From: Flavobacterium pectinovorum
Lineage (GTDB): Bacteria > Bacteroidota > Bacteroidia > Flavobacteriales > Flavobacteriaceae
Direction of reading: 5' to 3'
DNA length: 64,000 nucleotides
Assembly (NCBI RefSeq): GCF_006438875.1
Contig: NZ_RCZH01000008.1
Coordinates: 248,001-312,000 of the forward strand
Below are positions 1 to 64,000 of the stretch, one piece after another. Each line of letters opens with the position of its first letter. The first letter of the stretch is position 1. The notes beneath the pieces are model-generated. The model was not told the origin of the DNA, did not search any database, and saw only the letters and a list, made by a program, of their open reading frames with translations. The position numbers and the translations under genes were made by a program.

Positions 1-2373
1 TTTTTGATGCACATATTTTCCGTTTGCGTCATAATGAGCTAAACATTTTGCTGTTTCTTCGGCTGTACATCCTTTTTCTTTGCACATTTTAGCACATTCT
101 TCTTTGGTCATTCCTGACATATCCCCGCATTTGGAAACACCTCCGGCATGCATTTCTGTTTTCACACAACATGAACCTTTTTCTGCCATACCTGCAGAGT
201 GTCCTTCTCCTAAAATAGGCGCAATTACTAAACCAATTAAACAAGTTAGTTTGATTAAGATGTTCATTGATGGTCCAGAAGTATCTTTAAAAGGATCTCC
301 AACTGTATCTCCGGTTACGGCAGCTTTGTGTGCATCAGAACCTTTATACGTCATTTCGCCGTTGATTAAAACTCCTGCCTCAAAAGATTTTTTAGCATTG
401 TCCCAAGCTCCTCCGGCATTGTTTTGGAACACTGCCCAAAGCACACCTGAAACTGTAACTCCAGCCATATATCCTCCTAACATTTCAGCAATTAATTGGT
501 TGTTATCACCATAAACTAATTTCCCTAATAGTACAATTGCAATTGGGAAACCAATGGTTAAGATTCCTGGCAACATCATTTCGCGTAAAGCGGCTTTTGT
601 TGAAATCTCAACACATTTTCCGTACTCCGGTTTTCCGGTTCCTTCCATGATTCCCGGAATTTCCTTAAACTGACGACGTACTTCATAAACCATATCCATC
701 GCTGCTTTTCCAACAGAATTCATAGCCAGAGCCGAGAAAACTACCGGAATCATTCCACCCACAAATAACATGGCTAAAACTGGTGCTTTGAAGATATTAA
801 TTCCGTCAATTCCTGTAAAAGTTACATAGGCAGCAAATAAAGCTAGAGAAGTTAAAGCTGCCGAAGCAATTGCAAAACCTTTTCCGGTTGCAGCAGTTGT
901 ATTTCCAACTGAATCTAAAATATCTGTTCTGGTACGAACTTCTTTTGGTAACTCGCTCATTTCGGCGATTCCACCTGCGTTATCAGAAATTGGTCCGAAA
1001 GCATCAATTGCCAATTGCATTGCGGTAGTTGCCATCATTGCTGAAGCAGCCAGCGCCACTCCATAAAATCCTGCTAATGCATAGGAAATCCAGATTGCTG
1101 CTGCGAACAATAATACTGTTGGAAACGTAGAAATCATGCCTGTTGCCAAACCTGCAATTACATTTGTTCCTGCTCCTGTTGATGATTTTTGTACAATTGC
1201 CATAACTGGTTTTGTACCTAATCCCGTATAATATTCTGTAACTGATGAAATAGCTCCACCCACTACTAATCCAACTAAAGTAGCATAGAAAACACGCATT
1301 GATGAGATATCTTTAGATCCTTCACCAAAAAAGCTCATTTGCATGGTTTCCGGCAACATATATCGTACTAAAAAGAAACAGGCAATTGCTGTTAAAACAA
1401 TCGAAACCCAGTTTCCTATATTTAAAGCTTTTTGTACTTGTGCTTCTTTGGCATTATCATCTGATATTTTTACCAATGTTGTTCCGATAATCGAAAATAA
1501 AATTCCGAAACCTGCAATTGCCATTGGAAGTAAAATTGGGCCTATTCCTCCAAAAGCATCCTGAATGTTTCCGCCCATATCTTTGATCACGTAGTTCCCT
1601 AAAACCATTGCAGCCAAAACAGTTGCTACATAAGAACCAAATAAATCTGCTCCCATTCCGGCAACGTCACCAACATTATCTCCAACATTATCTGCAATTG
1701 TAGCAGGATTACGAGGATCATCTTCCGGAATTCCAGCTTCTACTTTACCAACTAAATCGGCTCCAACGTCAGCAGCTTTTGTATAGATTCCGCCGCCAAC
1801 TCTGGCAAACAAAGCAATTGATTCTGCCCCAAGAGAAAATCCGGCTAATGTCTCTAAAACTTTAGTCATATCTTCAGATGAAGTCCAAACCCCGTTCATG
1901 AATATTTGAAAGAAAACAATAAAGAATCCTGTTAAACCTAGAACTGCCAGACCTGCAACACCTAATCCCATTACGGTTCCACCACCAAAAGAAACCTTTA
2001 AGGCTTGTGGCAAACTTGTACGCGCAGCCTGAGTGGTTCTAACATTCGTTTTAGTGGCTATTTTCATTCCCATATTTCCGGCTAAGGCCGAGAAGAATGC
2101 GCCAAAAATAAACGCTACAACTATTAATATATGTGTGGTAGGAACTAGAAAAGAAAGTCCTGCTAATACTAAACTGGCACCAATTACGAAAAAAGTCAAC
2201 AATCGATATTCTGCTTTTAAAAATGCAAGGGCGCCTTCGTAAATGTGATCTGAAATCTCTTTCATTTTACCATCACCGGCATCTTGTTTTAAAACCCAAG
2301 TCCTTTTTATTCCCATGAAAAGTAATCCTATAATTGCCATAACAATTGGCAAGTAAATCATAAATGCATTCAT
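1..2373 (-). CDS. hppA: Membrane-bound ion-translocating pyrophosphatase, 3' end beyond window
   Basis: Hydrolyses pyrophosphate and pumps H+ and/or Na+ across the inner membrane. The first 791 codons are visible from an ATG at 2373, with no stop before the window edge. Seen: many hydrophobic segments, the substrate loop DVGADLVGKVE near residues 202-212, GDNVGD near 231, and GDPFKDTSGPS near 690-702. At about residue 488 the sequence GNTTAATGKG has Ala where K+-independent enzymes have Lys, so a K+-dependent enzyme is expected from family knowledge. After the usual C-terminal end (ILGEGHS) the frame continues into a Cys-rich hydrophilic tail (about 730-791+) with CC, CGDM, CAKMC and GCTAEE elements, which is unusual for the family. 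It lies next to soluble pyrophosphatase, separated by that gene's terminator. H+ versus Na+ specificity cannot be fixed here. Confidence 0.95.
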   Translation of the reverse strand, partial: MNAFMIYLPIVMAIIGLLFMGIKRTWVLKQDAGDGKMKEISDHIYEGALAFLKAEYRLLTFFVIGASLVLAGLSFLVPTTHILIVVAFIFGAFFSALAGNMGMKIATKTNVRTTQAARTSLPQALKVSFGGGTVMGLGVAGLAVLGLTGFFIVFFQIFMNGVWTSSEDMTKVLETLAGFSLGAESIALFARVGGGIYTKAADVGADLVGKVEAGIPEDDPRNPATIADNVGDNVGDVAGMGADLFGSYVATVLAAMVLGNYVIKDMGGNIQDAFGGIGPILLPMAIAGFGILFSIIGTTLVKISDDNAKEAQVQKALNIGNWVSIVLTAIACFFLVRYMLPETMQMSFFGEGSKDISSMRVFYATLVGLVVGGAISSVTEYYTGLGTKPVMAIVQKSSTGAGTNVIAGLATGMISTFPTVLLFAAAIWISYALAGFYGVALAASAMMATTAMQLAIDAFGPISDNAGGIAEMSELPKEVRTRTDILDSVGNTTAATGKGFAIASAALTSLALFAAYVTFTGIDGINIFKAPVLAMLFVGGMIPVVFSALAMNSVGKAAMDMVYEVRRQFKEIPGIMEGTGKPEYGKCVEISTKAALREMMLPGILTIGFPIAIVLLGKLVYGDNNQLIAEMLGGYMAGVTVSGVLWAVFQNNAGGAWDNAKKSFEAGVLINGEMTYKGSDAHKAAVTGDTVGDPFKDTSGPSMNILIKLTCLIGLVIAPILGEGHSAGMAEKGSCCVKTEMHAGGVSKCGDMSGMTKEECAKMCKEKGCTAEETAKCLAHYDANGKYVHQK

Positions 2374-2429
2374 AATATTTTAACGGTTTTTGGTTAATAG
2401 TCAATAAACTAACTAAAACGAATTTAAAC

Positions 2430-2466
2430 AAAAAAGCAATACTCCTAACGGAATATTGCTTTTTTT
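2430..2466 (-). terminator. Rho-independent terminator of ppa
   Basis: Imperfect stem pairing AAAAAAGCAATA with TATTGCTTTTTT around the loop near 2443-2452. Read on the minus strand it follows the ppa stop codon and ends in a T run, before hppA. Confidence 0.8.
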
Positions 2467-2486
2467 ATAAAATATGAATGCAAAAA

Positions 2487-3017
2487 TTATTTAATACTAA
2501 ATAATCCTTCTGGTTTGTTTTCGATATCGTTAAAACGCTTAGTACACTCAGCAATAATTGTAAAAGCTTCGTTTACGTCTCCCCAACCTTCAACATCTAC
2601 TTGTTTGTTTTCAAGATCTTTGTAAACCTGGAAGAAATGCTCAATTTCTTTCAATAAGTGTCCGTTAATATCTGAAAGGTCATTTAACGAATTCCAGATT
2701 GGATCTGAAACCGGTACACAAATAATTTTTTCGTCTGGTCCTTTATCATCTGCCATATGGAAAACTCCAATTGGTTTTACTTCTATAACACATCCAGGAA
2801 AAGTTGGTTCGTTTATCAAAACCAATACATCAAGAGGATCACCATCAAGAGCTAAAGTTTCCGGAATAAATCCGTAATCAGCTGGGTACATCATTGAAGA
2901 GAATAACATTCTGTCGAAACGCATTCTTTTGATTTCAAAATCGTACTCGTATTTATTTCTGCTTCCTCTTGGTATTTCGATTAATACATCGAAAGTCGTT
3001 AGTTTGTCTGCGGTCAT
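2487..3017 (-). CDS. ppa: Inorganic pyrophosphatase, family I (soluble)
   Basis: Cytoplasmic enzyme that hydrolyses pyrophosphate to phosphate and so drives biosynthesis. The 176 residues begin MTADKLTTFDVLIEIPRG. The family signature DGDPLD is at residues 58-63, with the metal-binding aspartates 58, 60 and 63. The open frame extends 29 codons further to 3104, but a strong TTG-N19-TACTTTTG promoter sits inside that extension (3050-3079). Transcription should start near 3045, so the ATG at 3017 is the start. This agrees with usual family length. Its neighbour hppA performs the same hydrolysis coupled to ion pumping, so the two enzymes are a natural pair, although a terminator separates them. 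Confidence 0.95.
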   Translation of the reverse strand: MTADKLTTFDVLIEIPRGSRNKYEYDFEIKRMRFDRMLFSSMMYPADYGFIPETLALDGDPLDVLVLINEPTFPGCVIEVKPIGVFHMADDKGPDEKIICVPVSDPIWNSLNDLSDINGHLLKEIEHFFQVYKDLENKQVDVEGWGDVNEAFTIIAECTKRFNDIENKPEGLFSIK

Positions 3018-3049
3018 TTCGTTTTTTATTTTTTCTATAAATTCGATTG

Positions 3050-3080
3050 CAAAAGTAACTAAAGAATCCTTTTTTACAAT
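3050..3080 (-). promoter_or_regulatory. ppa promoter (TTG-N19-TAnnTTTG)
   Basis: On the minus strand TTG (3077-3079) is followed after exactly 19 bases by TACTTTTG (3050-3057). This matches the Bacteroidota -33/-7 consensus and lies 32 bases upstream of the ATG at 3017. It rules out the longer frame start at 3104. Confidence 0.8.
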
Positions 3081-3126
3081 AAAAAACTGCATTAATCTAC
3101 GCACTTTTCTTTTAAATAACAGACAG

Positions 3127-3726
3127 TTAATATGTAATTTTTCTGTTTCGCTTATTTAAGTAATAATGCCAAAGTAAATATGTAGCATAAGAACGATACG
3201 GACTCCATTGCTGAGCATGAATTTCCATTTCTTGTTTGTCATGAATATCAAGCAATTCTTTGATCGTATTTATGACTGCAATGTCTCCTAATGGTATCAA
3301 ATCCGGCTCCTGAAGACAAAACATGAGGTAAATATCGATCGTCCAATTTCCGATTCCTTTTAACTTTATGAGTTCTTCCCGAACTTGTTTTGCCGATTTT
3401 GCTGCCAGACTTTCAATATCCAATTCTTTATTCAAAACGGCTTCTGAAAGAATTTTGATGTATTTTGTTTTTTGACGGCTTACTCCTAAAGCGCGAAATT
3501 CTTCGTCGGATAAAACGGACAAGGTTTCTGGATTACAAGTTGTATAGGCTTTGATTTTTAAAAATGTGGCTTTCGCCGAATCTATAGAAACTTGTTGCTC
3601 GAGTATTAATAATACTAAAGTCTCAAAACCTTGCGGACGTCTCGGGATTGGCGGCAACCCATACTTTTCGATAATTTCCAGAAATATTGAATTTTTGGCT
3701 GATAGAAAATCGATGGCTTCTTGCAT
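3127..3726 (-). CDS. DNA-3-methyladenine glycosylase, AlkA-like HhH-GPD family
   Basis: Base-excision repair glycosylase that removes alkylated purines. Of 199 residues, a helix-hairpin-helix lies at about 118-131 (LIKLKGIGNWTIDI), followed by the GPD segment PLGDIAV with the expected catalytic Asp148. QQVSIDSA (45-52) matches the substrate-pocket helix of AlkA-like enzymes. The protein lacks the N-terminal AlkA domain of E. coli (282 residues) and resembles the compact bacterial class. It ends 110 bases upstream of the ppa ATG on the same strand, but ppa has its own promoter in that gap. Exact substrate range is inferred from family. Confidence 0.88.
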   Translation of the reverse strand: MQEAIDFLSAKNSIFLEIIEKYGLPPIPRRPQGFETLVLLILEQQVSIDSAKATFLKIKAYTTCNPETLSVLSDEEFRALGVSRQKTKYIKILSEAVLNKELDIESLAAKSAKQVREELIKLKGIGNWTIDIYLMFCLQEPDLIPLGDIAVINTIKELLDIHDKQEMEIHAQQWSPYRSYATYLLWHYYLNKRNRKITY

Positions 3727-3915
3727 AACATGTTTTTTTTTAGCCCCGATTACTTCACTTAATTTTCATTTTAATCGGAGTTCAGTGAACTTCGTTTGCA
3801 GTGGAAATCCTTTTGTTTTTTTCTTTAAAAAATAAAAGATTGGAACGGATAGCGGGAATAGCTTCTAAAATTAAATAAAAAATCTCGCAAAGTCGCAGAG
3901 GCGCAAAGTTTTGTT

Positions 3916-4150
3916 TTCACGCAGATTTTGCAGATTAAGCAGATTTTTTTCTTCAAACTGTATTAAAAAAATCTGCATTAATCTGCTTAAATCTGTGAAA
4001 TCTGCGTGAAATTATACAGTGCTAAAAAAAGAGACGCCAAGTCGTAAAGTTTTTTTGCACGCAGATTTTGCAGATTTAAGCAGATTTTTTCTTTAAATGA
4101 AACTATAGAATCTGCGTATATCAGCTTAAATCTGCAAAATCTGCGTGAAA
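3916..4150. repeat. Two adjacent inverted-repeat elements of the CACGCAGATTTTGCAGATT family
   Basis: Element A has arms at 3916-3948 and 3965-4011. Element B has arms at 4057-4090 and 4107-4151. Each starts with CACGCAGATTTTGCAGATT and ends with the complement AATCTGCGTG, so each could fold into a long hairpin. A third, more diverged member is at 58927-59026. Confidence 0.75.
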
Positions 4151-4175
4151 TAATCCAAAGTATCTTTTACTATAA

Positions 4176-4221
4176 ACAAAAACGCCAAGCTGCAAGAAAT
4201 AAAACTTAGCGACTTGGCGTC
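4176..4221 (-). terminator. Probable terminator of the DUF5686 gene
   Basis: On the minus strand ACGCCAAG pairs with CTTGGCGT and is followed by a T run, 25-70 bases past the stop at 4246. Confidence 0.6.
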
Positions 4222-4245
4222 TTTGTGACAATAACTTTTAACTTA

Positions 4246-6747
4246 TTAGAAATAGAACCCAAAAGATCCTTTTACTGCAAATTTATTAGCTCCCGGATCG
4301 TTTAGATAACTTCCTCTCCAGGAGAAATCGATACGGAATACTTTGAAAATATTTCCGATTCCGGCGTTGTATTCCCAATATACATTTTCGGGTGCATTAT
4401 AGGGCTGATCTGAAGCATTTATAGCTCTGTTGGCATTAGAAATGGTTCCGTAAACTCCTTTTACCCCAACAAATTCTCTCCAGTTTAGTTTTCTCATAAA
4501 TGGAATTCTGGCGAATAATCTTCCTCCAAAATCATGATTCCATTGCAAAGTAGTGTACTGATCTGTTATGAATTCGTAGAAATTCAAGTTGCTGAATGTA
4601 TTTTCAATAGTAAAGTAAGTCTGATTTCCGGGAATTACACTCATTAATCCTAACGGAATTGTTCCAAAGGTTTTACCGGTTTCCAAAATTATATTTGATC
4701 TTCCTAACGGTCCAATAATAATAGGCTGTTTGTAAAAGATCTGTATTTTTTCGTAAGCGAAATCACTGTTCAAAACCCCTTTTAAACCATAACTAAAGTT
4801 AACAAAGAAATGACTGAAAGGACTGTCTACGAGACTTCTCTCTACTCCAAAACCAATAGTTTTACGATTTGGCATATACTCAAACTGAATATTTGCTTCT
4901 GATTGTTTTACTGCACTTGCAACAACACCGGCAGGATTTGCTGCTGTTGGTAAAGTGGTATAATAATCTAAACTAAAAGTTGGTGAAGCCGATTCTAATG
5001 TTCGATAGGAAACCCCTGCCTGAACTACGAAGTTCTTTTTAACTTCCATTTCAACAGAAACATTACTCAAATTAATATTGGTTAATTTTCCGTTACTTCC
5101 CGTTGTAAACAATGCCGAAGAAGCAAAACTTCGTCCTAAAATATCGTTTGTTGTGGTTAAACTGGCACCTATTTGTTCTATATCGCGCCTGTTTCCTCCG
5201 GAGATAATAACTCGATTTTTCTTATCGACCATCCATTTTCCGGAAACTCCATATTTGAATTTATTATCGTCAAAACCATAAGCGGTATATGCCTGAATAC
5301 GCCAAGGATCATTTGGTCCAAAATAGGTTCTTCCTCCTGCACGTATTCGCAAACCTTCGACTTCGTTATAACCAAATGTTGAAAAAATTGGTCCGAAATC
5401 AAAGTTTTTAAACTCGACGTACCCACTTCCTAATATAGAGACGAGGCTATAAAGCTGCTTGAATCTTTTGACGGTTTGCAATGTATCCAGCATTTTATAA
5501 ATACCGGCTTCATCTTTATTTAATTTTTCAAAACGATTTTCCTCCCAAAATTCAGGCGGTCGATCATAAACAGCGTTGTCTATATAATTGACTTCTTCTT
5601 TATAAAATTTCTCAGGCTTTTGAATATTGAATTGGTGATTTCGAAATAAAGTGGTTCTTTTTCCGTAAACTCCTTTTGATTTTTCTTTTTTATTTAAAGC
5701 AAAATCAGACATCATATAATCACGGGTTAATAGAAAGACAGAATCATTTTGTACTTCAAATTCCTGCTCGATATAAATATCTTTTACCCAGTTAATATTG
5801 GCACTTTTAGTAACACCCATATTAATTTTCTTGATCGCAAAAGTGGTGTCATTCACCCAAAAATCTCCTTTAAAGGTTAATTCATTTTTACGTCTTGGAT
5901 AAAATACAATATTGTAACACCATTTTTTATCAATATATGCACTGTCTTTCAGCACATAGTTATAGACATCAATTCCCGTTTTTGAAAGTGGGCTTGTAAA
6001 ACTTTTATCAAAAAACTTAAGATGATTGTCGTAAATATTATAGTCTGAATAAAGATCTTTTACGAATGATAAAATCTGTTGATTTCCATTGAAACCTGAC
6101 ATTTTATTTCCCGTTATGTTCTCTTTTACTTTCTTTAATTTATTATCTCCATAAACATCATAAACGGATTCATTGATGAAAATTGGTAAATATGTTTTTC
6201 CTGTAACATCTGATGTATCAACATGCGCAAAAACAAATTCCATTCCTTTGAAGAGTTTATTCTTCATAAAAGCACTATCGATCGTGTTCATATCAAACTC
6301 GACTTTCTCGTACTTTTGCATCTGATATTGATTGAATTGGTACAAACCGTTTTTACGTTTTCGTTCCCAAATTTTTCTCAGGATATCCAATGCCGGATTA
6401 TTCTTTTTAGAAGTTTTTCCGGTATAAATTACCACTTCATTAAGTACTTCGGCTTCGCTTAAAACAATTTTAAAATCATAATTTACAGCTTTCTCCAAAG
6501 GCACTTCTCTATCTGAAAATCCTGCAGAAGTGACTAATAAAGCGGTATAGGTAACTGGTGATTCCAGATAAAACCGACCATCTTCATTAGAAACTATTCC
6601 TGTATTTGATCCTTTAAAAACAACATTTGCAAAAGGAACTGGCTGATTCGATTTATCCAAAACAATTCCACTCACTTTCGTTTGTGCAGTAGCAATATTT
6701 GCAAGCGCAAATACAAAAAATAGGCTGAGTAAAATTATTCTTTTCAT
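4246..6747 (-). CDS. DUF5686 family outer-membrane protein with carboxypeptidase-regulatory-like domain
   Basis: Large envelope protein of unknown function, 833 residues. Residues 1-21 are a signal peptide ending ATAQ. A carboxypeptidase-D-regulatory-like beta-sandwich follows at about 25-110 (SGIVLDKSNQPVPFANVVF, then SNEDGRFYL). The rest matches the DUF5686 pattern as I know it: a mixed central part, then from about 470 alternating aromatic/polar strands and a terminal Phe (GSFGFYF), typical of an outer-membrane beta-barrel. The first domain resembles those of TonB-dependent receptors, but no plug domain is visible. It is monocistronic by position, with terminators on both sides. The barrel is inferred from strand pattern; no substrate can be named. 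Confidence 0.85.
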   Translation of the reverse strand: MKRIILLSLFFVFALANIATAQTKVSGIVLDKSNQPVPFANVVFKGSNTGIVSNEDGRFYLESPVTYTALLVTSAGFSDREVPLEKAVNYDFKIVLSEAEVLNEVVIYTGKTSKKNNPALDILRKIWERKRKNGLYQFNQYQMQKYEKVEFDMNTIDSAFMKNKLFKGMEFVFAHVDTSDVTGKTYLPIFINESVYDVYGDNKLKKVKENITGNKMSGFNGNQQILSFVKDLYSDYNIYDNHLKFFDKSFTSPLSKTGIDVYNYVLKDSAYIDKKWCYNIVFYPRRKNELTFKGDFWVNDTTFAIKKINMGVTKSANINWVKDIYIEQEFEVQNDSVFLLTRDYMMSDFALNKKEKSKGVYGKRTTLFRNHQFNIQKPEKFYKEEVNYIDNAVYDRPPEFWEENRFEKLNKDEAGIYKMLDTLQTVKRFKQLYSLVSILGSGYVEFKNFDFGPIFSTFGYNEVEGLRIRAGGRTYFGPNDPWRIQAYTAYGFDDNKFKYGVSGKWMVDKKNRVIISGGNRRDIEQIGASLTTTNDILGRSFASSALFTTGSNGKLTNINLSNVSVEMEVKKNFVVQAGVSYRTLESASPTFSLDYYTTLPTAANPAGVVASAVKQSEANIQFEYMPNRKTIGFGVERSLVDSPFSHFFVNFSYGLKGVLNSDFAYEKIQIFYKQPIIIGPLGRSNIILETGKTFGTIPLGLMSVIPGNQTYFTIENTFSNLNFYEFITDQYTTLQWNHDFGGRLFARIPFMRKLNWREFVGVKGVYGTISNANRAINASDQPYNAPENVYWEYNAGIGNIFKVFRIDFSWRGSYLNDPGANKFAVKGSFGFYF

Positions 6748-6760
6748 TGTCTGGGCAAAA

Positions 6761-6798
6761 AAAAAACTTCATCAATTAACTATGAATGATGAAGTTTT
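6761..6798 (-). terminator. Terminator of pdhB
   Basis: AACTTCATCA (6765-6774) pairs with TGATGAAGTT (6787-6796). On the minus strand the stem is followed by a run of ten T just upstream of the DUF5686 start. Confidence 0.85.
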
Positions 6799-6818
6799 GT
6801 GAGTATTTTAAATGTGTA

Positions 6819-7796
6819 TTATTTGTATAATACTTTTTTAACTGCTTTTACTACATCACCTGCATTTGGTAACCAGTCTTTTAATAATACTGGAGAATAA
6901 GGTGCAGGAGTATCTGCTGTTGTAATACGTTGAATTGGTGCATCAAGGAAATCAAAAGCTTGTTCCTGAACGATATAGGTAATTTCAGATGAAACACTTG
7001 CAAATGGCCAGGCTTCTTCTAAGATTACTAAACGGTTTGTCTTTTTAACAGACTTAAGAATGGTATCTTTATCCATTGGACGAACTGTTCTTAAATCGAT
7101 AATTTCACATGAAATTCCTTCTTTAGCTAATTCATCAGCAGCGATAAAAGCTTCTTTAATGATTTTACCAAAAGAAACGATAGTTACATCTGTTCCTTCA
7201 CGTTTAATATCAGCAACTCCTATTGGAATTGTATATTCTCCGTCCGGCACTTCACCTTTATCACCATACATTTGCTCAGATTCCATAAAAATTACAGGAT
7301 CATTATCACGAATTGCAGATTTTAAAAGTCCTTTTGCATCATAAGGAGTTGAAGGCACAATAACTTTAAGACCCGGAGTGTTAGCAAACCAGTTTTCTAA
7401 AGCCTGTGAGTGAGTAGCTCCTAATTGTCCTGCAGAAGCAGTTGGTCCACGAAAAACGATAGGCACATTAAATTGTCCGCCTGTCATTTGACGCATTTTA
7501 GCAGCATTATTTATAATTTGATCAATACCTACTAAACAGAAGTTGAATGTCATATACTCAACAATAGGACGACAACCATTCATAGCTGATCCTACTGCAA
7601 TTCCTGTAAAACCAAGCTCAGCAATTGGAGTATCAATTACTCTTTTTTCGCCAAACTCAGCAAGCATTCCTTTTGAAGCTTTGTAAGCTCCATTATATTC
7701 TGCAACTTCTTCGCCCATTAAATATATGGATTCATCGTGACGCATTTCTTCGCTCATCGCTTCACAAATGGCCTCTCTAAATTGTATTGTTCTCAT
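6819..7796 (-). CDS. pdhB: Pyruvate dehydrogenase E1 component, beta subunit
   Basis: Forms with E1 alpha the thiamine-diphosphate-dependent decarboxylase of the pyruvate dehydrogenase complex. The 325 residues have normal family length. They begin MRTIQFREAICEAMSEEM and contain GEEVAEYNGAYK (28-39), TPIAELGFTGIAVG, the GPTASAGQLGATHSQ loop, and C-terminal PFASVSSEI of the transketolase C domain. The alpha subunit and E2 are not adjacent, so the complex is encoded in scattered genes here. It is transcribed away from etfB, and the 491-base gap carries a -7 box for each. A related branched-chain 2-oxoacid dehydrogenase beta subunit is the main alternative but fits less well by recollection. Confidence 0.92.
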   Translation of the reverse strand: MRTIQFREAICEAMSEEMRHDESIYLMGEEVAEYNGAYKASKGMLAEFGEKRVIDTPIAELGFTGIAVGSAMNGCRPIVEYMTFNFCLVGIDQIINNAAKMRQMTGGQFNVPIVFRGPTASAGQLGATHSQALENWFANTPGLKVIVPSTPYDAKGLLKSAIRDNDPVIFMESEQMYGDKGEVPDGEYTIPIGVADIKREGTDVTIVSFGKIIKEAFIAADELAKEGISCEIIDLRTVRPMDKDTILKSVKKTNRLVILEEAWPFASVSSEITYIVQEQAFDFLDAPIQRITTADTPAPYSPVLLKDWLPNAGDVVKAVKKVLYK

Positions 7797-7827
7797 ATTT
7801 ATATTGTATGTTGAATTTTCTGAAGAG

Positions 7828-7835
7828 CAAAAATA
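7828..7835 (-). promoter_or_regulatory. Candidate -7 box of pdhB
   Basis: TATTTTTG on the minus strand, 31 bases upstream of the ATG. No clear TTG at -33. Confidence 0.5.
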
Positions 7836-8246
7836 AATATTTTAAATAACTTAAAAGCATAAATTGGATTTAAAATCACATGAACTTCCTCCCGCCTTAC
7901 GGTTTTAACTTTTTAAAAATTATTACACTATTTACGAAATCGATGTAAATGTTATTGTTTCCTTCCTAAAACATTTTTCAGACAAACTCAAACCAATTTG
8001 TTTAATTCTGACTTTTCAAAAATCTTTCTTTAAAACGTAACGATTTAAAAAGTAGTATAAATTCACCCAAAGTTTAACACTTGTTCAAGGTCACCACTTT
8101 GCAAAATTACTAACAATCAACAGAATTGAATGCATTATCTCTTTTCAATCACAATAAAACTACTTCTAAATTTCAGAATCTGCGAAAACGTAATAGTTTT
8201 TAAAAAATATTATGCACGCATAGTATATTATTCCGATTTTAATTTC

Positions 8247-8254
8247 TAAATTTG
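8247..8254 (+). promoter_or_regulatory. Candidate -7 box of etfB
   Basis: TAAATTTG, 33 bases upstream of the etfB ATG. The -33 TTG is not evident. Confidence 0.55.
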
Positions 8255-8287
8255 TAAAAGAATATTATAAATATAAAATATATACTT

Positions 8288-9034
8288 ATGAAAATATTAG
8301 TTTGCATCAGCCATGTGCCTGATACTACTTCAAAAATTAACTTCTCCAATGGTGATTCAGAATTCGATACCAATGGTGTACAATATGTAATTAATCCTAA
8401 TGACGAGTTTGGTTTGACACGTGCAATTTGGTTTCAGGAACAACAAGGTGCTACTGTAACTGTAGTAAACGTTGGAGGTCCTGATACAGAACCAACTTTA
8501 CGTAAAGCACTTGCCATTGGTGCAAACGAAGCTATCCGCGTAAATGCAAACCCAACTGACGGTTTTTTTGTTGCAAAACAACTTGCCGAAGTAATTAAAA
8601 ATGGTGGTTACGACTTAGTAATTGCCGGAAAAGAATCTTTAGATTATAATGGTGGAATGGTTCCCGGAATGATCGCTGGAATTTTAGGTTCTAACTTTTT
8701 AAACTCTTGTACATCTGTAACCGTTGACGGAAACAATGTAAAAGCTGTTCGTGAAATTGATGGTGGAAAAGAAACTGTTAGCACTACTTTACCATTAATC
8801 ATTGGTGGGCAAAAAGGTCTTGTTGAAGAAAAAGATCTTCGTATCCCGAACATGAGAGGAATCATGACTGCAAGAACAAAAGCACTTACTATTCTTGAGC
8901 CAGTTGACGCTCCTGTAAATACAAAAGCAGTGAAATTTGAAAAACCAGCTCCAAAATCAGCAGTGAAATTAGTTTCTCCTGATAATTTAGATGAGTTAAT
9001 CAATTTATTACACAACGAAGCTAAGGTGATTTAA
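8288..9034 (+). CDS. etfB: Electron transfer flavoprotein, beta subunit
   Basis: Small subunit of the cytoplasmic FAD/AMP heterodimer that accepts electrons from acyl-CoA and other dehydrogenases and passes them to ETF-quinone oxidoreductase. The 248 residues begin MKILVCISHVPDTTSKI. They contain the ETF-beta pattern VIAGKESLDYNGGMVPGMIA and the conserved LRIPNMRGIMTARTK region that in the family binds AMP and forms the recognition loop. It is followed by etfA after 147 bases of A/T-rich short repeats, so one transcript is likely. No fix/nif genes are near, which suggests a housekeeping ETF. Confidence 0.95.
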   Translation: MKILVCISHVPDTTSKINFSNGDSEFDTNGVQYVINPNDEFGLTRAIWFQEQQGATVTVVNVGGPDTEPTLRKALAIGANEAIRVNANPTDGFFVAKQLAEVIKNGGYDLVIAGKESLDYNGGMVPGMIAGILGSNFLNSCTSVTVDGNNVKAVREIDGGKETVSTTLPLIIGGQKGLVEEKDLRIPNMRGIMTARTKALTILEPVDAPVNTKAVKFEKPAPKSAVKLVSPDNLDELINLLHNEAKVI

Positions 9035-9181
9035 GATTGTAGAGTTTAGATTTTAGATTGCTGAATGCAATACGAAAATCTACAATTCAACATTTGATTC
9101 ACTTCAAAATCTAAAATCAATAATCATTTTAAATTTCAATTTTAAAAATCTGAAATCTAAAATCTAAAATCTAAAATTATT
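9035..9181. repeat. A/T-rich spacer with iterated AAAATCT units
   Basis: The etfB-etfA gap holds scattered copies of AAAATCTA on both strands, with four near-tandem copies at about 9147-9178. This looks like slippage sequence. No stable terminator is seen. Confidence 0.5.
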
Positions 9182-10150
9182 ATGTCAATATTAATATATG
9201 CAGAATCTGCAGAAGGAAAATTTAAAAAAGTTGCTTTTGAATTAGCTTCTTACGCTAAAAAAGTAGCTGAAACACTAGGAACTACCGTTACGGCTTTGAC
9301 CGTAAACATCAGTGATGTTAGTGAGTTATCTAAATACGGAGTTGATAAAGTATTAAAAGTAACAAATGATAAATTAGCAGGTTTTACAGCAAAGGCTTAC
9401 GCCGACGTTATTAAACAAGCTGCTGAAAAAGAAGGAACAAAAGTAGTTTTACTTTCTTCTACTACAGACAGTATTTATCTTTCATCATTAGTTGCAGTGG
9501 CTTTAAATGCTGGTTTTGCTTCAAATGTTGTTGGATTACCTCTTAGCACTTCTCCTTTTCAGGTAAAAAGAAATGCTTTCTCAAACAAAGCTTTCAATAT
9601 TACTGAAATTAGTACAGATGTAAAAGTTCTTGGCTTGGCTAAAAACTCTTACGGAATCTTCGAAAGTACAGGATCCGCAACTACAGAAGACTTTAACCCA
9701 ACTATTGGAGACAATGACTTTGGCGTAAAAGTAGAATCTGTAGAAAAAGTGAGCGGAAAAGTATCTATTGCTGATGCTGATATTGTAGTTTCTGGCGGAC
9801 GTGGATTGAAAGGTCCGGAAAACTGGGGAATGATCGAAGAGTTAGCTTCTGTATTAGGCGCTGCAACTGCTTGTTCTAAACCTGTTTCTGATTTAGGATG
9901 GAGACCTCACAGTGAGCACGTTGGACAAACAGGAAAACCTGTTGCTACAAACTTATACATTGCAATCGGAATTTCTGGTGCTATTCAGCATATTGCCGGT
10001 ATCAACTCTTCAAAAGTAAAAGTAGTTATCAATAATGATCCGGAAGCTCCTTTCTTTAAAGTTGCTGATTATGGTGTTGTTGGAGACGCGTTTGAAATTG
10101 TACCTAAATTAATTGAGAAATTAAAAGCTTTCAAAGCTCAACATTCTTAA
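9182..10150 (+). CDS. etfA: Electron transfer flavoprotein, alpha subunit
   Basis: Large FAD-binding subunit of ETF, 322 residues. The N-terminal domain starts MSILIYAESAEGKFKK. The C-terminal FAD-binding domain is complete: VVSGGRGLKGPENWGMI (about 201-217), DLGWRPHSEHVGQTGK, LYIAIGISGAIQHIAG and VINNDPEAPFFKVADYG. The order beta-alpha is the usual one, and no fusion or truncation is seen. A rho-independent hairpin follows within 25 bases, which closes the etfBA unit. Confidence 0.95.
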   Translation: MSILIYAESAEGKFKKVAFELASYAKKVAETLGTTVTALTVNISDVSELSKYGVDKVLKVTNDKLAGFTAKAYADVIKQAAEKEGTKVVLLSSTTDSIYLSSLVAVALNAGFASNVVGLPLSTSPFQVKRNAFSNKAFNITEISTDVKVLGLAKNSYGIFESTGSATTEDFNPTIGDNDFGVKVESVEKVSGKVSIADADIVVSGGRGLKGPENWGMIEELASVLGAATACSKPVSDLGWRPHSEHVGQTGKPVATNLYIAIGISGAIQHIAGINSSKVKVVINNDPEAPFFKVADYGVVGDAFEIVPKLIEKLKAFKAQHS

Positions 10151-10174
10151 TTTAGAAATTCTCTATAAAAATAT

Positions 10175-10223
10175 AGCTGCCTAAAAATAAGATAATCGTA
10201 TCTTTGCTTTAGGTGGCTTTTTT
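10175..10223 (+). terminator. Terminator of etfBA
   Basis: AGCTGCCTAAA (10175-10185) pairs with TTTAGGTGGCT (10208-10218), then a T run. A TATCTTTG box (10199-10206) lies in the loop and could be the -7 element of the next gene, but its distance of 110 bases to the ATG makes that uncertain. Confidence 0.75.
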
Positions 10224-10316
10224 GTTCCATATTTTTTGATTAAAATTGCACCTTTATTTTTCAATCAAAAAAAGTATTAAAATGAGGCATTAATTGCCCC
10301 TTTTTTACCCACATAT

Positions 10317-10940
10317 ATGAGTCTAGTAAAATTATCCATAAAAGGAATTTCATACAGTCAAACTCAAAATGGCGCTTATGCCTTAATTTTGAATGAAGTT
10401 GATGGCGAAAGAAAATTACCTATAGTCATTGGCGCTTTTGAAGCACAATCAATTGCTATTGCCTTAGAAAAAGAAATTAAACCTCCTCGCCCGTTAACAC
10501 ACGATTTGTTCAAGAACTTTGCAGAAAGGTTTGATATTGTCGTAAAACAAGTGATTATTCACAAACTTGTTGACGGTGTTTTTTACTCCAGTTTAATCTG
10601 CGAGAGAGATAAAATCGAAGAAATTATCGATGCCAGAACTTCTGATGCTATTGCATTGGCATTACGTTTCAACGCTCCAATTTTTACTTATAAAAACATT
10701 CTTGACAAAGCCGGAATTTATCTAAAATCAAATACTGCAGATGCCGATCAGGGGGCTCAGGAAATTGATGATGTGCTTTCTAATCCTGATACTTTTGGAC
10801 ATGAAGAAGAAACCAATCAATCAGGAGATGTTTATGCCAAGCATAGTTTACAGGAACTAAATGAACTTTTAGACCAGGCTGTTTCTCAGGAAGATTATGA
10901 AAAAGCGGCTAAAATTAGAGACGAAATTTCGAAAAGATAA
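10317..10940 (+). CDS. Bifunctional nuclease family protein (DUF151) with UvrB/UvrC-type motif
   Basis: 207 residues. Residues about 1-140 match the bifunctional nuclease (BFN/DUF151) fold: VKLSIKGISYSQTQNGAYAL, then RKLPIVIGAFEAQSIAIALE and ARTSDAIALALRF. The C-terminal 40 residues (SLQELNELLDQAVSQEDYEK) form a UvrB/UvrC-interaction coiled-coil motif, which is the common Bacteroidota architecture. DNA/RNA nuclease activity is known for plant and Chlorobium relatives and is only inferred here. It is cotranscribed with, or just upstream of, thyA (84-base gap). Confidence 0.85.
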   Translation: MSLVKLSIKGISYSQTQNGAYALILNEVDGERKLPIVIGAFEAQSIAIALEKEIKPPRPLTHDLFKNFAERFDIVVKQVIIHKLVDGVFYSSLICERDKIEEIIDARTSDAIALALRFNAPIFTYKNILDKAGIYLKSNTADADQGAQEIDDVLSNPDTFGHEEETNQSGDVYAKHSLQELNELLDQAVSQEDYEKAAKIRDEISKR

Positions 10941-11024
10941 ATTTAATGGTTAATCGCTAAACCGTTTATTCGTTCAATCGATTAAACAAATTCACGATTA
11001 AACAATTAAACGAATAAACCAACA

Positions 11025-11876
11025 ATGAAACAATACTTAGATTTAGTACAACATGTTTTAGAAAACGGTTGTCAAAAAGGAGATAGAACAGGGACGGGAA
11101 CCAAAAGTGTTTTTGGTTACCAGATGCGTTTTGATTTAAGTGAAGGTTTTCCAATGGTTACCACCAAAAAATTACACTTAAAATCTATTATTTACGAATT
11201 GCTTTGGTTTTTAAAAGGCGATACTAATATTAAATATCTTCAGGAAAACGGAGTGAAAATCTGGGATGCCTGGGCAGATTCTAATGGAGATCTTGGTCCC
11301 GTTTACGGACATCAATGGAGAAATTGGAATAGCGAAGAAATTGATCAGATTTCTGAATTAATTACCGAACTAAAAACAAACCCTAACAGCCGCAGAATGT
11401 TGGTTTCTGCATGGAATCCATCAGTTTTACCGGATACAAAAAAATCATTTGAAGAAAACGTAGCAAACAATAAGGCAGCATTGCCTCCTTGTCACGCTTT
11501 TTTTCAATTTTATGTTACGAGTCCCGACATTGAAAAAGGCGAAACAAAAGGCAAATTATCTTGCCAATTGTACCAACGAAGTGCTGATATATTTTTAGGA
11601 GTTCCTTTTAATATTGCTTCGTATGCATTACTAACCATGATGATTGCTCAAGTTTGCGATTTAGAATATGGTGAGTTTATTCACACTTTTGGAGACGCGC
11701 ATATTTACAACAATCATTTTGAACAATTAGAATTGCAATTAACCCGTGAGCCAAAACCATTACCTAAAATGATTTTGAATCCCGAGATTAAAAACATTTT
11801 TGATTTTGATTATAATGACTTTACACTTTTAGATTACGAACCGCATGCGGGAATAAAGGGAAGTGTTGCTGTATAA
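11025..11876 (+). CDS. thyA: Thymidylate synthase
   Basis: Methylates dUMP to dTMP with methylene-tetrahydrofolate and releases dihydrofolate. The 283 residues contain the [13 protein letters not shown] phosphate loop, the catalytic Cys156 in [11 protein letters not shown], the [19 protein letters not shown] segment and GDAHIYNNH near the end. It is complete and of normal length. The dihydrofolate it makes is reduced by FolA, encoded 950 bases downstream on the same strand, with a 2TM gene and a convergent small gene between. A bidirectional terminator follows at once, so thyA and folA are probably not one transcript. Confidence 0.97.
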
Positions 11877-11881
11877 ATTAT

Positions 11882-11916
11882 AAAAAAATCTGCTTAAATT
11901 TTAAGCGGATTTTTTT
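11882..11916. terminator. Bidirectional terminator between thyA and the CBM48 gene
   Basis: AAATCTGCTTAAA pairs with TTTAAGCGGATTT, with an A run before and a T run after. It can therefore serve both convergent genes. Confidence 0.85.
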
Positions 11917-11925
11917 ATATCTTTT

Positions 11926-12222
11926 TCAGACTACCAAAACACTATTCTCACTTCCGGCAAAATCATTCCATTTATAAGAATCCGCCTCAGGATCATTAAT
12001 GTAACTTCCGTCAATTACGTATTTAAACTCGTAAATTGCATCTTTCACTAAGTCATAAGTAGCTTTAAAAGTTCCGTTTTTTAACTTGCTTAAAGTTCCT
12101 TCTTCAACATTCCAGTTGTTAAAATCTCCAACAACTGCTGCCGAACTTGCGTCTTTAGCATCTATTGAAAATGTAACTTTTACTACCGGTTTCGTTTTAA
12201 TAAATTGTTTCTTTAAAGACAT
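11926..12222 (-). CDS. Glycogen-binding (CBM48/AMPK-beta-like) isoamylase early-set domain protein
   Basis: 98 residues made of one E-set/CBM48 domain: VKVTFSIDAKDASSAAVVGD, FNNWNVEEGTLSKLKNG, then YEFKYVIDGSYINDPEAD. The FNNW and Tyr/Trp positions correspond to carbohydrate-stacking residues in AMPK-beta-like domains. There is no catalytic domain or signal peptide, so it is a free-standing cytoplasmic module, a form common in Bacteroidota. Binding to glycogen or another glucan is inferred from the fold. It is transcribed towards thyA, and its start is the first Met of the frame (MSLKKQF). Confidence 0.8.
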   Translation of the reverse strand: MSLKKQFIKTKPVVKVTFSIDAKDASSAAVVGDFNNWNVEEGTLSKLKNGTFKATYDLVKDAIYEFKYVIDGSYINDPEADSYKWNDFAGSENSVLVV

Positions 12223-12459
12223 AACTATTTAGTTTTTAGATTCATACACTAAATTAAACAAATCAAACGAACTTTTGATACCTTCACAACCGATTTGCGA
12301 TAATATCAAAAACGTACTATTTTTTAAATCATATCAATAATTTAAACCTTGATAAATTTTACATTCCGAATTCGTAACTCATTTTAAAACAAATAATCTG
12401 CATTCAAAATATTGTCTTTTCAAAATAAATTTTAACTTTATAATCTCATTTTACATCAC

Positions 12460-12810
12460 ATGGAAAAAGAAGTACACGAACAATACGAATATGCCAGAAG
12501 AAGACTTAGGCAAAAGAAGGTGCTTTATTTTCATTTTGTGCTTTTTCTACTAGGAGGTTTATTTTTATTTATCGCCAACAGATTTTTTGGCTTTGGCGCA
12601 AGTAGCACTACCAATCAAAATTGGTGCATTTGGGCCATAACAATATGGTTTTTTGTCTTTATTCTACACTTTATAAAAGTTTACATTACAGACAGATTTA
12701 TGAATAAAAAATGGGAAAGAGAGCAAATTGACAGACTTGTTGCTTTACAGCAAAAAAGAATCAGTCAATTAGAATCCAGAATAAATGAGGATACGGAAAA
12801 TAAAATTTAG
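12460..12810 (+). CDS. 2TM domain-containing membrane protein
   Basis: 116 residues. A basic N-terminal helix (YEYARRRLRQKK) is followed by two membrane helices (about 21-41 and 53-71) and a basic, coiled-coil-like C-terminus. This is the stand-alone 2TM domain (the 2TM_histidine-kinase-associated family) that is frequent in Flavobacteriia next to sensor kinases or alone. There is no kinase nearby. It starts 12 bases before folA and is likely in the same transcript. Function unknown. Confidence 0.75.
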   Translation: MEKEVHEQYEYARRRLRQKKVLYFHFVLFLLGGLFLFIANRFFGFGASSTTNQNWCIWAITIWFFVFILHFIKVYITDRFMNKKWEREQIDRLVALQQKRISQLESRINEDTENKI

Positions 12811-12822
12811 TTTTAGCAGATC

Positions 12823-13305
12823 ATGATTATAATGATAGCGGCTGTTGCCGAAAATAATGCCCTTGGAAAAAACAATGAATTGGTTTGGCACTTACCAAAT
12901 GATTTTAAAAGATTCAAATCACTTACGACCAATCATCACATTATTATGGGAAGAAAAACTTTTGAAAGTTTTCCAAAACCATTACCAAATCGAGTTCACG
13001 TAATAATTACACGTCAAACAAATTATCATCCGGAAGGCTGTATTGTTGTCGATAGTATCGAAAAAGCAATTGCCGCATGTCCTGAAAACGAAGATTCATA
13101 TATTATTGGCGGAGGTGAGATTTATAATCTGGGATTACCTTATGCTGATATTATAGAAATAACAAAAGTACATCACACTTTTGAAGCAGATACTTTTTTT
13201 CCTAAAATTAACGAAAGCGAATGGCAGCTTGTAGAAACTGAAGAAAACTTTAAAGATGAGAAACATCTTTATGATTATACTTACGAAACTTACATCCGGA
13301 AATAA
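12823..13305 (+). CDS. folA: Dihydrofolate reductase
   Basis: NADPH-dependent reduction of dihydrofolate to tetrahydrofolate. The 160 residues show the expected order: IAAVAENNALGKNNELVWHL (residues 4-23, Met20-loop equivalent), LPNDFKRFKSLT with the substrate-binding acidic residue Asp25 region, IIMGRKTFESFPKPLPNR, and YIIGGGEIYNLGLPYAD with the GGG cofactor turn. It serves ThyA by recycling dihydrofolate. The start is the Met directly after the 2TM gene. A terminator follows. Confidence 0.96.
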   Translation: MIIMIAAVAENNALGKNNELVWHLPNDFKRFKSLTTNHHIIMGRKTFESFPKPLPNRVHVIITRQTNYHPEGCIVVDSIEKAIAACPENEDSYIIGGGEIYNLGLPYADIIEITKVHHTFEADTFFPKINESEWQLVETEENFKDEKHLYDYTYETYIRK

Positions 13306-13336
13306 AAAAACACCCTCTTTTGAAGGATGTTTTTTA
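13304..13336 (+). terminator. Terminator of folA
   Basis: Imperfect stem AAAAAACACCCTC against GAAGGATGTTTTTT directly after the folA stop. Confidence 0.7.
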
Positions 13337-13723
13337 AAAACGATTGATTTCTAGATTTGACTCGCTCAAGAAATTAGTTTTGGCAAAATTACAAGCATTC
13401 ATAAAGAACACCTGAACAAACTGAATAACATTACTGTTAAAATTGAGAACAAATCTCAAAGAGCCTTTAATAACAAATACCACTAAGATATTAAAGGCAA
13501 GAAAATTAAAATTTCCAAAAACAAATTTAATCCTAAGAACGTATTTCGCACTTTTAAAAGAGTATTGGCCCCAAGAACAATACTTTCAAAACTACTTTCA
13601 AGAACAAATGAACTGCCAGTGCAAAAAAAGCATTCATTTGATTTGAGTCATTTTATAACTACCAATCATTAAATTTTTATCATTTTTACTTTAGCAAATG
13701 TGGCCATTAAATACATGTCCCAC

Positions 13724-13769
13724 AATACCCACTTTAGGTGATTTTTTCAAAATACCCACTTTTGGTGAT
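13724..13769. repeat. Paired 19-bp direct repeats resembling an insertion-sequence end
   Basis: AATACCCACTTTAGGTGAT (13724-13742) recurs with one mismatch at 13751-13769, spaced 27 bases start to start. It is preceded by TGTCCCAC. IS21-type elements carry multiple short repeats at their ends, which this recalls, but there is no transposase and no second end in the window. Confidence 0.45.
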
Positions 13770-13863
13770 GCCGAAATAAGTTTATGATTAAGAATGAAAA
13801 ATCGTTCTTAAAAACATTTGATTTACAAATAAAAAAACTCAATTACAGTTAACCTAGATTGTT

Positions 13864-13871
13864 TATATTTG
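13864..13871 (+). promoter_or_regulatory. -7 box of ubiE-porT
   Basis: TATATTTG ends 14 bases before the ubiE ATG, which gives a short leader. Confidence 0.55.
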
Positions 13872-13885
13872 CCTAAATAAAAAAA

Positions 13886-14617
13886 ATGTCTGAAAAAATA
13901 ACTCCATATAAAGACTCTTCTTTAGGCAAGAAAGAGCAGGTTGCCCAAATGTTTGACAACATTTCTGGGAACTACGACAATTTGAATCGCGTAATTTCAT
14001 TTGGAATCGATGTTAAATGGCGTAAAAAAGTATTAAAAATAGTTTCGGATACAAAACCAAAAATCATTCTTGATATTGCAACAGGAACTGGTGACTTAGC
14101 CATTTTGATGTCGCAAACTAATGCCGAAAAAATAATTGGCCTGGATATCTCAGCAGGAATGCTTGAAGTGGGAAAAAAGAAAGTGGAAGAAAAAAAACTA
14201 TCCAATGTTATTGATTTAGTTTTAGGAGATTCTGAAAACATACCTTTTGAAGACAATTATTTTGACGCTATAACTGTTGGTTTTGGGGTTCGAAATTTTG
14301 AAAATCTGGAAAAAGGTTTTTCTGAAATCTTAAGAGTTTTAAAACCAAATGGCGTTTTTGTAATTCTGGAAACATCTGTACCGGATAAAACACCATACAA
14401 GCAAGGATATACTTTTTACAGTAAAAACATACTTCCAATTATAGGAAAACTGTTTTCTAAAGACAATTCTGCTTACGGTTATTTATCTGAATCTGCTGCT
14501 GCTTTTCCTTATGGAGAAAAGTTAAACAATATTTTGAGAAAAATTGGGTTTATAGATGTTGTAGCTTTACCTCAAACTTTTGGTGTTGCAACCATTTATT
14601 CTGCGTCTAAAAAATAG
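13886..14617 (+). CDS. ubiE: Demethylmenaquinone methyltransferase (UbiE/MenG)
   Basis: SAM-dependent C-methylation of demethylmenaquinone, the last step of menaquinone synthesis. Bacteroidota use menaquinone, so the menaquinone role is expected. The 243 residues contain [20 protein letters not shown], the SAM loop [15 protein letters not shown], the family motif [20 protein letters not shown], and [20 protein letters not shown] at the C-terminus. It is directly followed, after one base, by porT on the same transcript. I recall the ubiE-porT adjacency as widespread in Flavobacteriia. Confidence 0.95.
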
Positions 14618-14618
14618 T

Positions 14619-15341
14619 ATGAAAAAAACTGTAATCTTAATTTTATTAGTCTTATTATCCTCAAAAGGATATTCGCAATTTGCTAAAAGCATGTTTAGTA
14701 AAGACCCTATTATTAACCTTGAAAACTGGCAAAAACAACGCCTGTATTTTGGTTATTATTTAGGATTCAACAGCTTCGATTTTAAAATTGATTATAAAAT
14801 TCCGGTACCGGATGACATTCAGGTCAAAAAAACTACTGGATTCAATGTTGGTGTTGTCGCTGACTTAAGATTGCAGGAATATATCAATTTGCGATTTGAA
14901 CCGGGTTTGTATTACACAAAACGTGATTTATATTATCCGCATACACCTGGTGTCACGGAATCTTTTTATATGAGAGAAGTAAATAGTACTTACATCCATT
15001 TTCCTTTATTATTGAAATTTTCTTCTTTAAGAACCGGAAACATTCGCCCTTACTTAGTTGGCGGATTGTCGAGTACATTAAACTTATCAAGCAACGCAAA
15101 ATCCAAAGATGATAATTTTGAAGGTAAATTCAGAGTAAAACAATGGACCGCTGCTTATGAACTAGGTTTTGGAATTGACTTTTTCTCTGAATACTTTATT
15201 TTCTCTCCTTCTATCAGAGGTATGTTTGGTATTACTGATGAATTAATTCGTGATAATCCCGCAAACGGACCAAGCCCTTGGACAGGAAATATTGATTCTA
15301 TGAAATCGCGAGCAATTTTAATTAATTTTACTTTTCATTAA
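14619..15341 (+). CDS. porT: PorT/SprT family type IX secretion system outer-membrane protein
   Basis: About 240 residues. The signal peptide MKKTVILILLVLLSSKGYSQ is followed by alternating strands of a small outer-membrane beta-barrel (for example LRFEPGLYYTKRDLYY, RPYLVGGLSSTLNLSSNAK) and a terminal aromatic strand ending in TFH. In Porphyromonas gingivalis PorT, and in F. johnsoniae SprT, are needed for type IX secretion. This gene is assigned from that family and from its place after ubiE. The frame opens earlier (14580), inside ubiE. I chose the ATG at 14619 because it lies one base after the ubiE stop and begins a normal signal peptide. Confidence 0.85.
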   Translation: MKKTVILILLVLLSSKGYSQFAKSMFSKDPIINLENWQKQRLYFGYYLGFNSFDFKIDYKIPVPDDIQVKKTTGFNVGVVADLRLQEYINLRFEPGLYYTKRDLYYPHTPGVTESFYMREVNSTYIHFPLLLKFSSLRTGNIRPYLVGGLSSTLNLSSNAKSKDDNFEGKFRVKQWTAAYELGFGIDFFSEYFIFSPSIRGMFGITDELIRDNPANGPSPWTGNIDSMKSRAILINFTFH

Positions 15342-15350
15342 AACAAAAAC

Positions 15351-16079
15351 CTAACTATTTCGTTTAAACTCACTAAGAATAATTGCCGTTGCGGTAGCCA
15401 CATTTAAACTTTCAGTTTTTTGCAGGTCACCAAATCTCGGAATTGTGAGTCGGCTTGTAACTATATTTTCAATCTCTGCTGAAATACCATTGGCTTCGTT
15501 GCCCATAACAATAATTCCGTTTTGAGGTAAATTTGATTGATAAATATTTTCCCCGTCCATAAATGTCCCAAAAACCGGCAAATTCGTTTGATTGATAAAA
15601 GTTTTGAGATCGACATAATTTACGTTTACTCTGGCAATTGAACCCATTGTAGCTTGCACAACTTTAGGATTGTAGATATCAACAGTTTCTTTCGAACAAA
15701 CAATTTGTTTGATTCCAAACCAATCGCAAAGGCGTAAAATCGTGCCTAAATTTCCAGGATCACGAATATCGTCTAAAGCCACGATCAAACCTGAATCGAT
15801 TACTTTGTTTTCGGCAGGAATTTTGAAGACTGCTAAGCAAGAATTTGGAGTTGTCAGGGCACTTATTTTTTTAAGTTCCTGCTCATTTATAAGTGTGCGT
15901 TTTGAAGGCTGAACTGCTTCAAAATCATTTAGAGTGGTGTATAAATGCTCTAATTCAAAATTGGATTGCAACAATTCTTGAATTACTTTTACTCCTTCGG
16001 CAAAAAATAATTGATTTGCAAAACGTTGCTTTTTTTGATGTAAACTTGAGATAAGCTTTATTTGGTTTTTACTAACCAT
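15351..16079 (-). CDS. TrmH/SpoU family RNA 2'-O-methyltransferase
   Basis: SAM-dependent RNA ribose methylase of the SPOUT class, 242 residues. The N-terminal substrate-binding part is followed by the SPOUT domain with LDDIRDPGNLGTILRLCDWF (motif 1), VMGNEANGIS (motif 2) and IPRFGDLQKTESLNVATATA (motif 3, here including the conserved SLNVA). The target could be 23S rRNA or tRNA, and sequence alone does not decide. It converges with porT (9-base gap) and diverges from tamL with only 37 bases between starts, so the two promoters overlap. Confidence 0.9.
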   Translation of the reverse strand: MVSKNQIKLISSLHQKKQRFANQLFFAEGVKVIQELLQSNFELEHLYTTLNDFEAVQPSKRTLINEQELKKISALTTPNSCLAVFKIPAENKVIDSGLIVALDDIRDPGNLGTILRLCDWFGIKQIVCSKETVDIYNPKVVQATMGSIARVNVNYVDLKTFINQTNLPVFGTFMDGENIYQSNLPQNGIIVMGNEANGISAEIENIVTSRLTIPRFGDLQKTESLNVATATAIILSEFKRNS

Positions 16080-16088
16080 AAAATAATG

Positions 16089-16096
16089 TACTTTTG
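16089..16096 (+). promoter_or_regulatory. -7 box of tamL
   Basis: TACTTTTG, 20 bases before the TTG start codon, in the 37-base gap to the divergent methyltransferase. Confidence 0.55.
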
Positions 16097-16116
16097 AATT
16101 AAATATTTAAGAACAC

Positions 16117-18672
16117 TTGAAAAAGAATTCCACAAAAATAATAGCATTTATCCTAATTGCAATATTTATTTGCGCTTGTAATGCCGTAAAAAGAGTTCCC
16201 AATGGAAAAAATCTTCTTGTGAAAAACAATATTGTTGTAAACGGAAAGAATACAAATGATGAAATTGCCGCAAATCAAATGTATCAAAAACCAAACGGTA
16301 CATTATTGGGTTTTAAATTACGTCTTAATTTATACAATTTAGCCAACTTAAATCCAGACTCCACTTATCAGGCAAAATTCAAAAATCATCCAGGACTTTA
16401 CGAACGTCAATCTAAAATATTATCAGCAAAACAAGTAGATCGTCTGGGACAATCATTTCTTTACAAAGGTATTCATGAATTCTTAAAAAGTACTGGTGAA
16501 CCTCCTGTTATCATTGACACAGCAAAAACAAAAAAATCATTGTTGCGCCTGAAATTTTATTATTTCAATAACGGTTTTTTTAATGTTTCTACCGATTATA
16601 CTATAGATAGTGTTGCACGAAAAAAAGCCAAAATAAATTACAATATTACTACTGGCCCTGCTTACATTCTGGATACAATCAAAACCAATATAATGACTCC
16701 GGCATTAGACTCATTATACAAAACCAATCCGGAAGCACCTCTTATAAAATCAGGAAATCAATATAAAACTTCTGATTTTGAAGATGAAAAAAATCGTGTA
16801 ACTACTTATTTTAGAAATCACGGTGCTTATTATTTTCAACCCACTTATGTTACTTTTGACATTGACACTATTGGCAAAAAAAATAAAGCCGATGTAACTT
16901 TAATTGTCAACAACAATAATATTCAGGAAAGGGATTCAAGCAGAACGGAACCTTTTAAATTGTATAAGATTAGCGATGTAAACATTTATACGGATTACTC
17001 AGCTGCAAATGCCAAAAAGAAAATTACGGATAGTACAACGTACAACAATTTCAATTTATACAGTTACAAAAAACTAAAATACAAACCGCGCGCTATTACA
17101 GATGCTGTTTTTATCAATAAAGGAAGTACTTTCTCTGACACGAGAACGACTCTTTCGTCAAGATATTTAAATAACCTGAAAATCTTCAATTATCCTTCGA
17201 TTCAATATGAAGTTGACAAACGCGATTCAACGGCACAATCCTTAATTGCGAATGTTTATCTGACACCAAGAAAAAAATACAGCTTTGGTGCCACTTTTGA
17301 CGTGACGCACTCTAATATTCAGGATTTTGGTATTGGAGCGAGTATTTCTGAAACTATTCGAAACGTATTCAACAGAGCCGAAACGCTGGAGATTTCTACA
17401 CGTTTAAACCTTGGTTCATCAAAAGATATGGCGAATCCAAATAATAATTTCTTCAATGTATCTGAATATGGTGTTGATTTAAAACTGAACTTTCCAAGAA
17501 TCCTGATGCCTTTTGGAACGGAGAAAATTATTCCGAAAAGGATGATTCCGTCAACGAGTGTTTCTGCAGGTTTTTCGAAGCAAAGGAACATTGGTTTAGA
17601 TAAAGAAAATTTCACAGGAGGAATTGCCTACAATTGGTCTCCAAAAAGAAACAATACCGCAAAACTTGAATTGCTTAATGCGCAGTTTGTGCGAAACTTA
17701 AATCCGAATAACTATTTCAATGTTTATACTTCTTCTTATAATGAATTAAATGGTATTGCCAATCAATATAACACCGTTCCAGAAAACGTTGATGACAACG
17801 GAAATCTAACTATTCCTGATGGAGCAAATAAATTCACCAGACAAGTACTAACTGATCAGACTGTATTGAGACCTGGAGATCCTGACTATAAAAATGTAGA
17901 AAGCATTGAAGAAAGAAGAGTTCGTCTGACCGAAAATGATTTTATTCTGGCGACAAGCTACACGTTTACAAAAACTACTAAAAAAGACCTTGCTGATAAT
18001 ACTTTTTATCAATTTAAAACCAAAATAGAATCTGCAGGTACTTTATTAACTGCTATTTCTAATATTGCAAACTTACCTAAGAATGCAAATGGCAACTACG
18101 AAATATTCAACTTGGCTTATTCAGAATATATAAAAACAGAATTCGATTATATTAAACACTGGGATTTTGGAAAAGAAAAAGTACTGGCCGTAAGAAGCTT
18201 TTTTGGTATAGCGATTCCATTTGGAAACTCCAATTACATTCCGTTTTCGCGAAGTTATTATGCCGGAGGCTCAAATGATAACCGTGCATGGCAACCCTAT
18301 GCTTTAGGTCCGGGAAGTACAAATGCTGTAAATGACTTTAACGAGGCAAATATGAAGATTGCAATGAGTGCTGAACTTCGCTTTAAAATTCTTGGCGATG
18401 TTAAAGGCGCCATCTTTGCAGACGCCGGAAATATCTGGAATGTGCTCGATAATGTGGTTGATGAGAAAGCAAAATTCGACAACTTAAACGATTTAGCTGA
18501 AATTGCTTTGGGAACAGGATTCGGTTTACGATACGATTTAAGCTTTTTTGTTATTCGTTTAGATTTGGGCTTTAAGACTTATAATCCAGCACATGACAAA
18601 GGAGATCGTTGGTTTAAAGAATACAATTTTGGGCACTCTGTTTTAAATTTTGGAATAAATTATCCTTTCTAA
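16117..18672 (+). CDS. tamL: TamL-like BamA/TamA-family outer-membrane lipoprotein
   Basis: 851 residues. The signal peptide ends in the lipobox-like ICAC, with Cys21 as the likely lipidated residue. POTRA-like segments follow (about 30-390), then a 16-strand-type barrel of the Omp85 family, with the end pattern FGLRYDLSFFVIRLDLGFKT and final FGINYPF. A lipidated N-terminus separates TamL from BamA in Bacteroidota. TamL is linked to envelope homeostasis, by family knowledge. The start codon is TTG; no in-frame ATG exists between it and the -7 box. No tamB gene is adjacent. The start assignment rests on the promoter position and signal peptide. Confidence 0.85.
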   Translation: MKKNSTKIIAFILIAIFICACNAVKRVPNGKNLLVKNNIVVNGKNTNDEIAANQMYQKPNGTLLGFKLRLNLYNLANLNPDSTYQAKFKNHPGLYERQSKILSAKQVDRLGQSFLYKGIHEFLKSTGEPPVIIDTAKTKKSLLRLKFYYFNNGFFNVSTDYTIDSVARKKAKINYNITTGPAYILDTIKTNIMTPALDSLYKTNPEAPLIKSGNQYKTSDFEDEKNRVTTYFRNHGAYYFQPTYVTFDIDTIGKKNKADVTLIVNNNNIQERDSSRTEPFKLYKISDVNIYTDYSAANAKKKITDSTTYNNFNLYSYKKLKYKPRAITDAVFINKGSTFSDTRTTLSSRYLNNLKIFNYPSIQYEVDKRDSTAQSLIANVYLTPRKKYSFGATFDVTHSNIQDFGIGASISETIRNVFNRAETLEISTRLNLGSSKDMANPNNNFFNVSEYGVDLKLNFPRILMPFGTEKIIPKRMIPSTSVSAGFSKQRNIGLDKENFTGGIAYNWSPKRNNTAKLELLNAQFVRNLNPNNYFNVYTSSYNELNGIANQYNTVPENVDDNGNLTIPDGANKFTRQVLTDQTVLRPGDPDYKNVESIEERRVRLTENDFILATSYTFTKTTKKDLADNTFYQFKTKIESAGTLLTAISNIANLPKNANGNYEIFNLAYSEYIKTEFDYIKHWDFGKEKVLAVRSFFGIAIPFGNSNYIPFSRSYYAGGSNDNRAWQPYALGPGSTNAVNDFNEANMKIAMSAELRFKILGDVKGAIFADAGNIWNVLDNVVDEKAKFDNLNDLAEIALGTGFGLRYDLSFFVIRLDLGFKTYNPAHDKGDRWFKEYNFGHSVLNFGINYPF

Positions 18673-18686
18673 TGCTAATTAATTCT

Positions 18687-18694
18687 TATTTTTG
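18687..18694 (+). promoter_or_regulatory. -7 box of fbaA
   Basis: TATTTTTG, 38 bases before the fbaA ATG. Confidence 0.5.
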
Positions 18695-18732
18695 CAACCT
18701 AAAAACTAAAAACAACTATAAAAAAATTTACA

Positions 18733-19800
18733 ATGGCACACAATATTAAACCGGGAGTAGCTACAGGAGATCAAGTTCAGGAGATTTTTAATTATGCGAA
18801 AGAAAAAGGATTTGCATTACCTGCAGTAAACGTTACCGGGTCAAGCACAATCAATGGAGTTCTTGAGACTGCAGCAAAACTTAATGCGCCAGTTATCATT
18901 CAATTTTCAAACGGAGGAGCACAATTTAACGCTGGAAAAGGATTATCAAATGCAGGCGAAAAATCAGCAATCGCTGGTGGAATCGCTGGAGCAAAACATA
19001 TTCATGCATTAGCAGAAGCTTACGGAGCTACTGTAATTTTACATACTGACCACTGTGCAAAAAAATTATTACCTTGGATTGATGGTTTATTAGATGCTTC
19101 TGAAAAACATTTTGCAGAAACAGGAAAACCATTATTCAGTTCTCATATGATCGATTTGTCTGAGGAGCCAATCGAAGAAAACATCGAGATCTGTAAAGAA
19201 TACTTGGCTAGAATGAGCAAAATGGGAATGACATTAGAAATCGAGCTTGGTATTACAGGTGGTGAAGAAGATGGTGTTGACAACTCTGATGTTGATAGCT
19301 CAAAATTATATACTCAACCAGAAGAAGTAGCTTATGCTTATGAGGAATTATCTAAAGTAAGTCCTAAATTTACAATTGCAGCTGCTTTTGGAAACGTTCA
19401 CGGTGTTTACAAACCAGGAAACGTAAAATTAACTCCAAAAATCTTAAAAAACTCTCAGGATTTCGTTCAAAACAAATTCAAAACTGGTCATAACCCGGTA
19501 GATTTCGTTTTCCACGGAGGTTCAGGTTCTACACTTGAAGAAATCAGAGAAGGAATTAGCTACGGAGTTATCAAAATGAACATTGATACAGATTTACAAT
19601 TTGCATACACAGAAGGAATTCGTGATTATATGGTTAAAAACATTGACTATTTAAAATCTCAAATTGGTAACCCAGAAGGTGCTGATGTTCCTAACAAAAA
19701 ATATTATGACCCAAGAAGATGGGTACGTGAAAGCGAAGTGACATTCAATACAAGACTTGAGCAAGCTTTTGCAGACTTGAATAACGTAAATACACTATAA
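18733..19800 (+). CDS. fbaA: Class II fructose-bisphosphate aldolase
   Basis: Zn2+-dependent aldol cleavage of fructose 1,6-bisphosphate in glycolysis and gluconeogenesis. The 355 residues fit the long class IIA type (E. coli FbaA, about 359). Visible are the zinc/catalytic segment VILHTDHCAKKLLPWIDGLL (Asp and His of HTDHC), LEIELGITGGEEDGVD, AAFGNVHGVYKPGNVKLTP with a zinc His, VFHGGSGS with the second zinc His, and KMNIDTDLQFA. A hairpin with CAGTATTC-type repeats follows before accD. Confidence 0.96.
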   Translation: MAHNIKPGVATGDQVQEIFNYAKEKGFALPAVNVTGSSTINGVLETAAKLNAPVIIQFSNGGAQFNAGKGLSNAGEKSAIAGGIAGAKHIHALAEAYGATVILHTDHCAKKLLPWIDGLLDASEKHFAETGKPLFSSHMIDLSEEPIEENIEICKEYLARMSKMGMTLEIELGITGGEEDGVDNSDVDSSKLYTQPEEVAYAYEELSKVSPKFTIAAAFGNVHGVYKPGNVKLTPKILKNSQDFVQNKFKTGHNPVDFVFHGGSGSTLEEIREGISYGVIKMNIDTDLQFAYTEGIRDYMVKNIDYLKSQIGNPEGADVPNKKYYDPRRWVRESEVTFNTRLEQAFADLNNVNTL

Positions 19801-19822
19801 AAAGTATTCAGTTTTAAGTTTT

Positions 19823-19852
19823 AAGTATTCAGTGCTCAAATGCTGAATACTT
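19823..19852. repeat. Hairpin between fbaA and accD
   Basis: AAGTATTCAG (19823-19832) pairs with CTGAATACTT (19843-19852). Related pieces (ATTACTGAACAC) recur up to 19905. There is no T run, so it is not a classical terminator. Confidence 0.6.
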
Positions 19853-19915
19853 AAAAACTGATTATTATAAAGCGGATTACTGAACACGGATTACTGAACA
19901 CTGAATACTAGACAA

Positions 19916-20770
19916 ATGGCTTGGTTTAAAAGACACGAAAAAGGGATTACGACTGCTACTGAAGATAAGATGGACGTTCCGAAAGGATTGTGGTACAAAT
20001 CTCCTACTGGAAAAATTATTGACGCTGACGAATTAGCCAGAAACTTATTTGTTAGTCCTGAAGATGATTTTCACGTTCGAATTGGAAGCGCAACCTATTT
20101 TGAAATTTTGTTCGACAACAACGAATTTGTTGAATTAGATAAAAACATGACATCGAAAGATCCTTTGCATTTTGTTGATACAAAAAAATATGCAGAAAGA
20201 TTGAAAGATGTAATGGAGAAAACTCACCTTAAAGACGCTGTGCGTACCGGAGTGGGAAAATCTAAAGGAAAAGAACTTGTAATTTGCTGTATGGATTTTG
20301 CCTTTATTGGTGGATCAATGGGAGCGGTTGTTGGAGAAAAAATTGCCAGAGGTATTAATCACGCGATCAAAAACAAATTGCCTTTTGTAATGATCTCTAA
20401 ATCTGGTGGAGCTCGTATGATGGAAGCAGCTTATTCGTTAATGCAATTAGCTAAAACATCTGTAAAATTAGCTCAGTTAGCTGAAGCTAAATTACCATAC
20501 ATTTCGCTTTGTACTGATCCAACTACCGGAGGAACAACTGCATCATATGCAATGTTAGGAGATATTAATATTTCTGAGCCAGGAGCTTTGATTGGTTTTG
20601 CTGGTCCTCGTGTTGTTCGTGACACAACCGGTAAAGATTTACCGGAAGGTTTCCAGACTGCTGAGTTCTTATTAGAGCACGGTTTCCTTGACTTTATCAC
20701 GCCTAGAAAAGAATTGAAAGATAAGATCAACTTATATATCGATTTGATTCAAAATAATACACTTAGATAG
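19916..20770 (+). CDS. accD: Acetyl-CoA carboxylase carboxyltransferase beta subunit, lacking zinc-ribbon cysteines
   Basis: Transfers carboxyl from biotin to acetyl-CoA, making malonyl-CoA, together with AccA. The 284 residues include the crotonase-like core with [53 protein letters not shown] and GFAGPRVV. The N-terminal region aligns with the E. coli zinc ribbon, but the four cysteines are replaced: KSPTGK where KCxxCG is usual, and VSPEDDF where VCPKCxx is usual. The loss is seen directly. I believe it is shared by other Flavobacteriia. AccD zinc is linked to nucleic-acid binding and fold stability in E. coli, so this enzyme must do without it. A terminator follows. Confidence 0.93.
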
Positions 20771-20790
20771 TTTTAAACTTCTAAACATAT

Positions 20791-20825
20791 AAAATCCCAT
20801 TCGCTTCGGCTGATGGGATTTTTTT
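20791..20825 (+). terminator. Terminator of accD
   Basis: AAATCCCAT pairs with ATGGGATTT, then a T run. Confidence 0.85.
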
Positions 20826-21489
20826 ATTCTATAAACATGTCGTTCCTAAGGAACTTCTGAATATGCGTATTTTCAATCTCATTAGAATAATCCTGAAACT
20901 TCAGTCGCAAAGCTTTTGTCAGGAATAACAAAACAAGCAATGGTTTTTTTTTAGCAGTTCCATAGGAACAAAATATATTGTAGAGATGGATTTCAATCCA
21001 TCATTCGCAACGAAAATCCAATCTTTGTCGAGCTTCTCGCGAAGATTTCTCCTTCGTCGAAATGACAATATTGTGTTTAAACTTTGCTCCCGAAACCTAA
21101 TGTCATTAAATTAAGTTTTTAGATACTTAGACTAAAAAAAATCGCGCAAAGTCGCAAATACGCAAAGAAAATGTATGTAAACTTGGCGGCTTTGCGACTT
21201 TGCGCGAGATTTATGCGGCAAAGTCCCGATCCCGAAACTTCAGGACAGGATAGATTCTCCCTTAACTTAAGGACATTGAAACGTTGCTATAAATATTCCA
21301 TTCCTATGGAATTTTTCTCAACTTGCGATTTCAATCTCAACTGATTAATACTTGTCTGAAAAATTGTATTTTTGTTTGATATCCAAAACGCAAATAATAG
21401 TTTTGTACCCAAGCAAACTATTAGAAAATGTATAAAACATAAATTCACCTGTTTTTTACTAAAACCGATTTTTTTTAAAGCATTATAAA
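20826..21489. other. Repeat-rich intergenic region upstream of the XRE regulator
   Basis: No credible gene. It contains palindromic GTTCCTAAGGAAC and TTCCATAGGAA units, an inverted repeat ATGGATTtcAATCCAT (20984-21002), an AGATTTCTCCTTCGTCGAAATGACA element (21043-21067) related to the long palindrome at 33804-33885, and a 16-bp perfect inverted repeat (21143-21206). Confidence 0.65.
21143..21206. repeat. 16-bp perfect inverted repeat, CGCAAAGTCGC family
   Basis: CGCGCAAAGTCGCAAA (21143-21158) and its exact complement TTTGCGACTTTGCGCG (21191-21206). Related sequence is found at 3884-3906 and 57855-58035. Confidence 0.75.
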
Positions 21490-21497
21490 TATCTTTG
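21490..21497 (+). promoter_or_regulatory. -7 box directly upstream of the XRE gene
   Basis: TATCTTTG ends four bases before the ATG at 21502, so transcription would start at or next to the start codon (predicted leaderless mRNA). Confidence 0.5.
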
Positions 21498-21501
21498 AAC
21501 T

Positions 21502-21900
21502 ATGAGCGCAGCAACAAAACCAAATCATATAGGACGAAAAATTAGCCGTATTCGTGAACTGAAAGACATGAAGCAAGAAGCTTTGGCTCAAGCTTTAGGA
21601 ACAAATCAACAGGCAATTTCGGCTATTGAAAACAGCGAAACAATAGATGATGGAAAACTTGCCGATATCGCAAAAGCTCTTGGAGTAAGTGTTGAAGCAA
21701 TTAAAAACTTTACTGATGAAAATATGATAAGTTATTTCAATAATTTTTATGACAATAGTTGCAGTGGGGCAAATGGAATGTTTCATTCAAATCAATGCAA
21801 TTTCAATCCCTTGGATAAAGTAATCGAACTTTACGAACGTATGCTTCAGGCAGAAAAAGAAAAAGTTGAGTTTTTGGAAAAATTATTAAAAGAAAAATAA
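21502..21900 (+). CDS. XRE-family helix-turn-helix regulator
   Basis: 132 residues. The Cro/C1-type HTH is at about 11-66 (ISRIRELKDMKQEALAQALG, then NQQAISAIENSE). It is followed by a linker with NSCSGANG and a C-terminal amphipathic, charged helix (VIELYERMLQAEKEKVEFLE) that probably mediates dimerisation. This layout is common in Flavobacterium. No target can be named. The gene stands alone, closed by a terminator, and its -7 box almost touches the ATG. Annotating a later start would remove part of the HTH, so the ATG at 21502 is kept. Confidence 0.88.
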   Translation: MSAATKPNHIGRKISRIRELKDMKQEALAQALGTNQQAISAIENSETIDDGKLADIAKALGVSVEAIKNFTDENMISYFNNFYDNSCSGANGMFHSNQCNFNPLDKVIELYERMLQAEKEKVEFLEKLLKEK

Positions 21901-21927
21901 GATTTTCAAAAACATATTGAGTTCAAT

Positions 21928-21961
21928 AAAAAATCCGAAGAAATATTTCTTCGGATTTTTT
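21928..21961 (+). terminator. Terminator of the XRE gene
   Basis: AAATCCGAAGAAA pairs with TTTCTTCGGATTT, then T6. Its core is the same as that of the hairpin at 23481-23513. Confidence 0.9.
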
Positions 21962-22394
21962 GTTATCCTAAATAACGAATATATGTCGTTCCTACGGAAC
22001 TTGTTAACACGGGGATTCTATCTCCCAACGGAATAAATTCCGTTGCTACCAATCACTAATTCCTACGGAATATTTTTTTTACTTTGAGATTTCAACCTTA
22101 ATTCTGAACGAAATAAATCTCGTTGCTACCAATATTTAATTCCTCCGGAATATTTCCTGACTTGCGATTTCAATCTTAATTTTAAGCAAAATGAATCTTG
22201 TTGCTACCACATTTAATTCCTGCGGAATATTTCCTGACCCATGTTTTCAATACTAATTCTAAACAAAATAAATTCCGTTGCTACTAATCTTTGATTTCCA
22301 TGGAATATTTCCTGACTTGTGATTTCAATCTTCTCAACAGAATAAATCTCGTTGCTACCAATATTTAATTCCTACGGAATATTGCTTGCTAATT
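21962..22394. other. Intergenic region filled by the tandem array
   Basis: Apart from one GTTCCTACGGAAC palindrome near 21984-21998 and the array at 22026-22390, nothing is seen. Confidence 0.6.
22026..22390. repeat. Tandem array of five degenerate ~77-bp units
   Basis: CGTTGCTACCAAT-like starts occur at 22041, 22121, 22199, 22276 and 22350 (spacing 80, 78, 77, 74). Each unit continues with a palindromic ATTCCTACGGAAT-type core, then TTTCCTGACTTGCGATTTCA and AATCTTAATT. Single related pieces lie at about 21270-21345 and 23572-23625. The units are non-coding, and the array ends at the 3' end of the cupin gene. Confidence 0.8.
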
Positions 22395-23288
22395 CTAAAT
22401 TACACTCTTTCTTGGTCTGTTATTTCTTAATTCTTTTTCCGCTATTTTAACGGCAAGTTTTTCGCGCCAAATCGCATAACGTTCTCTAAAAACTATTTTT
22501 ATGGCACTATCTAATGCACCATGCATGAATAAACTCCAAACGCTTGCCATTTTTCGGGTTATTGATCGATCCCAGGCACGAAGACTCAGAGAGAAAGAAC
22601 CATCAATATATTTCATCCAATGCCACATTCCGGTTGGCATGAATAAAGTATCTCCATGTTCCAGAAAAACTTCATAACCTTCAACACCTTTTAGAGCGGG
22701 AAATTTTTCAAAATCCGGATTAGAAACATCATAATCTTCTAAAGCATAAGTGGTGTTTGGAACGCAATAAAGCCTTTTTTTCCATTTATAATCAAAAAGG
22801 ATAATATGTTTTCTTCCTCCAAAATGTGTGTGAAAAAGATGCGGTAAATCAATATCATAATGTAAAAAGGTAAAAGCATTAGAACCTCCAAAAAACATCG
22901 CAGGCATACTTTCTATAAAACCGCCCATTAATTCTTTTGGAACTTTTATATCCTGAACCAATTCTGGTCTATGTTTAAAAAGATTGAAGAAAAAAATACG
23001 CAACTGTGTTGGCTCTCTTTTAATTAAATCCAAATAATCACCAAATTTCATACTGGCAATTGAGGCATTGATTATTTTTTTTGGATCTGCTTTTGAGTTA
23101 TCAACTAGTTTTACCTCAATATCTCCCGCAATTTGCTTAAAATAATCGGTTGACCATTTTTCTCTTGCCGGCCAATCTTTTGTTAGTCCTTTTATAATTA
23201 AAGGCTTTCTTTTATTTAAATAGTTCTTTTTAAAATCTTCTCTGGAAATAGATTCAACAACATCGACAGGTTTTAGTATAAAGCTCAT
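22395..23288 (-). CDS. JmjC/cupin-like domain protein (Cupin_8 family)
   Basis: Probable Fe(II)/2-oxoglutarate-type oxygenase of the JmjC/FIH-like class, 297 residues. The metal ligands expected of the fold are visible: HYD at 143-145, and His223 in FMPTGMWHWM. KRKPLIIKGLTKDWPA near residues 26-41 is the usual N-terminal signature of the family. A basic C-terminal tail (RNNRPRKSVI) follows. The substrate is unknown; related proteins hydroxylate protein side chains. A -7 box lies 31 bases upstream. Downstream lies the tandem array, with no clear terminator. Confidence 0.82.
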   Translation of the reverse strand: MSFILKPVDVVESISREDFKKNYLNKRKPLIIKGLTKDWPAREKWSTDYFKQIAGDIEVKLVDNSKADPKKIINASIASMKFGDYLDLIKREPTQLRIFFFNLFKHRPELVQDIKVPKELMGGFIESMPAMFFGGSNAFTFLHYDIDLPHLFHTHFGGRKHIILFDYKWKKRLYCVPNTTYALEDYDVSNPDFEKFPALKGVEGYEVFLEHGDTLFMPTGMWHWMKYIDGSFSLSLRAWDRSITRKMASVWSLFMHGALDSAIKIVFRERYAIWREKLAVKIAEKELRNNRPRKSVI

Positions 23289-23318
23289 TTATTCCGTAAT
23301 TTATAATTGTCTGTTTAC

Positions 23319-23326
23319 CAAATTTA
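23319..23326 (-). promoter_or_regulatory. -7 box of the cupin-like gene
   Basis: TAAATTTG on the minus strand, 30 bases before the ATG. Confidence 0.5.
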
Positions 23327-23796
23327 TCCAATTATTTTGATAGCATAACATTTACAGGAAAATATTACAAGGAAAAAAAATTCCTTTATTTCTGTTTGAA
23401 TGGTTTCGATTAAGATGTGACATTTTTTTTAAATTATCGAATTTTTAATCCATTCTATTTCAACACTAAAGAATTCAAACAAAAAAACCGAAGAAATATT
23501 TCTTCGGTTTTTTGATTTTATGTTTTGTTCTTATATTTTGTTTTTAATAAACGTTAAATTCCTTATATATCATTCTCCAACGGAATGAATTCCGTTTCTA
23601 CAAAATACATCGTTCCTTCGGAACTTTATCGCCAATGCATCAAAAGGCGCAAAATGTCAATTTAAAATTATTCGGCTAAAGCCAATTTACTCTCGCTATT
23701 TTTATATCTCCAGCTAAAGCTGGAGGCAATTCAAAAAAACTTATAACGTTTGAAACCTCTGAACCTCTGAACCTTTGCAACTATGAACCTTTGAAC
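23327..23796. other. Intergenic region with orphan hairpin and repeats
   Basis: No gene seen. It has a strong hairpin (23481-23513), repeat pieces CCGTTTCTACAAAA and GTTCCTTCGGAAC (about 23578-23625), a CCAGCTAAAGCTGG palindrome (23711-23724), and a tract of AACCTCTG/AACCTTTG near-tandem units (23753-23800) touching the adh stop. Confidence 0.65.
23481..23513. terminator. Orphan bidirectional terminator-like hairpin
   Basis: AAAAACCGAAGAAA against TTTCTTCGGTTTTT, with A and T runs on both sides. The nearest upstream gene end is 280 bases away (adh, minus). Its core CCGAAGAAATATTTCTTCGG equals that of the XRE terminator. Confidence 0.7.
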
Positions 23797-24843
23797 CTAT
23801 TTTAAAGAAGCCATATCAATTACAAAACGATATTTGACATCGCTTTTATTCATTCGGTCATAAGCTTCATTAATGTATGACATATCGATAATTTCAACAT
23901 CTGAAGTAATATTGTGTTCTGCACAGTAATCCAGCATTTCTTGCGTTTCTTTAATCCCACCAATTAAACTTCCCATAATACTTCTTCTTTTCATGATTAA
24001 AGTAAAAACCGGAATTTCGGCAGGCGCTGGCGGAGCTCCAACTACAATCATGGTTCCGTTCGTTTTTAGTAAATTCAGATAAGCATTATGATCGTGTTTT
24101 GCAGAAACGGTGTTTAGAATAAAATCGAAACTGTTTGCTAAAGATTCCATTGTTTCAGGATTTGAAGTCAGAGCAAATTTATGCGCTCCTAATTTTTTAG
24201 CATCAGCTTCTTTAGATGGAGAATGACTAAGCATGGTAACTTCGGCACCAAAAGAAACGGCAAATTTAACCGCCATATGCCCTAAACCGCCAAGTCCTAA
24301 AACTCCAACTTTATGCCCTTTACCCACATTTAAATAACGCAATGGCGAATAAGTTGTAATTCCGGCACACAATAATGGTGCAACTCCTCGTAAATCAAGT
24401 TTATCAGAGATATGAAGTGTATAATTTTCATCAACTATAATACTAGTTGAATATCCTCCGCGAGTTGGAATATTGGTTCCTCTTTCAAAACTTGCATAAG
24501 TTCCCGTCATTCCTTCTTCACAAAACTGCTCCTCGCCTGCCTGACAACTTGGGCATGTTCTACAGGAATCAACAAAACAACCTACTCCCGCAAGTTCTCC
24601 TACTTTAAACTTCGATACATCGTTACCAACAGCAATGATTCGTCCCACAATTTCATGCCCGGGAACTAATGGATAATTTACAGGTCCCCAATCGCCTTTT
24701 GCAGTATGAATATCTGAATGGCAAACACCACTGTACAAAATTTCTATTTGAACTTGATTTGCACCAACCTCTTTCCTTTCAAACGTATAAGGCTTTAACG
24801 GATTTGTAGCATCGTATGCTGCGTAAGCTTTTACTGGTATCAT
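23797..24843 (-). CDS. Zinc-dependent NAD(P)-linked alcohol dehydrogenase (YahK/CAD-like)
   Basis: Medium-chain dehydrogenase, 348 residues, probably reducing aldehydes with NADPH. Catalytic zinc ligands: Cys41 in GVCHSD and His63-Glu64 in PGHE, with the later Cys in APLLCAGITTYSPL. Structural zinc: Cys94, 97, 100 and 108 in DSCRTCPSCQAGEEQFC. The nucleotide-binding loop is VGVLGLGGLGHMA. This is the YahK/cinnamyl-alcohol-dehydrogenase subgroup. The in-vivo substrate is not deducible. The gene stands alone between repeat DNA and the permease gene. Confidence 0.93.
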   Translation of the reverse strand: MIPVKAYAAYDATNPLKPYTFERKEVGANQVQIEILYSGVCHSDIHTAKGDWGPVNYPLVPGHEIVGRIIAVGNDVSKFKVGELAGVGCFVDSCRTCPSCQAGEEQFCEEGMTGTYASFERGTNIPTRGGYSTSIIVDENYTLHISDKLDLRGVAPLLCAGITTYSPLRYLNVGKGHKVGVLGLGGLGHMAVKFAVSFGAEVTMLSHSPSKEADAKKLGAHKFALTSNPETMESLANSFDFILNTVSAKHDHNAYLNLLKTNGTMIVVGAPPAPAEIPVFTLIMKRRSIMGSLIGGIKETQEMLDYCAEHNITSDVEIIDMSYINEAYDRMNKSDVKYRFVIDMASLK

Positions 24844-25026
24844 AGAATCGTGTTTTAATTTAGGGTATTAAAATTACGACAAAATTTCGCAATAAAAGGA
24901 ATCTTGAAGTTGTAAAAACAATAATTAAGGGTTAATTATCGCTTATTGTTGATTTGAGTCCGCAAATTTTGTTTCACCTAACTCTACTCTTCATCCAAAT
25001 ATTATTCACAACTATTATATTCTGAT

Positions 25027-26274
25027 TTACATTCCTGTTCTAATAGCTTCTACAGGATCTAATTTTGAAGCTGAAATTGCAGGTAAAATTCCCGAAATTA
25101 ATCCCACAAAAATGGACAATCCACCTCCAATAATTACATTCCAAATACTTAGAACAAATTCAAAATCTAATAAATTGGTTAATAGAATCGAAAGTAACCA
25201 AACGATTATCAAACCAATTATACCTCCAATTAAACAAAGTATTATAGCTTCAAATAAAAACTGAAACAATATAAATCGATTCTTTGCTCCCAAAGATTTT
25301 TGAATACCTATTAAATTAGTACGCTCTTTTACAGAAACAAACATGATATTTGCCACTCCAAAACCTCCAACTAAGAAAGAGAAAAAGCTTATAATAATTC
25401 CACCAATTCTTAAACTACCTAAAATTCCGTCGATAAAATCTGTAAATCCGGAGAGTACATTCACAAAAAAATTGTCCATTTCACCCGCTTTCATTCCACG
25501 GATCGCTCTTAATTTTTGTGCAACTTCGGCTTTATAAGCGTCCATATCAATTCCTTTCACAGGCTTTAACACAATTACAGGTGTCATTGAGTCACTATCG
25601 CCATACATACGGCGTAAAAAATTTGCCGGAAAATAAACCGATGTATCATTACTGTCTCCAAAAAATCCTGCTCCTTGTTTTACCATTACACCAATAACCG
25701 TAAAACGCTGTCCGTACAAACGAATACTTTTTCCAATTGGATCACTATCTCCAAAAAGTCCGTTGGCAATATCAAATCCCAAAACAATTACAGGAGTTCC
25801 TGAATTTGATTCAGATTCATTATAAAATCGCCCTTTATCGAAACTTAATCCGTCAATATCGACCATTTCAAATGAAGAAGGAACCATATTTACATCGGCA
25901 ACGGTTTTCGAATCATACTTTAAACTTTCATGATTTACGAATAATTGGTAACCAACCTGTTCTGTGTTATTAAGGGAGTTTTTTAAGTTGATATACTCGT
26001 CATATTTCACATTTGGAAACTGTTCTCGCTTCCATTGTGGAATTTCAGAAGGTCCAAAACAATATTTCATTAAATAAATCGTATTTTTATCTAAGCTGCT
26101 TAAATCTTTGGAAATTTTTCGATCTAAAGAATCAACTGCCGCCAAAACGGCTATAATTGAAAAAATTCCAATAGTTACCCCTAACAAAGACAATAAAGTA
26201 CGTAATTTATTATTTCGCAAAGCGTTTATAGCAAAACCTAAACTTTCTTTTAATAATCTTAGATAAACAAGCAT
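25027..26274 (-). CDS. ABC transporter permease, MacB/FtsX type
   Basis: 415 residues. An N-terminal membrane helix (LLSLLGVTIGIFSIIAVLAA, about 29-48) is followed by a large periplasmic MacB-PCD domain (about 49-270), and three C-terminal helices with the FtsX signature SVKERTNLIGIQKSLGAKNR between them. It ends SASKLDPVEAIRTGM, the usual end of such subunits. MacB-type proteins act as mechanotransducing pumps with a separate ATPase. No ATPase or periplasmic adaptor gene is next to it, so its partners are encoded elsewhere or it is an orphan. Substrate unknown. Confidence 0.9.
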   Translation of the reverse strand: MLVYLRLLKESLGFAINALRNNKLRTLLSLLGVTIGIFSIIAVLAAVDSLDRKISKDLSSLDKNTIYLMKYCFGPSEIPQWKREQFPNVKYDEYINLKNSLNNTEQVGYQLFVNHESLKYDSKTVADVNMVPSSFEMVDIDGLSFDKGRFYNESESNSGTPVIVLGFDIANGLFGDSDPIGKSIRLYGQRFTVIGVMVKQGAGFFGDSNDTSVYFPANFLRRMYGDSDSMTPVIVLKPVKGIDMDAYKAEVAQKLRAIRGMKAGEMDNFFVNVLSGFTDFIDGILGSLRIGGIIISFFSFLVGGFGVANIMFVSVKERTNLIGIQKSLGAKNRFILFQFLFEAIILCLIGGIIGLIIVWLLSILLTNLLDFEFVLSIWNVIIGGGLSIFVGLISGILPAISASKLDPVEAIRTGM

Positions 26275-26407
26275 ATTTTCGTATTTTTCAATAAAGTAAA
26301 ATTCAATAATTTAAATTCAAAAACCTAATAAAAGTTAACTTACTCATCAGTAGTTTTTTTTAGCATAATGTTACATTAATTTTCTTTAAAATAATATTTA
26401 AAAAAAC

Positions 26408-26415
26408 TACTTTTG
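26408..26415 (+). promoter_or_regulatory. -7 box of purH
   Basis: TACTTTTG overlaps the first codon of the longest open frame (26413), so translation must start later, at 26440. Confidence 0.6.
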
Positions 26416-26439
26416 CAGTCTGAAAATCATAACTACACA

Positions 26440-27966
26440 ATGAGCACAACTAAAACAATACAATCGGCATTAATATCTGTTTTTTCAAAGGACGGATTAG
26501 AGCCAATCGTTAGAAAATTACACGAACAAAACGTAACACTTTATTCTACCGGAGGAACTGAAGATTTTATTAAAAATCTTGGGATTCCTGTAGTTCCGGT
26601 TGAAGATATTACTTCATTTCCTGAAATTCTTGGAGGACGAGTAAAAACGTTACACCCGAAAATTTTTGGTGGAATTTTAAACCGTCAGGATAACGAGAGT
26701 GATGTTCAACAAATGAAGGAGTTTGATATTCCTCAAATCGATTTGGTAATTGTTGATTTGTATCCGTTTGAAAAAACGGTTGCTTCTGGTGCAAGTGAAC
26801 AAGATATCATTGAAAAAATTGACATTGGCGGAATTTCATTGATCCGTGCAGGTGCAAAAAATTTCAAAGACACTGTAATTGTAGCTTCGGTTAATGAATA
26901 CAGCTTGCTTCTTGATTTGATTACAGAACAAAATGGAGCTACCACTCTTGAGAACAGAAGATTGTTTGCTACAAAAGCATTCCATGTTTCTTCTCACTAT
27001 GATGGTGCTATTTTTAACTATTTCAATACTGACGAAACTATTTACAAAGAAAGTATTGCAGATGGTCAGATTTTAAGATACGGAGAAAATCCACATCAAA
27101 AAGGCTTCTTTTTTGGAGATTTTGATGCAATGTTCAAAAAAGTTCACGGAAAAGAGTTATCTTACAACAACCTACTAGATGTTGATGCGGCTGTAAACTT
27201 AATTAATGAGTTTAAAACTGACGGACCAACGTTTGCAATTTTAAAACATAATAATGCTTGCGGTTTAGCTTCCAGAAAAACGATTAGCGAAGCTTATTTA
27301 GCAGCTTTGGCTTGTGATCCAACATCTGCTTTTGGTGGAGTTTTGATTGCAAATACTAAAATTGATTTAGCTACAGCACAAGAAATCAACAAATTGTTCT
27401 GTGAAGTAGTAATTGCTCCAAGTTATGATGACGAAGCAATTGCCGTTTTACAAGAAAAGAAAAACAGAATCATATTAGTTCAAAATGAAGTTGAATTACC
27501 GTCAAGACAAGTTAGAACATGTCTTAATGGTTTGTTAATTCAGGACAGAAATAATATTACAGATACTAAAGAGCATTTAAAGACCGTTACAATTACAGAG
27601 CCTACTGCTTCAGAAATAGAAGATTTAATATTTGCTTCAAAAATTTGTAAAAACACAAAATCAAATACGATTGTTTTTGCAAAAAACGGAACATTAATTT
27701 CGTCAGGAACAGGTCAAACCTCAAGAGTTGATGCTTTAATGCAGGCTATTGACAAAGCAAAAGCTTTTGGATTTGATTTAACAGGCGCTTCTATGGCGAG
27801 TGATGCATTTTTCCCATTTCCGGATTGTGTAGAATTAGCCAAAAAAGCAGGAATAACAGCTGTAATTCAGCCGGGAGGCTCAATAAAAGACGAATTAAGC
27901 ATAAATTATTGCAACGAAAATAATCTTGCAATGGTATTTACTGGAACACGTCATTTTAAACATTAA
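26440..27966 (+). CDS. purH: Bifunctional AICAR transformylase/IMP cyclohydrolase
   Basis: Last two steps of IMP synthesis. About 508 residues. The N-terminal MGS-like cyclohydrolase domain has YSTGGTEDFIKNLGI and ILGGRVKTLHPKIFGGIL. The C-terminal transformylase domain has LRYGENPHQKGFFFGD, ELSYNNLLDVDAA, ILKHNNACGLASR with the family Lys-His pair, and SDAFFPFPDCVELAKKAG, ending GTRHFKH as usual. The frame could open at 26413, but a -7 box overlaps that ATG. MSTTKTIQSALISVF from 26440 is also the usual start. Confidence 0.97.
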   Translation: MSTTKTIQSALISVFSKDGLEPIVRKLHEQNVTLYSTGGTEDFIKNLGIPVVPVEDITSFPEILGGRVKTLHPKIFGGILNRQDNESDVQQMKEFDIPQIDLVIVDLYPFEKTVASGASEQDIIEKIDIGGISLIRAGAKNFKDTVIVASVNEYSLLLDLITEQNGATTLENRRLFATKAFHVSSHYDGAIFNYFNTDETIYKESIADGQILRYGENPHQKGFFFGDFDAMFKKVHGKELSYNNLLDVDAAVNLINEFKTDGPTFAILKHNNACGLASRKTISEAYLAALACDPTSAFGGVLIANTKIDLATAQEINKLFCEVVIAPSYDDEAIAVLQEKKNRIILVQNEVELPSRQVRTCLNGLLIQDRNNITDTKEHLKTVTITEPTASEIEDLIFASKICKNTKSNTIVFAKNGTLISSGTGQTSRVDALMQAIDKAKAFGFDLTGASMASDAFFPFPDCVELAKKAGITAVIQPGGSIKDELSINYCNENNLAMVFTGTRHFKH

Positions 27967-27972
27967 TTTGTT

Positions 27973-27980
27973 TAACTTTG
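27973..27980 (+). promoter_or_regulatory. -7 box of the mre operon
   Basis: TAACTTTG, 40 bases upstream of mreB and just after the purH stop. Confidence 0.5.
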
Positions 27981-28020
27981 TTCAAAATAATTTATAACAT
28001 TTTAAACCCCTAAAAAACTT

Positions 28021-29049
28021 ATGGGATTTTTTGATTTCATGACCGAGGATATTGCGATAGACCTTGGTACCGCAAACACTTTAATCATACATAATGATAA
28101 AGTTGTTATTGATAGTCCGTCAATCGTTGCACGTGATAGAATATCAGGCAAAATCATTGCTGTTGGTAAGGAAGCCAATATGATGCAAGGTAAGACACAT
28201 GAAAACATAAAGACCATAAGGCCTTTGAAAGATGGTGTAATTGCAGATTTTGATGCTTCAGAAAAAATGATCAATATGTTCATCAAAAGCATACCAGCAC
28301 TGAAAAAAAGAATGTTTACTCCAGCTTTAAGAATGGTAGTATGTATTCCGTCAGGTATTACTGAGGTTGAGATGAGAGCTGTAAAAGAATCTTGTGAAAG
28401 AGTAAACGGAAAAGAAGTTTACCTAATTCATGAACCTATGGCAGCTGCAATTGGTATTGGTATCGATATCATGCAACCAAAAGGAAACATGATTGTTGAT
28501 ATTGGAGGTGGTACAACTGAAATTGCTGTAATTGCTTTAGGTGGAATTGTATGTGATAAATCTGTAAAAATTGCAGGTGACGTATTTACAAATGACATCG
28601 TTTATTACATGCGTACTCAACACAATCTTTTTGTGGGAGAAAGTACTGCTGAAAAAATAAAAATTCAAATTGGTGCCGCTATCGAAGATTTAGATGGACC
28701 GCCAGAAGATATGTCTGTTCAAGGTAGAGATTTACTTACGGGTAAACCAAAACAAGTAGACGTTTCTTACCGTGAAATTGCAAAAGCATTAGACAAATCT
28801 ATTCAACGTATTGAAGATGCTGTAATGGAAACGTTATCTCAAACTCCTCCTGAATTAGCTGCGGATATCTACAATACAGGTATTTATTTAGCTGGTGGTG
28901 GATCTATGCTTAGAGGTCTTGACAAACGTATCTCTCAAAAAACAGATTTACCTGTTTACATTGCCGAAGATCCTTTAAGAGCAGTTGTTCGTGGAACTGG
29001 AATGGCACTTAAAAACATTGCAAAATTTAAAAGTATCTTAATTAAATAA
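28021..29049 (+). CDS. mreB: Rod-shape-determining actin homologue MreB
   Basis: Bacterial actin that forms membrane-associated filaments guiding the elongasome. The 342 residues contain the phosphate-1 loop DIAIDLGTANTLI (9-21), VVCIPSGITEVEMRAV, the phosphate-2 loop MIVDIGGGTTEIAVIALGG, and the adenosine-motif IYLAGGGSMLRGLD. The N-terminal MGFFDFMTE is a probable amphipathic membrane anchor. It is the first gene of mreBCD-mrdA-rodA. A strong hairpin between mreB and mreC could lower expression of the downstream membrane proteins relative to MreB. Confidence 0.98.
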   Translation: MGFFDFMTEDIAIDLGTANTLIIHNDKVVIDSPSIVARDRISGKIIAVGKEANMMQGKTHENIKTIRPLKDGVIADFDASEKMINMFIKSIPALKKRMFTPALRMVVCIPSGITEVEMRAVKESCERVNGKEVYLIHEPMAAAIGIGIDIMQPKGNMIVDIGGGTTEIAVIALGGIVCDKSVKIAGDVFTNDIVYYMRTQHNLFVGESTAEKIKIQIGAAIEDLDGPPEDMSVQGRDLLTGKPKQVDVSYREIAKALDKSIQRIEDAVMETLSQTPPELAADIYNTGIYLAGGGSMLRGLDKRISQKTDLPVYIAEDPLRAVVRGTGMALKNIAKFKSILIK

Positions 29050-29076
29050 GATTCAAAATAACAATCAATATTTTTT

Positions 29077-29113
29077 TTATAAGAGTTGAATTCAATTCAT
29101 TCAACTCTTATAA
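29077..29113 (+). promoter_or_regulatory. Hairpin between mreB and mreC (attenuator or processing site)
   Basis: TTATAAGAGTTGAAT (29077-29091) pairs perfectly with ATTCAACTCTTATAA (29099-29113), loop of seven bases. No T run follows, so full termination is unlikely. Confidence 0.6.
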
Positions 29114-29161
29114 AACTTTGAAACCAAAAGCATATCCTGAAACAAAATAACCAAACAAGAA

Positions 29162-29986
29162 ATGCAGCAAATTTTTAATTTCATTATAAGAAACAGTAAT
29201 CGATTGCTGTTTTTGCTGCTTTTAGGTATTTCGTTGACTCTCACAATTCAATCGCATTCCTACCATAGAAGCAAAGTAATCAGTTCTGCCAACTTTTTGA
29301 GTGGAGGTGTTTACGAAAGAATCAATCGTGTAAACGAATATTTGAATCTAAAAACTGAAAATGACGAACTTGTACTTGAAAATGCAAGATTGAAAAGTTT
29401 ATTATTCAACAAAGAAGACACCACGAAACTACCTTTGATGGATAGTTTAAAAGGAGTAAAACCTGCTGATATAATTGTATCCAAAGTAATTCACAACTCA
29501 TACAGCAGATATGAAAACTTTATCACCTTAAGCTCTGGAGCCAATGATGGCGTAAAACCGGATATGGGTGTAATAAACAGTTTAGGAATAATTGGTATTG
29601 TTGACGATACTTCACCAAGATATTCTACAGTTGTGAGTATTTTGAATATGAAATCTCAAATCAATGCCAAGTTAAAAAAGACAAACCATTTTGGTTCTTT
29701 AACCTGGGATGGAAAAAGCACTGGATATGTACAACTTAGAGATGTACCAAGATTAGCTTCTGTTAGAAAAGGAGATACTATTGTAACCGGAGGCCAATCT
29801 GTAATTTTTCCGGAAGGAATCAACATAGGAACTGTTGAGACCGTTTATACAGAAACCAAGACCAGTTTTTATGTTATAAAAGTTAAATTATTTAATGACA
29901 TGACAAACTTGGGTCACGTTTATATTATCAAGAGTAAGGACAGAGAAGAACTTATTAATTTAGAAAACAAGGAAAAAAATGAATAG
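29162..29986 (+). CDS. mreC: Rod-shape-determining protein MreC
   Basis: Periplasmic scaffold of the elongasome, anchored by one N-terminal helix (residues about 12-28, RLLFLLLLGISLTLTIQ). A coiled-coil segment (about 50-78, VNEYLNLKTENDELVLENAR) is followed by the beta-sandwich MreC core with SRYENFITLSSGANDGVKPD and GVINSLGIIGIVDD. The 274 residues are of normal length. The 3' end overlaps mreD by 8 bases, indicating translational coupling. It links MreB filaments to PBP2, encoded three genes on. Confidence 0.95.
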   Translation: MQQIFNFIIRNSNRLLFLLLLGISLTLTIQSHSYHRSKVISSANFLSGGVYERINRVNEYLNLKTENDELVLENARLKSLLFNKEDTTKLPLMDSLKGVKPADIIVSKVIHNSYSRYENFITLSSGANDGVKPDMGVINSLGIIGIVDDTSPRYSTVVSILNMKSQINAKLKKTNHFGSLTWDGKSTGYVQLRDVPRLASVRKGDTIVTGGQSVIFPEGINIGTVETVYTETKTSFYVIKVKLFNDMTNLGHVYIIKSKDREELINLENKEKNE

Positions 29987-30485
29987 CGCTTTGTTAGTCA
30001 ATATTTTTCGATTTATTATGTTACTAGCAATTCAGGTTGTTATTTTCAATAATATGAATTTTTTAGGGTACATAAGTCCCTTTCCATACATCTTATACAT
30101 TATTTTGTATCCTGTAAACAGTAACAGATCGGGTTTAATTATCTCGAGTTTTTTACTTGGATTGACAATGGATTTATTTTGTAATTCAGGCGGAATACAT
30201 GCTACGGCTTGTGTAATCCTAGCCTATTACAGACCCTATATATTTAAGTTTTCATTTGGACTGAGTTACGAATATCAAACAATCAGATTAAACGAGTCAT
30301 TAACTCCCGAGCGATTTTCATTTATTTTAGTATCTGTTCTATTGCATCACATTGTATTATTTATCCTTGAAGCTTTTCAATTTAAGTTTATTTGGGATAT
30401 TTTACTTCGAACGTTATTTAGCTCAATATTTACAATAATCACTTCAATTATAATAATTTATCTTATTAAGCCCAATAAAAGATGA
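29979..30485 (+). CDS. mreD: Rod-shape-determining protein MreD
   Basis: Integral inner-membrane protein of the elongasome. The 168 residues form five or six hydrophobic helices with few charged residues, as in the MreD family. The motifs INFLGY-like (MNFLGYISPFPYIL) and LLGLTMDLFCNSGGIHATACV match the pattern seen in Bacteroidota MreD. It overlaps mreC by 8 bases and mrdA by 4 (ATGA type), so it is coupled to both. Confidence 0.92.
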   Translation: MNSALLVNIFRFIMLLAIQVVIFNNMNFLGYISPFPYILYIILYPVNSNRSGLIISSFLLGLTMDLFCNSGGIHATACVILAYYRPYIFKFSFGLSYEYQTIRLNESLTPERFSFILVSVLLHHIVLFILEAFQFKFIWDILLRTLFSSIFTIITSIIIIYLIKPNKR

Positions 30486-32431
30486 GAAAAGTCCTGCTGC
30501 CCTCTTTAATTATTATTGCAGCATCTTTGCTAGTGATCAGGATATTTTATTTGCAAATTGTTGATGATTCTTTCAAATTAAAATCAGAAAATAATGCAAT
30601 CAAGAAAAAGTATGATTATCCTGAAAGAGGTTATATCTATGATCGACACGGTAAATTATTAGTTGCTAATCAGGCTTCATACGATATAATGGTTATTCCA
30701 AGAGATATCAAGGAAACCCTTAATATTCCTGAATTCTGTGCTTTATTAGATATAACAAGAGAAGAGTACGACAAAAGAATTGCAAAGGCTAAAGTCTATA
30801 GCCCAAGACTTCCGTCTGTATTTCTGGCACAATTAAACAAAAATGAATTTGCCGCTTTCCAGGAAAAAATCAGAAAATATGAAGGTTTTTACTTCCAGAA
30901 AAGATCGCTTCGTGATTACGAAGTAGATTATGGTGCAAATATTTTTGGCTCTATTGTACAGGTAACCGAAGGACTGATTGCCAAAAACCCATACTATAAT
31001 AGCGGAGACTTAATTGGAAAACAAGGTGTTGAAGAAAGCTATGAACATATATTACGAGGAATTAAAGGTGTAAAATACGTTCAGAAAGACAAATACAACA
31101 GAGAAATTGGCTCCTACAAAGAGGGAAGATACGATACTATTGCCGTTGCCGGAGAAGACATTAATCTAACCATTGACGCCGAACTTCAGAAATACGGAGA
31201 AGAATTAATGATCAATAAAAGAGGAGGAATTGTTGCCATCGAACCTAAAACCGGTGAGATATTGGCATTAGTTACTGCACCATCTTATGATCCCGGAATT
31301 TTAGTTGGAAGACAAAGATCTAAAAACTACACTCTTTTATATCACGATTCTATTGCAAAACCATTATACGACAGAGGACTTTTGGCAGAGTATCCTCCTG
31401 GATCTCCATTTAAAATCCTGACTGGTTTAGTAGCATTACAAGAAGGCGTTATCAACGAGCAAACTACATTTATGTGTCATCATGGATTTAGTTATGGTAG
31501 AGGTCGTTTCATGAAATGTCACGGTTTTGGTCCACATCAATTACATAATGGTATTTATAATTCATGTAATACCTATTTTGCGCAATCTTACATGTTAACG
31601 ATCAATAAATATAAAGATCCCGCAAAAGCAGTAGATGTTTGGAGCGATCACGTCAAGAGTTTTGGGTTAGGCCAATTTATGGGGTATGATTTACCAATAG
31701 GTAAAAAAGGAAATATCCCAACATCTAAAACCTACAAGAAAATCTATCCTAACGGAGGCTGGAGAAGTACAACGATTGTATCAAATGCGATTGGTCAGGG
31801 AGAAGTTTTAATGACCCCTATTCAATTAGCCAATATGATGGCAACAGTTGCCAATCAGGGTTACTATTATACGCCTCATATCATTAAAAAGATTGAAGGA
31901 AAAAAAATTGATGCTAAGTTCACGACTAAACACGTTACAACAATTGATCAAAAATATTTCCCTCCTGTTATAAGCGGTTTATTTGATGTTTACAATAAAG
32001 GTACGGCTTACGCACTTAGAGTTGAAGGAATTGACATTTGCGGAAAAACAGGTACCGCCGAAAACTACGCAAAGATTGACGGAGTCAGAACAAAACTAAA
32101 AGATCACTCTATTTTTGTGGCTTTTGCCCCAAAAGACAATCCGAAAATTGCTATAGCGGTAATGATTGAAAATGGAGGTTTTGGTGCCACAGTTGCAGGA
32201 CCTATTGCAAGTTTGATGATCGAAAAATATTTGAGAAAGAAAATCACGAGAAATGATTTAGAAATTCGTGTTTTAAACAAAAGCCTTTTAAGCGAGTATG
32301 CTAAAGTTGGTGGTTTAACAGCAGCCAGCGCAATTGAATCTACTCCAAAAGATTCTGTTATGAGAGCTAAAATTGTAAAACCGAAAGTAGAAGTCAAAAA
32401 TATACCTGTAGACACCACTAAAGAAAATTAA
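30482..32431 (+). CDS. mrdA: Penicillin-binding protein 2 (elongasome transpeptidase)
   Basis: Monofunctional class B PBP that cross-links peptidoglycan during side-wall growth. The 649 residues have an N-terminal membrane anchor (about 5-24), a dimerisation/pedestal domain with YDYPERGYIYDRHGKLLV, and a transpeptidase domain with SxxK as SPFK (Ser308, Lys311), SCN at 361-363 and KTGT at 522-525. The usual residue after the Ser is Thr (STFK); here it is Pro, which is seen directly. It is followed after 15 bases by rodA, its glycosyltransferase partner. Confidence 0.96.
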   Translation: MRKVLLPSLIIIAASLLVIRIFYLQIVDDSFKLKSENNAIKKKYDYPERGYIYDRHGKLLVANQASYDIMVIPRDIKETLNIPEFCALLDITREEYDKRIAKAKVYSPRLPSVFLAQLNKNEFAAFQEKIRKYEGFYFQKRSLRDYEVDYGANIFGSIVQVTEGLIAKNPYYNSGDLIGKQGVEESYEHILRGIKGVKYVQKDKYNREIGSYKEGRYDTIAVAGEDINLTIDAELQKYGEELMINKRGGIVAIEPKTGEILALVTAPSYDPGILVGRQRSKNYTLLYHDSIAKPLYDRGLLAEYPPGSPFKILTGLVALQEGVINEQTTFMCHHGFSYGRGRFMKCHGFGPHQLHNGIYNSCNTYFAQSYMLTINKYKDPAKAVDVWSDHVKSFGLGQFMGYDLPIGKKGNIPTSKTYKKIYPNGGWRSTTIVSNAIGQGEVLMTPIQLANMMATVANQGYYYTPHIIKKIEGKKIDAKFTTKHVTTIDQKYFPPVISGLFDVYNKGTAYALRVEGIDICGKTGTAENYAKIDGVRTKLKDHSIFVAFAPKDNPKIAIAVMIENGGFGATVAGPIASLMIEKYLRKKITRNDLEIRVLNKSLLSEYAKVGGLTAASAIESTPKDSVMRAKIVKPKVEVKNIPVDTTKEN

Positions 32432-32446
32432 CAAAGATTATTTCAA

Positions 32447-33682
32447 ATGAAAAATCAAAGTGTAAAAAATAACCTGGACTGGATAAGCGTTTTTATCTAC
32501 ATTGCCTTGGTGACACTAGGGTGGCTAAATATTTATTCATCATCATTATTATCAACTGAAGGAACCTATCAAAAACAATTAATTTTTATTGGTTGTACTA
32601 TTCCTTTGATTTTTGTCGTACTTTTTGTTGACGGAAAATTTTATGAAAAATATGCCAGTATAATTTTTGGAGTTGCTTTATTATCCTTAGCCGGTTTATT
32701 TCTATTCGGAAAAACTATTGCCGGTCAAAGATGTTGGTATGCGATTGGAAGTTTTACTTTGCAACCCTCTGAGTTTGCAAAAGCTGCTACATCATTGGCA
32801 TTAGCCAAGTATTTAAGTGATACCCAGATCAATCTGAAAGAGACAAACAGGCAAATTCAGGCTTTGGCAATTGTCTTTTTGCCCGTATTATTAATTTTAC
32901 CTCAGCCGGATCCGGGAAGTGCCTTGATCTACAGTATATTCATCGTTGTGTTATACAGAGAAGGCTTACCATCCTGGTATGTTTGGACTGGATTCATTAC
33001 CATTCTATTGTTTGTATTAACGCTTGTTTTAGAACCTTATGCTGTTATTTTAATCGCTTTCGGAGTATTAGCAATTATACATTTTAAAGGTCGGGCAGTC
33101 GATCGAAACATTATTTTAAGCGGTATTTTATTAGCTGTTATGTCTGGTTTTGTATTGTCTGTAGACTATGTTTTTGATCATATTTTCAAACAACATCACC
33201 GTGACCGTTTCAATATTTTATTAGGAAAAAGCGTTGACATGAAAGGTATTGGATACAATACCAATCAATCTGAAATTGCAATTGGATCTGGAGGCTGGAT
33301 CGGAAAAGGTTTCTTAGAAGGAACACAAACAAAAGGAGGATTTGTTCCGGAACAACATACAGATTACATCTTTACAACTGTTGGTGAAGAATGGGGTTTT
33401 GTTGGTTCAATAGTTGTTATTGCGCTTTTTGTTGGTTTATTTTTAAGAGTAATCTATCTTGCCGAAAGACAGAAAACAAAATTCAGCAGAGTTTACGGTT
33501 ACTGTGTGGCAGGAATTCTGTTTACTCACTTTTTTGTAAATATCGCAATGGTTATCGGAATTTTTCCAACAATTGGAGTTCCTCTGCCGTTCTTTTCTTA
33601 TGGAGGCTCAGGACTTTGGGGATTCACTATTTTGTTGTTTATCTTCTTAAAAATGGATGCAAATAAGGTAAATGAGTGGTAG
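32447..33682 (+). CDS. rodA: Peptidoglycan glycosyltransferase RodA
   Basis: SEDS-family polymerase that extends glycan strands from lipid II and works with PBP2. The 411 residues have about ten membrane helices. Family motifs seen are GQRCWYAIGSFTLQPSEFAK, LPQPDPGSALIYSIF, the loop GSGGWIGKGFLEGTQTKGGF, PEQHTDYIFTTVGEEWGF with the conserved acidic residue, and GVPLPFFSYGGSGLWGF near the end. It is the last gene of the mre operon. No clear terminator follows directly; the next 470 bases are repeats. Confidence 0.96.
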   Translation: MKNQSVKNNLDWISVFIYIALVTLGWLNIYSSSLLSTEGTYQKQLIFIGCTIPLIFVVLFVDGKFYEKYASIIFGVALLSLAGLFLFGKTIAGQRCWYAIGSFTLQPSEFAKAATSLALAKYLSDTQINLKETNRQIQALAIVFLPVLLILPQPDPGSALIYSIFIVVLYREGLPSWYVWTGFITILLFVLTLVLEPYAVILIAFGVLAIIHFKGRAVDRNIILSGILLAVMSGFVLSVDYVFDHIFKQHHRDRFNILLGKSVDMKGIGYNTNQSEIAIGSGGWIGKGFLEGTQTKGGFVPEQHTDYIFTTVGEEWGFVGSIVVIALFVGLFLRVIYLAERQKTKFSRVYGYCVAGILFTHFFVNIAMVIGIFPTIGVPLPFFSYGGSGLWGFTILLFIFLKMDANKVNEW

Positions 33683-34094
33683 AACATTTAGCTAAATTCC
33701 AAATTTAATCCCAAAGCTTCGGAACCAAATTCCAACTTTTATAATAGAATTCTATTTAACTATATAGGTCAAAAGAGTTCAATGTTTTCGCATCTTTTGT
33801 CAATTTCGACCGAAGGGAGAAATCACATCCAGAGAGCACCCACTGTTGTCGAGCTACTTTATGTGATTTCTCCCTTCGGTCGAAATGACAAGATCGCGAT
33901 TATTATTAAGAAGGATTGACAAAATCCATCTTACAATACAAATCATTTCCTTGGAATGTTTCAACGAAGTTCCGGAGGAACGAAACATTTGGTAGAGACG
34001 GATTTTAATCCGTCCATTTTTGTATCCATATTTTTGTCATTCTTAAGTTCCGGAGAAATCTCTATAACAATATATTCCAAATCACTTTCAAGCA
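33683..34094. other. Repeat-filled region between rodA and dedA
   Basis: No credible gene; the 111-codon forward frame at 33956-34291 runs into dedA antisense. It contains a 25-bp perfect inverted repeat, then GTTCCGGAGGAAC and GACGGATtttAATCCGTC palindromes (about 33967-34017), a block related to that at about 20950-21002. Confidence 0.7.
33804..33885. repeat. 25-bp perfect inverted repeat
   Basis: Arms 33804-33828 and 33861-33885 (starting TTTCGACCGAAGGGAGAA) are exact complements with a 32-base spacer. A diverged half copy lies at 21043-21067. Confidence 0.85.
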
Positions 34095-34131
34095 TAAAAA
34101 AAGTCCGAAGTTCTAAACTTCGGACTTTTTT
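34095..34131 (-). terminator. Terminator of the dedA gene
   Basis: AAAAAGTCCGAAGTT pairs with AACTTCGGACTTTTT, with A and T runs on both sides, 22 bases past the dedA stop on the minus strand. Confidence 0.85.
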
Positions 34132-34152
34132 ATTTATTTTAATATCTCAGTA

Positions 34153-34833
34153 TTATATATTCTCACTTGGTCTTTTCTTCAACAGTTTTAATAAAACAGG
34201 AAACGTAGAAATGATTACAATTATAATAATGATATACTCAATATGCTCTTTTAAATCTATTCCATGTTTTAAAAATACTCCATATAAATAATGTCCTGCA
34301 AATATCAATATAAAGGACCATAAAAATGAACTTAGAATATTATAGAACATAAATTTCTTTTTATCCATAGAAACTATCCCTGCAATAATTGGTGCGAAGG
34401 TTCTGAAAATTGGTAAGAAACGCGCATAAATAATTGCTTTACCACCATACTTTTCAAAGAAATCTTTAGATTGTAATAAGTACTTCTTTTTAAACCAAAA
34501 TGTATCTTCTTTTTTAAACAGATAATACCCACTTTTAGCTCCAAACCAATACCCTGTCATATTACCCAAAACTCCCATTATAGCAACCAGAGTTGAAAGT
34601 ATAAATACGTTTACAAAATCAGCTGGTATATCGACAACATTCTGAATTAGATCACGGCTATAAATACCTGCTAAAAAAAGCAAACTGTCTCCAGGCAGAA
34701 AAAACCCGGCAAAAAGTCCTGTTTCAGCAAAAACTATAAACAAAACAATAAATAAACCAATTTGAAAACCACCGATACTTAGTGTAATATAAAATTCAGG
34801 GTTAATTAATTGAGTCCAATCAAAATTATTCAT
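34153..34833 (-). CDS. DedA family (VTT domain) membrane protein
   Basis: Inner-membrane protein of the DedA/VTT family, whose members move undecaprenyl phosphate or other polyprenyl/phospholipid carriers across the membrane. The 226 residues show FAETGLFAGFFLPGDSLLFL (conserved E and G-F-PGD), GYWFGAKSGYYLFKKED, and YARFLPIFRTFAPIIAG with the two family arginines of the ARF..R motif. Four or five membrane helices. Which lipid it moves cannot be told. Two other DedA-like proteins are usually found per genome; none is in the window. Confidence 0.9.
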   Translation of the reverse strand: MNNFDWTQLINPEFYITLSIGGFQIGLFIVLFIVFAETGLFAGFFLPGDSLLFLAGIYSRDLIQNVVDIPADFVNVFILSTLVAIMGVLGNMTGYWFGAKSGYYLFKKEDTFWFKKKYLLQSKDFFEKYGGKAIIYARFLPIFRTFAPIIAGIVSMDKKKFMFYNILSSFLWSFILIFAGHYLYGVFLKHGIDLKEHIEYIIIIIVIISTFPVLLKLLKKRPSENI

Positions 34834-34926
34834 AAATGCGTTTGGTTATATTTATAAGTTCGTGAAAGTAACAATAATTTAGTTTAGCCACAATAAAATA
34901 CGGTATTTTAAAGATAAATTAACTAT

Positions 34927-34954
34927 TAAAAAAGCCCAAGTTACACTTGGGCTC
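34927..34954 (-). terminator. Terminator of the HMA-protein gene
   Basis: On the minus strand AGCCCAAGT pairs with ACTTGGGCT, followed by T6. Confidence 0.85.
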
Positions 34955-34973
34955 TAACTATTATTCGTTATGA

Positions 34974-35318
34974 TTATTTTTCTCTGTCGTATTTACAACA
35001 AGAATGCAAATTAGCATAATCAGAATCCGTTGCCTTAACCTCTTTAGTATCATGCCCTACTTTAGCAATTGCTTTGTTTAAATCTGCCGGTGACGATTTT
35101 TCTTCGTTTAGAATCACTGTTAATTCATGCGAACCTATATCCCAACTTGCAGATTTAACTCCGGGAACACCAAACGCAGCTTTTTCGATACGTTTTTTAC
35201 ATTGCTCACAGTTACCATTTACTTCTGTGGTGTATTTTAAGTTCTTATTTTTCTTAGTTTGGGCTTGCGCCGAAAATCCTAAAAAAGTGATCATTGCAAT
35301 TAAAATTAAGTGTTTCAT
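34974..35318 (-). CDS. Secreted heavy-metal-associated (HMA) domain protein
   Basis: 114 residues. A signal peptide (1-20, ending FSAQAQ) is followed by one HMA ferredoxin-like fold with the metal loop GNCEQCKKRIEKAA (Cys37, Cys40) and VPGVKSASWD. The C-terminus adds a Cys-Cys pair (HSCCKYDREK). CxxC HMA domains bind Cu(I) or similar soft metals. Its place after a metal-type TonB receptor suggests a periplasmic copper chaperone or buffer. The gap to the receptor gene is 50 bases, so cotranscription on the minus strand is likely. Confidence 0.88.
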   Translation of the reverse strand: MKHLILIAMITFLGFSAQAQTKKNKNLKYTTEVNGNCEQCKKRIEKAAFGVPGVKSASWDIGSHELTVILNEEKSSPADLNKAIAKVGHDTKEVKATDSDYANLHSCCKYDREK

Positions 35319-35368
35319 TTTTATATATTATTTATTGTTATTGAAATTGATTTTTGAAATTGGATTCT

Positions 35369-37375
35369 TTATTTTATTTTAAATCGTAATCCTGCGTAAT
35401 ACATTTGTCCAAAAATTGGCGCATATGCTACAGAAGCATCAAAATTGGGTCCAAATGGATCTTCGGCACCCAAAATCGCTTTCTGTTGTTTGTAATTTCC
35501 AATATTCTCTCCTCCTGCATATACCTCAAAAACAGGCGAAAGCACTCTTGTTACCTGCATATTCATAACAGCATAAGATGGCGAAAAATCAGGAAACTGA
35601 TCTTCTACGGGGTTTGATGCCGTGTAAGGCAATTGTTGTTTTCCTGACCAGTTAAAAGTATAATCAAACTTCCATTGCTTTCCGTTGCTTAACTGAGTTT
35701 CATATTCCAGATTCCCTAAAAAACGATGTTTTGCCTGCAATGGGCGCTGGAAAGTTCCTTTCAAATAATCTGTTTGAATGTCATAATATTTATAAGCTGT
35801 TCTCAAATTCAAATTATGAATCAATTCGTAGTTGAATTCAAACTGAAAACTATTTGCAAAAGAGCTTCCTTTTAGATTATAAAACAAAACTTCTTGCGGG
35901 CTCTGCATCAAATCCACGACGGCTTGATTTTGAAAATCTGTTCTGTAGAAATCAAATCCTGCCTCAGCATTTTTATTGAAAATTTTAAATTTCTGAGAAA
36001 AACTAATCCCATAATTCCATGCAATTTCCGGATTCAGTCCATAAATTTTTCCGCTATGATCTAAGATCGAAAATGTTCTGGAACTTGCAAAAAGCTGTTG
36101 ATTCTCCGCAAAAATATTAGCAGAACGTTTTCCTCTTCCGGCAGAAAAACGAATAACTCCATCTTTCCAGGGATTGTATCTCATATGTAAACGAGGCGTA
36201 ACAAAAAAGCCCAAACGATTGTGATTGTCAACTCTTCCTCCAAGAATCAAACTAAAATTATCTGTATTATCATACGTATATTCGAAAAACGCCCCAACTG
36301 AATTATCAATTCTGCTATAATCAGTTGTATTTACAAATTCCTGATATTGATCGTAAGAAAAATTCAAACCAGTGGTAAACTTATGCATCGTATTATTGAT
36401 AATCGAATTGAAGATTAAATTCGAATAAAAACTATTCTGTTTAATGTCATATAAATTCAATCCAAAATAAGAATTCTGGTTGTGACTGTTAAAAGCATTC
36501 TGAAAACCAATACTTTGATATGGCATATCTTTAAAAACATAACCAATTTTAGTCGAAACATCAAAACGTTCTGTATTGATTTCTGAACCCCAATGATTTG
36601 TGGTTCCACGATCTCTATCTTTATCAAAATCGACTTCTCCGGTTTGTTTTTTATCATTCATATATCTGAAATTGATAAAACTCACCAAACCGCTTTCGGC
36701 ATTATAATATTGATAACGGTTTAAAACGTTGATTTGTTTCCCTAACGGATTATCCAGAAAACCATCATTATTCATATCGTTTTTTGCAACACGGGCATTT
36801 CCATGAACAAACAAACTAGTCGCCCATTTATCAGATAACTTTTTGTTGAAATGTGTATTTACCTCAAACCTTGAATCAGTAGAACCATAGACATTCAAAA
36901 AGAACGGAATGTCGTTTAATGGTTTTAAAAGTTCTGTATTAATTTGTCCCGAAATACTCTCGTAACCATTAATTACACTTCCGGCTCCTTTGGTGATCTG
37001 AACGCTTTCGATCCAGGTTCCGGGAGTAAATGACAATCCATAAGCCTGGGAAGCTCCCCGTACCGAAGGAATATTCTCCTCGGTAATCATTAAATACGGA
37101 CTTGTCAGACCCAGCATTTTTATTTGTTTTGTCCCCGTTAAAGCATCAGAAAAATTGACGTCGATTGATGGATTTGTTTCGAAACTTTCGGCCAAATTAC
37201 AACATGCTGCTTTTAGCAGTTCTTTACTTGTAATAACAGATGTATTTGAAGTAAGTGTATAGGATTTTTTTATTCCTTTTTGCTTCTTTGTGATTTTGAC
37301 TTCCTCTAAATCTTCTTGTGAAAAAGCAGATATAGAAAATAAAACCATACAAAAAAGCATGATATTTTTTTGCAT
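35369..37375 (-). CDS. TonB-dependent receptor, metal-type
   Basis: Outer-membrane active transporter, 668 residues. A signal peptide (1-19, ending SAFSQ) is followed by a short linker with EEVKITKKQKG, then the plug domain (about 45-155: AACCNLAESFETNPSIDVNF, QIKMLGLTSPYLMITEENIP, VQITKGAGSVINGYESISGQ), and a 22-strand-type barrel ending YYAGLRFKIK. No N-terminal carboxypeptidase-like domain is present. The CCN element in the plug and its neighbours (HYC_CC_PP upstream, HMA protein downstream) point to copper or another metal. Substrate is inferred from context only. Confidence 0.9.
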   Translation of the reverse strand: MQKNIMLFCMVLFSISAFSQEDLEEVKITKKQKGIKKSYTLTSNTSVITSKELLKAACCNLAESFETNPSIDVNFSDALTGTKQIKMLGLTSPYLMITEENIPSVRGASQAYGLSFTPGTWIESVQITKGAGSVINGYESISGQINTELLKPLNDIPFFLNVYGSTDSRFEVNTHFNKKLSDKWATSLFVHGNARVAKNDMNNDGFLDNPLGKQINVLNRYQYYNAESGLVSFINFRYMNDKKQTGEVDFDKDRDRGTTNHWGSEINTERFDVSTKIGYVFKDMPYQSIGFQNAFNSHNQNSYFGLNLYDIKQNSFYSNLIFNSIINNTMHKFTTGLNFSYDQYQEFVNTTDYSRIDNSVGAFFEYTYDNTDNFSLILGGRVDNHNRLGFFVTPRLHMRYNPWKDGVIRFSAGRGKRSANIFAENQQLFASSRTFSILDHSGKIYGLNPEIAWNYGISFSQKFKIFNKNAEAGFDFYRTDFQNQAVVDLMQSPQEVLFYNLKGSSFANSFQFEFNYELIHNLNLRTAYKYYDIQTDYLKGTFQRPLQAKHRFLGNLEYETQLSNGKQWKFDYTFNWSGKQQLPYTASNPVEDQFPDFSPSYAVMNMQVTRVLSPVFEVYAGGENIGNYKQQKAILGAEDPFGPNFDASVAYAPIFGQMYYAGLRFKIK

Positions 37376-37491
37376 AAAAAATGATTTTAATGTTAATTAG
37401 AAAAGCTGCTTTTATAGAATTTTTCAATAAGTGAGAAATAACTAAACAGCATAATACAAGCCAATAAACAGCTTGATTCTAAACATTAAAA

Positions 37492-37890
37492 TCAGGAATA
37501 AAAAATGTATTGATTGTATAATTTGAATAATGGCGGCGCATTCGCATCAGAATAATACGTAGTAATCTGATTGTTTTTGAAATTTGGAATTGATACAAAA
37601 ACAATTGGTTTATATTCTTGAATTACCGCTGGAAAAGCTAGTTGGAAAAAGAAAATCTTAAAAGTAGCATTATCCGATTTTTTTTCGAAATGAACTACTT
37701 TGTCTTTACAACAAGATGATTTCTTTTCAGATGCTCCACAACATTTTTTCTCAGGAGATGCAGAAGCTGTAGTATTTAATGAAACAGAAGCAATTTCGCC
37801 TCCGCAATAATGCACATCAAAAGCAAACCCAATGTTGGAAACCAACAATAGGAACGCTAAAAATAATCCTGTGCACTTTTTTACATTCAT
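37492..37890 (-). CDS. HYC_CC_PP family small secreted protein
   Basis: 132 residues. A signal peptide (1-23) is followed by DVHYCGG (25-31), KKCCGA (48-53), SSCCKDK (58-64) and, near the end, APPLF. These are the His-Tyr-Cys, Cys-Cys and Pro-Pro marks that name the family. Such genes usually precede metal TonB receptors in Bacteroidota, as here (116-base gap). A role in metal sensing or binding in the periplasm is inferred. The -7 box ends four bases before the ATG, so the mRNA is predicted to be leaderless, and no later in-frame ATG would keep the signal peptide. Confidence 0.85.
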   Translation of the reverse strand: MNVKKCTGLFLAFLLLVSNIGFAFDVHYCGGEIASVSLNTTASASPEKKCCGASEKKSSCCKDKVVHFEKKSDNATFKIFFFQLAFPAVIQEYKPIVFVSIPNFKNNQITTYYSDANAPPLFKLYNQYIFYS

Positions 37891-37894
37891 ACTG

Positions 37895-37902
37895 CAAAAC
37901 TA
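37895..37902 (-). promoter_or_regulatory. -7 box of the metal cluster
   Basis: TAGTTTTG on the minus strand, four bases before the HYC_CC_PP start codon. Confidence 0.5.
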
Positions 37903-37935
37903 CCTAAAAAGACTTGAAAAAGATTTAATGAAATG

Positions 37936-38382
37936 TTATTTTTTAAGATTTTGTTGCTGATAATAAAATGCAGGTATAAATAACAATATAAATATAGGCT
38001 GAATGATAAATCGCCTTACATAAAAAAGAAGCCAGTTTGCATCTGGAAAACATTCAATAATTACATAAAACATTACAAAAAGAAGCACCAGAAAAAAGGC
38101 ATACATAAATGTACTGAATTTAAGAATTTCTTTATCCTGAAACAATGCATAAATTAATGCTAAAGACAAAATACTATTTAGAATATATCGAAGAAAAAGC
38201 CCTAAAAAAAGCTTTAAATGATCCGCTTCAGGAAAAGGCAGGTTTTTAAAATCTCTTTTAAAATAAACTAAAAATGGGTCATAAAACAATTGATCTTCAA
38301 ATGCTCTGATAACTCCAAAACAAAACACAACCAGAATCGTAACCAGAATTTTTAATTTGTGTTCCTTTATATTATCCAGCAT
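37936..38382 (-). CDS. Exosortase F system-associated protein
   Basis: 148 residues, four to five hydrophobic helices with conserved polar spots (RAFEDQLFYDPFLVYFKRDF, then FPDANWLLFYVRRFIIQPIF). This is the partner always found beside XrtF, as I know the family. The frame opens at 38421 inside xrtF; the ATG at 38382 (MLDNIKEHKLKIL) gives an 11-base overlap with xrtF and the expected N-terminus. Function unknown; cotranslation with xrtF suggests a complex. Confidence 0.85.
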   Translation of the reverse strand: MLDNIKEHKLKILVTILVVFCFGVIRAFEDQLFYDPFLVYFKRDFKNLPFPEADHLKLFLGLFLRYILNSILSLALIYALFQDKEILKFSTFMYAFFLVLLFVMFYVIIECFPDANWLLFYVRRFIIQPIFILLFIPAFYYQQQNLKK

Positions 38383-38908
38383 ATTTTGAAAATTTATTAA
38401 TCCAAAAAAACCATAAAGCAAATACCAGTCCGTATATGACTAAAGGAAAAAAGACTCCGTGCAGGAAATGTGCATATTCAGGAAAATTAAATTTCAAAAC
38501 AACTAATAAGGCAATGCGGATAACATTAAGAATATAAATTAAAAATATACCAAATAAGATAAAAAAGAATGTTGGCTTAAGTTTTCCGGAAAAAGCGACA
38601 ACAAACGAAACAAACAAAATAATTACACTAACAGCATTGCATCCTTCAATGATTCGTGTCATATGTTTTTTATTGTACCAAACATCCATCCAGGAACTGG
38701 ATAAATTCTTGCTCACTATAAAATCAGCATTCAGTAATTGCATTAATTGTTCGACATTGCGACCTACGACTTTTGTAATTCCGTCAAGGTCGCTTACTTC
38801 AAAACTATCCAAATAGATTTTATATATATAGGTAAGCGCGATGTAAGTCACAAAAAAAGTACCTATAAAAACTAAGAAAGGTTTGAACTGTATTAAATAT
38901 TTTCTCAA
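38372..38908 (-). CDS. xrtF: Exosortase family protein XrtF
   Basis: Membrane-embedded cysteine transpeptidase of the exosortase/archaeosortase class, 178 residues with about five helices. The catalytic triad of the class is visible: Cys90 in IIEGCNAVSV, Arg131 in LNVIRIALL and His150 in HFLHGVFFPL. XrtF occurs in Flavobacteriia together with the partner gene downstream. Exosortases cut C-terminal sorting signals and move proteins to another anchor. The XrtF target is, to my knowledge, not established, and no PEP-CTERM-like tail is seen in the window. Confidence 0.9.
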   Translation of the reverse strand: MRKYLIQFKPFLVFIGTFFVTYIALTYIYKIYLDSFEVSDLDGITKVVGRNVEQLMQLLNADFIVSKNLSSSWMDVWYNKKHMTRIIEGCNAVSVIILFVSFVVAFSGKLKPTFFFILFGIFLIYILNVIRIALLVVLKFNFPEYAHFLHGVFFPLVIYGLVFALWFFWINKFSKYAG

Positions 38909-38955
38909 AGGGATTTTTTTTTCAAATTTATGTATTTTTTGAGTTTAGCTTTAAA

Positions 38956-38963
38956 TACTTTTG
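38956..38963 (+). promoter_or_regulatory. -7 box of the GAF-protein gene
   Basis: TACTTTTG, 17 bases before the ATG, in the gap divergent to xrtF. Confidence 0.55.
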
Positions 38964-38980
38964 TATAAAATTTTTATATC

Positions 38981-39436
38981 ATGACATTTCAAGAATTACA
39001 ACCAAAAATAAGCGCTATTATAGCTGACACTAATACTCTTAGAGACGAAAAACTTTTAGCCATTTGCCAACTATTAAATGCAAATGTAGAATATTATAAT
39101 TGGGTTGGCTTTTATTTTGCCAATCACGAAAACAAAACCTTACATCTGGGTCCATATGTAGGCGCAGAAACAGATCATACTGTTATTCCGTTTGGGAAAG
39201 GAATCTGCGGACAAGTAGCTGAAAGCAATGCAAATTTTGTAGTACCGGACGTTGCCGCTCAAGATAATTATATCGCCTGCAGTTTTACGGTAAAATCTGA
39301 AATTGTAGTTCCTTTATTTGTAAACGGAATAAATATTGGACAAATTGACATTGATAGTCACGTAATTGACCCTTTTACAGAAGCTGACGAAAGATTTTTA
39401 GAATTTGTAAATCAAGAAGTTGCCAAATTGTATTAA
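38981..39436 (+). CDS. GAF domain protein, free-methionine-(R)-sulfoxide-reductase-like
   Basis: 151 residues consisting of one GAF domain: NWVGFYFANHENKTLHLGPY, VIPFGKGICGQV, DNYIACSF, SEIVVPLFVNGINIGQIDID. This is the pattern of fRMsr (E. coli YebR/MsrC). Two of the three E. coli cysteines are kept (GICG equals Cys94, YIACS equals Cys118); the Cys84 position is replaced (GAETD). Since Cys118 is held to be catalytic and Cys84 to resolve it, activity may use Cys94 instead, or may be lost. The reductase role is therefore tentative. Confidence 0.78.
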   Translation: MTFQELQPKISAIIADTNTLRDEKLLAICQLLNANVEYYNWVGFYFANHENKTLHLGPYVGAETDHTVIPFGKGICGQVAESNANFVVPDVAAQDNYIACSFTVKSEIVVPLFVNGINIGQIDIDSHVIDPFTEADERFLEFVNQEVAKLY

Positions 39437-39445
39437 AAATACTAT

Positions 39446-39453
39446 TATATTTG
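39446..39453 (+). promoter_or_regulatory. -7 box of the TonB-domain gene
   Basis: TATATTTG covers the first ATG of the frame (39451), so that ATG cannot be in the mRNA. Translation starts at 39475. Confidence 0.6.
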
Positions 39454-39474
39454 TTTCATCTTAAAACATCTATA

Positions 39475-40446
39475 ATGAAATTTGGCCTTTCTTATTATTA
39501 CTTTACAATTATCTTTTTTTTATCGATAAGTACTAAATCAATTTCTCAAACACCAATAGCCGTAAGTAAAGTAATTTATTTAGATTCTATGTGGGCTGAA
39601 ACTTCAGAGGAAAAGTATAAATATGTAAGACATATCGAAGAATATTATTCCGAAAAAAAAATATACATTTTTAGAGATTTCTACAAGTCTAAAGCTTTAA
39701 AGATGATTAGTGCTTCGTCCGACAGAGACATTATAAAGAAAGAAGGGCAAACCATTTACTATTACGAAAATGGCAACAAGGAATCATCTGTTTATTACTC
39801 TAACGGAAAAAAAGCAGGAAAAGAATATAATTGGTACGACAATGGAAATTTAAAATCTGAGATTGAGTATTTCGAGAACAAAGACAAAACTAAAGATTCC
39901 AGAATCAACAATTATTGGAATCTTCAAAAAGAGCGAATGGTTTCTGACGGAAATGGTGACTACGAAGATATAGATGAGGATGGTTATGAAGAAAGAGGAA
40001 AAGTAAAAAATGGAGTCCCTGATGGTACTTGGAAAGGAAAAAGTCTGGAAGAGAAATATACTTTTATTGAAAATTATGAAAACGGAAAATTAATTTCCGG
40101 AATAAGTACCGATTCTTTAAATATTGAACATCCTTACGATGTTGTATATCAACCTGCAGCTCCTAAAAAAGGCATGGATTCTTTTTATAAATTTATTAGA
40201 GTAAACTTACATATTCCACAAGAAGCCAGAAATAAAGTTTCTGGAAAAATATATATGACCTTTATAGTAGATAAAAGTGGTAAGCTGATTGAGCCACTAA
40301 TATTAAAAGGAATTGGTTACGGATTAGATGAAAGCGCAATTAACGTAATTAACTTTGCTAAAAACTGGAATCCCGGAATAAAAAGAGGAATTCCAGTACA
40401 GGTTAATTTTACATTACCTATCACAATTGCAAAAAATGATCTATAA
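39475..40446 (+). CDS. Periplasmic protein with MORN-like repeats and TonB C-terminal domain
   Basis: 323 residues. A signal peptide (1-25, ending KSISQ) is followed by an acidic/lysine-rich region with MORN-like repeats (YYYENGNKESSVYYSNGKKA, WYDNGNLKSEIEYFEN) and a final TonB-C domain (about 240-320: IPQEARNKVSGKIYMTFIVD, SGKLIEPLILKGIGYGLDES). There is no N-terminal TonB membrane anchor; instead it seems to be exported. Such proteins are frequent in Bacteroidota and their role is not settled. The start follows from the -7 box at 39446-39453. Confidence 0.8.
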   Translation: MKFGLSYYYFTIIFFLSISTKSISQTPIAVSKVIYLDSMWAETSEEKYKYVRHIEEYYSEKKIYIFRDFYKSKALKMISASSDRDIIKKEGQTIYYYENGNKESSVYYSNGKKAGKEYNWYDNGNLKSEIEYFENKDKTKDSRINNYWNLQKERMVSDGNGDYEDIDEDGYEERGKVKNGVPDGTWKGKSLEEKYTFIENYENGKLISGISTDSLNIEHPYDVVYQPAAPKKGMDSFYKFIRVNLHIPQEARNKVSGKIYMTFIVDKSGKLIEPLILKGIGYGLDESAINVINFAKNWNPGIKRGIPVQVNFTLPITIAKNDL

Positions 40447-40471
40447 AATTCTTTTTTCAAAAAAAAAGTAC

Positions 40472-40479
40472 TAATTTTG
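40472..40479 (+). promoter_or_regulatory. -7 box of rpsO
   Basis: TAATTTTG, 55 bases upstream of the ATG, leaving a leader of about 50 bases that could hold S15 autoregulation, although no pseudoknot was worked out. Confidence 0.5.
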
Positions 40480-40534
40480 CACCCGTCTTACAAAGGATGT
40501 ATGACATACATAAAAATCATTAAATAATATTGGA

Positions 40535-40801
40535 ATGTATTTAACTAAAGAAAAGAAAGAAGAGATTTTCGCACAACACGGTGCTGCAACAAACACTGGA
40601 AGCGCAGAAGGTCAAATCGCATTGTTCACTTACAGAATTTCACACTTAACTGAACACTTGAAAAAAAATCGTCACGATTACAACACTGAGCGTTCACTTG
40701 TACTACTAGTAGGTAAAAGAAGATCGTTACTTGATTACTTGAAAAAGAAAGAGATCAACAGATATCGTGAGATTATCAAAGTATTGAATATCAGAAAATA
40801 A
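40535..40801 (+). CDS. rpsO: 30S ribosomal protein S15
   Basis: 88 residues, the normal size. The S15 signature is complete: GSAEGQIALFTYRISHLTEH, KKNRHDYNTERSLVLLVGKR, then RRSLLDYLKKKEINRYREII. It binds the central domain of 16S rRNA. It is followed by a terminator and then by pnp, the classical rpsO-pnp order. Confidence 0.98.
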   Translation: MYLTKEKKEEIFAQHGAATNTGSAEGQIALFTYRISHLTEHLKKNRHDYNTERSLVLLVGKRRSLLDYLKKKEINRYREIIKVLNIRK

Positions 40802-40810
40802 TCAATATAG

Positions 40811-40837
40811 AAAAGAGGTGCGAAAGTGCCTCTTTTT
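40811..40837 (+). terminator. Terminator of rpsO
   Basis: AAAAGAGGTGC, GAAA loop, GTGCCTCTTTT, then T. It may be leaky, as is usual between rpsO and pnp. Confidence 0.85.
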
Positions 40838-40979
40838 GTTTTTACAGATTATATATATTACAAGCATTTTTAAAAAGAAAAAAAGTTTGGTTTTTCATTG
40901 GGTTTTAGAATAAACAACAACTACACACAACAACTACAACACAACTAAAACCCATTGTATAACCAATAAGGAAAAAATT

Positions 40980-43115
40980 ATGATTCCACAATTATTTGTA
41001 GAAAGTATCGATTTAGGTGATGGCAGAAGCATCACAATCGAGACAGGACGTTTAGCAAAACAAGCTGATGGTTCTGTAGTAGTAAGAATTGGTAAAACTG
41101 TTATTTTAGGAACAGTTGTATCATCAAGAAAAGCAAGTCCAGGTATTGACTTTTTACCGTTAACGGTAGATTACCGCGAAAAATTTGCAGCAGCAGGTCG
41201 TTTCCCTGGTGGTTTCTTCAAAAGAGAAGCTCGTCCAAGCGATAGCGAAGTATTAACAATGAGATTAGTTGACCGTGTTTTACGTCCGCTTTTCCCAAGT
41301 GATTATCACGCAGAAGTTCAGGTTATGATTCAGTTAATGTCTCATGACGAAGAAGTTATGCCAGATGCATTAGCAGGTTTAGCAGCTTCGGCAGCACTTG
41401 CTTTGTCTGACATTCCTTTTGAAACTTTAATTTCTGAAGCAAGAGTTGGAAGAATTGACGGTAAATTTATCATCAATCCATCTCGTGCACAATTAGAATT
41501 ATCTGATATAGATATGATGATTGGAGCTTCGACTGATTCTATCGCAATGGTAGAAGGTGAAATGAAAGAAATCTCAGAAGCTGAAATGTTAGAAGCAATT
41601 AAATTTGCTCACGAACATATTAAAAACCAAATTGCTGCTCAAGAACGTTTACAGGCTGCTTTTGGAAAAAAAGAAGTTCGTACTTACGAAACTGAAAAAA
41701 CTGACGATGCTATTTACGCAAAAGTAAAAGCAGCGGCTTATGATAAAATTTACAACATTGCTAAAGTTGGTTCGGCTAAACACGAACGTTCTGCTGCATT
41801 TGATGCTGTAAAAGAAGAAGTAAAAGCCTTATTTACAGAAGAAGAATTGGCAGAAAATGGAGATTTAGTTTCTAAATATTTCTACAAAACCAATAAAGAA
41901 GCTGTTCGTAACGTAACTTTAGATTTAGGAACTCGTCTTGACGGAAGAAAAACTACAGAAATCAGACCAATCTGGTGTGAAGTAGATTATTTACCATCTG
42001 TTCACGGTTCTGCATTGTTTACACGTGGAGAAACTCAAGCTTTGGCAACTGCAACTTTAGGAACATCAAGAGAAGCAAACCAAATTGATTCACCATCTGA
42101 ACAAGGAGAAGAAAAATTCTATTTGCACTATAACTTTCCACCATTTTCTACAGGAGAAGCTCGTCCGTTAAGAGGAACTTCAAGAAGAGAAGTTGGTCAC
42201 GGAAATTTAGCACAAAGAGCATTGAAAAACATGATTCCTGCTGAAAATCCTTATACAATCAGAGTTGTTTCTGAAGTATTGGAATCAAATGGTTCATCTT
42301 CTATGGCTACAGTTTGTGCAGGAACATTAGCTTTAATGGATGCTGGTATTCAAATGATTCGTCCAGTTTCTGGAATTGCAATGGGATTAATCACTGATGG
42401 TGACCGTTTTGCAGTTTTATCTGATATTTTAGGTGATGAAGATCATTTAGGAGATATGGATTTCAAGGTAACTGGAACTTCCGTAGGTATTACAGCATGT
42501 CAAATGGACATCAAAATTGACGGATTGAAATACGAAATCATGGAGCAGGCTTTAGCTCAGGCTCGTGATGGACGTTTGCATATTTTAGGAAAATTACTTG
42601 AAACTCTTGCTAAACCAAATGCAGATGTTAAAGCACATTCTCCAAAAATCATTACCAGAACTATTCCTGGAAACTTTATTGGAGCATTAATTGGACCTGG
42701 TGGAAAAGTAATTCAGGAATTACAAAAAGCTACCGGAACAACTATCGTAATCAACGAAGTAAATGATGAAGGTGTTATCGAAATCTTAGGTACAGATCCA
42801 GCTGGAATTGAAGCAGTATTGGCTAAAATTAAGTCAATCACTTTCAAACCACAAATGGGAGAAGCTTATGAGGTTAAAGTAATTAAAATGTTAGATTTTG
42901 GAGCTGTAGTAGAATATACTTCTGCGCCAGGAAATGAAGTTTTATTACACGTATCTGAATTAGCTTGGGAACGTACTGAAAATGTTACTGATGTTGTAAA
43001 CATGGGTGATGTATTTGAAGTAAAATACCTGGGAGTAGATCCTAAAACTAAAAAAGAAAAAGTGTCAAGAAAAGCACTTTTACAAAGACCTCCACGTGAG
43101 GAGAAAAAAGAGTAA
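40980..43115 (+). CDS. pnp: Polyribonucleotide nucleotidyltransferase
   Basis: Phosphorolytic 3'-5' exoribonuclease. The 711 residues show two RNase-PH domains (first with [20 protein letters not shown], second with [20 protein letters not shown] and [19 protein letters not shown]), a KH domain ([20 protein letters not shown]), and an S1 domain ([28 protein letters not shown]). The C-terminus is short, without the long tail seen in some other phyla. No -7 box was found in the 178-base gap, so readthrough from rpsO may feed it. Confidence 0.98.
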
Positions 43116-43126
43116 TCAGATCTTAG

Positions 43127-43200
43127 TTTACTAAAGGTTTATTCATAGAAAACCCCAATTCATTTATTTGACTTGGGGTTTTTCGTTTTTTATCTTTTTC
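43127..43200. repeat. pnp 3' flank, copy 1 of a degenerate direct repeat
   Basis: TTTACTAAAGGTTTATTCA and the distal GGGGTTTTTCGTTTTT recur, shortened and without the hairpin arm, at 44919-44974. Confidence 0.6.
43149..43183 (+). terminator. Terminator of pnp
   Basis: AAACCCCAA pairs with TTGGGGTTT, then T3-CG-T6. Confidence 0.8.
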
Positions 43201-43226
43201 TTAATTCAAATCACTTTCTCAAACAA

Positions 43227-43829
43227 CTATCCATTAAACAATTTGTGTCTTTTGATTGATTTTCCTTCTCTAATTAAATAGGCATGATAGGAACTGGGAA
43301 CATCATGTGTCCATTTAGGTAAAAAATAAATAATCAGGTAAACATCAATATGACCAACTATTCCAAAAAATACGGCTAGAAAAAAAGGAATTCCGGCATG
43401 ACCAAAACCAATCATAGAAACAAAAGCAACTAACAATGTTATACCCCATAATTTAGATAAAAGAGCATGAGTACAGGTTTCTTTTCCGAATTTCAGAATA
43501 CTAAAAACATACGTCAGACCTTCCATTACAAAAATTGAAATAATAGCATATTTATGTTCAATAATAATCTCAGGATTTAACAGCCATGTGCACCAACCTA
43601 CGCACAACCAAAAAACTAAATCGACCTGACTATCCATTCGCCGTAATTTTTCTGATGACACACCAACTTTCCGGGCAATAATACCATCAAAAATATCTGT
43701 CAATAATCCGAATATCATTAATGATACTAAAATCATTCTAACATGCGCAAAATTGTTATTCGCAATTAAAATCATTACAAAACCCAATAATAATCTAATA
43801 GCAATAAGTAATAAGGGAACTTTTTTCAT
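43227..43829 (-). CDS. CDP-alcohol phosphatidyltransferase family protein
   Basis: Membrane enzyme of phospholipid head-group transfer, 200 residues with about six helices. The family motif DGxxAR-x8-G-x3-D-x3-D is present as DGIIARK with aspartates at MDSQVD, except that the Gly position is Leu (KLRRMDSQVD). The catalytic aspartates are all there. Product (phosphatidylglycerol, inositol-like or other) cannot be assigned. It is divergent from the regulator at 43932, and both are bracketed by degenerate copies of the pnp flank, which suggests that they were inserted together. Confidence 0.82.
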   Translation of the reverse strand: MKKVPLLLIAIRLLLGFVMILIANNNFAHVRMILVSLMIFGLLTDIFDGIIARKVGVSSEKLRRMDSQVDLVFWLCVGWCTWLLNPEIIIEHKYAIISIFVMEGLTYVFSILKFGKETCTHALLSKLWGITLLVAFVSMIGFGHAGIPFFLAVFFGIVGHIDVYLIIYFLPKWTHDVPSSYHAYLIREGKSIKRHKLFNG

Positions 43830-43860
43830 CTTTTAATTTTAATAATTACAGGGCAAACCT

Positions 43861-43878
43861 ATTGCAATAATCACATAT
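43861..43878. promoter_or_regulatory. Putative operator, copy 1
   Basis: TTGCAATAATCACATAT (43862-43878) matches 15 of 17 bases of the reverse complement of 43912-43928, in the gap between two divergent genes. Confidence 0.5.
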
Positions 43879-43908
43879 GGATTTGCTTAAATCAATAAAA
43901 CTATTTCT

Positions 43909-43916
43909 TATATTTG
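43909..43916 (+). promoter_or_regulatory. -7 box of the regulator gene
   Basis: TATATTTG, 15 bases before the ATG. It overlaps the second putative operator. Confidence 0.55.
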
Positions 43917-43930
43917 TGATTATCGCAAAT
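43911..43930. promoter_or_regulatory. Putative operator, copy 2 (palindrome)
   Basis: ATTTGtGATtATCgCAAAT (43912-43930) is a near-perfect dyad overlapping the -7 box and start site. This is a typical place for autorepression. Confidence 0.55.
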
Positions 43931-43931
43931 T

Positions 43932-44894
43932 ATGAAATATCAAGAATCATTTTTAAAGGCAATTAGAAGTAAAATCCCAAAATCAGCTTCTGTAATAGAG
44001 GAAATTGCAACAGTTTTAGAGATAAGCTATGATGCATCGCATAGAAGAATATCTGAAAAAAGTAAATTTTCGATAGATGAAACGATCAAACTGGCAGATC
44101 ATTTTAATATCTCGCTGGATAATTTATTTTCTAAAAAAGAAAAGGTAATTGTCGAAAAAACAATTGAAATAGAAACCTTAAAAGACATGCTTCATTATTT
44201 CAAGACATCAGCAGAACAAATCGAAATATTAACTAGAAATCCTAAAACAACACTATTTTACTCTGCCAAAGATATTCCGTTGTTTTATTTTATGGATGGA
44301 ACAATCTTATCAAAATTCAAAGCTTTTGTCTGGCTCAATCTTTTAAACACAAATCAAAAAAAAGTGGCTTTTGAAAGTTTTATAATCGAGGAATCATTTG
44401 CAGAATATATGCAAAAATTAAAAAGTGTATATGAAAACACTGTAGTAAATGAAATTTGGAACGACACTACTATAAACAGTAGTTTACAACAAATTTTATA
44501 CTTTCATGAGGCAGGTTTACTTTCTCTAAAAAATGCAAACGCCTTATGCAAAAACTTGAAAAGAATCATCAACTTAATTCAGGAAAAATGTAATGCATCA
44601 AATAATAACTTTAATATTTATTACAATGAGTTAATATTATTAAACAATAATATGCTCATAGAAACGGAAGAAAAACTAACGATGTTCGTTCCTTATACAC
44701 TGCTGGGATATTTTATTACTGACAATGAAGAAAGCTGTAAAAACGTGCACCAATTTTTTAAACAGCAAATTATAAATTCAAAACCTTTGGGACAATCAGG
44801 GATTAAGGAACAAAATCTATTCTTTAACCGTGCCATTCGAAAAATTGATTATTATATCGAAAAGATTAATTCTCAAGTTGATCTATTATTTTAA
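43932..44894 (+). CDS. Helix-turn-helix transcriptional regulator with large helical C-terminal domain
   Basis: 320 residues. The N-terminal HTH (about 16-62: ASVIEEIATVLEISYDASHR, then FSIDETIKLADHFNISLDNL) is followed by about 250 residues predicted mostly helical, with no recognised ligand domain. I do not know the family. It may be a long regulator class common in Flavobacteriia, in which the C-terminal part binds an unknown effector. A palindrome overlaps its own promoter, and a second copy lies towards the divergent phosphatidyltransferase gene, so autoregulation and control of that gene are inferred. Confidence 0.75.
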   Translation: MKYQESFLKAIRSKIPKSASVIEEIATVLEISYDASHRRISEKSKFSIDETIKLADHFNISLDNLFSKKEKVIVEKTIEIETLKDMLHYFKTSAEQIEILTRNPKTTLFYSAKDIPLFYFMDGTILSKFKAFVWLNLLNTNQKKVAFESFIIEESFAEYMQKLKSVYENTVVNEIWNDTTINSSLQQILYFHEAGLLSLKNANALCKNLKRIINLIQEKCNASNNNFNIYYNELILLNNNMLIETEEKLTMFVPYTLLGYFITDNEESCKNVHQFFKQQIINSKPLGQSGIKEQNLFFNRAIRKIDYYIEKINSQVDLLF

Positions 44895-44918
44895 AATTAA
44901 AACGCTCCCCTATCTTAC

Positions 44919-44974
44919 TTTACTAAAGGTTATTCAAATAAATGAATTGAGGTTTTCGGTTTTTAATATTTTTC
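44919..44974. repeat. pnp 3' flank, copy 2 (degenerate)
   Basis: TTTACTAAAGGTTATTCA, AAATGAATTGAGGTTTTCGG and TTTTTAATATTTTTC echo 43127-43200 but lack the left hairpin arm. It marks the right edge of the two-gene module. Confidence 0.55.
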
Positions 44975-45121
44975 AAAAAAAATAATTAGTTTTTAGTTTT
45001 TCAAGACATTTGTCTACAAAATAACCCTATTTATTAAACAAAATGAGGTTTCCCGTAAAAAAATACGAATTTTTTATTATATTTTAACGTTTGTTGAATT
45101 TTTTGTCAGATAATTTTTCAA

Positions 45122-45129
45122 TACTTTTG
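45122..45129 (+). promoter_or_regulatory. -7 box of the 45.1-51.6 kb operon
   Basis: TACTTTTG, 20 bases before the ATG at 45150. TTTTG occurs 16 bases upstream, a little closer than the usual -33 spacing. Confidence 0.55.
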
Positions 45130-45149
45130 AGATCCACCAAACCAAAAAC

Positions 45150-45911
45150 ATGAAAACTATAATTCCTTTGAAAAATCACAAAAAAAATCACATCTGCATT
45201 ATCATATTTGGATTTTTATTAAGTATTTCAAATTTATACAGCCAAAACAATAAAGAAGAGTCATTTTACAATTGGTTTGACAATTCTGTAGGCAAAGAAA
45301 ACTTAAGTATCAACAATGGACCAGCTTACAAAGACACTTATGTAACTATTGGCGATAATAATATGTACTATGTTAATAAATTCATGAAGGGCAATGTAAC
45401 TTATGACGGACAGATTTATTACGACATCAATATCAAATACAACATTAATAGCGATCAATTGATCATAAATCCAATTGGGGACTCCAAATATTCTTCAATA
45501 GCAGTTATTCAGGACAAGACATCTGCATTTTATGTAAATGGAAAAAACTTCGTAAAACTGAACAAAGAGGTGTCTACATTACCTCAACTGACAACAGGTT
45601 ATTATGAATTGACTGCTCTTCGTGAAGGCTTTAACTTTTACATCAAACATTTTAAAAAGATGGAAAGTAAGACACAAGACTATAAAGCATATTCTTATTT
45701 TACAGAAGACAATAGTTATTTCATCTTTTATAATAAGACTTTTTATACCAGTAATAGTAAAAGTGAAATTATAAAAATATTCCCGGATCAAAAGAAACAG
45801 ATTAATGATTTTTATGCAATGAATAGAGAAATTCGAAAATCAGACAACGATCAATTTATGATCAATCTCCTTAAATTCATTAACACTTCTCTATTAATTA
45901 CAGAAAAATAA
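45150..45911 (+). CDS. Secreted protein of unknown function, first gene of the receptor operon
   Basis: 253 residues. A basic start (KNHKKNH) is followed by a hydrophobic signal segment (about 16-31, ending NLYSQ). The mature protein has GNVTYDGQIYYDINIKYNIN and SDQLIINPIGDS, a pattern I recall from many exported Bacteroidota proteins, and ends in a lysine-rich helical part. No catalytic motif is seen. It is four bases from the STN receptor gene, so the two are translationally linked. It may be a periplasmic or surface accessory of the receptor. Function unknown. Confidence 0.72.
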   Translation: MKTIIPLKNHKKNHICIIIFGFLLSISNLYSQNNKEESFYNWFDNSVGKENLSINNGPAYKDTYVTIGDNNMYYVNKFMKGNVTYDGQIYYDINIKYNINSDQLIINPIGDSKYSSIAVIQDKTSAFYVNGKNFVKLNKEVSTLPQLTTGYYELTALREGFNFYIKHFKKMESKTQDYKAYSYFTEDNSYFIFYNKTFYTSNSKSEIIKIFPDQKKQINDFYAMNREIRKSDNDQFMINLLKFINTSLLITEK

Positions 45912-45915
45912 TCTT

Positions 45916-48702
45916 ATGAGAAAACTTCTACTTATTATACTTACTTTACTTTTCAATCCATTCATATTTGCACAGGAAACAAGCGATAAAGTATCTCTTG
46001 AATTTAAAGATGCGGATATGATGACTGTAATTCAAACTATTGAAGCATCATCGTCTTATAGATTCTATTTTGACGCTGAATGGATTAAATCAAATAAAAA
46101 CTTATATACCGGAAGCTACAAAAATGTTTCTATTGATGAAGTATTAAACAAAGTATTCAGCAATACGAACCTTAACTTTCTTGTTCTTAAATCGAAAATA
46201 ATTCTAACAAACAACAGCATTATTCACAATAAATTGCCTGCTAATTATTTTCCTAAATCAAATAATAACTTAGCAAATCAAACTGGTAGAACAATTCAAA
46301 ATCCAATATTTTACCAACAATATGATTCTTTACAAAATAGTAGTGGTTCCAAAAAGAACTTAGCGATAACCTTTATAGGAAAAGAAACTGATATTACAGA
46401 TAAAAAGAATTCTACTATTTCCGGATATATCAGAAACGCTTCGACCAACAAGCCTGAGCCTAATATCTACATGAAGGTACGCAACAAAAATATAAGTGCC
46501 GTTAGCGATCAGGACGGACATTATATCTTACAGGTTCCTCCCGGAATTAATGTAATAGAAATTAAAACACTTAGTTTTAAAAAGCTTGCACAAACAATAA
46601 TGGTTTATAATGATGGACCGCTTGATATTGAAATTCAGGAAGACACCAACTTACTGGATGAAGTTATTATAAGAAGCAAAAGACCAAAAACGGTAGAAAG
46701 TGTTATTTCAGGGCTTGTATCTATTGATATCGAAGCTTCAAAGACGGTTCCTTTAATATTAGGAGAACGCGACATCCTTAAAATAGCAACTACTTTCCCC
46801 GGGATAAAAACTACCGGAGAAGGTTCTGCGGGATTTAATGTTCGTGGAGGAAAAGAAGACCAAAACTTAGTGCTTCTGGACAATGCTGTACTTTATAATC
46901 CGCAGCATTTCTTAGGTTTTTTCTCTGCAATAAATCCTTATACCGCCAAAAAAGCCGATATTTATAAAGGTAGTATTCCTGCTGATTTTGGCGGACGTTT
47001 ATCTTCTGTTTTTGATATAACTACAAAAAATGGTAACGCCGAAAAATTTTCAGGCGAAGGCGCCGTAGGTCCAATTACTTCTAATATTACGGTTGGAATG
47101 CCTATTCAAAAAAATAAATCAAGCATTATTGTTGGATTAAGAGCTACTTATTCTGACTGGATTCTAAAATCTTTAGACAATGAAGATTTAAAAAATAGTG
47201 AAGCCGGATTCTATGACGGAATTATGAAATACAACAACACTATTAACAAAAACAATTCAGTAGAAGCGACTTTGTATTACAGCCATGACCGTTTTAGAAT
47301 AAGCTCTGATTCCTTGTACAAATACAGTAACCGTCTTGCATCTGCAAAATGGGATCATACTTTTAATAAGAAAAATAAAGGATCCTTATTTTTTACCAAT
47401 AGTGAATACAAATTCAACATTGATTACGATTCTAACAACAAAAATAATTCTTTTGATTTTGGATACAAAATCAACGAAACACAGCTTATGGCTAAGCTTA
47501 ACTATGTGTACAGTGAAAAACATAGTATAAACTATGGTATTTCGAGCAAGTTATACAATGTTGATCCGGGATATCAACATGCCAAAAGTCCTGATTCACC
47601 TTTGGTTCCAATTGACATTGAAAAAGAAAGGGGTCTTGAATCGGCTATTTTTATATCAGACAATTTTAAGTTAAACAGTAAATTATTAATCGATATAGGA
47701 TTACGTTATTCATTTTATGCAGCATTGGGAGAAGCCAATCAGGCAGTATATCAAAGCGGATTACCTCTGGATGACGCATCCTATATTGAAACAAAACATT
47801 ACGGAAACAATGAAGTTATAAAAACATACGGAGGTCTTGAACCTCGTATCGCTGCTCGTTATTTCTTTACAGATGATTTTTCTATAAAAGCCAGTTTTGA
47901 TCAAACAAGACAATACATACACCTGCTTTCGAATAATGTAACTCAATCTCCAACAGATACGTGGACTTTATCAAATACAAATGTAAAACCGCAAAGCGGA
48001 CAGCAATATTCTTTAGGTTTATACAAAAACTTGCATGATAACGAAATCGAACTTAGTCTGGAAGGTTATTACAAAAGATCACAAAATATATTAGACTACA
48101 AAGTTGGTGCAGAATTAATCCTGAATGACAATGTAGAAACCCAACTTTTGCAAGGAGAAGGAAAAGCATATGGTGTTGAGTTTTTAATAAAAAAATCAAT
48201 TGGAAAATTAAACGGATGGATTGGATATACGTATTCCAGAACGCTTATAAAACTGGACAGTAAATTTGATTCGGAAATAGTAAATAACGGTAAATATTTT
48301 GCCGCAAATTTTGACAAGCCTCATGACTTGAGTGCTGTTTTAAATTATAAATTTACAAAACGTTATAGTTTATCAACCAACTTTTTATACCAGACCGGAA
48401 GACCAATTACATATCCTATTGGAACGTTTCAATATGGAAATGCTGAATATACCTTATATAGTGACAGAAATAAATATCGAATTCCGGATTATATCCGTTT
48501 AGATATTGGGCTTAACATCGAAGGGAATCATAAAATAAAAAAACTGGCACATAGTTTCTGGAATGTATCCGTGTACAATGTGTTAGGCAGAAGCAATCCG
48601 TATTCTGTTTATTTTGTAACCGAAAAAGGGCAAATAAAGGCATACAAAACGTCTATATTTTCTATTCCGGTTCCTAGTATTACTTATAATTTTAAATTCT
48701 AA
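45916..48702 (+). CDS. TonB-dependent receptor with N-terminal STN signalling domain
   Basis: Outer-membrane transporter/transducer, 928 residues. Signal peptide 1-19 (ending FIFAQ). STN (secretin/TonB short N-terminal) domain at about 24-103 (VSLEFKDADMMTVIQTIEAS, VSIDEVLNKVFSNTNLNFLV). A linker of about 60 residues. Carboxypeptidase-regulatory-like domain at about 167-245 (TISGYIRNASTNKPEPNIYM). Plug at about 255-385 (GFNVRGGKEDQNLVLLDNAV, YKGSIPADFGGRLSSVFDIT). Then the barrel. STN receptors usually signal to a FecR-type anti-sigma factor, but none is encoded here; a histidine kinase and LytTR regulator follow instead. Substrate unknown; peptide uptake is a hypothesis from the neighbours. 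Confidence 0.9.
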   Translation: MRKLLLIILTLLFNPFIFAQETSDKVSLEFKDADMMTVIQTIEASSSYRFYFDAEWIKSNKNLYTGSYKNVSIDEVLNKVFSNTNLNFLVLKSKIILTNNSIIHNKLPANYFPKSNNNLANQTGRTIQNPIFYQQYDSLQNSSGSKKNLAITFIGKETDITDKKNSTISGYIRNASTNKPEPNIYMKVRNKNISAVSDQDGHYILQVPPGINVIEIKTLSFKKLAQTIMVYNDGPLDIEIQEDTNLLDEVIIRSKRPKTVESVISGLVSIDIEASKTVPLILGERDILKIATTFPGIKTTGEGSAGFNVRGGKEDQNLVLLDNAVLYNPQHFLGFFSAINPYTAKKADIYKGSIPADFGGRLSSVFDITTKNGNAEKFSGEGAVGPITSNITVGMPIQKNKSSIIVGLRATYSDWILKSLDNEDLKNSEAGFYDGIMKYNNTINKNNSVEATLYYSHDRFRISSDSLYKYSNRLASAKWDHTFNKKNKGSLFFTNSEYKFNIDYDSNNKNNSFDFGYKINETQLMAKLNYVYSEKHSINYGISSKLYNVDPGYQHAKSPDSPLVPIDIEKERGLESAIFISDNFKLNSKLLIDIGLRYSFYAALGEANQAVYQSGLPLDDASYIETKHYGNNEVIKTYGGLEPRIAARYFFTDDFSIKASFDQTRQYIHLLSNNVTQSPTDTWTLSNTNVKPQSGQQYSLGLYKNLHDNEIELSLEGYYKRSQNILDYKVGAELILNDNVETQLLQGEGKAYGVEFLIKKSIGKLNGWIGYTYSRTLIKLDSKFDSEIVNNGKYFAANFDKPHDLSAVLNYKFTKRYSLSTNFLYQTGRPITYPIGTFQYGNAEYTLYSDRNKYRIPDYIRLDIGLNIEGNHKIKKLAHSFWNVSVYNVLGRSNPYSVYFVTEKGQIKAYKTSIFSIPVPSITYNFKF

Positions 48703-48706
48703 CGAA

Positions 48707-49897
48707 ATGCATTTTAAAACTGAAATAATCAAACATACCAATAAAATCATTCTGTTCTTTCTGCTAAGTTTTTTCATTAGCAGTTGTTCAGAAAGCTATA
48801 ACTTACAGACAGACACTTATGAAGAAGCTATAGTTATAGAGGCAACTTTGACTAATGAACTTAAAAACCAGGAAATAAAGATTACCAAAACTTCCCGATT
48901 CGAAGACGAAGAAGTCACTGTAGAAACCGGTGCAAATGTGATTGTAAAGGATAATCTTAACAACGAATATCTTTTTACAGAGAAATCCGGTAAGTATGTT
49001 TCGGAATCAGCGTTTGAGGTGGTTTCCGGCAGACAATATTCTTTGGAAATAAAAACTAAAGATGGTAAAGTTTATAAATCATCTTCAGAAACTTTACCAA
49101 CCGTAAGTCCTATTACTGACATTACTCCAAGCGTGGTCGTAAACAATAAAAATGAGACTGGTATACAAATGAATGCAAACAGCTATGATGCAAACCGAAC
49201 TTCTAATTATTATCGTTATGAATATGAAGAAACTTTTAAAATTGTAGCTCCCAGATGGACTTCAGAAAGAGCTGTCGTAACCGGGCCTAAAAACATACGA
49301 ATAGACGATGACAATGATCCAGCCAAAAAAATCTGTTATTCCACACAAAAATCAACCGATATAATCGTAACCAGTACCAACAATCTAACAGAAGATCGTG
49401 TTAATTTTCCTGTACGATTTATCAAGCAAGATGATTATAAGATTGCCCAAAGATACAGTATCCTGGTAAGACAGTATGTAGAAAATAAAGCAGCTTATAC
49501 TTTTCATAAAACTATGAAAGAGATATCGAGCTCTACTAGTGTATTATCTCCAAAACAGCCTGGTGTATTTTCCGGAAACATAAGATGTATTAGTAATGTA
49601 GACGAAAAAGTTATGGGCTATTTTGATGTTGCATCGGTATCCTCTCAAAGAATCTTTTTTAACTATACAGATTTTTTTCCTTCTACAGATAAACCTGCTT
49701 ATATTAGTGAATGTGAGCCTATGAAACTTAACTTTTGTTTTGAAGCTAATACAACCCCTCCATGTGATGGATATACCATAATTTCAGGCCTTCAAGGTGG
49801 TGGACTATTATACTACTTTGGTAGCTATGTAGAAGCAATATGTGGAGATTGTACAAAATTTTCGTCTAACGTAATACCTTCATTTTGGAAAGAATAA
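48707..49897 (+). CDS. DUF4249 domain-containing lipoprotein
   Basis: 396 residues. Lipobox-type signal peptide ending FFISSC, with Cys at about 27 as the lipidated residue. The first part (YEEAIVIEATLTNELKNQEI, then TGANVIVKDNLNNEYLFTEK and YSLEIKTKDGKVYKSSSETL) is the typical DUF4249 start with an immunoglobulin-like fold. DUF4249 genes usually follow a TonB-dependent receptor, as here with a 4-base gap, so it is probably a surface or periplasmic partner of the receptor. It overlaps the next gene by 13 bases. Confidence 0.88.
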   Translation: MHFKTEIIKHTNKIILFFLLSFFISSCSESYNLQTDTYEEAIVIEATLTNELKNQEIKITKTSRFEDEEVTVETGANVIVKDNLNNEYLFTEKSGKYVSESAFEVVSGRQYSLEIKTKDGKVYKSSSETLPTVSPITDITPSVVVNNKNETGIQMNANSYDANRTSNYYRYEYEETFKIVAPRWTSERAVVTGPKNIRIDDDNDPAKKICYSTQKSTDIIVTSTNNLTEDRVNFPVRFIKQDDYKIAQRYSILVRQYVENKAAYTFHKTMKEISSSTSVLSPKQPGVFSGNIRCISNVDEKVMGYFDVASVSSQRIFFNYTDFFPSTDKPAYISECEPMKLNFCFEANTTPPCDGYTIISGLQGGGLLYYFGSYVEAICGDCTKFSSNVIPSFWKE

Positions 49898-51627
49898 AAT
49901 ACATTTTACTATTGATATTGCTTATCAATACAAAACCGATTATAGCGCAAAACACTTCAATAAATGAAAGTGTATTTATCCATGCAAATGCAACGACTTT
50001 TGTAACCGGAGAGAAACTTTTGTATAAAATTTATAGCTTAAAAAACACAGACAAAACTCCAAGTACCGTTAGTAAAGTAGCCTATGTTGAACTTATAGAC
50101 GCCTGTGGAAAAAACATTTTCAAGAACAAACTCTACTTAAAAAACAGCAGCGGAGAAGGTGATTATTTTATCCCTACAACCATTAAAACCGGTGGTTATA
50201 AACTTATTGGATACACCAATTGGATGTTAAACTCAGATGCTTCTAAAATATTCCAAATTGATATTAAAATAATAAACCCGTATCAAATCAGCGAATCGAA
50301 TGCAGTAGAAAGTAAAGCAGTTTCTGAAAAAACAAATCAGATAAACTCAGCATTAACTTCTTCATCTGTAACAGAAGAAAACGCATCAGACAAAAATTTT
50401 AAAATAAAAGTAAACAAAGACGTTTTCTCGAATCGTGAAAAAGTAACATTAGGCATAGAATCTTCTGCTTTATCACCAGAAAAAGGAAGCTATTCATTGT
50501 CTGTGCGTAAAAAAGACAATTTGCCAACAACAACTCAATTAACGGCAAGTGATTTTTCTAAAATTCCATCTGAAATTGAAAATAATGTCCAAAATAAAAA
50601 CGCAATAGTTCTTCCTGAACTTCGTGGAGAAATGATTTCCGGTAAAGTGATTTCAAAAAACTCTGTAAACAATAGTCTACAAAATATAATTGTAGCATTG
50701 TCTATACCAGGAAAATCATTTGCTTATAAAGCTATAAAAACAAATGAAGCTGGTCGTTTTATTTTTAATGTAGACAAACCTTATTATAACAACGAGATCG
50801 TTATACAAATTATTGGGGAACAAAAAGAAAACTACACTATAGAACTTGATAAAGCAAGCGAGCCGGATTATTCAAAATTAGCGTTTCAATCCTATTTTAA
50901 TTTACCGGGCGAGATCGAAGAAACCTTGTTGGAAAGATCTGTTGCGAGCCAAATCGAAAACGCCTACTATACAGACAAAACAGACAGTATAATTAAACCG
51001 GATTATATCAATCCGTTTTACTATCCGGTTGCCAAACAATATATTCTTAGTGATTATACAAGATTCCCATCTTTAAAAGAAACCATTACCGAAGTAGCAA
51101 CAGAACTGTATTATAGACAAAGCGGCGCCGATTATTCTTTGCATGTAAATGATTATAGCCTTCATACGCAATTACCTGAAAAGCCATTAGTGATAGTTGA
51201 CGGTTTTATGCTGCAAAATATAAATGAACTTTTCAATTTTAACATGGCAAACGTGTACAGTATTAGTATCATAACGGGTCAGTATTATGTAGGTCCACAA
51301 GTTTTTAATGGTGTAATAAGTTTTGTTACCCTAGAGGGTAATTTCACCAGTTTACAAAAAGACAATTACATCTTTAAACCTACTGTTTTAAGACCTTCAG
51401 TAAAAAAATCATATTATAGTCCGGATTATGCTGCTGGAAACAATTTGCAGCGAATTCCGGATTACAGATACCAATTGTTATGGAAACCAGATGTAACATT
51501 AGATCAAAAAGAAGATGATATCTCTTTTTATACCTCTGATGTAAAAGGAAGCTTTGAAGTTGTTTTAGAAGGCTTTACTGAAAAAGGACAACCCGTTTAT
51601 CTTTCTAAAACTATTAGTGTGGAATAA
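49885..51627 (+). CDS. Macroglobulin-like/plug-like exported protein without barrel
   Basis: 580 residues from a TTG start that overlaps the DUF4249 gene. Signal peptide 1-21 (ending KPIIAQ). MG2-like domain (about 25-130: FIHANATTFVTGEKLLYKIY, YFIPTTIKTGGYKLIGYTNW). A carboxypeptidase-regulatory-like sandwich (about 250-320: SGKVISKNSVNNSLQNIIVA). Near 435-490 a TonB plug-like segment, LVIVDGFMLQNINELFNFNM and FNGVISFVTLEGNF, but no barrel follows. I recall longer proteins of this MG-plus-plug type in Bacteroidota, often near TonB receptors. Its function is unknown. Being last in the receptor operon, it may be part of the same envelope complex. Confidence 0.72.
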   Translation: MERIKYILLLILLINTKPIIAQNTSINESVFIHANATTFVTGEKLLYKIYSLKNTDKTPSTVSKVAYVELIDACGKNIFKNKLYLKNSSGEGDYFIPTTIKTGGYKLIGYTNWMLNSDASKIFQIDIKIINPYQISESNAVESKAVSEKTNQINSALTSSSVTEENASDKNFKIKVNKDVFSNREKVTLGIESSALSPEKGSYSLSVRKKDNLPTTTQLTASDFSKIPSEIENNVQNKNAIVLPELRGEMISGKVISKNSVNNSLQNIIVALSIPGKSFAYKAIKTNEAGRFIFNVDKPYYNNEIVIQIIGEQKENYTIELDKASEPDYSKLAFQSYFNLPGEIEETLLERSVASQIENAYYTDKTDSIIKPDYINPFYYPVAKQYILSDYTRFPSLKETITEVATELYYRQSGADYSLHVNDYSLHTQLPEKPLVIVDGFMLQNINELFNFNMANVYSISIITGQYYVGPQVFNGVISFVTLEGNFTSLQKDNYIFKPTVLRPSVKKSYYSPDYAAGNNLQRIPDYRYQLLWKPDVTLDQKEDDISFYTSDVKGSFEVVLEGFTEKGQPVYLSKTISVE

Positions 51628-51723
51628 AAAACAGGTTTTTTTGAGGAATTAACTAACAAAATGGGGCAAATTCAGGAAGAGTTTTAACAAATAGTCAATA
51701 AAATTAGCGTTAATAAAGAAAAA

Positions 51724-51768
51724 CTAAAGGTATTTCATAATTTATTCAAAGAAAAAAAATACCTTTAG
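51724..51768. repeat. 12-bp inverted repeat downstream of the receptor operon
   Basis: CTAAAGGTATTT (51724-51735) pairs with AAATACCTTTAG (51757-51768), 21-base loop, no T run. Possible weak terminator or leader structure of the next gene, 39 bases before its ATG. Confidence 0.55.
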
Positions 51769-51807
51769 CCTACCAAAAATAAAAATTTTAACCCTAAAAA
51801 CCCTGTT

Positions 51808-52236
51808 ATGGACGATCAAGTTATCCAGATTACAAAAATCAACACCGAAGATTTTATATTTAAAGACATACAAAATATAACTTTTCCAATTCCTCCGCTG
51901 GCTTCGGCAAACTTTTATGACAATGACGGAGTACAAACCTTAAAAGTCTGTTCTACCGTATATATCAATTCTAAAGGAACAGAAAAACCTACAGTACAAA
52001 GAACAACACAGGACGACAGCACTTTAACCATTTATTATGACTACGAATGGGACGAGATCTCTCCAGACACTTATAACGTCTATTACATAGAAACAGATTA
52101 TACCTCTGACACTATTGGAGATATCACAGAAGTTATCACTTACTTAAAGTATACACCTTCAACAACTGTTGTAGGCCCTGGCGATGGAGGAGATCCGACA
52201 CTATCTAGAGGTACAAAGACAAGTTCAGGAGGTTGA
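51808..52236 (+). CDS. Protein of unknown function ending in the DPxxSRGTKTS peptide tag
   Basis: 142 residues, no signal peptide, one cysteine. The body (1-125) has alternating beta-type sequence with acidic and Thr-rich stretches and resembles nothing that I recognise. The tail is GPGDGGDPTLSRGTKTSSGG. Its DPTLSRGTKTS is identical to the core of peptide 4 in the array 2.5 kb downstream, and in both it follows Gly-Gly. The shared DNA (33 bases starting GATCC) differs at three positions, so the tag was copied recently. It could be a carrier or larger pro-form of the peptide, or a protein sharing its recognition tag. It lies between the receptor operon and the kinase. Confidence 0.7.
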   Translation: MDDQVIQITKINTEDFIFKDIQNITFPIPPLASANFYDNDGVQTLKVCSTVYINSKGTEKPTVQRTTQDDSTLTIYYDYEWDEISPDTYNVYYIETDYTSDTIGDITEVITYLKYTPSTTVVGPGDGGDPTLSRGTKTSSGG

Positions 52237-52283
52237 TCCAAAACCAGTGCTACGCTAAATTTATAGATTCCCATCATTATGTG

Positions 52284-52350
52284 TTGATGATTATCGTTTT
52301 ATTGTAAGTATTTGATGCAATGACACCTACAATAAAACGATAATCATCAA
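52284..52350. repeat. 23-bp perfect inverted repeat upstream of the kinase gene
   Basis: Arms 52284-52306 and 52328-52350 (beginning TTGATGATTATCGTTTTATT) are exact complements with a 21-base loop, 38 bases before the kinase ATG. No T run follows, so it is either the terminator of the tag-protein gene without a U tract or a leader/regulatory structure. Confidence 0.8.
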
Positions 52351-52388
52351 TACTATTATTAGATCTAGTAATTTTCAAAATACCACTG

Positions 52389-54119
52389 ATGATTCGAAAA
52401 ATAAATCGCTTTCTTTTTCTACTTCTTTTTTTTCCCTTAATAGTTTTAGCACAACAACATAAAAGTTTGAATTATTTTGAGATTGCTATTCAAAAAAAAG
52501 CAAAGTCGGATAAGAGTCAAATCAACTTTAACAAAGCACATTATTTTTTTTTAAAAAAAGAATGGGATTCAACATTGGTATATGCAATGAAGCAATTGAA
52601 TTCTAAGTCTGATTTAGAAACAAAAGATTATTGTCATTATTTTAGAGGTTATTCCTTAAAAAAGAAAGAACTTTACAAACAAGCAATAGTTGAATTCAGC
52701 TTAGTAAACAAATCTTTCCAATATTATTATCTGGTCGATAACAATATTGGTCATTTATTTCTTTTAAAAAAAGAAATAAAAAAAGCAATTGTTTATTTTT
52801 TAAAGGCAGAAAATGAAATATTGAATCGTAAAGATGAGAACGAAATAGCTGATTTATATACAAATATTGGAATATGCTACTTACACTTAAATCAATTTGC
52901 AAAAGCAGAATCTTATTTTAAAAAAGACCTCCTTTTAAATTCTAAACGAGCTACAAAAAATGTAATTCGATCCAATATAAATCTTGCCGGTCTTTATTAT
53001 CAACAATATAAAGACTCACAAGCTATTTACTATTTTCGAAAAGCCTACACCTTATCTAAAAGTATAAACGATTTCAACTTAAAACAAACTACAGCATTCA
53101 ACATGGCTGTTGTAGAAGAAAACAGAGGTGATTTTAAGAAATCTTTAAAATATAGAAAAGAATCCGAACAATGGCAAGACTCACTCAACAATCAAAATAA
53201 AATATGGGCAGTCGCTGATTTTGAGAAAAAGTTTGCCGTGGCGCAAAAACAAAAACAAATTAAAGTACTTGAAGTCCAAAACAAGCTTAAAAACGCAGAA
53301 CGCAACGCTTTCTTTTTTGCTGCAATTGGTTTATTATTAATTTTAACTGCCGGTGTTTATGTTTATGCTCAAAAAGTAAAAAATGCCAAAATTATATTAC
53401 TTCAAAAAAATAAACTCGACGAACTCAACGCGACTAAAGATCAATTGTTCTCGATTGTAAGTCATGATTTAAGATCTTCTGTAAATGCATTAAAAACCAG
53501 TAATGCAAAATTATCCGCAACTCTCGAAACTAAAAATTACGACGAACTACACCAGCTTATCATACAAAATAGTAGTATTGCAAATGGCGCTTACAGTTTA
53601 CTAGACAATTTATTGCATTGGGCAATGCTGCAAACCAAACAATTGTATTTTCATAAAGAATCCGTTCATTTGTACTCTATCGTACAACAAATCGAGTACA
53701 ATTACAAACCTTTACTTCTTGATAAGACATTAACCTTTGAAAATTCAGTTTCTAAAAACATTTTCATTTTTGTAGATCTTGATTCGTTAAAAATTGTGCT
53801 TCGAAATTTATTAGATAATGCTATTAAATTTTCTAATGAAAATGGAAAAATAAGTTTTTACACAGAAGACACCAATACTGACTTTTGCAAACTTATTATT
53901 GAAGATTCAGGTATAGGAATGAAAGAAAACACTATTAAAGAATTGCTTTCAGAGGGAGAATTATTGGCAAAGAAAGACAACTCCGAAATTATAGGAACTG
54001 GTTTAGGCTTGCAATTGTGTAAACAAATGATCAAAAAAAACAGCGGAACCTTAGCTATAGAAAGTGAACTGAACAAGGGAACAAAAATGATTTTGGCTTT
54101 CCCAAAAACTATTGCTTAA
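52389..54119 (+). CDS. Sensor histidine kinase with periplasmic TPR domain
   Basis: 576 residues. Signal peptide 1-21 (ending IVLAQ). Tetratricopeptide-type repeats (about 40-270, e.g. ADLYTNIGICYLHLNQFAKA). A coiled coil is followed by one membrane helix (about 309-329, FFFAAIGLLLILTAGVYVYA). The cytoplasmic kinase has the H box FSIVSHDLRSS with phospho-acceptor His359, the N box LRNLLDNAIKFSNENGKI, and G boxes IEDSGIGMKE and GTGLGLQLCKQM. TPR sensors of this kind are typical of Bacteroidota and pair with LytTR regulators. A near-match -7 box (TAATTTTC, 52369-52376) lies 12 bases upstream. The peptide genes follow 153 bases later and a LytTR regulator after them, so the kinase is the candidate peptide sensor. 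Confidence 0.9.
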   Translation: MIRKINRFLFLLLFFPLIVLAQQHKSLNYFEIAIQKKAKSDKSQINFNKAHYFFLKKEWDSTLVYAMKQLNSKSDLETKDYCHYFRGYSLKKKELYKQAIVEFSLVNKSFQYYYLVDNNIGHLFLLKKEIKKAIVYFLKAENEILNRKDENEIADLYTNIGICYLHLNQFAKAESYFKKDLLLNSKRATKNVIRSNINLAGLYYQQYKDSQAIYYFRKAYTLSKSINDFNLKQTTAFNMAVVEENRGDFKKSLKYRKESEQWQDSLNNQNKIWAVADFEKKFAVAQKQKQIKVLEVQNKLKNAERNAFFFAAIGLLLILTAGVYVYAQKVKNAKIILLQKNKLDELNATKDQLFSIVSHDLRSSVNALKTSNAKLSATLETKNYDELHQLIIQNSSIANGAYSLLDNLLHWAMLQTKQLYFHKESVHLYSIVQQIEYNYKPLLLDKTLTFENSVSKNIFIFVDLDSLKIVLRNLLDNAIKFSNENGKISFYTEDTNTDFCKLIIEDSGIGMKENTIKELLSEGELLAKKDNSEIIGTGLGLQLCKQMIKKNSGTLAIESELNKGTKMILAFPKTIA

Positions 54120-54272
54120 TACCCTATTTTTAAAATAAAGCAATCCTATCGTTTTCTTCAAAAGTCTATTAGCCAGATCAAAAAAATCATCTGATTCCGA
54201 ATTATCTTATATTTTTTATAGTTGCCTTATTTTTTTGACTACTTTTATTTTATTAACCCAAAAATGAAAACT
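54120..54272. promoter_or_regulatory. Leader region of the peptide array
   Basis: 153 bases between kinase and first peptide gene. No exact TAnnTTTG box is seen; nearest are TACTTTTA (54240-54247) and TATTTTTTTG (54229-54238). This may mean that an activator (the LytTR regulator) is needed. No convincing LytTR direct repeat was found. Confidence 0.35.
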
Positions 54273-54416
54273 ATGAAAAATAAAGCAACCGAAGACAAAA
54301 CAAAAACATCAAATCTTAAAGGCTTCACTGCTCTTTCCAGAAAACAATTACAAACTGTTTTAGGAGGAGTAGACCCAACAACATCAAGAGGGACAAGAAC
54401 AAGTGCAGGAGATTAA
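54273..54416 (+). CDS. Double-glycine-leader peptide 1
   Basis: 47 residues, MKNKATEDKTKTSNLKGFTA, then LSRKQLQTVLGG, then the core VDPTTSRGTRTSAGD. The leader ends in Gly-Gly after an LSRKQLQ helix, the form cleaved by C39-peptidase ABC exporters and similar to the GG-type natural-product precursor leaders of Bacteroidota. The core has no cysteine, so it cannot be a lanthipeptide or disulfide bacteriocin. It is the first of six paralogues. The frame extends to 54222 and an ATG at 54264 is possible, but alignment with the other five supports 54273. Role as signal or effector is inferred. Confidence 0.85.
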   Translation: MKNKATEDKTKTSNLKGFTALSRKQLQTVLGGVDPTTSRGTRTSAGD

Positions 54417-54427
54417 TTCAAAAAACG

Positions 54428-54571
54428 ATGAAAAATAAAGCAACCAAAAACACGGAGAAAACATCAAGTCTTAAAAACTTCTCTGCTCTTTCCAGAAAAC
54501 AATTACAAACTATTTTAGGAGGATCAGATCCAACAACATCTAGAGGCACAAGAACGAGTTCAGGAGACTAA
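54428..54571 (+). CDS. Double-glycine-leader peptide 2
   Basis: 47 residues: a leader with SSLKNFSALSRKQLQTILGG and the core SDPTTSRGTRTSSGD. It starts 11 bases after peptide 1 on the same transcript. Compared with peptide 1, the core differs at two positions only. It lacks Cys, Trp and aromatic residues in the core. Too short for routine gene callers, but supported by five flanking paralogues and by conservation of leader and core in phase. Confidence 0.85.
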   Translation: MKNKATKNTEKTSSLKNFSALSRKQLQTILGGSDPTTSRGTRTSSGD

Positions 54572-54581
54572 TCAAAAAACT

Positions 54582-54725
54582 ATGAAAAACAAAACAACCA
54601 AAAACACGGCAAAAATATCGAGCCTAAAAAACTTCACTCCTCTTTCCAGAAAGCAATTACAAACTATTTTAGGAGGAACAGATCCAACAATATCTAGAGG
54701 TACAAGAACAAGTGCGTCAGATTAA
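54582..54725 (+). CDS. Double-glycine-leader peptide 3
   Basis: 47 residues: a leader with SSLKNFTPLSRKQLQTILGG and the core TDPTISRGTRTSASD. It starts 10 bases after peptide 2. The conserved DP, RGT and TS positions are kept; position 5 of the core (T/I/L) is a variable one across the family. Confidence 0.85.
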   Translation: MKNKTTKNTAKISSLKNFTPLSRKQLQTILGGTDPTISRGTRTSASD

Positions 54726-54734
54726 TTAAAAACT

Positions 54735-54878
54735 ATGAAAAATAAAGCAACCGAAGACACAACAAAAACATCAAGCCTTAAAAACTTCACTCCTCTTTCC
54801 AGAAAACAATTACAAACTATTTTAGGAGGAACAGATCCAACATTATCTAGAGGCACAAAGACAAGTGCGGGAGATTAA
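54735..54878 (+). CDS. Double-glycine-leader peptide 4
   Basis: 47 residues: a leader with SSLKNFTPLSRKQLQTILGG and the core TDPTLSRGTKTSAGD. The segment DPTLSRGTKTS is identical to the C-terminal tag of the 142-residue protein at 51808-52236. It starts 9 bases after peptide 3. Confidence 0.85.
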   Translation: MKNKATEDTTKTSSLKNFTPLSRKQLQTILGGTDPTLSRGTKTSAGD

Positions 54879-54889
54879 TTCAAAAAACT

Positions 54890-55042
54890 ATGAAAAATAA
54901 AACAACCACAAACACAGAGAAAAAATCAAGCCTTAAAAGCTTTACTGCTCTTTCCAGAAAACAATTACAAACTATTTTAGGAGGAACAGGAGATCCGGTA
55001 ACATCTAGAGGTACTAAAACAAGTATACCAGACGAACCATAA
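54890..55042 (+). CDS. Double-glycine-leader peptide 5
   Basis: 50 residues: a leader with SSLKSFTALSRKQLQTILGG and the core TGDPVTSRGTKTSIPDEP. The core is longer than in copies 1-4: one extra residue before DP and an IPDEP end. With peptide 6 it forms a second subtype. Confidence 0.85.
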   Translation: MKNKTTTNTEKKSSLKSFTALSRKQLQTILGGTGDPVTSRGTKTSIPDEP

Positions 55043-55059
55043 CCAAAAAATAAAACCCT

Positions 55060-55209
55060 ATGAAAAACAAAGCAACCAAAAACACAGACAAAACATCAAG
55101 CCTTAAAAACTTCTCTGCTCTTTCCAGAACACAATTACAAACTGTTTTAGGAGGCGAAGATCCGAAAATTTTTAGAGGCACAAAGACAAGTATACCTGAT
55201 AATCCATAA
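55060..55209 (+). CDS. Double-glycine-leader peptide 6
   Basis: 49 residues: a leader with SSLKNFSALSRTQLQTVLGG (Lys to Thr in the SRKQ element) and the core EDPKIFRGTKTSIPDNP. It is the most diverged copy: Ser before RGT is Phe, and the end is IPDNP as in peptide 5. It is the last of the array and is followed by a terminator. Confidence 0.85.
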   Translation: MKNKATKNTDKTSSLKNFSALSRTQLQTVLGGEDPKIFRGTKTSIPDNP

Positions 55210-55251
55210 TTTTTCTTTAACTAATCAAATTTAAGAGATTAATCTTTTTAT

Positions 55252-55294
55252 AAAATCCCAATCTATGATTATAAATTAATAGATTGGGATTTTA
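55252..55294 (+). terminator. Terminator of the peptide array
   Basis: AAAATCCCAATCTAT (55252-55266) pairs with ATAGATTGGGATTTT (55279-55293). Confidence 0.85.
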
Positions 55295-55448
55295 CTTTAA
55301 TGCATTCTCTAAATCACCATACTATCTCTGTTTATATAAACATCCTTAAAAAATACGCCTTAAACAATCCTTTTCTCTATAATAATTCTTTACTTTACTC
55401 CACCAAAAGTCTTATTAACAATACTTGCTTTCCCAAAAACAATAAATA

Positions 55449-56195
55449 ATGGATAATATCAATGTTTTAATAATAGAAGATACTCCAGAACAAGGCGATG
55501 CTCTTACCAAAGTATTGCTTGAAAACAATTACACCGTTGCCGGAGTAGCCAAAAACTTTACAGATGCTATAAAGCTTTTTTACGAAAACACCGTTGATGT
55601 TATTATCATCGATGTGTTTCTTGACGGAAAACCAGACGGAATCACTTTTGCAGAATCCATAAACATTATTCCAAACGCTTCAAAACCATTTGTGTTTTTA
55701 ACCAGTTCGCATGATCGTCAGATTTTTGAACGTGCAAAGCTCACGAAACCGTTCAGTTTTTTAATGAAGCCTTTTAATGAGTTAGAAATTCTGTATGCTA
55801 TAGAAATGGCGGTCGAGAAATTCTATGAACAAACCAATGTATTTTTAAGCGAAGAACAAGACACTGTAATCAGCAGTGATTACTTATTTATAAAAAAGAA
55901 AAACTCCCTAAAAAAAGTTTCTATAAACGACATTCTATACATTGAAGTCGAAGAACGATATTGCAATATTATTACCGAAAAAGAAAAATTTGTCATTCAA
56001 ATCTCCCTGACTAAAATCAGTAATTTATTGGACAAAAATAAATTCATAAAAACCCATCGAAACACTCTTGTCAATACAGACAAAATCGAAGAAATCATTC
56101 TCGCTGATAATCTTGTGATCCTAAAAGGAAATCATAAAATAAATCTAAGCGATACTTATAAAGATTTTATCAAAAAAATGAATATTTTATCCTAA
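55449..56195 (+). CDS. LytTR-type response regulator
   Basis: 248 residues. The receiver domain (1-125) has the acidic pair Glu10-Asp11, phospho-acceptor Asp55 in VIIIDVFLDG, Thr/Ser in FLTSSHD, and Lys107 in FLMKPF. The C-terminal LytTR DNA-binding domain (about 147-245) shows VSINDILYIEVEERYCNIIT and KFIKTHRNTLVNTDKIEEII. It is the natural partner of the TPR kinase upstream, and the peptide array lies between them. By analogy with other LytTR regulators it should bind direct repeats upstream of target promoters. No exact -7 box precedes it; readthrough past the array terminator or an unusual promoter is possible. Confidence 0.93.
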   Translation: MDNINVLIIEDTPEQGDALTKVLLENNYTVAGVAKNFTDAIKLFYENTVDVIIIDVFLDGKPDGITFAESINIIPNASKPFVFLTSSHDRQIFERAKLTKPFSFLMKPFNELEILYAIEMAVEKFYEQTNVFLSEEQDTVISSDYLFIKKKNSLKKVSINDILYIEVEERYCNIITEKEKFVIQISLTKISNLLDKNKFIKTHRNTLVNTDKIEEIILADNLVILKGNHKINLSDTYKDFIKKMNILS

Positions 56196-56210
56196 AAAGA
56201 CATTCTTTTA

Positions 56211-56267
56211 AAATAAGAAAACGACAAATCCTCTTTGTTTCAAAGAGGATTTGTCGTTTTCTTATTT
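56211..56267 (+). terminator. Very long perfect hairpin after the LytTR gene
   Basis: 27-bp arms (56211-56237 and 56241-56267) are exact complements around a 3-base loop; the arms begin AAATAAGAAAACGACAAATC. It works as a terminator by position, but the stem is far longer than normal. Confidence 0.85.
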
Positions 56268-56396
56268 GCTCAGATTCTGATCTAAAACCTTTTTTAAAGA
56301 TTTTTATGACAGGAAAACTGGCTTTCGTGACATTTCTCCGCTAAAAAAGCAAAATCGAAATTATTTTTACGCTTGTAACCTACAAAACAACTATAA

Positions 56397-56648
56397 ATGA
56401 GAATTGCATTAATCAACCAACCCGATATGAGACCTTTAGTAATCATAAAAAAAATAATCAATAATCCCTGGGTTGGAGTTCTTGTTTCATTAGCTGTAAT
56501 AATTCCATGTTTATACGAGATTCTGGATGATATTACGGTTCTTAGAAAAGAATATATAGTATTGTTAATCTCATTTCCGATCTACATAAAATCACTTAAA
56601 AAGATATTTGACGAAATTTTAGACACCTCAGATGATTTTTCCGAGTAA
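56397..56648 (+). CDS. Small membrane protein, unknown
   Basis: 83 residues (73 if the ATG at 56427 is used). Two hydrophobic segments (about 24-42, PWVGVLVSLAVIIPCLYEI, and 52-65, EYIVLLISFPIYIK), ending in an acidic tail (DEILDTSDDFSE). A terminator follows, which supports a real gene. Whether it belongs with the peptide system (for instance as an immunity-like membrane peptide) or with rpoD is unknown. Confidence 0.6.
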   Translation: MRIALINQPDMRPLVIIKKIINNPWVGVLVSLAVIIPCLYEILDDITVLRKEYIVLLISFPIYIKSLKKIFDEILDTSDDFSE

Positions 56649-56671
56649 AAATAACTTTTGCCCCACCCTGA

Positions 56672-56718
56672 TAAAACACTCCTAATTAGATACTTATGCC
56701 GGAGTGTTTTTCTTTTTT
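56672..56718 (+). terminator. Terminator of the small membrane protein gene
   Basis: AAAACACTCC (56673-56682) pairs with GGAGTGTTTT (56701-56710), followed by T, C and T6. Confidence 0.75.
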
Positions 56719-56730
56719 AAAATATTTTCC

Positions 56731-56776
56731 AACTATTTGTAACTTTTTTGTATCTTCTTACGTATAACTATTTGTA
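56731..56776 (+). promoter_or_regulatory. Direct repeat AACTATTTGTA upstream of rpoD
   Basis: Exact copies at 56731-56741 and 56766-56776, 35 bases apart. The second resembles a shortened -7 box. Possible promoter or regulator site. Confidence 0.4.
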
Positions 56777-56803
56777 CACTTAAAAATTGAGGAGACAAAA
56801 AAC

Positions 56804-57667
56804 ATGAGACAACTTAAAATCACCAAGCAGGTAACCAATCGTGAAACTGCATCGTTAGACAAATACCTACAAGAAATTGGAAAAGTTGACCTAATTACCG
56901 CTGATGAAGAGGTAGAATTAGCACAAAGAATAAAGGCCGGTGATCAAAAAGCATTAGAAAAATTAACAAAAGCCAACCTACGTTTCGTTGTATCGGTTGC
57001 TAAACAATATCAAAATCAAGGTTTAACTCTTCCTGACTTAATTAATGAAGGAAACTTAGGTTTAATTAAAGCGGCTCAACGTTTTGATGAAACTCGTGGT
57101 TTCAAATTCATTTCTTATGCTGTATGGTGGATTCGTCAATCGATTCTTCAAGCTTTGGCTGAACAATCGCGTATTGTTCGTTTACCATTAAACAAAATTG
57201 GTTCTATCAATAAAATCAACAAAATGTATGCTTTATTAGAGCAATCTAACGAGCGTCCACCTTCTGCTGAAGAAATTGCAAAAGAACTTGACATGACCGT
57301 AAATGACGTAAAAGAGTCTATGAAAAACTCTGGTCGTCACTTATCAATGGATGCACCTCTTGTTGAAGGTGAGGATTCTAACCTTTATGACGTATTACGT
57401 TCTGGAGAATCTCCAAACCCGGACAGAGAGTTAATTCACGAATCATTGCGTACTGAAATCGAGCGTTCATTAGAAACATTAACTCCAAGAGAGGCAGATG
57501 TTGTTCGTTTGTATTTTGGTCTTGGCGATCAACACCCAATGACTTTAGAAGAAATTGGAGAAACTTTCGATTTAACTCGTGAGCGTGTTCGTCAGATTAA
57601 AGAAAAAGCAATCCGCAGATTAAAACACACTTCAAGAAGTAAAATCCTTAAAACTTATTTAGGATAA
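56804..57667 (+). CDS. rpoD: Primary sigma factor RpoD/SigA (Bacteroidota type)
   Basis: Housekeeping sigma factor that recognises the TTTG/TAnnTTTG promoters found throughout the window. The 287 residues lack region 1.1, as is normal for the phylum. Region 1.2 starts [20 protein letters not shown]; region 2 has [40 protein letters not shown] and [20 protein letters not shown]; region 3 has [11 protein letters not shown]; region 4 has [20 protein letters not shown] and [20 protein letters not shown]. An SD-like GAGGAG lies 11 bases before the ATG, which is rare in this phylum. AACTATTTGTA occurs twice upstream (56731, 56766). Confidence 0.97.
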
Positions 57668-57695
57668 CATATAAAAAATAAATTCCAATATTTTA

Positions 57696-57733
57696 AAATT
57701 CCAAACTCCAATCATTGTTGGGATTTGGAATTT
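57696..57733 (+). terminator. Hairpin after rpoD
   Basis: AAATTCCAAA (57696-57705) pairs with TTTGGAATTT (57724-57733). No long T run, so it is a weak terminator. Confidence 0.55.
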
Positions 57734-57808
57734 ATTGCGAAAGTGCTTATATTGGACATTAAAGCAAACAACAGTTTGATTGACTGTTCGTTTTTTGATT
57801 GATGATTG

Positions 57809-57836
57809 AAACTCCGGCTGATTACCGGAGTTTTTT
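57809..57836 (+). terminator. Second terminator after rpoD
   Basis: AAACTCCGG pairs with CCGGAGTTT, then T6, 140 bases past the rpoD stop. Confidence 0.75.
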
Positions 57837-57854
57837 ATTTTTTGTCAGAACGTT

Positions 57855-58035
57855 TTTTACCGCAAAGTTCATGAAGGTTTTTCATCTTTTGAATCTTGTA
57901 AAAATACAAAGTTCGCAAAGCTTTATGTTGACCAAACTTCACGCAAAGCTTTTTTGAACTTCATAAACTCATCAAACATTCGGCATAAAAACTTTGCGAA
58001 CTTTGCGTAAATCTTAGCGGGCTTTGCGGTTAAAT
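57855..58035. repeat. Large inverted-repeat element of the CGCAAAG family
   Basis: Starts ACCGCAAAGTTCATGAAG and ends with CTTTGCGGT; inner blocks AAAGTTCGCAAAGC and ACTTTGCGAACTTTGCGT are complementary. Same family flavour as 21143-21206. Its right end carries the -33 TTTG of rpe. Confidence 0.7.
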
Positions 58036-58053
58036 TTCAATGTAATATCTTTG
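58023..58053 (+). promoter_or_regulatory. rpe promoter (TTTG-N19-TATCTTTG)
   Basis: TTTG (58023-58026) and TATCTTTG (58046-58053) are exactly 19 bases apart, 28 bases before the ATG. The -33 part lies in the repeat element. Confidence 0.8.
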
Positions 58054-58081
58054 TAAAAAAAACAACACACACAACTACACA

Positions 58082-58744
58082 ATGAAGAATACACTTATAG
58101 CTCCTTCGGTTCTTGCAGCTGATTTTGCCAATTTACAACGTGATCTCGAAATGATCAATAACAGTCAGGCTGATTGGTTTCATATTGATATTATGGACGG
58201 AGTTTTTGTTCCGAATATTTCTTTTGGAATGCCTGTTTTAGAAGCAATTTCAAAACATGCAAAAAAATATATTGATGTACATTTAATGATTATTGATCCG
58301 GATCGATACATTAAAACTTTTGCCGATTTAGGCGCGAATGGCTTAACAGTACATTATGAAGCTTGTACGCATTTGCACAGAACATTACAAGCAATTAAAG
58401 CCGAAGGAATGAAAGCCGGAGTTGCGATTAACCCGCATACAAATATTGATTTACTAGAAGATGTAATCAATGATATTGACTTAGTTTGTATTATGAGTGT
58501 GAATCCGGGTTTTGGAGGACAATCGTTCATCGAAAATACTTACGATAAAGTCAAAAAACTAAAAGCTTTAATTACACGCAAAAATGCTTCAACATTAATC
58601 GAAATTGATGGCGGTGTAACAAGCAAAAATGCAAAGCAATTAGTAGAAGCCGGAGCGGATGTTTTGGTTGCCGGAAGTTTTGTTTTTAAAGCCGAAAACC
58701 CAACTCAAACTGTTGCAGAATTAAAAACTCTGACTACTTTTTAA
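58082..58744 (+). CDS. rpe: Ribulose-phosphate 3-epimerase
   Basis: Interconverts ribulose 5-phosphate and xylulose 5-phosphate in the pentose phosphate pathway. The 220 residues form a TIM barrel with the family motifs APSVLAADFANL, WFHIDIMDGVFVPNISFG (metal Asp), VHLMIIDPDRYI, IMSVNPGFGGQSFI and IEIDGGVTSKNAKQLVEAGA. Normal length. A terminator follows 25 bases later. Confidence 0.97.
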   Translation: MKNTLIAPSVLAADFANLQRDLEMINNSQADWFHIDIMDGVFVPNISFGMPVLEAISKHAKKYIDVHLMIIDPDRYIKTFADLGANGLTVHYEACTHLHRTLQAIKAEGMKAGVAINPHTNIDLLEDVINDIDLVCIMSVNPGFGGQSFIENTYDKVKKLKALITRKNASTLIEIDGGVTSKNAKQLVEAGADVLVAGSFVFKAENPTQTVAELKTLTTF

Positions 58745-58768
58745 TTAAACAAAAATATAAAAACACAG

Positions 58769-58794
58769 GCCGAAGAGAAATCTTCGGCTTTTTT
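58769..58794 (+). terminator. Terminator of rpe
   Basis: GCCGAAGA, loop, TCTTCGGC, then T6. Confidence 0.9.
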
Positions 58795-58845
58795 ATTGAA
58801 TTAAATCTATCCTGTCTTCTTAAGAAAATCAGCAAAATCACGGTT

Positions 58846-59152
58846 AATTCTATCCAACTCTTTTAAGTAGTTTTTTTTGCCACGAACCGAACTATAGTGA
58901 ACAAGTGAAGCAATTCATGAATTATTTTTTCACGCAGATTTAAAAAGATTTATACAGATAAGCGCAGATTAATTTAATAAAAATCCAAAATTAGATTTGC
59001 TCTAATCTCTCAAATCTGCGTGAAACAACAAATCATTTTAATCTTAAGAATTCTATCTAACTTTTTTAAGTAGTTTTTTTTGAGTTAGTAACTCTTTATG
59101 AAACTCCTAAAATATTATCTTTTAAATTCTATCTAACTATTTTTTTAAGTTG
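58846..59152. repeat. Three spaced copies of an AATTCTATCTAACT repeat
   Basis: Copies at 58846-58879, 59049-59082 (34 bases, two mismatches) and 59125-59152 (shorter). They share AATTCTATCTAACT, a T run and TTTTAAGTAG. The first two flank the inverted repeat at 58927-59026. Confidence 0.7.
58927..59026. repeat. Inverted-repeat element, third member of the CACGCAGATT family
   Basis: Begins TTTTCACGCAGATTT and ends AAATCTGCGTGAAA, like the pair at 3916-4150. Confidence 0.7.
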
Positions 59153-59429
59153 CTGATAAATAAATCCTGGCGGGACGTCATATTTATAGAAAAAATTAAC
59201 GGTTAGTTGATAAAACCCCATAGGGGTGGCATCTTAGCAATTAGATCTTAATATAGATGTCGCTCCGATGGAGCTTTAACCCTAAGAACGTTAATATTAG
59301 CTATAAATATGGCGCTCCTCCAGAGCTTTTAAAAATTAGGACTAAAGGCTTTATTCGCTTACACAAGTTAGCTACTATTTGTCAAAGCCCCAAACACACT
59401 TTCTTGAAATCTGTGGTTAAAAAGCAAAA

Positions 59430-60269
59430 TCAATTCGATAAAACTTTAGCTTTTCTATACGCAGTAAGACTGATCTCATTATGTTTCTTAAAGAATTTAT
59501 TCAGATGACTTTCATCAGAAAAACCAAATTCATCTACAATTTCATTAATTCTCATATCACTAAAAGTCAACCTATGCTCTATCAGTCTTAGTTTATAATT
59601 TGAAACGAAAGACTGAAGCGTTTCTCCGCAATTACTCTTAAAATAACTCCCAAGATAAGTATCCGATATATCAAATTTCTCTGCTATAGCCGAAGCTTTT
59701 AATTTCTCTGGAAAGAAAATATTGGTCTGAATATAACTAATGATTTCCAAAATTCTTTTATCAGCATTTTCCTTTACGCCGGATGGTTTTATTATCGCAA
59801 TGTTTCGGGCAGCAATTACTATAAGTGCATTTACATAATGAGTAATTAAATCTTCATCATAAATATCTTTGTTATCAATAGCATAGATTAGCGATTCGGC
59901 AATTGATCTCACAAGAAATTCGTCTGCTTTTCGTTTCAAAATACAGCCTGACAAATGCGATGCATAATGCAGCAAACATTCAATATGATCAATACTTTTT
60001 GATCGATATTCTTTTACATATTCATTATTAATCTTAACCAATAAAAACTCTGTTGTCGTAGTAATATCAAAATTATGATAATCATTTGGTGTCAGTAACA
60101 TTAGATTTCCCGTTTGATAAGAAATTGAATTTCCATTAATATGAAGAAATCCGGTGCCTGAAACCACATAAACCATCTGAAAAAAACTAAACTTCGAATT
60201 GACAATCGGACATTCATCTACTTTCTTATAAAGTACTTCAACAGACTGATGCATATTCTCTTTTTTCAT
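59430..60269 (-). CDS. AraC-family transcriptional regulator with cupin N-terminus
   Basis: About 279 residues. The N-terminal cupin-like sensor (about 10-90: FFQMVYVVSGTGFLHINGNS, LMLLTPNDYHNFDITT) is followed by two helix-turn-helices at the C-terminus (about 180-270: LKASAIAEKFDISDTYLGSY, INEIVDEFGFSDESHLNKFF). The frame could start at 60293, but the -7 box TACTTTTG (60274-60281) lies over its first codons. The ATG at 60269 (MKKENMHQ) or 60254 (MHQSVEV) is therefore the start. It is divergent from an MFS pump, which it probably controls in response to a small molecule. Confidence 0.85.
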   Translation of the reverse strand: MKKENMHQSVEVLYKKVDECPIVNSKFSFFQMVYVVSGTGFLHINGNSISYQTGNLMLLTPNDYHNFDITTTTEFLLVKINNEYVKEYRSKSIDHIECLLHYASHLSGCILKRKADEFLVRSIAESLIYAIDNKDIYDEDLITHYVNALIVIAARNIAIIKPSGVKENADKRILEIISYIQTNIFFPEKLKASAIAEKFDISDTYLGSYFKSNCGETLQSFVSNYKLRLIEHRLTFSDMRINEIVDEFGFSDESHLNKFFKKHNEISLTAYRKAKVLSN

Positions 60270-60273
60270 CTTG

Positions 60274-60281
60274 CAAAAGTA
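60274..60281 (-). promoter_or_regulatory. -7 box of the AraC gene
   Basis: TACTTTTG on the minus strand, four bases before the ATG at 60269. Another predicted leaderless start, unless translation begins at 60254. Confidence 0.5.
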
Positions 60282-60326
60282 CTTCTTTATCATTTAATTG
60301 TACTGACAAACAATATTAATTCAGTT

Positions 60327-60334
60327 TATTTTTG
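60327..60334 (+). promoter_or_regulatory. -7 box of the MFS gene
   Basis: TATTTTTG, 19 bases before the ATG at 60354. Confidence 0.55.
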
Positions 60335-60353
60335 CTAAAAAATATTAAAAAAA

Positions 60354-61883
60354 ATGAAGCAAAAATTTTACTCCGCCAAAAACACTATTGTTTTAATCGC
60401 TATTTGTCTGGCTACATTGATGTTTTCTTTGGAAATTTCAAGTGTTCCGGTTATACTCCCAACGCTCGAAAAAGTACTTAATGCAAATCTCAAAGACATG
60501 CAATGGATTATGAACATCTATACAATAGGATGTACCACAGTTCTTATGGCTGCCGGAACATTAGCAGATCGATATGGCAGAAAACGCATTCTAATAATTA
60601 CTTTAATTTTATTTGGCATTTCCTCGTTAATTTGTGGTTTGGCAGAAAATATTGCTGTGCTCATAATCAGTCGTTTTTTTCAGGGAATAAGTGGCGGCGC
60701 AATGCTTATTTGCCAAGTTGCCACATTATCCCATCAATTTCAAGAAGGAAAAGAACGCAGTAAAGCTTTTGGCATCTGGGGAATTATTCTGGGCGTTGGA
60801 TTGGGTTTTGGACCTATAATAGGCGGATCAATAATAGCCCTGTTATCCTGGCAATGGGTATTTCTAATACATGTTCCCATAGCGCTTTTGGCTGTTATTT
60901 TGGTTTACGGTTACGTAGACGAATCTAAAGATTCTGACGCTAAAAAAATAGACATTTGGGGAATGATTACTTTGTCTACATCCGTATTTGGGTTAACCTA
61001 TTTTATTACTCAAGGTCCGGATCTTGGTTTTACCAGTCCTATAGCTTTGAGTATTATAAGCCTTACAATTATAAGTTTTATTATCTTTTTAAAAGTCGAA
61101 AAAACGAATCAATATCCAATGTTTGATTTTTCGGTTTTCAAAATCCGCAATTTTTCGGGTGCCATTCTGGGATCTATCGGGATGAATTTTAGCTTTTGGC
61201 CCTTTATAATTTATTTACCTATTTATTTCCAAAGTTGTTTAGGATATGACGTGGTAACTGTAGGATTGTCTTTGCTGGCTTACACTCTTCCAACTTTAAT
61301 TATCCCTCCTTTTGCCGAATATCTTTCGGTACGATATCGCACGGGAATTGTGATTCCGTTAGGTTTGTTTGTAATAGGATTAGGCTTTATTCTTATGAGA
61401 TATGGCAGTACTGCTGAACATGCAAGTTGGTTAACAATGCTTCCCGGTTCTCTACTCGCAGGAATTGGATTAGGTTTAACCAATACACCTGTAACCAATA
61501 CAACAACAGGTTCAGTCTCTTCCAATCGCTCAGGAATGGCATCAGGAATAGACATGAGTGCAAGATTAATTACCTTGTCTATTAATATTGCATTAATGGG
61601 ATTTATATTAGTCGAAGGAATCTTTTCACACTTAAATACTGCATTTTCAGGATCTGTCAATAAAGCAGCATTGCGTTCCATTTCAGAAAAAGTAGCTGCA
61701 GGAAATTTTTCATCCCTTAAGCAAGATTTTCCGGAATTAGCAATATTAGATTCGTCAAATTCAGTCTTACATTCCGCGCTTGCTCATGGTTTTGAAATAA
61801 TATTGCTTTATGGAGGAATTGGCGTTTGGATATTAGCCATTTTGAGTTTTATACTCTTTAACCCAAGAAAATTCAAAAACTGA
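60354..61883 (+). CDS. MFS transporter, DHA2 (EmrB/QacA) drug:H+ antiporter family
   Basis: Inner-membrane exporter, 509 residues, about 14 helices. Seen are the motif LADRYGRKRILIITLILFG (MFS motif A, after helix 2) and GIILGVGLGFGPIIGGSIIA (motif C, after helix 5, mark of antiporters). IMNIYTIGCTTVLMAAGTLA fits the DHA2 start. Substrate unknown (drugs, dyes or metabolites). No HlyD-type adaptor is adjacent, so single-membrane action is likely. The AraC regulator is divergent. The gene ends one base before the convergent endonuclease gene. Confidence 0.92.
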   Translation: MKQKFYSAKNTIVLIAICLATLMFSLEISSVPVILPTLEKVLNANLKDMQWIMNIYTIGCTTVLMAAGTLADRYGRKRILIITLILFGISSLICGLAENIAVLIISRFFQGISGGAMLICQVATLSHQFQEGKERSKAFGIWGIILGVGLGFGPIIGGSIIALLSWQWVFLIHVPIALLAVILVYGYVDESKDSDAKKIDIWGMITLSTSVFGLTYFITQGPDLGFTSPIALSIISLTIISFIIFLKVEKTNQYPMFDFSVFKIRNFSGAILGSIGMNFSFWPFIIYLPIYFQSCLGYDVVTVGLSLLAYTLPTLIIPPFAEYLSVRYRTGIVIPLGLFVIGLGFILMRYGSTAEHASWLTMLPGSLLAGIGLGLTNTPVTNTTTGSVSSNRSGMASGIDMSARLITLSINIALMGFILVEGIFSHLNTAFSGSVNKAALRSISEKVAAGNFSSLKQDFPELAILDSSNSVLHSALAHGFEIILLYGGIGVWILAILSFILFNPRKFKN

Positions 61884-61884
61884 T

Positions 61885-62667
61885 TTAGAAATCCTTACTG
61901 CTTTTTAAGTTTTTCAAATTAGGGAAGAAATCAATTCCGGTCATTTTCTCCAAAGTTTCAATAGGAACTACAAAATCATATAGTGACTTATCGCTATCTT
62001 CATTCGGAACCAGAAAAGCAATTGCTTTATGTTCTTTGCCTGATTTAGTTAGAATAATTTTATAAAAATATTTAGGGACAGCAACATTTTCTGTCCCTAT
62101 TTTTTTATCCGAATCATTCAAAATTCCGCCAGTTACCACATAAATATCATTGTATTTATCTGCCCAATAACGTGTTTTTTGTTCTAATCTATTCCAAATT
62201 CCGCTATTGAAATCATGTTTTTGAGGAGAAATATTAGAGGTGTAAAACGTATCATTATAAGCATTTTTGTCAAACTCCATGTCACCGGCAGGACAAAGAT
62301 GTCCTTTATCATAACCTGATTTTTTATAATTTCTCCAATCTGCAGAACCAGTCGTTACTTTAGGATCTTCAATAAAATAAGGACGTTTGTAATCTCCATT
62401 TTTAAGATATTCTTTCTTTAATTCATAAGCAACCCATTCAGCCTGCTCATATTTTTCATTATAAGAAAGTGTATAATATTTGTGCTTTACAATTTGTTTT
62501 GTGGTTGAAGTGGGCAAATATGCAATCGTATACAAAGAATCAGTTGTATTTTGAGCCGAAGAAAAAGGAGATTGTTTTTCTTGTAATGTTACACTTTCTG
62601 TACTACTTTCTTTTTTACAAGACCATAATACAAAACTAATTAATCCCAAAACAATATAATTCTTCAT
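61885..62667 (-). CDS. DNA/RNA non-specific endonuclease, lipoprotein
   Basis: Secreted nuclease of the NUC1/Serratia-nuclease family, 260 residues. Lipobox VLWSC with Cys17. The active-site motif is DKGH at 120-123 (DRGH in many homologues) with general base His123. Asn145 in NISPQ and Asn158 in FNSGIWNRLE match the metal-site region. Anchored by lipid in the periplasm or at the surface, it would degrade foreign or environmental nucleic acid. It converges with the MFS gene with only one base between the stops. Confidence 0.9.
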   Translation of the reverse strand: MKNYIVLGLISFVLWSCKKESSTESVTLQEKQSPFSSAQNTTDSLYTIAYLPTSTTKQIVKHKYYTLSYNEKYEQAEWVAYELKKEYLKNGDYKRPYFIEDPKVTTGSADWRNYKKSGYDKGHLCPAGDMEFDKNAYNDTFYTSNISPQKHDFNSGIWNRLEQKTRYWADKYNDIYVVTGGILNDSDKKIGTENVAVPKYFYKIILTKSGKEHKAIAFLVPNEDSDKSLYDFVVPIETLEKMTGIDFFPNLKNLKSSKDF

Positions 62668-62751
62668 ACAATAGTTTTTTTTTCAATATTTGACTCGCAA
62701 TGAGTACTTTCAAACAGATTACAAATTACTTCTTACCAGATATAAACTTAC

Positions 62752-62790
62752 AAAAAAACGCTCCATAAATTTAAATTTATGGAGCGTTTT
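62752..62790 (-). terminator. Terminator of the tail-specific protease gene
   Basis: AAAACGCTCCATAAAT pairs with ATTTATGGAGCGTTTT; on the minus strand it is followed by a T run. Confidence 0.9.
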
Positions 62791-62815
62791 AATAACAAAT
62801 TAATCCTTTGTAGAA

Positions 62816-64000
62816 CTAAGATTTTACTAATTTATCTTTTTTCATTTTTGGAGAAACAGCGTTTTTCACAAAGCCTTTAGACTGTAAATCATCTAAAACA
62901 TTTAAAGCTTCTTCTACATAAACATCTTTAGATAAAGCTTGATGCCAAGCATCTCTTTTTTCTTTTAATGTAGCGTCATTTTTCATTTCAAGTTCTTCGT
63001 AAGGCAATGATTTAAAAAGCAAACTGTTTTTATAATCTGAAATAGGTTTGTATTTTTTACCTTCATTTTCAACTTGCTCCTGAGTAGCTTTAAAGCTTGT
63101 AATATTTAAGCTATAAGTATTCTCTTTATTTTTAACATCGATCCATTTTGCATTATCTTCAATCAATTTGAATTGTGCATTTTGAGCGATTCTGTTTTTA
63201 CTATTATCAATTGCTTTAGCAAAATTTTCGTTGGAAGTCCAAGTGCTATAATCTGCAGGATCAATTTTATCCCAAGGCATTGCATTGTCAATATCACGCT
63301 CACCCATTTTTAAATAAGCATAACGATCCGGCATAACAACATCACTATGAACACCTTCTAACTGAGTAGAACCTCCGTTGATTCTGTAAAACTTTTGTCC
63401 GGTAATTTTCAAAGCTCCTAAATCTCCATAATTTGCATTACGCACAAATTGATTCAGATCAAGTACATTTTGCACCGTTCCTTTACCATAAGTTTGTTTA
63501 CTGCCAATGATAACTCCACGTTTGTAATCCTGAATTGCAGCAGCCAAAATCTCTGATGCAGATGCTGAGAAACTATTAACCATAATTACTAATGGTCCAT
63601 CCCACTCGATTTTTTTATCTTTATCGTATAAAACCTCTTTCTTTTTTCCGGCAGATTTCACCTGAACAATTGGTCCTTCTTCAATAAATAAACCTGCAAT
63701 ATCAACCACTGTAGACAAAGATCCTCCACCGTCGTCACGTACATCAAGCACAATACCATTGATGTCTTCTTTTTTCAGTCTTTCAACTTCAAGAGCGATA
63801 TCTTTTCCGGCATCACGACCATCTTTGTTTTCAAAATCAATGTAGAATTTAGGCAAATAAATCACCCCGTATTTCAATCCATTTCTTTCTACAATACTAG
63901 ATTTAGCGTATGTTTCTTCGATTTCAACAACATCTCTGACAATTGAAATCACTTTAATTGTTCCATCAACTTTTTTAACAGTAAGCTTAACTTCAGTTCC
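62816..64000 (-). CDS. Carboxy-terminal processing protease (S41/Prc family), 5' end beyond window
   Basis: Periplasmic serine protease that trims C-termini of envelope proteins. The visible part (394 codons) begins inside the PDZ domain (GTEVKLTVKKVDGTIKVISI) and continues with the S41 core: LDVRDDGGGSLSTVVDIAGL, nucleophile Ser in VMVNSFSASASEI, and Lys in QTYGKGTVQNV, which form the Ser-Lys dyad. The C-terminal 150 residues resemble the DUF3340 tail of Prc-type enzymes, so the full protein is the long Prc form (about 700 residues), by inference. A GTG at 63952 opens the longest frame in the window, but the coding sequence clearly continues to the edge. Confidence 0.92.
   Translation of the reverse strand, partial: GTEVKLTVKKVDGTIKVISIVRDVVEIEETYAKSSIVERNGLKYGVIYLPKFYIDFENKDGRDAGKDIALEVERLKKEDINGIVLDVRDDGGGSLSTVVDIAGLFIEEGPIVQVKSAGKKKEVLYDKDKKIEWDGPLVIMVNSFSASASEILAAAIQDYKRGVIIGSKQTYGKGTVQNVLDLNQFVRNANYGDLGALKITGQKFYRINGGSTQLEGVHSDVVMPDRYAYLKMGERDIDNAMPWDKIDPADYSTWTSNENFAKAIDNSKNRIAQNAQFKLIEDNAKWIDVKNKENTYSLNITSFKATQEQVENEGKKYKPISDYKNSLLFKSLPYEELEMKNDATLKEKRDAWHQALSKDVYVEEALNVLDDLQSKGFVKNAVSPKMKKDKLVKS

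Follow-up and report, generated by a model that had tools for sequence, protein, structure and literature searches.

The locus described here is very probably a peptide-signalling locus, and its conserved unit is a three-gene module in which a protein of divergent body, ending in a C-terminal DPxxSRGTxT tail, is accompanied by a TPR histidine kinase and a LytTR response regulator. It lies within positions 51,808-56,195 of the window, the 64,000-nt stretch of Flavobacterium pectinovorum contig NZ_RCZH01000008.1 that was analysed (Table 1). The original prediction had proposed a peptide-signalling system made of a TPR histidine kinase, six double-glycine (GG) peptides and a LytTR regulator in a row. 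Open reading frames and domain profiles confirm that row, and the signalling interpretation very probably stands, but the emphasis on the six-peptide array was wrong. The array is a rare addition to the tail-kinase-LytTR module, and the constant partner of the kinase is the tail protein, encoded by a 142-aa ORF that had been overlooked although it falls within the range then considered. We regard it as fairly probable that this two-component module senses peptides, with the SRGT segment as the ligand of the TPR groove and the arrays as a form of that ligand that can be exported.

Table 1. Features of the locus, in window coordinates
Feature	Position	Strand	Basis or remark
Promoter-like conserved element TTCAAAGAAAAAAAATACCTTTAG	51745..51774	+	~60 nt 5' of tail-protein start
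Tail protein, 142 aa, C-terminus DPTLSRGTKTSSGG	51808..52236	+	ORF; Pfam: no match
SRGT tail DPTLSRGTKTSSGG, proposed ligand segment	52192..52233	+	Sequence, DNA-pattern match, conservation profile
Sensor histidine kinase, periplasmic-TPR (predicted), FimS-like, 576 aa	52389..54119	+	Profile matches, predicted structure
GG-peptide 1, core VDPTTSRGTRTSAGD	54273..54416 (ATG 54273, or in-frame 54264)	+	ORF, leader/core motif
GG-peptide 2, core SDPTTSRGTRTSSGD	54428..54571	+	ORF, leader/core motif
GG-peptide 3, core TDPTISRGTRTSASD	54582..54725	+	ORF, leader/core motif
GG-peptide 4, core TDPTLSRGTKTSAGD	54735..54878	+	ORF, leader/core motif
GG-peptide 5, core TGDPVTSRGTKTSIPDEP	54890..55042	+	ORF, leader/core motif
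GG-peptide 6, core EDPKIFRGTKTSIPDNP, deviates at S of SRGT	55060..55209	+	ORF, leader/core motif
LytTR response regulator, 248 aa	55449..56195	+	Pfam above cut-off

Conservation of the module

The module was surveyed in 249 Flavobacterium genomes and 397 Flavobacteriaceae genomes. The tail lies upstream of the kinase at 65 of 70 genus loci (71 less L140, which has a tail and whose kinase runs off the contig) and at 28 of 31 family loci (33 rows other than G000 and G060, less the weak matches G476 and G462). The LytTR regulator adjoins the kinase at 69/70 and 31/31 of these loci, the lone exception being G103, where the regulator sits beyond the array. Three genus loci (L150, L152 and L153) have no tail at all, and degenerate tails occur at L116, L130, L197 and L213. 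Lack of a conserved gene order in relatives, which would have spoken against the original prediction, was checked: the kinase-LytTR pair is widely kept, but the full kinase-peptides-LytTR order is found only in the window genome (G000), G052 and G103.

Linkage is also apparent when the tail is sought on its own. A DNA pattern for the tail gives 68 matches in 56 of the 249 genus genomes, 67 of them no farther than 10 kb from a member of the kinase family, and the reversed pattern, used as a control, gives three. The pattern occurs in 55/64 genomes with the kinase vs 1/185 others (Fisher p 1.9e-44). As an independent check, all four close kinase homologues from three genomes outside the earlier set carry the tail.

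The tail protein and the kinase sensor

The last 14 residues of the tail protein match the cores of the GG-peptides, and the core of GG-peptide 4 has the same residue as the genome's own tail at 10 of 11 positions. Across 94 tail proteins the tail is constant and the protein body divergent, with a consensus of ~13 residues, [D]PxxSRGTxTxV... Because the pattern used to choose these proteins has P and T fixed and R/K and G/A restricted, near-invariance at those four positions is partly by construction; the conservation of S in 90/94, of T at +9 in 90/94 and of V at +11 in 72/94 does not stem from that choice. The tails differ between species, 93 of the 94 being distinct. None of the 94 has a hydrophobic N-terminus, and neither a GG leader nor a signal peptide was seen on tail proteins.

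The window's tail protein is predicted to adopt a beta-rich fold. Foldseek returned nothing at E <= 0.001 (best 0.28, with weak SecB and Parabacteroides rows), and the best VIA-align match has Z 4.3 over 95 aligned residues at rmsd 4.3, which does not by itself make the fold novel. In sequence searches, nine tail proteins matched no Pfam family at E <= 1, three had no PHROGs match, and the PDB gave nothing below E 0.43. A match to TipC immunity proteins (NCBIfam, E 0.019, below cut-off) was rejected. Asp-Pro self-cleavage, considered as a release step, is weakened by Asn or Glu in place of Asp in 5/94 tails and further by the absence of Asp before Pro in the GGP cores of G103 and G212.

The window kinase comprises a hydrophobic N-terminal segment, a TPR region, a TM helix and HATPase_c, as judged from sequence, profiles and predicted structure, which places a single TM helix after the TPR domain. 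TPR_12, TPR_1 and HATPase_c (64.7 bits) exceed their Pfam cut-offs; HisKA is sub-threshold (E 0.086) and HATPase_c_5 reaches 15.6 vs a cut-off of 22. Its best NCBIfam match is the FimS model NF053520 (E 3e-47), at 161.2 bits vs the equivalog cut-off of 600. Within the family, a hydrophobic N-terminus is predicted in 79/90 kinases and a TM segment in 87/90. The sensor was modelled as a TPR superhelix (pLDDT 84.6) between the hydrophobic N-terminus and the TM helix, and is predicted to be periplasmic. Its fold matches include the peptide-binding TPR proteins RapI (Z 20.5), KLC1 with a C-terminal peptide (20.3), NprR-NprX (18.4), phi3T Rap with RGHTS (18.1) and PlcR-PapR (17.9), with 8-18% sequence identity. 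High Z scores are common among TPR folds in general, which lowers the weight of these matches.

Variable tail positions track similarity of the sensor (r 0.35) more than that of the kinase domain (0.10), with a partial correlation of 0.47 that 0/1000 permutations reached (n=90 rows; L143, which has two kinases, excluded). Recombination of neighbouring DNA could alternatively give rise to such a correlation. The original proposal that the TPR domain would do the sensing fits both the predicted fold and the linkage data.

The double-glycine peptide arrays and their export

The six window genes encode peptides of 47-50 aa. The leader LSRKQLQT[IV]LGG attributed to all of them is exact in five; the sixth reads LSRTQLQT, and the [IV]LGG end is present in 6/6. 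None of the six cores contains Cys and all have DP and RGT[KR]TS, as had been described; FRGT replaces SRGT in the sixth. The cores are 15-18 residues long, strongly hydrophilic (GRAVY -1.1 to -1.6) and near neutral. Since the six in-frame copies are under purifying selection (dN/dS 0.52 in the leader, 0.31 in the core) and homologous arrays occur at the same locus in three relatives (G052, G103 and G212), the peptides are more than chance ORFs. The window leaders fall below the cut-offs of known families, which we count against the peptide-ligand reading: TIGR01847 13.9 vs 15.7 and TIGR04149 at best 17.8 bits vs 25. Nor do the peptides score as members of the ComC family, with PF03047 at best 18.8 bits vs 20.4 and NF033214 at best 15.8 vs 50. 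One tested peptide each from G103 and G212 passes the TIGR01847 cut-off (16.0 and 17.2).

GG-SRGT arrays are found in 4/249 genus genomes, all at the kinase locus; the remaining 396 family genomes have none. On a kinase tree of 100 rows (kinases < 500 aa excluded), array gain requires at least two changes. A G183 match spanning model positions 2-34 with an internal TAG was not counted, and the GG-peptide families of G061 and G077, whose cores are unrelated, were set aside.

The window holds no exporter, in agreement with the original prediction: a genome-wide search gave 10 C39-peptidase matches, 8 over cut-off, and none lies on the window's contig. In G103 and G212, a C39-peptidase ABC exporter and a HlyD adaptor are encoded in the same cluster as the array, and this gene linkage supports the claim that the peptides would be exported after GG cleavage. 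No C39 exporter is linked in the 15-kb stretch of G052, and the dedicated exporter is missing from G052 and the window genome, where the best homologue shares 52% identity with it. At most loci no exporter lies nearby. ORF lists show no maturase gene, radical-SAM maturases included, beside the arrays of the window, L035, L036 or L039.

The regulator and the upstream element

The regulator matches LytTR (PF04397, 69.7 bits vs a cut-off of 22.6) and Response_reg (54.4 bits, above cut-off). A weak PADLOC match to PD-T4-6 (E 6e-5), which covers the receiver region at residues 4-123, was taken as a shared domain. Expectation maximization on the regions upstream of the 94 tail genes found a conserved element (log-likelihood 427 vs 91-97 in three shuffled sets), which is near-invariant in the seven closest genomes and strong only in the A-type clade. 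When sought upstream of the arrays, the EM motif was absent, so co-regulation of tail gene and array is unsupported. Only the window and G103 show a 12-bp inverted repeat surrounding the element, which was therefore dropped, and inspection by eye revealed no classical LytTR direct repeats.

Proposed mechanism and alternatives

In the mechanism that we favour, the core of the module would be a leaderless small tail protein, a membrane kinase with a periplasmic TPR sensor, and a LytTR regulator. Freed at or near the conserved proline, the SRGT segment would bind in the TPR groove of the kinase. To this, the window genome and three relatives would have added GG-peptides with tail-motif cores, which would be cleaved behind Gly-Gly and leave through a C39-peptidase ABC exporter with a HlyD adaptor; in the window genome this would have to be one of the C39 exporters encoded elsewhere. 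Exported peptides would enter the periplasm of the producing cell or of its neighbours and set the kinase, which would change gene expression through the LytTR regulator. A tentative extension, possible rather than probable, is that the tail of a leaderless cytosolic protein serves as a species-specific peptide word for the TPR kinase, perhaps as an alarm of kin lysis, and that the arrays export such words, in G103 those of other species, to talk to or jam neighbours. Plants provide an analogy for a lysis alarm in their leaderless wound peptides.

The arrays may not, or not only, be self signals: they could broadcast other species' ligands and so trigger or jam the kinases of those species, with self-sensing through the tail protein only. 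This is rather unlikely, although G103 gives it substance. Three of its 17 cores are identical to the full tails of G079, G054 and G217, whereas column-shuffled cores, which ignore linkage between columns, give a mean of 0.03 full matches and reach three in 0/5000 shuffles; 9/17 of its 11-mers match vs 3.2 expected. A milder null, based on one identical pair per 4371 tail pairs, expects 0.37 (Poisson p ~0.006). Furthermore, 16/17 G103 cores are less similar to their own tail than to the mean of the 94 tails, which counts against plain self-signalling in that genome. However, all 11 cores examined in G000 (6), G052 (2) and G212 (3) resemble their own tail more closely than they do the average over all tails, and the exact matches in G103 may reflect horizontal transfer of a tail-derived segment.

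The tail protein's lack of a hydrophobic N-terminus and the absence of a linked exporter at most loci count against a periplasmic ligand. Both would suit an intracellular recognition or processing tag for a cytoplasmic protease, chaperone or exporter, with the GG-peptides as decoys or inhibitors copying the tag and the operon shared with the kinase for some other reason. We judge this improbable, since peptides with a GG leader bear the same motif and a C39 exporter and HlyD are dedicated to two of the arrays, so that there it is built to leave the cytoplasm, and since all but one of the motif matches lie beside the TPR kinase. It is very improbable that the GG-peptides are bacteriocins or RiPPs under two-component control with the tail protein as immunity or carrier protein: multi-gene arrays are usual in such loci and the leaders are of such a type, as the G103 and G212 scores for TIGR01847 illustrate, but the window cores are unlike pore formers, maturase genes are absent beside the arrays, TIGR04149 stays below cut-off, and tail and kinase persist without an array in most genomes.

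Relation to known systems

To our knowledge, peptide signalling is hardly known in Bacteroidota, and the peptide-sensing module, if true, would place it there, the receptor being a TPR domain outside the cell membrane. FimR, the partner of FimS in Porphyromonas gingivalis, is of the LytTR type. FimS, as predicted also for the window kinase, is a Bacteroidota histidine kinase whose sensor is a periplasmic TPR domain; the cited passages of a 2024 study suggest that its TPRs may bind a polypeptide and give its signal as unknown (PMC11053733). The pairing of a TPR sensor with a LytTR-type regulator is therefore not in itself novel, although the original prediction knew of no described system with a TPR sensor. 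The window kinase is not FimS itself, scoring far under the NF053520 cut-off, and those passages mention neither a tail protein nor GG-peptides alongside FimS (PMC11053733). The SRGT segment offers a short, concrete ligand candidate for a TPR kinase family and, by analogy, for FimS, whose polypeptide ligand has so far only been suggested (PMC11053733).

ComC-ComD-ComE and Pln/Blp likewise combine a GG-leader peptide, a kinase and a LytTR regulator; at the locus studied here, a C39 exporter accompanies the peptide genes in G103 and G212. HPK10 kinases are polytopic; the window kinase lacks the HPK10-type features (HATPase_c_5, several TM helices), having instead a predicted periplasmic TPR, one TM helix before the kinase core, and HATPase_c. 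The module also differs in carrying its proposed ligand motif on a leaderless larger protein as well. Bacteroidales GG-leader RiPP clusters pair GG-peptides with a PCAT exporter and sometimes a TPR-like gene or HK/RR, but they carry radical-SAM or other maturases, and the cited parts of that account mention neither SRGT cores nor a tail protein (PMC10352776). No published description of an SRGT-tail system was found in the literature searched, where four tail strings matched only R-package and software papers, judged by their titles to be chance. If the reading is true, the module contains a built-in natural experiment, since dozens of genomes have the motif on a leaderless protein and a few have it on peptide arrays that can be exported.

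The module would be a counterpart of the Rap-Phr/RRNPP(A) systems of Bacillota, in which a TPR superhelix reads a short linear peptide, often from a precursor C-terminus. RRNPP receptors are cytoplasmic and their peptides imported, whereas the TPR of the module is predicted to be periplasmic, in a membrane kinase. According to the cited passages, Phr peptides have a conserved Arg at position 2 (PMC3601957) and the phi3T peptides are SRGHTS and RRGHTA (PMC11343458); the SRGTxT of the module is chemically similar to both.

The locus and its conserved module

Every element was rechecked, and the kinase, the six double-glycine (GG) peptides and the LytTR regulator that the original prediction had joined into a candidate peptide-signalling system each lie where it had placed them, in a Flavobacterium genome of 6.46 Mb (G000). 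The leader end LSRKQLQT[IV]LGG is exact in five of the six peptides; the sixth is one residue off (LSRTQLQT) and also has FRGT in its core. The central idea of that prediction was partly right; the focus belongs on an SRGT tail and the kinase rather than on the array. This tail ends a 142-aa ORF that lies inside the predicted range and was passed over at the time. Its last 14 residues, DPTLSRGTKTSSGG, are almost the same as the fourth peptide core, DPTLSRGTKTSAGD.

Features of the module locus and of two other GG-peptide loci (window positions unless a locus is named)
Feature	Position	Description
Four-gene cluster	45150-51627	253, 928, 396 and 580 aa; ahead of the tail gene
Conserved element TTCAAAGAAAAAAAATACCTTTA	51745-51774	~60 nt upstream of the tail-protein start; strongly conserved before A-type tail genes
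Tail protein	51808-52236	142 aa; upstream of the kinase
TPR kinase	52389-54119	periplasmic-TPR histidine kinase
LytTR regulator	55449-56195	response regulator
83-aa ORF	56397-56648	after the regulator
GG-peptides, L040	7838-8761 of L040	G077; cores unrelated to SRGT
GG-peptides, L041	5659-7705 of L041	G061; cores unrelated to SRGT

The sensor part of the window kinase was used to survey 249 Flavobacterium genomes, and matched in 71 of them at E <= 1e-12 and in 64 at E <= 1e-30, the latter with 71 matches. Surroundings were retrieved for all 71 matches, and counts use the 70 loci with a closed kinase frame. The gene order small protein, kinase, LytTR regulator recurs at nearly every locus, whereas arrays occur in only 4 of the 249 genomes. 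A tail motif (P..[STDPF][RK][GA][TV].[TVI] within the last 34 residues of a near upstream co-directional ORF) is present at 65 of the 70 loci, and a LytTR gene adjoins the kinase at 69, lying beyond the array in the remaining one (G103). Two loci failing the motif have degenerate tails (DPETSTGTKI in L116, DPETSKRTTI in L130), and L150, L152 and L153 have no tail at all. At the peptide-free loci of G075 and G183 the kinase gene runs 8 bases into that of the regulator; in the window the two are separated by 1330 bases that include the array.

Among 397 Flavobacteriaceae genomes, 28 carry a kinase homologue at E <= 1e-25. The 31 loci retrieved, from 19 other genera, show the tail motif in 28 cases and a LytTR regulator in all 31; of the three failing the motif, L208 reads DPELSRGTIS, and L197 and L213 are degenerate. 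Some genomes hold two or three modules (three in G212). A later order-level search of 148 genomes provided a fresh test in three Flavobacterium genomes new to the study, where an SRGT tail stands upstream of 4/4 close kinase homologues, one of them without an adjacent LytTR gene (L229). The sole match outside the family in that search (L230, E 2e-29) lacks the tail, and its regulator is of a different kind. The locus is real and conserved, and could be assigned to none of the families tested; the nearest named kinase is FimS, against whose cut-off of 600 bits the window kinase scores 161. The text available for FimS describes a periplasmic TPR domain whose signal is unknown (PMC11053733).

Several neighbouring features were also observed. 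The second gene of the upstream cluster appears by eye to be TonB-receptor-like with a secretin-like N-terminus, and G103, G052 and G183 carry genes similar in size and sequence to this cluster close to the module. The 83-aa ORF is kept in G103, G052, G075 and G183, and matches nothing in NCBIfam or Pfam at E <= 1. One kinase copy (L151, G105 contig C9) has internal stops (one TAG, two TAA) and retains its upstream tail gene.

The SRGT tail and the kinase sensor

Searching the same 249 genomes at the DNA level for DPxx[S]RGTxT gave 68 matches in 56 genomes, against 3 for the reversed pattern used as a control. All but one of these (67/68) have a kinase of the window family no more than 10 kb away, the exception (G027) reading SSGT instead of SRGT. 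The pattern occurs in 55 of the 64 kinase genomes vs 1 of the 185 others (Fisher p 1.9e-44), and the SRGT tail thus belongs to the TPR kinase of this module. Across 94 collected tails, conservation is seen for S, for T at +9 and for V at +11; the body of the protein is not conserved, whole tail proteins ranging in length between 128 and 339 aa and positions before -11 being near random. A- and B-type tail proteins, compared between G103 and G212, share only 21% identity, their difference in mass (23 and 14 kDa) aside, and a comparison of profiles shows the two types to be homologous (probability 99.1%). For the window protein a beta-rich fold is predicted, in which 119-128 form a loose linker and the tail contributes a short strand. 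Two points weigh against the signalling reading: none of the 94 has a hydrophobic N-terminus, and most modules are missing a linked exporter. The conserved element of A-type tail genes was not found upstream of the arrays, which leaves control of the array by the regulator no more than a hypothesis. Its -33 part is unlike the textbook Bacteroidota promoter.

The kinase sensor, whose periplasmic TPR domain covers about residues 22-305, is a predicted TPR superhelix preceded by a signal-like N-terminus and followed by a TM helix. Peptide-binding TPRs are frequent among the structural matches of its model, which show fold and not function, because TPR folds match widely.

Structural matches of the kinase sensor model
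Match	Z	rmsd	Aligned residues
RapI	20.5	4.2	231
NprR with NprX	18.4	5.0	236
phi3T Rap with RGHTS	18.1	4.3	241
PlcR with PapR	17.9	3.8	202

The candidate ligands of the window TPR domain would be PTLSRGTKTSSGG, DPTLSRGTKTSSGG and the GG-peptide cores. The cores of G103 and G212 begin with Pro right after Gly-Gly (PETSRGT), and Pro is present in 94/94 tails, the collecting pattern having demanded it. From these two features we infer that the ligand would begin at or near the conserved Pro, which one or two residues precede in the window cores. Variable tail positions correlate better with similarity of the sensor (r 0.35) than with that of the kinase domain (0.10), with a partial correlation between tail and sensor of 0.47 that none of 1000 permutations reached (n = 90). 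This correlation could arise partly from shared recombination of adjacent DNA. Judged from comparative evidence, peptide signalling is the best-supported reading of the locus.

Published systems offer parallels, each as far as the available text of the source goes. SRGHTS and RRGHTA, the Phr peptides of phi3T (PMC11343458), bear a striking resemblance to the proposed SRGT ligand motif, and Phr peptides conserve an Arg at position 2 that is held by Asp (PMC3601957). PorA of P. gingivalis sets a precedent, as a protein whose conserved C-terminal domain feeds a two-component system (PMC7712824). Bacteroidales GG-peptide clusters occasionally include TPR or HK/RR genes (PMC10352776), and the accessible part of a survey of two-component quorum sensing places Bacteroidetes in several pathways, none noted with TPR sensors (PMC8895600). 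No description of the SRGT module was recognised in the literature searched, a scope that ended short of subscription journals and preprints.

Peptide arrays, proposed export and the possible source of a signal

GG-peptides with an SRGT core are confined to four of the 249 genus genomes and, among the 397 family genomes, to G000 alone. All four arrays are sited at the module, with six peptides in G000, two in G052, four in G212 and, in G103, 17 intact plus one with a stop; on the kinase tree the array requires at least two changes. The G103 and G212 clusters each include an exporter (742 or 740 aa) that carries DCGPT, the active-site stretch of C39 peptidases, together with a HlyD-type adaptor of 429 aa. 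Between these genomes the exporters are 80% identical vs 57% for the kinases and 21% for the tail proteins, and therefore the array/exporter cassette has a history of its own. This exporter type is absent from G000 and G052, where the closest homologue is 52% identical. The window leaders score under family cut-offs, a further point against the signalling reading. Away from the module, G000 encodes seven full-length C39 exporters and one shorter C39-like protein. Four of these exporter loci were inspected for neighbours. The exporter on contig C23, with a HlyD-like neighbour and no GG-peptide by pattern search, would be a candidate for array export in trans. Two others (L234 on C32, L237 on C50) lie near a CxxxCxxC radical-SAM-like gene and are probably RiPP loci; L234 additionally has a Cys-containing GG-peptide.

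The cores differ in their relation to the resident tail. In G000, G052 and G212, all 11 compared cores (of 12 peptides) are closer to their own tail than to the 94-tail average; in G103, 16 of 17 are further from it than the average of the 94 tails. Three G103 cores are identical to the full tails of G079, G054 and G217, where 0.03 identical matches are expected by column shuffles, or 0.37 by our own arithmetic from the rate of identical tail pairs. It is a serious possibility that the arrays serve inter-species signalling.

GG-peptides with other cores were observed elsewhere in the genus. Those at L040 (five, with ends of EPKKTGGNGNP or similar) and L041 adjoin ~590-aa regulators with an AraC-like C-terminal end, and the pairing of a sensor regulator with a GG-peptide may therefore extend more widely in Flavobacterium. 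G000 itself repeats the L040 gene set at L049 (contig C12), where a 518-aa protein with a weak C39 match and the end of another AraC-type regulator flank a GG-leader peptide.
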